Source: a virus. From it: a DNA stretch of 20,273 nt. The stretch is taken from positions 1 through 20,273 of the IMG/VR virus record IMGVR_UViG_3300045976_000020; one strand, 5' to 3'. This document shows, piece by piece, positions 1 to 20,273 of the stretch (positions within the stretch are counted from its first letter, which is position 1; every line of letters starts with the position of its first letter). The position numbers and the translations under genes were made by a program. A model generated the notes under the pieces. That model worked only from the letters and a program-made list of their open reading frames with translations. It was not told where the DNA came from and made no database searches.

Positions 1-410
1 GAACGATTCGACGGAGATGCAACTGCATTATAAATCAGATGTATTTTATAAGCATAGCTATCCGTTTGATCATTCCCGATCATCGTCCTGTAGCTCAGAC
101 TAAATGTCTGACGCTTCTGCTTCGTCAGGAACAAACCCGGCCGAACTGATTCGACACCATTACATGCTTCAAACTCGTCGGGATAAGTAAATGCCGTAAG
201 TGTAGCTTGAAACTCTTCTTTAGAGATGAGATTCAAATACTTTTCCCCGTCGATGTAGTAACCCTTTGCAGTACCGCCCGATGAGTTTTCAGTTACCGAA
301 GTCAAACCATTCCAAGGAACTCCTGGCAGGGTATCGACAAAGAGAACGCCTCGATCAACCCCACCCTCATAGAATCGATTACCGACAGAGTCCCAAACCA
401 ATCTTGTCAA
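1..410 (-). CDS. Second major tail protein-like (tail tube) protein, partial
   Basis: This is the N-terminal part (about 136 residues) of a protein that runs off the left window edge. It closely matches the major tail protein at 984-1847 in order and spacing: TRLVWDS against TKLVWDA, GVDRGVLF against [17 protein letters not shown] against [16 protein letters not shown] in both, TYPDEF in both, LSYRTMIG in both. I start it at the TTG at 410, which aligns with the Met of the paralogue and lies seven bases after an AAGGAGGG site (417-424). Another in-frame TTG at 416 is too close to that site. It follows the tail-chaperone gene directly. Inference: a second tube subunit, a minor tube variant or a baseplate/tail-tip protein with the tube fold. 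The missing C-terminus would show whether it also carries an Ig-like domain. Confidence 0.85.
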   Translation of the reverse strand, partial: MTRLVWDSVGNRFYEGGVDRGVLFVDTLPGVPWNGLTSVTENSSGGTAKGYYIDGEKYLNLISKEEFQATLTAFTYPDEFEACNGVESVRPGLFLTKQKRQTFSLSYRTMIGNDQTDSYAYKIHLIYNAVASPSNR

Positions 411-423
411 TCCCAACCCTCCT

Positions 424-963
424 TCAGCCAGAAGTTCTCAATTCCGCTTTCCTTCGAGCATTGAGTTCTCGATTTCTAGCGGCCAACTCCGCTCGAGTAA
501 GTTCCTTCTTTGGTGCGTTCTTTTGACTACAAACCTTGATGAGTGTTAGTAGCCGATTCAAATGCCAATACTGACATTCAAATGGAACGTTCAGAGAGAT
601 CATCCAATAATAGATAATCTCCGCCGTAATGATTTCAGAGGAACGACCTTGATCGCGTTCATTGAACCAAGTGGCCGTCATCTTCGAACCGATGTAGGTG
701 TTTATTTCGTCGACGTTCTTCTTTGTCAGCTTTTTGAGGACTTCAGAAGGAACGTTCTGAGTACAAATCATCGCAGAGATGTACCAGAGTAATTCTTCGG
801 CAGTTTTCTCTTCAGAACTCAAGAACGGCTTCTGAAAGAAGGACTCCCATTTTGACAAGGAAACCAGAGAGTGCTCGAGTTCGAGCATAACGAACTCTGT
901 CTCGACGAATTCGTTTGTCTCTTCGTTGAAAGCTTCAGACATTGGAACTTTTATGACAAGCAC
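424..963 (-). CDS. Putative tail assembly chaperone
   Basis: A 179-residue protein with an acidic, hydrophobic N-terminal half, the segment [20 protein letters not shown], then [13 protein letters not shown], and a charged Ala/Arg/Glu-rich C-terminus ending [10 protein letters not shown]. By recall this matches chaperones encoded between the major tail protein and the tape measure in actinobacterial siphoviruses; they bind the tape measure during tail assembly. The start is GTG at 963, seven bases after AAAGGAGG, and is preferred over the internal Met at residue 8. Many such genes make a longer product by programmed frameshifting. Here the next gene is a second tail-tube paralogue with its own ribosome binding site, and I see no long frameshift extension. 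The product name rests on pattern recognition and position. Confidence 0.7.
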
Positions 964-983
964 TCTCTGGCCTCCTTTCGATC

Positions 984-1847
984 TTAGTAAGTGAACATCC
1001 AGTCGTTGTCGGTGACCGGCGGGAACTTGTATCCCTGGTTCGGCTCCGCCGTAACGATAGTGTCAGTGGCGATGACAACAGAACCGGTGACCGGCTCATC
1101 ATCGATGTAGTAAGTGATACCGGTGATGGTCGGGATCGTGATGGTGTGCGTACCAGAGTCGTAAGTCGGTGCAGTAGGTGTGGCCACCGTAACGGTTCCA
1201 GCAAAGATTGCGAGAACGGCATCTGGAGTCGGAAGAGACGGATCGGTCCCAGAAGTTCCGTAAAGGAAATTCTCGAGGGTAACCAATGCGCTCGAGCTGA
1301 CCTTAGAAGAGTCGATTGTCAGTGTGGCAGTGGGCTTGTAACCCGTCACGACAACCGGCGTGGTAGTCACAGACCAACTGAATTCGATCGCAGAAGGGTT
1401 GTCGTTGATGGTTGCGAAGTCCTTCTGAGAAGGAGCAGCGAGAGCACCATAAACGAGATGAAGCTTGTAGTGCGTATCCGGGCTCTCCGTGTCAGTACCG
1501 ATCATCGTTCGATAGGAAAGGCCGAAAGGCTTTCGAGGCTGCTGGCCCACAGCGACGCCAGGCTCCGGCTCCTGAGTACCATCGCACTGGGCGAACTCAT
1601 CAGGATAAGTATACGCCGCGATGTCACACTCGAACTGCTCGAGCGAAATCAGATTCAGGTACTTGGTGTTGTCAGCATAAGTCGCGTTCGCAGTAGCGCC
1701 GGTCGGCTTCTCAGTGACCTTGGTGAGGCCGTTCCAGGCGTAACCGTGATCGTATACACCAGCAGAGTTGGGAATGTAAAGAACGCCGTGATCGACACCC
1801 GTCTCATATCGACGAGTACCAGGAGCATCCCAAACGAGCTTAGTCAT
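984..1847 (-). CDS. Major tail protein (tail tube) with C-terminal Ig-like domain
   Basis: A 287-residue protein, probably the tail-tube subunit. Residues 1 to about 215 form the tube domain, recognised by its place between the tail terminator and tail chaperone and by its paralogue at 1-410. Residues about 223-287 ([18 protein letters not shown] through DNDWMFTY) form a separate beta-rich domain of the kind found as surface Ig-like decorations on tail tubes. The same domain type ends the capsid protein at 2487-4565. The start is ATG at 1847, four bases after GAGGAG. Only eight bases separate it from the tail-terminator gene, so it belongs to the late operon. The tube assignment is confident from context; the domain fold is inferred from sequence style, not from a search. 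Confidence 0.85.
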
Positions 1848-1855
1848 TGTACTCC

Positions 1856-2161
1856 TCAGAAATACAAACTGAATACGTCGTGGTTCAAATTATTCACCAC
1901 GAAGAATCTATTTTTGATACACATTGGCAAAGCAGAAACTCTGCTTGGAATTGCGCTATCAGGATCGGGATCAATCACAGTCACCTGATATCGATCTACA
2001 ACGTTGTACGGATTGTTGTCGGCAAATTCAGTTTTTGCCATGTAACGTTGATAGACGATACATGGGTATTGCATCTGCAGGTTGTCTGGGGGTTGAAAAT
2101 AAACATTCTCTGTGCCAAGAACTTCTTGAAGAAGTGTTTGCAAATCAAGCCTTCGGCCCAT
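1856..2161 (-). CDS. Tail terminator / tail completion protein
   Basis: About 101 residues from the ATG at 2161, which sits eight bases after GGGAGG. The upstream GTG at 2170 is only one base from that site and is less likely. The protein contains YPCIVYQRY, the segment YQVTVIDPDPDSAIP, and ends NLNHDVFSLYF. That pattern recurs in small phage proteins encoded between head closure and major tail protein, which usually cap the tail tube at its head-proximal end. It overlaps the end of the head-closure gene by 17 bases, suggesting translational coupling. No catalytic motif is expected. Position and pattern support the role; tail terminator versus a general neck protein cannot be separated without structure prediction. 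Confidence 0.65.
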   Translation of the reverse strand: MGRRLDLQTLLQEVLGTENVYFQPPDNLQMQYPCIVYQRYMAKTEFADNNPYNVVDRYQVTVIDPDPDSAIPSRVSALPMCIKNRFFVVNNLNHDVFSLYF

Positions 2162-2477
2162 TGTAAACACCTCCCAATGTCAAGACAAGACGGGGAGTCT
2201 GAAGAACATCAACCGAAGTCACAGTCCACAAACTCCCCATCCACTTGACGTAGCGAATGTTCATAAAGTTTTCATTGGCATAAGCATCTGCAACAATGGA
2301 TATAGAGTTACCTACGGTAATATCGTCGTTAACCAACGATCCTTCCCGCAACTGACGACTGTTCCTAATGACGTCACCGTAATAAGAAACTTCAGTTATA
2401 ACATCTTTCCATACGCCCGGCGCCGACTCCACAGACTGACCGTAACCGACGTTTCCGTAGAATCTTGTCGATGCCAT
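2145..2477 (-). CDS. Head closure / head-tail joining protein
   Basis: A 110-residue protein beginning MASTRFYGNVGYGQSVE, with APGVWKDVITEVSYYGDV, NDDITVGNSISIVADAYA and RYVKWMGSLWTVTSVDVLQ, ending in VLTLGGVYNG. This strand-rich pattern is familiar from SPP1 gp16-like head-closure proteins of siphoviruses, where the protein seals the filled capsid below the connector and docks the tail. It lies directly between the capsid and tail-terminator genes, the canonical place for this function. The start is ATG at 2477, with only a weak GTGAG site in front, so translation may depend on ribosomes arriving from the capsid gene, which stops ten bases upstream. The role is inferred from recognised sequence pattern plus synteny. 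Confidence 0.7.
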   Translation of the reverse strand: MASTRFYGNVGYGQSVESAPGVWKDVITEVSYYGDVIRNSRQLREGSLVNDDITVGNSISIVADAYANENFMNIRYVKWMGSLWTVTSVDVLQTPRLVLTLGGVYNGPKA

Positions 2478-2486
2478 ATCAACTCA

Positions 2487-4565
2487 CTACGGGTTGGAGT
2501 GCTCACCATCCGGGTTCGGACGCGAGAACATCCAGAACGACGTCTGGGTGGCAGAAATCGGGAAGTAGTAACCGGAAGCAGGAGTCGCAACGATCGTGAT
2601 GCTGGTGTCAGGGTCAATCGCAGTCTGAGCGCCAGCGGTCAGCGTGTTACCGTTGCCGTCCTTGTAGACGATACCCGTCTCGGACGGAATGGTCACAACG
2701 CCAGTGCTGGTGTTGAAGGTCGGAGCGACCGGAGTGACAGCCGTGTCGGTGGACGGAACCTGCCAGATTGCCAGTGCAGACTTGACCTTCGTGAGAGCGC
2801 CGGAAATGCGAGTCTCAGTCAGATACTTGTACTGGTTGTAGTCGATGTCGAAGAAGTCGAACAGCGTGACTTCGCCACCACGGTCAGCACCGACATTGTA
2901 GTCGCCGGGGTTGACAATGACGCCGATCAGGTTGGCCGGACCGCTCTCCATCGCCTCGACCGGAACGATGTCGGCAACACCCATGGCCGAAGCCAGATCA
3001 GCCTTGGTCGGGTAAAGCCGACGCTGGAAGCCGTCCTTGATCAGAAGCATGTTGGTCATGGTGCTGTACGTGGTGTAGAAGGTCGGCATACCCGACCCCT
3101 TGTAATACCGCATCGCGCCGAGAACGCTGTCAACGACGAGCTCCCAGTTGGGCGTGGAAGTCAGGTTGACATTGACATCGGTCTTGTAGAGCTCGTGCTC
3201 GTTCACGATGGCACGAAGACCCTCGCCGCTGTTGGCGGCACCCGGATCCTTGATCTTGTCGACGTCAGCAACATCGCGACCGTCTCCGACGAGGATCGCT
3301 CGAGCGATCTCCTCACGAAGCATCATGTCCATCTCGGCCTTGACCCAGGCGATCATGTCGAAATCGGTGATGTCGAGCATGTCGTCACGGTCGAACTGCT
3401 GCTTCTTGTAAACCGTGGTCGGGGTGGTGTATCGCTTGCTGACGGTGAACCACTCCTCCCGCTTGATGTTGCCCTTGACATAACCACGAGCACGGGCCTC
3501 ATCCATGGTGATGTCGGCAACAATCGACTTCACCCGAGAGAACGGGCTGTGAGACAGCTGGTTCAGGAAGGGAGTCACCCATTCCATCCGGCGGCTGTTG
3601 AACTGCGGAGTGCTCTCCAGAGCCTTGAACTCCGGGAACAGAACATCCATTGGGGTGATCCCATGACGAATGCAAGTGTCCTCGAAAGCCTGCTTCAGCG
3701 AACCGATCTTCAGAGCAGCCGCGAACATGTCCTTCTTGAACTCCGGCGGAAGATCTTCCGCATGCTTCAGCTCACCACCAGAGGCAGTGGTGGTAACTTC
3801 CTTGCTCTTACCGGTACGGTCGAACACGTTTCGAGTCACTTGGGTGTCTCCTTCCTGATGGCTGAGGTCTCCCTCGCCGGAATCGGTAGTCTTGTTGTCG
3901 TCAGAATGTGCGGCATCGATTTCCGAACCGGCGTTTTCATTCTTTCCGTTCTCGTATGCTTCGCCAACGGCATAGTTAACGAGAAGCTGCTGCTCAGGAG
4001 TCAATGACTCCCAGATGTCCGCAAGCGACTGCTCAGTTGCATCGCCGGGGGCATCATCACCCTTGTTGTCAGTTCCTCCATCACCATCGCCGTCTTCAGC
4101 GTGAGCAAGAGACAGTTCCAGACCAGTGAAGATGATGACCTCATCATCGAGTTCTTCAACCGATCCATCGGAGTGGCGGATATTGACGCGATCGATAACC
4201 GCACCCTTATTTGCTCCGGCAAGCACGAGACTGGTCTCGCGGATATTACCATGCATGACGACCTTGTTCTTCTCGACCAGATCGTTTGCATAGATCGAGA
4301 GATGCCTGATGTCGCCGTGCTTGACGAGCTCCTTGGCTTCCTTGGCCTTCGAAGTGTTATTGAAGTATCCGTCGATACGAACACCTTCATCATTGTGCTT
4401 CAGAATGCCATAACCGAGAATGTTGGACGGGTCATTGTGCACGTGCTGCCAGACCAAAGGAACCCTTGCACCGTCCATGTGCTTGAACGCTTCGGACGTA
4501 ATGGTTCGGCCATCGGAGCACTTGAGGTTGGCCTTGGTGGCCCAGCCACTGAAATCAGGTTCCAT
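2487..4565 (-). CDS. Fused prohead protease - major capsid protein with C-terminal Ig-like domain
   Basis: A 692-residue fusion. Residues 1-135 resemble a Caudovirales S78-type prohead protease: candidate catalytic His41 or His43 in WQHVHND, candidate Ser90 in IRHLSIYAN, then the terminal strand ETSLVLAGAN. Residues about 150-275 are an acidic, low-complexity linker or scaffold segment containing repeated His-acid motifs (LAHAED, AAHSDD, LSHQEG, LKHAED). Residues about 280-600 are an HK97-fold major capsid domain. Residues about 611-681 are a beta-rich Ig-like domain matching the tail protein's C-terminus. Self-cleavage would free mature capsid protein, probably within or after the linker. 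It starts at ATG 4565, 11 bases after GGAGG, and overlaps the portal stop by 11 bases. Equimolar protease and capsid is unusual compared with HK97, where they are separate genes. Confidence 0.9.
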   Translation of the reverse strand: MEPDFSGWATKANLKCSDGRTITSEAFKHMDGARVPLVWQHVHNDPSNILGYGILKHNDEGVRIDGYFNNTSKAKEAKELVKHGDIRHLSIYANDLVEKNKVVMHGNIRETSLVLAGANKGAVIDRVNIRHSDGSVEELDDEVIIFTGLELSLAHAEDGDGDGGTDNKGDDAPGDATEQSLADIWESLTPEQQLLVNYAVGEAYENGKNENAGSEIDAAHSDDNKTTDSGEGDLSHQEGDTQVTRNVFDRTGKSKEVTTTASGGELKHAEDLPPEFKKDMFAAALKIGSLKQAFEDTCIRHGITPMDVLFPEFKALESTPQFNSRRMEWVTPFLNQLSHSPFSRVKSIVADITMDEARARGYVKGNIKREEWFTVSKRYTTPTTVYKKQQFDRDDMLDITDFDMIAWVKAEMDMMLREEIARAILVGDGRDVADVDKIKDPGAANSGEGLRAIVNEHELYKTDVNVNLTSTPNWELVVDSVLGAMRYYKGSGMPTFYTTYSTMTNMLLIKDGFQRRLYPTKADLASAMGVADIVPVEAMESGPANLIGVIVNPGDYNVGADRGGEVTLFDFFDIDYNQYKYLTETRISGALTKVKSALAIWQVPSTDTAVTPVAPTFNTSTGVVTIPSETGIVYKDGNGNTLTAGAQTAIDPDTSITIVATPASGYYFPISATQTSFWMFSRPNPDGEHSNP

Positions 4566-5982
4566 TTTGACTGTTTCCTCCAGTCCTTGTTAGTTGTCGT
4601 TTTAGTTGCGGATGGAGATTGGACATGGACAATGGAGCAACCGTCTTTCGTGCCGGAGGTAGAGCTCGAGGTGGCGGCTTAGGGGGAAGAGCAATTGCAG
4701 GTCGGGCTGGAGGAGAGATCGCGGGTCTCGGATAGGTGCCTGGAATTCGTCGATCGCTAGGTGGGCCCGGTGGTCTTGGTGCTGGGTCCAATGGCGCAGG
4801 AGTCGGCATGTTGCTGTTAATGAGTTTATCGGCCTTCGGATCCTTAGAGGGCTTCCAACCGATTGCAGTACGAATGTCATTCGCAGTTGCGATCTCATTA
4901 CGAGAGAACATGTCAGCGATCTTCGCCATGTCGGCCATAGGAACAAGCGCAAACGGATTACGAAAGTACGTTATCGATTGACCTTGCGAGCGAGCAGTCT
5001 TGCTAAGGAAAGTTCCACGCATGGCTTCGACGATCGCCATGAGTACCGGCTCAATCGTTCGATGAAAGTAATTGTTCATCGTCGATTCACTTGCCGTACC
5101 GTTCATGATGGTATCAGTAATACCCAACTGACTGTAAAGCAATTCAGTCAGATAAGTAATCTGATCCATCAGATTGTTCGTAGCGGGTCGATTCAGCTGG
5201 GTGATCTTCTCAGTTCCATCAGTATAAGCAATGCCATACTGACTTCCCTTGAGCTGGAATTCAATGTCCTTCCGTCGCTGTTCCGCCTGCTGACGTCGAG
5301 CTTCGGACTTGATCACATACGGAAGCTGAATGATCAGATCAAGTTTTCCAGAACTAGATTGCTCATCGATCTGGTCGAGCATGTTCAACTTTCGAATGAG
5401 TCTCTGAAGAGTTGAACTGGGTTCGTTCATGATCTGATAGAAAGGATTCTCGACGATCGCTACCAAGCTCTTCGGCAGCGTGATCTGTTGTCGATATCCT
5501 TTTTGTTCATTGTAAAGATTTACTCGAACTGAATCTGGATACCATGCGACAACTTCAGCCACACGCAATGTCAAGACATCGTAAGCATTTGAATCGATAG
5601 GTGTGCTCGTGGTGTCCACTGGTACAATCGCAGCAACACCTTTATCGAACAAAGTCATTACAACGTCTTCGCGGAACTGTTGCGCGAACTGATCCGTGTT
5701 AGCCTGAACAGTGAGACAATTATTCAAACCGCTTTGAATGTCTGAAAGATACTGTCCATTTTCATCGTTCCTGATATGTGTTAGTTGCACTGCGGAAACG
5801 TCGACCGCCATTCGTGTGAGAATCGATGAAATGATCGATCGCTCATTGGCGAAATTAAGTCGAACACGATCGGGTCGAAGACCGAAAGTTGATCCACCAG
5901 CATACGATTGAACTTGCTGGTAGTTCTCATCCCAGTTTGCGAATGCATTCCACGCATGCTTAAGCTTTGAGCGCCAACCCAT
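4555..5982 (-). CDS. Portal protein with proline-rich C-terminal tail
   Basis: A 475-residue protein that would form the dodecameric DNA channel at one capsid vertex. Supporting features are its position between TerL and protease-capsid, a length typical of siphovirus portals, the segment NERSIISSILTRMAVDVS, and a helical core (DQITYLTELLYSQLGI) followed by GTASESTMNNYFHRTIEP, a pattern I associate with portal stem/clip regions. Residues from about 395 to 455 are a proline-rich, basic, probably disordered tail (PAPLDPAPRPPGPPS and similar). It starts at ATG 5982, six bases after AAGGAGG. Its stop overlaps the capsid start by 11 bases. The proline-rich tail is longer than usual and could be a docking segment for scaffold or terminase; that last point is inference. 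Confidence 0.9.
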   Translation of the reverse strand: MGWRSKLKHAWNAFANWDENYQQVQSYAGGSTFGLRPDRVRLNFANERSIISSILTRMAVDVSAVQLTHIRNDENGQYLSDIQSGLNNCLTVQANTDQFAQQFREDVVMTLFDKGVAAIVPVDTTSTPIDSNAYDVLTLRVAEVVAWYPDSVRVNLYNEQKGYRQQITLPKSLVAIVENPFYQIMNEPSSTLQRLIRKLNMLDQIDEQSSSGKLDLIIQLPYVIKSEARRQQAEQRRKDIEFQLKGSQYGIAYTDGTEKITQLNRPATNNLMDQITYLTELLYSQLGITDTIMNGTASESTMNNYFHRTIEPVLMAIVEAMRGTFLSKTARSQGQSITYFRNPFALVPMADMAKIADMFSRNEIATANDIRTAIGWKPSKDPKADKLINSNMPTPAPLDPAPRPPGPPSDRRIPGTYPRPAISPPARPAIALPPKPPPRALPPARKTVAPLSMSNLHPQLKRQLTRTGGNSQNGT

Positions 5983-6001
5983 GCGTCACCTCCTTCCAAG
6001 A

Positions 6002-7744
6002 CTATTCGAAAGCATCCTTATTAGCTTTGTATGCTATGTAAGCGTCCATCATTGCCGCAACATTGTCGATCTTGGCATCCATCCGCTTCTTTAGAAGCTT
6101 ACGGTTGCCATTGGTGTCCTCCATGGTAATGGCATTGCCCATAGCGAACATCATCAATGCTTGATCGAAGACCAACAATCTTTCTGCACTCAGGTTCTTG
6201 AGTTCCCCCAGCGGTACGGACTCCGACTTTGCACCCTGTATAACCTTTTCGATCCCAAAGGGGCCGTTCTCAGCTTCCCACCGAGTAACAAATTCTTTCG
6301 CGTTGTACGGGTCGAATCCCAGAGCACGTACGTCGTATTCCGATTCTTGTATGAACGCATCTAGATCATCATAGACTTCCATCATATCGAGAACGGTGCC
6401 TTCAAGAACATGAAGACTTCCCTCTCGAATGAATTCATCGTACTTTTGGCGCATAGCACCAGGAAGTTTCATCAATGTCAAAGAAGTGATGTAACTTCTG
6501 GTCTTTATACCAAAACCTTCTCGCAAGGGGAACAAGAACGTGAATGCACAAAAGTCGTCTCCTTGGGAGAGGTCAGCACCCAATGCGCAAGGCATTCTCC
6601 AGAATTCACGTTTCCTATGTGGTATTGTTTCTTCATAGGTGAAGAAGTATGTATAACCTTCCATAGGAATTCCGAATCGCTTCGCCAGGATGTCGTTTCT
6701 TGTCGCCGGAGCTTTCTCCGCACGTTCGACATCCAGCTGATACGTTTCGTATGTGACCGTTTTTCCAAGGTTTGGATTCGCCTTAAGCCACATTGAAGGA
6801 TCGGCGACTTCTTCGAGTTCATCGAGTTTGTAGTGCCAAATGGAGATATGTGGAGCGAGATACTCACCCTTCAAAATCTCCGCTAGCTCCATCTTGATAG
6901 TGTCTCCACTACCGTTCCTCACAGTTCCTTCGGAGCTGATTGCGACGATGAGATAATCATCCAGCTTCGAAGCACCTTGCTCGATTGCTCCGACGACATC
7001 TTCGCGGAGGTCACCAGACAACCATTCATCAATCGTACTGATCTTAGGCCGAAGACCCTGAAGTTTATTAATCGCCATCGGACGTATTTCAAGAAGGGAA
7101 CCCGTGAGGAAGTTCTCGATACCCTTCTTCGTAGATGCCAACTTAACACGATTGGCTCTCGATCCAGTTGTATTCTGAAGGGATCCTTCAGTGAGGAACT
7201 TGAAAAGTGGCCCTCTGCTTCTCGTAATAGCTGTACGAAAAGGAGACATAACTTCATCGGCCTGTTTCATTGTCGGCGCGGTGGTTATTTGATGTGTTGT
7301 AGCAGTGTCAACATTCAAGAAATAACTTTGAATGCAACTTCCATACATCGACTTAGCAGCACCACGAGCGACAATTAAATACTGTTTCATCGTCAAGCGT
7401 TTTCTTACGGTCTTATTTACATATCGACCACCATGACCATCAGAGTTCGGTTCGTAGACGCTTCGTTCGACGAAGTAATACCAACCGAAAATCTGTTCAG
7501 CCCAAAGCTTGAACGAAAACAACAAATGGAGATCGCTGCCGTCGGTCAGCGTGAGTTCATTCTCACAATAGAGGATGAAACCTTCGACAGCCTTATCATC
7601 ATAATAAATGTTTGGATTAGCGATAAGCGCATCAATGCGGTTCATCTCCAATGAGATTTCTCTGTTTACAGGAATCTCACCTCGAAGGACGGCCTCACGG
7701 AACTGTCCGTAATAGATAGGAACAGCCGTATTCGATAGAGACAT
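6002..7744 (-). CDS. terL: Terminase large subunit (packaging ATPase/nuclease)
   Basis: A 580-residue motor that packages DNA through the portal and cuts concatemers. The N-terminal ATPase shows a variant Walker A at residues 126-132 (ARGAAKS) and a Walker B with the catalytic Glu at 235-241 (ISTIDEW). The C-terminal RNase H-like nuclease shows three acidic positions: Asp391 in GADLSQGDD, Asp478 in GFDPYN, and Asp560 or Asp567 in KIDNVAAMMDAY. Length and order fit TerL proteins acting with HK97-type heads. It starts at ATG 7744 behind AGGAG, and ends 20 bases before the portal gene. All expected catalytic residues appear present. This is the most secure assignment in the window. Confidence 0.97.
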   Translation of the reverse strand: MSLSNTAVPIYYGQFREAVLRGEIPVNREISLEMNRIDALIANPNIYYDDKAVEGFILYCENELTLTDGSDLHLLFSFKLWAEQIFGWYYFVERSVYEPNSDGHGGRYVNKTVRKRLTMKQYLIVARGAAKSMYGSCIQSYFLNVDTATTHQITTAPTMKQADEVMSPFRTAITRSRGPLFKFLTEGSLQNTTGSRANRVKLASTKKGIENFLTGSLLEIRPMAINKLQGLRPKISTIDEWLSGDLREDVVGAIEQGASKLDDYLIVAISSEGTVRNGSGDTIKMELAEILKGEYLAPHISIWHYKLDELEEVADPSMWLKANPNLGKTVTYETYQLDVERAEKAPATRNDILAKRFGIPMEGYTYFFTYEETIPHRKREFWRMPCALGADLSQGDDFCAFTFLFPLREGFGIKTRSYITSLTLMKLPGAMRQKYDEFIREGSLHVLEGTVLDMMEVYDDLDAFIQESEYDVRALGFDPYNAKEFVTRWEAENGPFGIEKVIQGAKSESVPLGELKNLSAERLLVFDQALMMFAMGNAITMEDTNGNRKLLKKRMDAKIDNVAAMMDAYIAYKANKDAFE

Positions 7745-7760
7745 CGCATATGCTCCTATC

Positions 7761-8183
7761 TTATCCTTCGGCTGCCTTCTTAGCCTTGTATGCTGTCTTC
7801 ACTGCCTTACCTACCGGTCCATTCAGCGTATTGTGAATGTCGTTCAGAGTCTTACCCGTAGAAAGAATCTTCTTGATATGCTTGTGACCGGTGTCGAACT
7901 TGTTTGGCTTCTTCGAATTGAGATCCCGATACTGCTGCTCGAGATTCATTCTGGTGTTGACTTCCTGAAGATGATTGTTCGAAAGCGCCTTGAGCCCGTG
8001 CTGCTTGATAACAGCCTTATGCTGCTCAACACGAGCGTGATCCTCAGAAACATGTGAAGAGGAATCGGAAGAACCGCTCTTTCGAACGCCCCACTTCATT
8101 CCCTTAACGCCGTGATGAGCTATAATGTTTCCCACCAACATAGACCCGATGGCGGTGTAGTCTGGGGATTCGGGTCGGTCCAC
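7761..8183 (-). CDS. HHGVKGMKWG-motif phage protein (putative virion/head-associated)
   Basis: A 140-residue basic protein. Residues 22-35 read AHHGVKGMKWGVRK, a tag widespread in head-module proteins of phages and prophages whose function I do not know to be established. The rest is Ser/His/Lys-rich and helical (EQQYRDLNSKKPNKF, KTAYKAKKAAEG), with no enzymatic motif. It starts at GTG 8183, seven bases after GGGAGG, so it overlaps the adaptor gene by 64 bases; a Met at residue 15 lacks a ribosome binding site. A related tag (AHYGILRRSGRYPWG) begins the polymerase-like protein at 10810-13497. Inference: a small virion component, with the tag perhaps used for capsid targeting or processing by the prohead protease. 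Confidence 0.7.
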   Translation of the reverse strand: MDRPESPDYTAIGSMLVGNIIAHHGVKGMKWGVRKSGSSDSSSHVSEDHARVEQHKAVIKQHGLKALSNNHLQEVNTRMNLEQQYRDLNSKKPNKFDTGHKHIKKILSTGKTLNDIHNTLNGPVGKAVKTAYKAKKAAEG

Positions 8184-8527
8184 GATTGATCCTCCCTCTT
8201 TATGCTGATGCGAACTTCTAGTTCTTGTATAACACGTTCTGTTGCTTCAATGGCAAATGATGTTGCTGGAGGATCAAACAACATCCGAACCCGATTCGCC
8301 ATATAAGTTTTGACTAGATTCATGTTTCGATCGCCAGCAACATCGCCGTAGGCATCCCACGTGACGGTGTTGTCTCCGATCGAAAACCCACTTGTTGGGC
8401 CGACACCAAGACCGTTGAGAATCGAAAATACTGTGTTTATGTGAAGAATCACAGTATCGTCGAATGCGGTATAAGTTGGAGCTAGTCCAATAGCCTTCTT
8501 GATATCGTCGAGGATACTATTAGCCAC
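8120..8527 (-). CDS. Head-tail adaptor (gp6-like connector)
   Basis: A 135-residue protein with a helical N-terminus (SILDDIKKAIGLAPTYTAFD), HINTVFSILNGLGVGPTSGF, a TVTWDAYGD segment, and VKTYMANRVRMLFDPPATSF followed by ELEVRI. This matches small head-tail connectors that sit directly under the portal (HK97 gp6 / SPP1 gp15 type). It starts at GTG 8527, eight bases after AAAGGAGG. In most siphoviruses this gene follows the capsid gene; here it precedes TerL, between endolysin and the HHG-tagged gene. Family recognition is from memory of the pattern; the displaced position slightly lowers confidence in the exact role. Confidence 0.75.
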   Translation of the reverse strand: MANSILDDIKKAIGLAPTYTAFDDTVILHINTVFSILNGLGVGPTSGFSIGDNTVTWDAYGDVAGDRNMNLVKTYMANRVRMLFDPPATSFAIEATERVIQELEVRISIKREDQSWTDPNPQTTPPSGLCWWETL

Positions 8528-8551
8528 GTGGGATGCCTCCTTTCGAATGAA

Positions 8552-9427
8552 CTAGTTGACGACTCGAAAACCCCACTTGGCACCGAGCTTGGAGAGCGAA
8601 GTCATACCTGGAATACCATCGGCATCCGAACCGCCATATCCGAGCCGACGCTGCCAACCAGCGTATGCAGCCACGGTCATGGTTCCGAAAGCACCTCGAC
8701 CCCAACGAGGATCGGTATTGGACAGAAGACCCTCAAGAACCAGAGCCTTCTGAACCCAAATGACCTGCTCGGAATTCGTGGTCTTGCCCTGGGGCTTGGC
8801 CGGGTCCTCATGAGCACACATCTGAATGATGTGAAGCTGAATCGGAGGGGCATTGCCAACAGTGGGTCGCTGCGGAGGCGGAGGAGGCGGCGAAGAAGGA
8901 GTGGAAGGTCCGGGAGGAGCGAGAAGATTGTTATACTGAACCTGAACTTCTTCGACGATCTGCGAGAAATGACTCATCACCCAAGGACCAGGACAGTCCG
9001 TGGAAACCCAGTGCTGATGGGGGAAGATATTGTCAGCACTCGGACGCTCACCGATCACATGAACGAAAAGCCATGCGGCGAGACGAGCCGCGGACTTCCA
9101 TGTGGCTTCAGCGATCTCCCAAGAAGGATTCGCATCGGCCATCTCGATGCTGATACTCTCTTCGTTTCCATCGGTGTTGCCGGTTGCCCAAGCATACTCG
9201 TGAACGTCGACATACTGAGCGATTGCACCATGAACATCAACATCGAAATGCGCAGATGCTTCACGAGTTCGCCAAGTATTGAGAACGTCACCATGTGTAT
9301 TAGCCACCCCACCATTGTGATGGAAAGTGACAGAAGTCTTCTTAAAAGACTGATGAGTGACATGTCCAGTTGCACTCAATGCATTGACCAGATCCTCGAT
9401 CGGCTGGTCATAATTAATCGTAGTCAA
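8552..9427 (-). CDS. Endolysin: N-acetylmuramoyl-L-alanine amidase with C-terminal wall-binding domain
   Basis: A 291-residue lysin that should cleave the amide bond between N-acetylmuramic acid and L-alanine in peptidoglycan at the end of infection. Residues about 30-160 are an Amidase_2/PGRP-type zinc domain: the first ligand is His36 or His37 in VTFHHNGG, and His137 and Cys145 are spaced by eight as in T7 lysozyme (HQHWVSTDCPG). A Pro/Ser linker covers 171-187. Residues 190-291 (EQVIWVQKALVLEGLL; DGIPGMTSLSKLGAKWGF) resemble a peptidoglycan-binding repeat domain. There is no signal peptide, so export would need a holin, not seen in this window. The start is TTG at 9427 behind GAAAGG. Its place between the terminase-proximal HNH and the adaptor, rather than after the tail genes, is unusual. 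Confidence 0.92.
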   Translation of the reverse strand: MTTINYDQPIEDLVNALSATGHVTHQSFKKTSVTFHHNGGVANTHGDVLNTWRTREASAHFDVDVHGAIAQYVDVHEYAWATGNTDGNEESISIEMADANPSWEIAEATWKSAARLAAWLFVHVIGERPSADNIFPHQHWVSTDCPGPWVMSHFSQIVEEVQVQYNNLLAPPGPSTPSSPPPPPPQRPTVGNAPPIQLHIIQMCAHEDPAKPQGKTTNSEQVIWVQKALVLEGLLSNTDPRWGRGAFGTMTVAAYAGWQRRLGYGGSDADGIPGMTSLSKLGAKWGFRVVN

Positions 9428-9441
9428 GGTCTAACCTTTCA

Positions 9442-9849
9442 TTACCACAATTTTGTATCGCCTGGTCTACGTTCAACAAGAGGCTGGGGAAGTAGTCGCT
9501 TGTTGCCGTAGTGAATTGCGTTGTGTGTTTGCATCGTCACGGAGATCAAGTACTCTGGATCGAGTACACTTGGATTTCCATTGACTAGATCGTCGACGGT
9601 CATTGGATTCATGTGGTGTATGTAGACACGATCATAAATTTCATAACCGTCGACGCCCAGATCACATCCGTTGTCTCGCGAGATGATGTGATTACGAATT
9701 CGTTTCCACTGAGGAGACGAATAGAAGGCTTGATTCAAATACCGATCGAACCCAAAAGTCGATAGACCAACCGAACCGTAGAGAGCGAGGTACTTGAATC
9801 GATCTTCTATGTTGTCGAGCCTACGAAGTTCGGTGTACGACCTAATCAT
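9442..9849 (-). CDS. HNH endonuclease next to small terminase
   Basis: About 135 residues from the ATG at 9849, which overlaps the TerS stop (ATGATTAG); an upstream TTG at 9864 also lacks a clear ribosome binding site. The protein contains WKRIRNHIISRDNGCDLG, then YIHHMNPMTVDDLV, then THNAIHYGN, the ordered His-Asn-His elements of an HNH fold. HNH proteins encoded beside terminase genes assist TerL cutting in several cos-type phages (HK97 gp74 is the known example), so a role in genome cleavage or packaging is likely. The alternative, a free-standing selfish endonuclease, is less likely given tight coupling to TerS. Confidence 0.85.
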   Translation of the reverse strand: MIRSYTELRRLDNIEDRFKYLALYGSVGLSTFGFDRYLNQAFYSSPQWKRIRNHIISRDNGCDLGVDGYEIYDRVYIHHMNPMTVDDLVNGNPSVLDPEYLISVTMQTHNAIHYGNKRLLPQPLVERRPGDTKLW

Positions 9850-10186
9850 CGTAGGTGTTTTCAATTTCTAGAGGCTCGCGCCCTTGGTAACCGCGCATCG
9901 CATTGAGCGCGTCACGGTAAATTTCCTCCCGACTTTCTTGACTAGCTATGGCTGCAATTTTAACGGCAGTAAGTTCGTTTTCGTGGCGAAGACGTTCTTG
10001 CTCAAGCTTCTCTCGAGTGGAACCGAGTTTAAGGAAGTGAGTAACTTCTTGCGAGGTGGCTGTTCCGTTCCTTATTCGCTTCTCTACAAGGTCGTACGCT
10101 TGTGAAATCAGCTGACTCTCGCGACCTTCGGGAGTTGTAGCCGGTCGGTACTGTCTGGGACGGTCCCCCTCAGACTTTCGAGGCAA
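9842..10186 (-). CDS. Putative small terminase subunit
   Basis: A 114-residue, highly charged helical protein that starts MPRKSEGDRPRQYRPATTPE, continues SQEVTHFLKLGSTREKLEQE, and ends in acidic residues. I recognise this pattern (basic N-terminus, then a long Arg/Glu coiled-coil-like helix, then AMRGYQG) as a family repeatedly found first in the packaging module next to HNH and TerL. TerS binds the packaging-initiation site and hands DNA to TerL. It starts at TTG 10186, eight bases after AGGAG. The region just upstream is packed with palindromes and a G-quadruplex motif, fitting a packaging site. Without a search I cannot exclude a different DNA-binding role. Confidence 0.65.
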   Translation of the reverse strand: MPRKSEGDRPRQYRPATTPEGRESQLISQAYDLVEKRIRNGTATSQEVTHFLKLGSTREKLEQERLRHENELTAVKIAAIASQESREEIYRDALNAMRGYQGREPLEIENTYDD

Positions 10187-10220
10187 CTTTACAACTCCTT
10201 TCAGTGAGTTTGAACCAGAT

Positions 10221-10242
10221 GGGGTGGGGTTTAGGGGCGGGG
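10221..10242 (+). other. G-quadruplex motif
   Basis: Four runs of four G on the plus strand separated by T, TTTA and C, a textbook intramolecular quadruplex pattern with very short loops. It lies 35 bases upstream of the TerS start, so it is in the template strand of any minus-strand transcript reading into the packaging genes. It could pause polymerase, mark a packaging or cleavage site, or affect replication forks. Confidence 0.75.
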
Positions 10243-10252
10243 AAGATCAGAA

Positions 10253-10376
10253 ACTTTGCCCAAAAAGTCCCTCCGGGGGTATTTTTGGTGGCCAGGCGAT
10301 GCGTAGGGGGGTCTATATTTTCGAGACCCCTCCCCCTATGTTGGAACTCCTGGAGGACCCATGGACTGAGCAAAGT
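10253..10376. repeat. Nested inverted-repeat region
   Basis: Arms pair in order from outside in: ACTTTGC (10253-10259) with GCAAAGT (10370-10376); AGTCC (10266-10270) with GGACT (10363-10367); CTCC (10271-10274) with GGAG (10352-10355). Inside is a strong hairpin between 10304-10314 and 10324-10338, whose stem is nearly all G-C. The collinear order of the arms suggests one folded element, weaker than the neighbouring cloverleaf element. Confidence 0.5.
10304..10338. repeat. GC-rich hairpin inside the gap
   Basis: TAGGGGGGTCT (10304-10314) faces AGACCCCTCCCCCTA (10324-10338) across a short A/T-rich loop. The core GGGGTCT/AGACCCC is perfect, and the outer part pairs with a small bulge. No T-run follows on either strand, so a simple intrinsic terminator is not supported. 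Confidence 0.6.
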
Positions 10377-10405
10377 CATTTTGTTATGAAAGAAAAACAG
10401 TACAT

Positions 10406-10548
10406 GTAGCAACAGTTATGAAACGTTGAAAATCGAATTTGTAATGAATTCGAAAATCAACAACGATCGCCTATACGACCGTTCGCCCTATGACCTATAG
10501 CCCTGGTGGCAGGGTGTAGGGGTAGGGCGGCTTCATAACTGTTGCTAC
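10406..10548 (-). ncRNA. Cloverleaf-like structured element (candidate RNA or DNA four-way junction)
   Basis: A perfect 17-bp inverted repeat, GTAGCAACAGTTATGAA (10406-10422) and its complement (10532-10548), closes three hairpins that abut with no spacer: 10425-10461 (GTTGA/TCAAC and CGAATT/AATTCG with an A-rich internal loop), 10462-10483 (AACGATCG/CGACCGTT) and 10484-10529 (CGCCCTA/TAGGGCG plus inner pairs, loop GGTGGC). Only two bases join the closing stem to the hairpins on each side. In the middle hairpin the single mismatch becomes a G-U wobble when read as minus-strand RNA, which favours a minus-strand transcript. A T-rich stretch (GTTTTTCTTTC) follows on the minus strand and could terminate transcription. 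Function unknown; options are a structured RNA, a packaging or replication site, or an elaborate terminator. Confidence 0.6.
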
Positions 10549-10567
10549 CATACTGCAGATGCCATCA

Positions 10568-10810
10568 CTACAATGTGTAAGACACCTTGACTTTGGTGTA
10601 GAGGCCCGCGTTCTCAGCGATGATTGAATCGATCGCATCTTCGATGGCCTGGGTCTGCACCGAAGCTGGTAGTTCATCGGAAGTAACGACAACACGGGCC
10701 AGATAAGCCAACGTATTGTAGCCAGCTGCCTGGTCCCAAACATGCCATTCATCGAACTGTGTGGTTGGATCGAATGGATTGTCTCTTGTTGTCAGCATGT
10801 GTTCATCCAT
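10568..10810 (-). CDS. Small conserved phage protein of unknown function
   Basis: An 80-residue protein starting at the ATG at 10810, in a TGATG overlap with the stop of the polymerase-like gene, so translation is probably coupled to it. A further Met at residue 5 gives the sequence MLTTRDNPFDPTTQFDEW followed by GYNTLAYLARVV, a pattern I associate with small proteins encoded next to DFDGD-type phage proteins. It is acidic, with a helical C-terminal half (QAIEDAIDSIIAENAGLY). No catalytic motif is visible. Inference: an accessory subunit or regulator of the upstream polymerase-like protein, based only on coupling and co-occurrence by recall. Confidence 0.75.
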   Translation of the reverse strand: MDEHMLTTRDNPFDPTTQFDEWHVWDQAAGYNTLAYLARVVVTSDELPASVQTQAIEDAIDSIIAENAGLYTKVKVSYTL

Positions 10811-13497
10811 CACTCATCACCTGCTGCGATGTTGCGCTTCAGTGTAGTAACAGAGACGCCCATCATACCGGCGACTTCTGCTTGAGTGTAGCCATTCCGA
10901 AGCATGCTGATTGCTCGGGACTTCCTACCGCTATCCATGACGGCACGAGACTTAGGCGTGGCCAATTTCTTGACTTCGTCGAGGTCGGCGTGTTCAAGGA
11001 TCTGGGTAAGTTTGTGGGCGGTTAAAGCACCGGCTTGAATTGCTTCCCATTGAGTGGGGGTGATTTTGATGTCTTGCTTTTTGGCTCCCGTTTGATTACG
11101 CGCCTTCATCAATTCTCTGGCACGGAGCTTCTTGAGTTCAGCCTTGTCCAGATCTGGATTGGCCGCCTTCTTCTGCTCGTATACAGCGTTGCCGATGATT
11201 TGCGCTTGCCGCTCCAATGGACTGTTCCTCAGAGCGAGATTCAGAGCGGCTTCCAGAGATTCAACTTCATTCGCGTACTTGACCCGAGCTTCGGGAGAGT
11301 AGGGATGAGGTTTAGTTGCCAGCATCTCCCGACGTGCTCGATTTGCCAACTCCTTCATCCGATTCGAATAATCAGCATAAGTGAATTCGATCGGTGTTTT
11401 GGCGTCGGAAATGAGTGTTCGAGCGTCGTCGGTTTCAGCCAGCTTCTTCGACTTCTCCCTTTGAAGCTTAGGCAACTCCTTTTCTGTAACCACACCAGTT
11501 CGACTGTTCACAGTCCTTTTGATGTATGTTTCACCAGTGTAGTCATGAACCTTCGCACCCGTTACTGGATCGATACGGGTTCTACGAGCAGGAACACGAA
11601 TGTCGGAATTACCTCGAGAAATAAGAGTGGCTGCGCCACCACCTCGCTTTCCCTGATACTTCAGATTCAAGGCCGGAATGCCGTTGTCGATCGCCGACTG
11701 CTTGTAGTTCAGATTGTGCTTTTCGGCGTCGATGACCACCATCGAATGACGAATTGCTCTGGCAATTTCGTCGCGTGGTGCTCCCTGAAGCGTCATATCG
11801 GTGATGAGGTTGGAGATCTTCCCCATCTCGATACCCTTCGTCCTAGAGTCCATTCTAGGAATCGGGCTATCATCCGGAAGTTTGTACATCTGAGGATCGA
11901 AGTTCTTCAGACCCTCAAGTGTGGGTTCGGTTTTTACCGCTTTATTATTGTTGGGAATGACGAGAACGGTGTCTCCGTCGAAGTCAGCCCCAGACATCCG
12001 AGCTGCAACTCGGCTATTGATACCGACTGCATCTTTCGGATTCGTACCGAGAAGTTTCTTAGCTTCTGGGTTGCGGTTGTTTACCGTCAATTCCGGAATC
12101 TCAGAGATACTTCCATGAGGAAAGCGAACCAGGACAACTCGCTCACCGTTGTTGAAGTTCGGAGCGTAGATCTCCGTATCCTTCAACGATTCTACTGGAA
12201 GTATCACATGGGAAGCTTGACGCGGGAGAGCTGCAGCCTTGAGGTGGACTGCCGATGAATCAGCAGAATCAGCGTATGCCATGAGAAGACGACGCTTCAC
12301 TGTGTTGTTTTCCACAGAAAGAATATCGTCGAGCTCATCTTTCTTGTTGTCGTACGCTGTCCCAAGCTGCTTTTTGGCCAATGCATTACTCTGCTTCGAC
12401 AGCATCTGAGAAGAAAGAGTTTTCGACCACTCTTCCCAATCGCCCTCTTCGTTGACGATGTTCATCACGGAGGTGAGACGCTGCTTACCCTTCGAGTCAC
12501 GTTCTCCGATCTGATGATCGATGGTCGCGCCAAACGGATTTTCGGCATCGTCCTTCATTGGCTTCATTGCGTCGAGTTTGTTACCCGTCGAGCTTTTGTT
12601 CGTGTTGAACATCAAATCGACGCCAGGAGGCAGGTCCTCTTTGTAGACGGCCATACCTTTGAGGTAGTGGGTTCCGTCAACCGCAATACGAACCTGGGCG
12701 TATCGAGCATTACCCAGAGAGACATCCTTCACTCCAGGACGAACATAAATGACTCCGTCTGCTTTGGAACCACCCTGTTCTGCGTATCGAACAGCGACTC
12801 TTTTAGAGTCGATCGACATCGGAGGAAGAATTCGATCGTAGGTGCGACCACCATCTTGGGAGTACGTTCGAACCTGTTGGATCTTGTCCCGATTCGCGTA
12901 CACTTCCTGATACGGGGTATCAGGAGCGGCCAAGACCTTGACGGTCGTGTATTTACCCGTTCCCAACTGCTCGATCTTGACGTAGTGCACCGTATAGCCT
13001 TCGTCTTGAAGGCGGGCAACGGCATTGCCGAGCTTAGTCGATGTGACTCCGAGATGACGTTCAACTCCAGAGCCGATATCGACATACTTCTTTTCTTCGA
13101 CAACGTCTTTGAGCATGTTCGCAGTCGCTTGCGTGACGTTGGCTTTGTCTATCTCACCGGGCTTCAGAAGAGCTCGAACTGAAGATTCATTGATACCCAT
13201 ACGTTCGCCAATGGCGACGTTCGAATATCCTTTGTTCTTCAGTCGTTGCGCCATGAGAATGTCAGCTTGTTTCTTCTGCTCATTCGCTATGGTGTTTGTG
13301 TTCCGAAGATCGCTGGTGTTCATGTCGAAAGCTTTGGCGATTTCGGTTTCACTCAAGCCTTTGTCTCGAAGATCCTTGACCATTCCGAGGAAGGTTCGTG
13401 CACGCGTTTCGGGATCTTCACCAGAACCCCAAGGATAGCGACCAGACCTACGAAGAATCCCGTAGTGGGCAAGGTAGTCTTCTGCGTCAATCTCCAC
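10810..13497 (-). CDS. Putative single-chain DPBB RNA polymerase (YonO-like) with HTH motifs and N-terminal tag
   Basis: 895 residues. Residues 502-515 (SGADFDGDTVLVIP) contain DFDGD (505-509), the metal-binding catalytic signature of RNA polymerase beta' and YonO-like phage polymerases, preceded by VVLVRFPHGS (454-463), which resembles beta' upstream of its active site. Residues about 276-300 (THYLKGMAVYKEDLPPGVDL onward) resemble the beta-subunit segment NKGVxSK...EDMP...D, with candidate Lys280 and Lys286. Helix-turn-helix motifs lie near 46-66, 88-111 and 866-890. Residues 11-26 (HYGILRRSGRYPWGSG) form a tag like that of the gene at 7761-8183. It starts at GTG 13497, seven bases after GGGAAGG. 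Size is close to YonO (about 900). Inference: it transcribes phage genes, perhaps from within the virion. A DNA-binding regulator that kept only the fold is the main alternative. Confidence 0.75.
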   Translation of the reverse strand: MEIDAEDYLAHYGILRRSGRYPWGSGEDPETRARTFLGMVKDLRDKGLSETEIAKAFDMNTSDLRNTNTIANEQKKQADILMAQRLKNKGYSNVAIGERMGINESSVRALLKPGEIDKANVTQATANMLKDVVEEKKYVDIGSGVERHLGVTSTKLGNAVARLQDEGYTVHYVKIEQLGTGKYTTVKVLAAPDTPYQEVYANRDKIQQVRTYSQDGGRTYDRILPPMSIDSKRVAVRYAEQGGSKADGVIYVRPGVKDVSLGNARYAQVRIAVDGTHYLKGMAVYKEDLPPGVDLMFNTNKSSTGNKLDAMKPMKDDAENPFGATIDHQIGERDSKGKQRLTSVMNIVNEEGDWEEWSKTLSSQMLSKQSNALAKKQLGTAYDNKKDELDDILSVENNTVKRRLLMAYADSADSSAVHLKAAALPRQASHVILPVESLKDTEIYAPNFNNGERVVLVRFPHGSISEIPELTVNNRNPEAKKLLGTNPKDAVGINSRVAARMSGADFDGDTVLVIPNNNKAVKTEPTLEGLKNFDPQMYKLPDDSPIPRMDSRTKGIEMGKISNLITDMTLQGAPRDEIARAIRHSMVVIDAEKHNLNYKQSAIDNGIPALNLKYQGKRGGGAATLISRGNSDIRVPARRTRIDPVTGAKVHDYTGETYIKRTVNSRTGVVTEKELPKLQREKSKKLAETDDARTLISDAKTPIEFTYADYSNRMKELANRARREMLATKPHPYSPEARVKYANEVESLEAALNLALRNSPLERQAQIIGNAVYEQKKAANPDLDKAELKKLRARELMKARNQTGAKKQDIKITPTQWEAIQAGALTAHKLTQILEHADLDEVKKLATPKSRAVMDSGRKSRAISMLRNGYTQAEVAGMMGVSVTTLKRNIAAGDE

Positions 13498-13512
13498 AAC
13501 GAAGCCTTCCCA

Positions 13513-14070
13513 CTAGATGGAATCCTTCTTGAGTTCATCGATCTGTTTGCTGAAGGTGACTATCTTGTCCATGATATAGACAATGAACTCATCTTCTGGC
13601 GTATAGATTCGAACCTCATCATTCTGGTAGATGCGAAGTTCCATCTCGATCTCATACGGCTTGAACCCGTACTCAAGACAGAACAGAGCTGCGTAGACTT
13701 CCAGCTGTTTCTCGGATGCTTTTACGACTCCGCTTTTATAATCATGAATCCGAAGTTTGTCTCTCCAGAAACTAATCGTATCGGCAGTGCCGTAACAGTT
13801 GTCAGAATAGAACAGTACTTGTTCGGGCACCATCTTGAATCCGATGGCGTCGTTCACGTACTGATTAATCGTCGCAGGAGTATCAGGAAGCCTCACGCCG
13901 AGACGAATGGCTTCCTTTGCCAGGTTGTGCAAAGCAACGCCTCTACGGGCCGCCTGTGACGTTTGGAACGCCCTAACCAGCTTATCATCCTCGTAGTTGA
14001 TCCAGTGATAGTTACTGGCGCTGAGAAAGGCGTGCGTTCCTTCTAGGTTCGAGTGCCTGTTGAAGAGCAC
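13513..14070 (-). CDS. RecB/Cas4-like PD-(D/E)XK nuclease
   Basis: A 185-residue nuclease. Motifs in order: His48 in ALHNLAKEAI, Asp97 in GTADTISF, Asp110-x-Lys112 in HDYKSG, and Gln122 in KQLEVYAALF. That His, Asp, Asp-x-Lys, Gln-Tyr set is the RecB/Cas4-type exonuclease signature, so the metal-binding site looks intact. The four Cys of Cas4 iron-sulfur proteins are not visible. It starts at GTG 14070, seven bases after AGGAA, overlapping the VRR-NUC gene by 59 bases, and is followed 15 bases later by the polymerase-like gene. Likely role: DNA end processing in phage replication or recombination, or host DNA degradation. Confidence 0.85.
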   Translation of the reverse strand: MLFNRHSNLEGTHAFLSASNYHWINYEDDKLVRAFQTSQAARRGVALHNLAKEAIRLGVRLPDTPATINQYVNDAIGFKMVPEQVLFYSDNCYGTADTISFWRDKLRIHDYKSGVVKASEKQLEVYAALFCLEYGFKPYEIEMELRIYQNDEVRIYTPEDEFIVYIMDKIVTFSKQIDELKKDSI

Positions 14071-14332
14071 GAAGTATTTCCTGTTCGTTCGAAGGGCAGA
14101 TGAATGCGGCGAACGACATCCTGTTCAACATCTCGACATAATAGTCTTGATTCGGTTGAAGAGGCGATCTCGCACTCGCTTTGACTTCGAGCATTGCCCA
14201 GCGTTCTCCATAGAAGATGGAGATATCCGGGATCCCCTGAAGGTAGTCGGTGTCGTTCTTGAGGATGACACATCCCGGAAACAAGTTGCGAAGTTTTTTG
14301 ATCAGCTTCGCTTGATAATCTCGTTCCAGCAA
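14012..14332 (-). CDS. VRR-NUC domain nuclease
   Basis: A 106-residue stand-alone VRR-NUC protein, a PD-(D/E)XK subclass that cuts branched DNA. It begins MLERDYQAKLIKKLRNLFPG, then VILKND, the active-site pattern GIPDISIFY...MLEVKAS (Asp near residue 36; Glu-x-Lys near 49-51), then the conserved PNQDYYVEML. Length is typical of phage members that act with SF2 helicases on replication or recombination intermediates. It starts at TTG 14332, seven bases after AAAGGAG. It heads a run with the Cas4-like nuclease and polymerase-like gene; a possible promoter lies just upstream. Confidence 0.9.
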   Translation of the reverse strand: MLERDYQAKLIKKLRNLFPGCVILKNDTDYLQGIPDISIFYGERWAMLEVKASARSPLQPNQDYYVEMLNRMSFAAFICPSNEQEILRALQQALEPRRNARLSQRQ

Positions 14333-14386
14333 GGATGTACTCCTTTCACGACCGAGTACTGAAAGCTTATTCTATCCCTTCTATCA

Positions 14387-14416
14387 TATCCCACGATTTT
14401 GAGACGACTTAATATC
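14387..14416 (-). promoter_or_regulatory. Possible promoter ahead of the nuclease/polymerase genes
   Basis: On the minus strand, TTAAGT (-35-like) is followed 18 bases later by TATGAT (-10-like; five of six match TATAAT), about 55 bases upstream of the VRR-NUC start. The -35 match is weak. It sits in the only gap between the HNH-type and VRR-NUC genes. Confidence 0.3.
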
Positions 14417-14426
14417 TGCGCGTAGA

Positions 14427-14918
14427 TCAATCCAATCTTGTGAACTTCTGTTCGGTTGGCCATACTTCGGTACCGTTGCAAATCGACAAGAGAACATCGA
14501 CTTGCAACAAGCCAAATTTCTTTACAGCATTCCACGGATTGTAAAACTGCTCATGAGTATTAAGTTCTTCGATGGGGTAGTAGTCATCGAAGTGTGCTTC
14601 CTTCAATTGCTGGAAGTACTTGGTGGCGAACCAACGAGGTCTCCAAACCAAGTTGGCCGCACGATTGTTGAATCGATCCCCGTCGAGATTGATCGGACAA
14701 TCAAAAGTTGGCAGTTTCTTTTCGACGAAAGCGGATGCCACAAGAACACTAACCGCTCTCTTGTACTGAATCCGATTCCTAGTGAGTCCAACGTGAACAA
14801 TCCCCGTCTGGTTCACCATCATAGCCATAAGCTTATCGGATTCATCATTTCGGATGAAACCCTCACTGCTTACGGAATAGCCTGGAAAGGCTGATATTGG
14901 ACGCCACTCACTGAGCAT
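14427..14918 (-). CDS. NUMOD4/HNH-type endonuclease-like protein, active-site His apparently replaced
   Basis: A 163-residue protein. Residues 5-24 (WRPISAFPGYSVSSEGFIRN) match the NUMOD4 DNA-binding motif of HNH homing endonucleases. Then VSVLVASAF and, at 73-91, the HNH core DCPINLDGDRFNNRAANL. The usual core reads NHxDGDxxNN...NL; here the His position is Asn77 (NLDGD), so catalysis may be lost or altered. The C-terminal part (NPWNAVKKFGLLQVDVLLSI) could be a further DNA-binding helix pair. It starts at ATG 14918 without a strong ribosome binding site, and a hairpin (14942-14962) lies just upstream. Likely a homing-type endonuclease relative, or one repurposed as a DNA-binding protein. Confidence 0.75.
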   Translation of the reverse strand: MLSEWRPISAFPGYSVSSEGFIRNDESDKLMAMMVNQTGIVHVGLTRNRIQYKRAVSVLVASAFVEKKLPTFDCPINLDGDRFNNRAANLVWRPRWFATKYFQQLKEAHFDDYYPIEELNTHEQFYNPWNAVKKFGLLQVDVLLSICNGTEVWPTEQKFTRLD

Positions 14919-14941
14919 GGAATGCGTTCTCTCTTTCCTTT

Positions 14942-14962
14942 GTACGAGGTGGGCTCTCGTAC
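14942..14962. repeat. Hairpin in the HNH-gene leader
   Basis: Perfect 7-bp arms GTACGAG and CTCGTAC with a 7-base loop, ending 24 bases before the ATG at 14918 of the HNH-type gene on the minus strand. It would lie in the mRNA leader immediately upstream of the start region. Confidence 0.55.
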
Positions 14963-14996
14963 TAGTGCAGAAAGGACGCCGCTGATCGAATTAGGA

Positions 14997-15015
14997 CACA
15001 ACGACTCCCGTTGTG
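14997..15015. repeat. 7-bp hairpin, 5-base loop
   Basis: CACAACG (14997-15003) and CGTTGTG (15009-15015) form a perfect stem around a 5-base loop. No T-run follows directly on the minus strand, so a terminator role is not supported for that direction. It borders the A/T-rich stretch. Confidence 0.5.
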
Positions 15016-15057
15016 AAATCTGAAAAATTTCGACGAAAACTTTTTATTTTTTTGCAA

Positions 15058-15077
15058 CTTAATATCTAGATACTAAG
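15058..15077. promoter_or_regulatory. 20-bp operator-like near-palindrome
   Basis: CTTAATATCTAGATACTAAG is a 20-bp dyad centred on CTAG with one mismatched pair. It lies in the A/T-rich part of the gap upstream of the HNH-type gene, a good position for a dimeric repressor or activator site. The half-site ACTTAATATCT recurs at 14408-14418, in the gap upstream of the VRR-NUC gene. Confidence 0.4.
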
Positions 15078-15148
15078 TAACAACATTCCTGGGGAGTTTT
15101 CAAAGAAATTTTTCACTTTTCACAAAACCAGGTGTACAAAACAGACAA

Positions 15149-15168
15149 ACAGACTGGGACAAGTCTGT
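15149..15168 (-). terminator. Possible intrinsic terminator after the helicase operon
   Basis: On the minus strand, ACAGACT-TGTCCC-AGTCTGT forms a perfect 7-bp hairpin followed immediately by TTGTCTGTTTTG. It lies 130 bases downstream of the helicase stop. The stem is short and only moderately GC-rich, and the U-tract is interrupted. Confidence 0.45.
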
Positions 15169-15176
15169 GAGCTGCA

Positions 15177-15260
15177 GTTCTCCACAAGATCGTCTCTGTC
15201 AAAAACGTTGTGATTTTTGAAAGCAATGTGAAATATTTCACAAACGATCTTGTGGAGAAC
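15177..15260. repeat. 17-bp inverted repeat enclosing two hairpins
   Basis: GTTCTCCACAAGATCGT (15177-15193) and its perfect complement (15244-15260) close a hairpin TCAAAAA/TTTTTGA (15199-15220) and a perfect 16-bp palindrome TGTGAAATATTTCACA (15227-15242), giving a three-way junction. The closing stem has exactly the length of that at 10406-10548, but the sequence is unrelated. The element starts 40 bases past the helicase stop on the minus strand. Confidence 0.65.
15227..15242. promoter_or_regulatory. CRP/FNR-family-like palindrome
   Basis: TGTGAAATATTTCACA fits the TGTGA-N6-TCACA consensus of CRP-type regulators on both half-sites and is fully symmetric. It may instead simply be a hairpin of the surrounding structure. 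No promoter is clearly paired with it. Confidence 0.4.
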
Positions 15261-15300
15261 GGGCAAACGTATCTTTTCAGACTCCGTTCACCTGATTGAC

Positions 15301-16491
15301 TCAGACTCCTACTGCAGTCTTGGAAGACTGAGAACGGACAAAATGACTCTCGTTGAAGCTTCGTTTTCCCTTCAATGAACGCATCACTACTTTGTCGATT
15401 TTCGAATTTGACAAGAGGACGTAGTAATACAGCTCTTTGAATGGGGTGTTTAGGCGATCTGTCCGTCCGTGAGCCTGATGCCAGTTTTTGTACGAATAAG
15501 TCAGGGAGTAGAACGCCATCGCGTCCGTCGTTGTACAATTCCATCCTTCGGAACCAGCAACGTACTGCACCAAGTACAGCCACCGGTCTGTGTCTGGAAC
15601 TTCTTCGTGTTTGTGTCCGTTCCACTCAGCAAGTTTGATTTCATCACTGAGTGTCCGGAGTAGTTTGAGTTCATAATCGAAGTTGTAGAAAACAATCAGT
15701 CTGGGGTGTTTCGCCAACAAGGTTCGAATTGCTTCTAGACGTGTTGGGTCAGAGTTCACCACTTTCCGCATTGTGTAGAACAGTTCTGGAACGGTCTTCA
15801 CCGGCGCGTCTTCATAGACATTCCAGCGTTGTTCCAACACTTTGTCGAACAGATCTCTGTTGTATTCGACGTGGACTTCTTTGGTGATCCTCCTTACTAC
15901 ACTTTCGTAAGGCATGTGTACGAGAATCTGATTCCGATACTTTATCAGCTTCCCGACGCCGATGTACTTATCCACCTTGGGGAACTTACTATAGGTGTTG
16001 TACACCACATGTTCGCGCTTGAATTCTGTTCTGTTGTGATAGAATCCATTCGCAATGAACACCGGGATGTAATCCAACCATGTGTCACCCGGCGTAGCAC
16101 TGAGAAGAATCCAATTGTTGTGCTTGGCGATGAAGAGGAACGCCTTCACCCATTCCCCGCTGCCGACCAAACGCTGCTCGTCGAAGATGAAGAAAGCGTT
16201 CCTGATACTCTTGTATTTCGCTATGTTGTTCCACGAGTCGACTCGCAGGACACCCGCTACGGTCGCGTCCTTACTCTTATACACGCCGAATTTGACGAAT
16301 TCTTTCTCCCAGTCGAGGGCATCCCGCTTCTTTGCGGTAGTGATGACGTAGACGTCCTTTGGCGCTTCCTTCTTCATATAATAGGCAGCTGCCGTGAGCG
16401 ACTTTCCAGCCCCGACTCCGCCCCAGAGAATCTTTCCGTTGTCTAGTTTGTCAACGGTTTCCAACTGGTGCGGATAGAGGTTCACTACCAT
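15301..16491 (-). CDS. SF2 DNA helicase (SNF2/DEAD-like)
   Basis: About 396 residues from the ATG at 16491, placed six bases after AGGAG; the TTG at 16497 directly abuts that site and is unlikely. Numbering from the TTG, motifs are Q-like LYPHQLETV (7-15), Walker A GGVGAGKS (26-33), DEAD-box-like FIFDEQR (103-109), SATPG (133-137), motif V-like [11 protein letters not shown] (311-321) and motif [10 protein letters not shown] (341-348). It is a compact two-RecA-domain helicase without obvious accessory domains. With the VRR-NUC, Cas4-like and SSB-like genes nearby it probably acts on forks or recombination intermediates in phage replication. It follows the 121-residue gene by 17 bases. Confidence 0.95.
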
Positions 16492-16508
16492 CGCCAACTC
16501 CTGTTGGG

Positions 16509-16874
16509 TTAAGCCGCTCTGCCGAAGAAGGAGAACGATTTGGTTGCGCTGTTCTTGATGACCGAGATCTTCGGTCGGTTGATCGGAAACACATGCTGCT
16601 TCTCCACAACGTCGGGGGTCTCCGCTTCGCTGAGGAGTGCTTCGTCCATCCCGCTCAGGATAGACGGAAGAGTTTGCTTATCTTCTTCGTCGTGCTCATC
16701 TTCCTCGACCTTCACAGCCTCTATGATGGCCGTTTCATCGGTCGAATGAAGTGGGACTCGAATGGGAAGACCGAAGACGTTGTGCGGCTCCGGAGGACCT
16801 ATCAGAATACGACCGTACCTACCTTCAGTCACGGACTCGAGCAGAAGTTGGTCGAATATCGGCGTATCACTCAT
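16509..16874 (-). CDS. Acidic hypothetical protein upstream of helicase
   Basis: A 121-residue protein I do not recognise. It has an acidic stretch ([12 protein letters not shown]), and the ends are less charged ([32 protein letters not shown]). No membrane segment, Cys cluster or enzyme motif is visible; the middle is probably disordered. It starts at ATG 16874, about ten bases after GGGAG, and ends 17 bases before the helicase start, so the two are probably co-transcribed and may cooperate. A hairpin (16912-16941) lies in its leader. Confidence 0.75.
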
Positions 16875-16911
16875 GCTGATTGAACTCCCTTACAGATCGA
16901 AACGGAAAGAA

Positions 16912-16941
16912 GGCAAGGAACACCCGAAAGCATCCCTTGCC
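16912..16941. repeat. Leader hairpin
   Basis: GGCAAGG (16912-16918) pairs with CCTTGCC (16935-16941) around a 16-base loop. It lies in the 107-base gap between the small membrane-protein gene and the acidic protein gene and would fall in the latter's mRNA leader. Confidence 0.4.
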
Positions 16942-16965
16942 CCTCGCACCCCGAACCCTGATCAG

Positions 16966-16986
16966 GCTGAGACAAGATCTCTCAGC
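16966..16986. repeat. Hairpin over the end of the small membrane-protein gene
   Basis: GCTGAGA (16966-16972) and TCTCAGC (16980-16986) form a perfect 7-bp stem with a 7-base loop, covering the TGA stop at 16982-16984. No T-run follows on the minus strand, so it is more likely an RNA-stability or attenuating structure than an intrinsic terminator. Confidence 0.4.
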
Positions 16987-17194
16987 GTGCGTGCTTCCCC
17001 CTACACTTCTTCATACGAGCTCGAATCGGCGGCGGCTTTGTCACCGTTCGAATCGGAGCGTTCAAGTAATACTGCTTGTTCTTACGGATCTCGGCGAGGT
17101 GTTCACGCGTGAATTGGACGTCCTGATAGACGAGAACGCCGATGTATGCGAACAGACCCAATGCCGTGAGATAGATCCAGAGGACCTCAGTCAT
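16982..17194 (-). CDS. Small single-pass membrane protein
   Basis: A 70-residue protein with one N-terminal hydrophobic segment (about residues 4-23, LWIYLTALGLFAYIGVLVYQ) and a strongly basic C-terminal tail (RTVTKPPPIRARMKKCRGKH). The layout suggests an N-out/C-in inner-membrane protein. It starts at ATG 17194, six bases after GGAGG. No family is recognised; a superinfection or lysis-related role is possible, but nothing in the sequence decides it. A single membrane segment with a basic tail also fits some holin-like proteins, but it lies far from the endolysin. Confidence 0.75.
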   Translation of the reverse strand: MTEVLWIYLTALGLFAYIGVLVYQDVQFTREHLAEIRKNKQYYLNAPIRTVTKPPPIRARMKKCRGKHAR

Positions 17195-17225
17195 GATAAA
17201 CCTCCATGTATGATCGGGGTCCAGA

Positions 17226-17241
17226 CAAACAGCGTTGTTTG
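17226..17241. repeat. Short hairpin after the SLOG gene
   Basis: CAAACA and TGTTTG form a perfect 6-bp stem with a 4-base loop in the 79-base gap between the SLOG-fusion stop and the next gene. It is not followed by a T-run on the minus strand. Confidence 0.3.
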
Positions 17242-17273
17242 AATCTCCGATTCTTTATGTATTCACTTAGAGT

Positions 17274-18284
17274 TTAGTCTTCATCCATCGACAGATCGGA
17301 CATGACATCATCCATCGACAGATCGACCATTTCCTGATCTTCATCCACCTCGGGAACATCGGCGTACTTCAATTCCAGGGGGTCTTCATTGATCGTGACA
17401 TAAAGGGACACAAGATATGCCTTGCGACCGGTGTCACCATTGACCTTCCAATCGAAAGGTCGAATAATCATGTCGACCTTCTTGATGTCTGCGTAGTCGA
17501 GGAGACCACACATCTCTTCATCGAGCTTCGTTCGTCCGCGAGAGGTGATCATGTAGATCGTCGGAGGTCGACGACCTTTGAAGAAAACTTTGACTGCGAG
17601 ATGATTGAAGTTCTCGTCACCCTCTTCACGCGGAGGCTTCGTCTTGACGTTCCAACCGTCACGACGCATTTTCCCGGCGAGATCGTCGTCCAGCACTACC
17701 GAGAAGTTCCGATCACCTTCTCGATTGTAAACATCCCCACGACCCGCGAAGTTCCTGAAGACTATCCTGGCGTCTTCAAGAAGCACGTGGTTTTCGTTGT
17801 TCCCCACTACATTTCTCCATGTTTTCGTCGGAATTCCTGAAGACCTAGCCAGTTTTTCAGCATGACTAGACCCATGAGAGTTGTTGTAAATGAAGGCTAA
17901 ACAGTAGTCGGCTCCGAGTTTTACCATCTCGGCATTCCGAGCGAATCCAGCACCTCTTTTTTTCGGACCATTCCAGTCCGCAGGATGTGATTCGATTACT
18001 ACTGAATAGCCTTCATTTATTTTTTGTTTCCCCCACGCCACCGCATATGCGTCGGCGCCCCGTTTACATGCCCCTTGGACGAGAGTCATTGAGCCTTTGG
18101 CTAACCAGAGGAGACTGTCCAAAGCTTCCGCCACAATATCCGGCGAAGGCCATTCCTGACTCCCCGTCACCAAGACCCTGATGTCAGCCCCAGCGACGAA
18201 TCGCGTAGTAATACAGTCTGGTTCCGCACGTGCACGTCGATCCGAGCCACAGGCCGCCGAAGCAGTGGAGTTTCCCGCATCCAC
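17274..18284 (-). CDS. SLOG (DUF2493/YspA-like) domain fused to a probable ssDNA-binding-like domain
   Basis: 336 residues from a GTG at 18284 that lacks a clear ribosome binding site; the first 30 or so residues look non-conserved, so the true start is uncertain. Residues 35-158 are a SLOG-type Rossmann domain of the DUF2493 kind (VLVTGSQEW, LVQGACKRGADAYA, FARNAEMVKLGAD), thought to bind nucleotides or nucleotide-derived ligands. Residues about 170-308 (ARIVFRNFAGRGDVYNREGD; FFKGRRPPTIYMITSRGRTK; VDMIIRPFDWKVNGDTG) match a phage family I associate with ssDNA-binding proteins, usually encoded alone. The acidic C-terminus has DLSMDD twice, like SSB tails that recruit partners. It follows the paralogue array and precedes the helicase operon, fitting replication. 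Confidence 0.75.
   Translation of the reverse strand: MDAGNSTASAACGSDRRARAEPDCITTRFVAGADIRVLVTGSQEWPSPDIVAEALDSLLWLAKGSMTLVQGACKRGADAYAVAWGKQKINEGYSVVIESHPADWNGPKKRGAGFARNAEMVKLGADYCLAFIYNNSHGSSHAEKLARSSGIPTKTWRNVVGNNENHVLLEDARIVFRNFAGRGDVYNREGDRNFSVVLDDDLAGKMRRDGWNVKTKPPREEGDENFNHLAVKVFFKGRRPPTIYMITSRGRTKLDEEMCGLLDYADIKKVDMIIRPFDWKVNGDTGRKAYLVSLYVTINEDPLELKYADVPEVDEDQEMVDLSMDDVMSDLSMDED
17281..17325. repeat. 27-base-spaced direct repeat at the SLOG-fusion C-terminus
   Basis: TCATCCATCGACAGATCG occurs exactly at 17281-17298 and 17308-17325. The 27-base period keeps the reading frame and duplicates the acidic DLSMDD unit of the encoded tail, consistent with a small in-frame tandem duplication. 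Confidence 0.8.
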
Positions 18285-18305
18285 AACGGAAGAAGCCGCG
18301 AAGTC

Positions 18306-18557
18306 TCACCACCACTCCTCATGATTTTTTTTGGCGACGAGCTTCAAATCTTCGCCATTTCTGAATACTGTGTGGACGATTTTCAAATCTACGCCGAGAT
18401 CTTCCGCACCCTCAACAGTCAGAGTGAGTGAAGCATTCCAAAGGCCGTCTTTGAAGATGACGACAGCGCTTCCGATGGTTTCGCCGGTTGAAGAACGAAC
18501 CAGAGGAACTTCGTGTTCACCGTCCGGAAATTGCTCGATCTTGAGTGTCGGTTTCAT
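18306..18557 (-). CDS. Paralogue array member 4, unknown function
   Basis: About 83 residues from the ATG at 18557 behind GAGGGAGAG; a GTG three bases earlier is too close to that site. It overlaps the previous gene by 41 bases. The core HEVPLVRSSTGETIGSAVVI, then FKDGLWNASLTL and LGVDLKIVHTVF, matches the genes at 18517-18795, 19054-19317 and the C-terminal part of 19320-19754: a V-P-V-V strand, T-x-I-G-x-A-x-V, a short turn with Gly, a hydrophobic strand, then a helix with Leu-Gly-Ile/Val. The repeated strand pattern suggests a small beta-rich domain. I do not recognise the family; tandem variants could be binding proteins with different partners. Confidence 0.75.
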   Translation of the reverse strand: MKPTLKIEQFPDGEHEVPLVRSSTGETIGSAVVIFKDGLWNASLTLTVEGAEDLGVDLKIVHTVFRNGEDLKLVAKKNHEEWW

Positions 18558-18795
18558 CACTCTCCCTCATGAAATCGTTGACGATGCGAACTTCGGCTTG
18601 ATCGCCACGAAAGTCCGAATACTCGACGAGCTCAACCGTTATTCCCAGCAGTTCTTTGGCGAGGCTACCATTGAAGCTGAGGACGACGTCGAGTTGACGG
18701 TCGTGATCTGGTCCAGATACGTTCACCAAAGCTCTACCGATGACGGTACGAACTCCGGCGTTCTGGACAACGACAGGAACTTGATGGAAAGTCAT
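18517..18795 (-). CDS. Paralogue array member 3, unknown function
   Basis: A 92-residue protein with the shared core: FHQVPVVVQNAG, RTVIGRALVNVSG, LDVVLSFNGSLAKELLGITV, then ELVEYSDF. It ends in an acidic, Arg/Asp-rich tail (ESDETDTQDRAISGR). The start ATG at 18795 overlaps the stop of the tiny Cys/His protein upstream (ATGA), so translation is probably coupled; the independent ribosome binding site is weak. The family is unknown to me. The only support beyond ORF integrity is the alignment with its three neighbours and the operon-like overlaps. Confidence 0.75.
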   Translation of the reverse strand: MTFHQVPVVVQNAGVRTVIGRALVNVSGPDHDRQLDVVLSFNGSLAKELLGITVELVEYSDFRGDQAEVRIVNDFMRESDETDTQDRAISGR

Positions 18796-18890
18796 GCGTT
18801 CTTCGGCGGCTTTGGCTTATGGGTTGGACATGTCCACCAGAGCTTTCCGCATGAGCAGTAATTGTCCGGTGGATTTGTGGAGTTCTCCAT
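18792..18890 (-). CDS. Tiny (32-residue) zinc-finger-like protein
   Basis: An ATG at 18890 opens a 32-codon frame ending in an ATGA overlap with the next gene. The middle reads YCSCGKLWWTCPTH: Cys-x-Cys, six residues, Cys-x-x-His, a plausible zinc-binding set. It begins MENSTNPPDN and ends HKPKPPKNA. It lies two bases after the stop of the 54-residue gene, behind a GAGAGGTG site. Size is below usual gene-finding cut-offs, but the Cys/His spacing and perfect fit into the coupled gene chain support it. Possible role: DNA, RNA or protein binding. Confidence 0.6.
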   Translation of the reverse strand: MENSTNPPDNYCSCGKLWWTCPTHKPKPPKNA

Positions 18891-18892
18891 TA

Positions 18893-19057
18893 TCAAACAC
18901 CTCTCAAACGCTTACGCCACTTATTCCGCTGCTTCTCCATTCGTCGGAGTTGTTTTGGAGTGAAGTGATTTCGTTCAGAATCCTGTTTGTCGTATCGACC
19001 ACTGATTTCCATGTTCTTCCGTGCGATCAGAACGACGATTGGGTCTTCTTTTGTCAC
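18893..19057 (-). CDS. Small basic protein (54 residues), unknown
   Basis: GTG at 19057 overlaps the stop of the preceding gene (GTGA) and lies four bases after GGAGG. The 54 residues run MTKEDPIVVLIARKNMEIS, then GRYDKQDSERNHFTPKQLRR, and end with a very basic helix (EKQRNKWRKRLRGV). There is no membrane segment. The basic C-terminus suggests nucleic-acid binding, but there is no recognised family. Context (ribosome binding site, coupling at both ends) is the main support. Confidence 0.6.
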   Translation of the reverse strand: MTKEDPIVVLIARKNMEISGRYDKQDSERNHFTPKQLRRMEKQRNKWRKRLRGV

Positions 19058-19317
19058 TTCGCCTCCTGTTCGAATGATGAAGCAACCAGATGGTAGCTCT
19101 GGCCGGTTATGCGATCATTCTGCTTGATCAGAGTGAGCTTGATTCCGTATGCTTCAGCTACCTTATCATCCACGGCGATCAATGCCGTGACGAGTCCGTC
19201 CTTGATGATGACCCTGGCGTTACCTATCTTGATCGCGTCGTCGTTAGCCCAAGTCACCAAAGAAACGCTGTAATTCCCATCTTCGAACGTTTCGTCTTCC
19301 TGAAGCTCAACCGTCAT
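19054..19317 (-). CDS. Paralogue array member 2, unknown function
   Basis: An 87-residue protein. Its core, FEDGNYSVSLVTWAND, IKIGNARVIIKDGLVTALIA, then VAEAYGIKLTLIKQNDR, lines up with member 4 (DGEHEVPLVRSS, TIGSAVVIFKDGLWNASL, AEDLGVDLKIVHTVF). It starts at ATG 19317, six bases after AAGG, three bases past the stop of member 1. It is acidic at both ends. No known domain is recognised; probably a small beta-sandwich or barrel. Divergence from its siblings is strong at the sequence level, so duplications are old or selected for diversity. Confidence 0.8.
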   Translation of the reverse strand: MTVELQEDETFEDGNYSVSLVTWANDDAIKIGNARVIIKDGLVTALIAVDDKVAEAYGIKLTLIKQNDRITGQSYHLVASSFEQEAK

Positions 19318-19319
19318 CG

Positions 19320-19754
19320 TCAGCCTTCTTCCTTGTGTCCGAGAGAAAACTGGTTGAGTTTCCCTTCGCTCAACATACGATCGACTTCCGTGTTCGAGTC
19401 GATAACGGCGTGGACGATATGGAAACCATCGCTGTCTGTCTTAACCAGAGCATCTCCTATCAAGGTCTCACCTTCAGCGGTTTTCATCACCACTGGAAAG
19501 ACCTTCTCGCTCACGACATGTGTCTCTTCGAACATCGGCGTTTTCTCACCTCCATCCACACACCACGATGCGCTCGTGTTTCGCCTGACGTCTTCCGCCA
19601 TCGCTTTGAAGGCTCTGAAAGCGAAGTCGTCGTTTTTCTTGGCATTCGGAGGAGGTTTCATCAACTCCATGATCTGGTTGTAATGCGCCTCGAGTTCCGC
19701 TATCGATGTTCCGAGACGCTTGATCAGTTCGAGACTGTCTTTGTCAGCGTACAT
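19320..19754 (-). CDS. Paralogue array member 1 with helical N-terminal extension
   Basis: About 144 residues from the ATG at 19754, which follows an AAGGG site; a GTG at 19784 would overlap the upstream gene and lacks a site. The N-terminal half is helical and coiled-coil-like (ELIKRLGTSIAELEAHYNQI) with a Pro/Lys hinge (MKPPPNAKK). The C-terminal half carries the array core: EKVFPVVMKTAEGETLIGDA, LVKTDSDGFHIVHAVI, SEGKLNQFSLG. It is the longest of the four and may be the form that assembles through its helix while the shorter ones carry only the core. Function unknown. Confidence 0.75.
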   Translation of the reverse strand: MYADKDSLELIKRLGTSIAELEAHYNQIMELMKPPPNAKKNDDFAFRAFKAMAEDVRRNTSASWCVDGGEKTPMFEETHVVSEKVFPVVMKTAEGETLIGDALVKTDSDGFHIVHAVIDSNTEVDRMLSEGKLNQFSLGHKEEG

Positions 19755-19758
19755 AGTT

Positions 19759-19875
19759 TTAATGACCCTTAAGTTTCCGAACACACCAGAATATGAACGT
19801 TCCGCCGAGATTGAACACGGTGTATGCGATGCAGAAGATCACAAGGGCATCGTAGAGAAACTCCGAAAGAGTCAC
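19759..19875 (-). CDS. Tiny membrane protein (38 residues)
   Basis: GTG at 19875, five bases after AAGGGA and one base past the stop of the Cys/His gene, opens a 38-codon frame. It reads MTLSEFLYDALVIFCIAYTV, continues with FNLGGTFIFWCVRKLKGH, and has one hydrophobic segment with a basic C-terminal end. The frame can be extended upstream to an ATG at 20004 (81 residues), but that part overlaps the Cys/His gene in another frame and has a poorer start. No family is recognised. Confidence 0.6.
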   Translation of the reverse strand: MTLSEFLYDALVIFCIAYTVFNLGGTFIFWCVRKLKGH

Positions 19876-19876
19876 A

Positions 19877-20023
19877 TCATCCCTTCTTTTTGCACTGACT
19901 GCACGAGGATGGATCGTTATGATGCTCGCAACATGGTTTATCACCAGCAGGATTTCCAACCACAAATGGACCCACCTTGAAGGTCCCCTGGAGATCTTCC
20001 TCATCTTTCTTCTTAGTAGTCAT
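19877..20023 (-). CDS. Small zinc-ribbon-like protein (48 residues)
   Basis: ATG at 20023 overlaps the stop of the preceding tiny gene (TAATG) and follows an AGGGGG site. The 48 residues start MTTKKKDEEDLQGTF and end with the pattern CCEHHNDPSSCSQCKKKG: Cys-Cys-x-His-His, six residues, Cys-x-x-Cys, a likely metal-binding knuckle. It is charged at both ends. It lies in a different frame from the longer hydrophobic frame over the same DNA; the Cys/His set and coupling at both ends favour this one. Function unknown. Confidence 0.6.
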   Translation of the reverse strand: MTTKKKDEEDLQGTFKVGPFVVGNPAGDKPCCEHHNDPSSCSQCKKKG

Positions 20024-20106
20024 TAACGCCCCCTAACACCGTGCAAAAGAAGTGCGAGAAGCATTGCGATTATTATCCATCCTATAATCCATCCCCACCA
20101 ACTCAC
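20023..20106 (-). CDS. Tiny single-pass membrane protein (27 residues)
   Basis: GTG at 20106 overlaps the stop of the preceding gene (GTGA) and sits four bases after AAGGAGG. The 27 residues begin MSWWGWIIGWIIIAMLLALL and end LHGVRGR, one Trp-rich membrane helix with a basic C-terminus. The strong ribosome binding site and coupled ends argue for real translation despite its size. Similar micro-membrane proteins occur in phage early regions; no function can be assigned. Confidence 0.6.
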   Translation of the reverse strand: MSWWGWIIGWIIIAMLLALLLHGVRGR

Positions 20107-20273
20107 AGCTCCTCCTTAGCTGCTTGTTCCCTCAAACGCTTGATATGAAACAGATAGAGCGATCGACGAGTATCGCCCTCCTCTTCAGGCGACATCGGAT
20201 CTTTCAAACGCAGAAACGCGATATCGTTTTCAACGTTCTGCCAAGCTCTTTGTCGGAGCGATTCGTGATCAGT
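20103..20273 (-). CDS. Partial gene, C-terminal 56 residues, unknown
   Basis: An open frame enters from the right edge and stops with TGA at 20103-20105. The visible part is charged and helical: TDHESLRQRAWQNVEND, IAFLRLKDPMSPEEEGD, then RRSLYLFHIKRLREQAAKEE. No motif is recognised. Its stop overlaps the start of the 27-residue membrane protein, placing it at the head of the same operon. The start lies outside the window. Confidence 0.6.
   Translation of the reverse strand, partial: TDHESLRQRAWQNVENDIAFLRLKDPMSPEEEGDTRRSLYLFHIKRLREQAAKEEL

Follow-up and report, generated by a model that had tools for sequence, protein, structure and literature searches.

A predicted single-chain two-barrel RNA polymerase of the PHROG 4291 family as a candidate virion enzyme, with its N-terminal tag and an associated promoter-like element

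Genes and features at the locus

The window analysed here is a 20,273-base virus fragment from IMG/VR; the early region of the phage lies outside it. Its minus strand carries an 895-aa ORF with a GTG start at position 13497 (Table 1), the product of which is a member of an already known protein family: in a profile search it matched PHROG 4291 over its full length (1304 bits). Using tblastn, we found this family in about 250 phage records (Arthrobacter 95, Gordonia 55, Streptomyces 54 and Lactococcus 13, plus others), and its existing labels are mostly 'helix-turn-helix' ('HTH protein') or 'RNA-dependent RNA polymerase'.

In the direction of transcription, the RNA polymerase (RNAP) gene is preceded by genes for a helicase, an HNH endonuclease and a Cas4-like exonuclease and followed by an HNH-like ORF (P0004, assigned by eye) and then by genes for the connector, a small tagged protein, the terminase, the portal, the protease–capsid fusion and the tail. 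The initial annotation had placed the RNAP gene immediately before the late genes without giving a strand; this placement is correct, the structural genes being located downstream. In complete genomes, the gene is typically found at the right end, following the gene for the Cas4 exonuclease.

Table 1. Coordinates of the genes and protein features in the window and the evidence for each assignment
Feature	Coordinates	Strand	Evidence
Predicted single-chain two-barrel RNA polymerase (PHROG 4291)	10810..13497	-	PHROG match, AlphaFold2 and Foldseek
C-terminal sigma-r4/HTH_23-like HTH, residues 856–891	10825..10932	-	Above Pfam cut-off (HTH_23, Sigma70_r4_2)
MGKISNLITDM...HSMVVIDAEK helices after barrel B, bridge-helix candidate, residues 558–594	11716..11826	-	AlphaFold2 helices, conservation
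Catalytic DFDGD (505–509), barrel B (beta'-like)	11971..11985	-	Invariant in 120 sequences; YonO PHROG 8308 match over 433–518
R-F-P-H motif (R458, P460, H461), equivalent of beta' RAPTLH	12112..12132	-	Invariant in 120 sequences; aligns with YonO R-x-P-H
Barrel A (beta-like), residues 264–300, with invariant R270 and K280-G281	12598..12708	-	Conservation, core model
HTH-like unit 2, residues 80–112	13162..13260	-	AlphaFold2 helices 93–100 and 104–111; HTH_38/Sigma70_r4 sub-threshold
HTH-like unit 1, residues 36–59	13321..13392	-	AlphaFold2 helices 36–45 and 50–56; PHROG regulator match 39–59; weak
N-terminal virion-type tag HYGILRRSGRYPWGSG, residues 11–26	13420..13467	-	Conservation; disordered in model
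Cas4-like exonuclease, directly upstream of RNAP gene	13513..14070	-	PHROG 3953
Phage connector/virion structural protein	8120..8527	-	PF24829, PHROG 4247
Small protein with DUF7211 tag HHGVKGMKWGVR (about 8082–8117), between connector and terminase	7761..8183	-	PF23847 1.6e-10, PHROG 7021 2.1e-24
Terminase large subunit	6002..7744	-	PHROG 9, PF20441
Portal protein	4555..5982	-	PHROG 12, PF04860
Head maturation protease fused to capsid	2487..4565	-	PHROG 3270; PF04586 above cut-off, PF05065 weak

Catalytic core and predicted fold

Two-barrel RNA polymerases carry the aspartate triad and an R-x-P..H motif in barrel B, contributed by beta', and a K-G pair in barrel A, contributed by beta. The three motifs on which the initial annotation relied were all recovered in the window protein: DFDGD lies within SGADFDGDTVLVIP, VVLVRFPHGS precedes it at residues 454–463, and the beta-type barrel motif, KGMAVYKEDLPPGVDLMFN, begins at K280. 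Among 120 homologues that are 43–68% identical to the window protein, D505, D507, D509, K280, R270, R458, P460 and H461 are invariant, so that the motifs are not due to chance; K280 and R270 were equated with beta K1073 and K1065 by motif, not by superposition. The bridge-helix candidate comprises two helices of the model (residues 551–570 and 575–594) with invariant G559, N563, S585, I589 and D590, and its G-x-x-S-N motif is also present in YonO.

AlphaFold2 gave a full-length model with a pLDDT of 89.4 and a pTM of 0.82 and a model of the core (residues 225–620) with a pLDDT of 89.4. When these models were compared with the PDB by Foldseek, a structural check named beforehand, two-barrel polymerases were returned, and every match with E ≤ 0.001 was of this type. 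For the full-length model, QDE-1, P74-26 gp62 and RDR2 were in the lead, and gp66 of the crAss-like phage phi14:2 and the cellular RNAPs were weak matches. The core matched QDE-1 at 9e-12 (TM-score up to 0.59, query-normalised), P74-26 gp62 at 1e-10, P23-45 gp64 at 9e-10 and gp96 at 3e-5, and nearly all of its best 50 matches were two-barrel RNAPs or complexes containing one. Whole-chain TM-scores were low (about 0.3), with good alignment limited to the core, and the two double-psi barrels are deduced from these fold matches, not from strand-by-strand inspection. A T7-like palm-fold single-subunit polymerase was absent from the Pfam scans and from the best 50 fold matches. A two-barrel RNA polymerase fold with a conserved active site is well supported by these models and by the active-site residues, and the earlier proposal that a compact phage polymerase combines the two catalytic barrels in a single chain has strong support from the invariant residues, the AlphaFold2 model and the Foldseek matches.

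A phmmer search of the window protein against PDB sequences gave no match, and a profile search against the same sequences gave only HTH and designed helical proteins. The window protein matched PHROG 8308, the family of YonO, at 4e-6 over residues 433–518; hhalign superposed the R-x-P-H, D-x-D-G-D and G-x-x-S-N motifs of the two proteins, yet with a probability of 2%, which is too weak for membership in the YonO family to be claimed. The Pfam domain PF05183 (RdRP) was found in 12 of the 19 relatives (best 4e-5) and weakly in the window protein (0.031). These matches, together with QDE-1 and RDR2 being the nearest solved folds, are what one would expect of a true RNA-dependent RNA polymerase, as the protein is named by PHROG 4291 and RefSeq. 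We consider this very improbable, since the carriers of the gene are double-stranded DNA tailed phages, the Foldseek matches include QDE-1 structures with DNA templates, and the sigma-like HTH units and the associated DNA element (see below) argue for DNA; the name was probably given on the basis of distant homology. The template of the window polymerase would then be DNA.

The initial annotation had also listed three HTH motifs as built-in DNA-binding units. The helices of the model fit three such units (residues 36–56, 93–111 and 856–894). The C-terminal one stands, being above the Pfam cut-off, and Sigma70_r4_2 was found at the C-terminus in 19 of 19 relatives; the two N-terminal units are plausible from the model helices and individually weak. 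The prediction of DNA binding is accordingly supported for the C-terminal unit and plausible for the other two.

The N-terminal tag and probable packaging of the polymerase

The head-protein-like tag noticed earlier proved to be real: the stretch H11-Y-G-n4-S-G-R-Y-P-W-G-S-G26 has a mean column conservation of 0.87, against 0.63 for the whole protein, and its consensus in the family is HYG..r.SGRYPWGSG. Residues 1–32 are disordered in the AlphaFold2 model and the tag is nonetheless nearly as conserved as the active site, a combination characteristic of short linear motifs that bind to another partner.

A related tag, H[YH]G..G[MQ][KR]WG, which is DUF7211 in Pfam, is found on proteins of the head cluster in these phages. 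Related loci in which 5 kb or more lies downstream of the RNAP gene numbered 69; in 60 of these, one or more further tagged proteins are encoded on the same strand, and the reversed-protein control gave 0. DUF7211 (PF23847), a short H-[HY]-G..G-M-K-W-G on head-cluster proteins, is the analogue of the tag on the RNAP. The latter is not matched by the Pfam model, and the two are linked via intermediate proteins that have the long form. In two loci (L197 and L211), a protein encoded between the connector and the terminase, where the window too has its tagged protein, bears the tag in its RNAP form (HYGLPRRSGRYKWGSGKEPYQ and HYGMPRRSGRYKWGSGKDPYQ, respectively). This form is also present in two adjacent non-RNAP proteins in L214 and in one non-RNAP protein, encoded upstream of the terminase, in L212. 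PHROG 7021, to which the tagged protein of the window belongs, is also matched by one of the proteins with the RNAP-form tag in L197 and by one in L214. The sharing of the tag is thus well supported by computation. Our search of the open-access literature for the tag (GQKWG) found nothing relevant.

The product of orf75 of Lactococcus phage 1706 is 38% identical to the window protein end to end and has the same tag and DFDGD motif. It is called 'RNA-dependent RNA polymerase' in RefSeq and 'structural protein' in the authors' GenBank record (EU081845). In that record, 'structural protein' without qualification is applied to orfs 6, 7, 11, 12, 13 ('major'), 17, 20, 21, 62, 71 and 75, that is, apart from orf75, to connector, tail and similar genes, whereas sequence-based predictions, namely the portal, the terminase and some of the tail genes, bear the word 'putative'; orf7 carries two DUF7211-type tags. 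The 'structural protein' labels in the work of Garneau et al. of 2008 on phage 1706 reportedly derive from virion proteomics, and we infer this origin for those in EU081845. Judging from this one label and from the presence of the tag on head-cluster proteins, the PHROG 4291 protein is probably a virion RNAP, and the one encoded in the window would be packaged too. The label would equally suit a catalytically dead two-barrel protein that has been retained as a structural component of the head. To this we assign the lowest probability of all the readings considered, because the catalytic residues are all invariant in 120 diverse sequences.

A promoter-like element before early genes

Motif discovery in intergenic regions revealed a composite element common to Lactococcus phages 1706 and P078 and to Streptomyces phage Bilo. 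This element, TCGCA-n4-TTACAYRCCCTATAATGAGACCCC, is conserved before early genes in phages with the RNAP gene and has no -35 box. A matrix derived from the sites in these three phages recovered it in Arthrobacter phage Mudcat and Rhodococcus phage ReqiPoco6, in both cases exclusively on the coding strand in the early region; the same scan found no copy in the examined stretches of P23-45, SPbeta and phi3T, and there is none in the 20,273 nt of the window fragment. The seed motif obtained from Mudcat was rejected because it consisted of terminator-like repeats, not promoters, the element in this phage having been recovered by the matrix from the other phages. In 1706, P078 and Mudcat, motifs of 12 bp were also found; these proved to be ribosome-binding sites and were not considered further.

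In 25 environmental contigs that had been selected solely for encoding the RNAP, the element was found with up to two mismatches in 17, with 65 matches, all on one strand per genome; the reversed pattern gave 0. The opposite, motif-first direction was explored by two scans of exact patterns through IMG/VR contigs. PHROG 4291 was encoded in 25 of the 27 motif-positive contigs of at least 40 kb in the first scan and, among the matches listed, in 16 of 17 in the second, in which one motif-positive contig, of 46 kb, was without the RNAP; taking both scans together, among the matches listed, the element alone led to 44 contigs of 40 kb or more, 41 of which carried the RNAP. Among contigs of 30 kb or more, the first scan also gave five that have the motif and lack the RNAP. 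The terminase encoded by four of these is 82–84% identical to that of the window, which ties the element to the window's own phage group, and the Cas4 neighbour was found in none of the five, as expected for truncated relatives.

Alignment of 106 non-redundant sites gave TCGCA-n4-TTACAYRCCCTATAATGAGACCCCTA followed by a Shine-Dalgarno sequence, with no conservation at the position of a -35 box; the upstream TCGCA block emerged from the alignment and had not been part of the search pattern. The 3' end of the element lies within GAGACCCC. A Shine-Dalgarno sequence and a start codon lie within 40 nt in 75% of the 322 unique full elements (median 21), compared with 15% of random positions. In six of the seven RNAP-positive genomes that lack the exact pattern, de novo discovery revealed a divergent version whose spacing is unchanged, the TATAAT hexamer being variable (CTTAGATGAGA, TAATAGTGAGA, TTATGGAA) and CGC and ACA persisting; the remaining genome (L374) gave no motif, and the region taken there was perhaps wrong. 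Thus, phage-specific promoter-like sequences precede early genes in the relatives, and both the element and its association with the RNAP gene are well supported by computation. A search for the element (CTATAATGAGA) in the open-access literature found nothing relevant.

The presence of TATAAT, followed by a typical distance to the start, would fit an element that the host's RNA polymerase recognises by means of a host sigma factor and with help from a phage activator, in which case the phage RNAP would do something else. We regard this as unlikely. There is no -35 box at the spacing of sigma-70, conserved blocks are found at TCGCA and inside the would-be spacer (TTACAY), and some phages have lost TATAAT but kept CGC and ACA. 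In addition, the same element is found in Lactococcus and actinobacterial phages, and the RNAP is encoded in almost every contig retrieved with the element. Co-occurrence and geometry suggest instead that the element may be read by the phage RNAP. Both are inherited in one phage lineage and a second protein of that lineage could be the reader, but the HTH units make the RNAP the economical candidate.

Proposed role in infection

The initial annotation had left open whether the polymerase would drive late transcription or transcription early after injection. A non-virion single-chain RNAP for late genes, with the tag serving another role, would resemble YonO, which transcribes the late genes of SPbeta (PMC5467207), and would agree with the location of the RNAP gene just ahead of the window's structural genes and with the distant sequence link to YonO. 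We nevertheless give this reading only a small probability, as orf75 of phage 1706 is labelled 'structural protein', the tag is common to head-cluster proteins, and the element stands before early, not structural, genes. The shared tag, the orf75 label and the promoter-like element before early genes, all of them read from sequences and database records, favour a role early after injection.

The explanation that we consider probable is a single-chain DNA-dependent two-barrel RNAP that travels in the virion, is delivered into the cell along with the DNA and starts early transcription at its own promoter. The polymerase would be made with the late genes and drawn into the head via its disordered N-terminal tag, and would subsequently be injected. 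Its HTH units, with no host sigma factor, would recognise the contiguous element of ~30–35 bp before the early genes, and DFDGD of barrel B together with K280 and R270 of barrel A would catalyse RNA synthesis. There is a somewhat better than even chance that the wider picture also holds, in which a widespread siphophage lineage of Actinobacteria and Firmicutes injects a sigma-free RNAP of ~100 kDa, shares a portable head tag between this and other packaged enzymes (acetyltransferase, LigT-like) and initiates all early transcription at a promoter of ~30–35 bp that is conserved between phyla.

If the proposed role is correct, hundreds of isolated Streptomyces, Arthrobacter, Gordonia, Rhodococcus and Lactococcus phages begin infection with their own injected RNAP, which changes the view of their gene expression and host independence. 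A compact, single-chain and apparently sigma-free enzyme with a candidate promoter would lend itself naturally to in vitro transcription and could serve as a simple model of how cellular RNA polymerase arose, and the short tag offers a general signal, open to testing, by which enzymes may be loaded into phage heads.

Comparison with known systems

QDE-1 and the RDR proteins, the best structural matches of the core of the window protein, are cellular RNAi enzymes, and we know of no counterparts in them of the tag and the added HTH units of the PHROG 4291 family. Gp66 of the crAss-like phage phi14:2 (PDB 6vr4), which we take to be a virion-packaged single-chain two-barrel RNAP, has 2166 residues and is a weak Foldseek match (1.6e-2) to the window protein. 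YonO and the window protein are both single chains of about 840–895 aa with D-x-D-G-D, R-x-P-H and G-x-x-S-N motifs; YonO differs in having no tag and in serving late genes, and the examined stretches of SPbeta and phi3T are without the element.

The virion-RNAP account of the window protein has its parallel in P23-45 gp96, which is a virion RNAP and works from an early promoter motif specific to the phage (PMC10770324). P23-45 gp96 and gp64 and P74-26 gp62 share with the window protein the single-chain two-barrel fold and DxDxD, although gp96 is, unlike the window protein, fused to the tape measure protein (PMC10770324). The polymerases of P23-45 and P74-26 match the window protein by fold, not by sequence, their promoter differs, and no SGRYPWGSG tag has been described for them; in viral contigs, a search for relatives of P23-45 gp64 returned only gp64 itself. 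The annotation of PHROG 4291 as an 'HTH DNA-binding protein' of actinobacteriophages does not include a virion RNAP role, the tag or the promoter, and we found no description of the family as a virion RNAP, of its tag or of its promoter in the open-access literature. Two-barrel virion RNAPs are thus already known; what is new here is the PHROG 4291 family as a candidate virion RNAP, together with its tag and its element.

Tagged proteins and other ORFs

The portal protein of locus L186 bears an H..G.KGQKWG tag, so here a genuine part of the phage head is tagged. The related DUF7211 tag also accompanies catalytic domains in Streptomyces phage Bilo gp6 and Rhodococcus phage ReqiPoco6 gp015, and these two proteins look like additional packaged enzymes. 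In the record of Lactococcus phage 1706, the label 'structural protein' is likewise attached to two small genes located beyond the structural cluster, orf62 and orf71 (L202/L203).

Within the window, the ORF that combines prohead protease and capsid has a weak C-terminal match to Flg_new_2/InlB-like repeats shortly before its end.

Features and their coordinates
Feature	Source	Position	Strand
Prohead protease and capsid, single fused ORF	window	2487-4565	-
SLOG-like (YAcAr) domain fused to single-strand annealing/ssDNA-binding domain	window	17274-18284	-
GNAT acetyltransferase, DUF7211 tag on both sides	Bilo gp6 (L192)	2269-3171	
LigT/2'-5' RNA ligase-like domain with DUF7211 tag	ReqiPoco6 gp015 (L195)	14111-15727	
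Portal, tag near C-terminus (residue 433)	L186	18160-19836	
Hairpin repeats	Arthrobacter phage Mudcat (L194)	27009-33432	
Putative promoter copies directly before tRNA-like sequences	P078 (L193)	23619-24000	
Putative promoter copies directly before tRNA-like sequences	L305		

Internal stop codons in RNA polymerase matches

For some members of the RNA polymerase family (G032, G033, G044, G047, G051, G057, G065 and G067), the match was reported with one internal stop codon (TAG, TGA or TAA), which possibly represents readthrough at one end of the match; alternatively, these could be broken copies of the gene.

Putative promoters and terminators

Some copies of the conserved early-gene element of phages P078 and P092, a putative promoter, lie directly upstream of tRNA-like sequences (gactttagctcagag...), so that the element may drive RNA genes as well. 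Between the early genes of Mudcat, a 28-bp hairpin with a T-run (CCTAACAnGnnCTTAGGTTTTTG) is repeated; these repeats are probably terminators, paired with the putative promoters.
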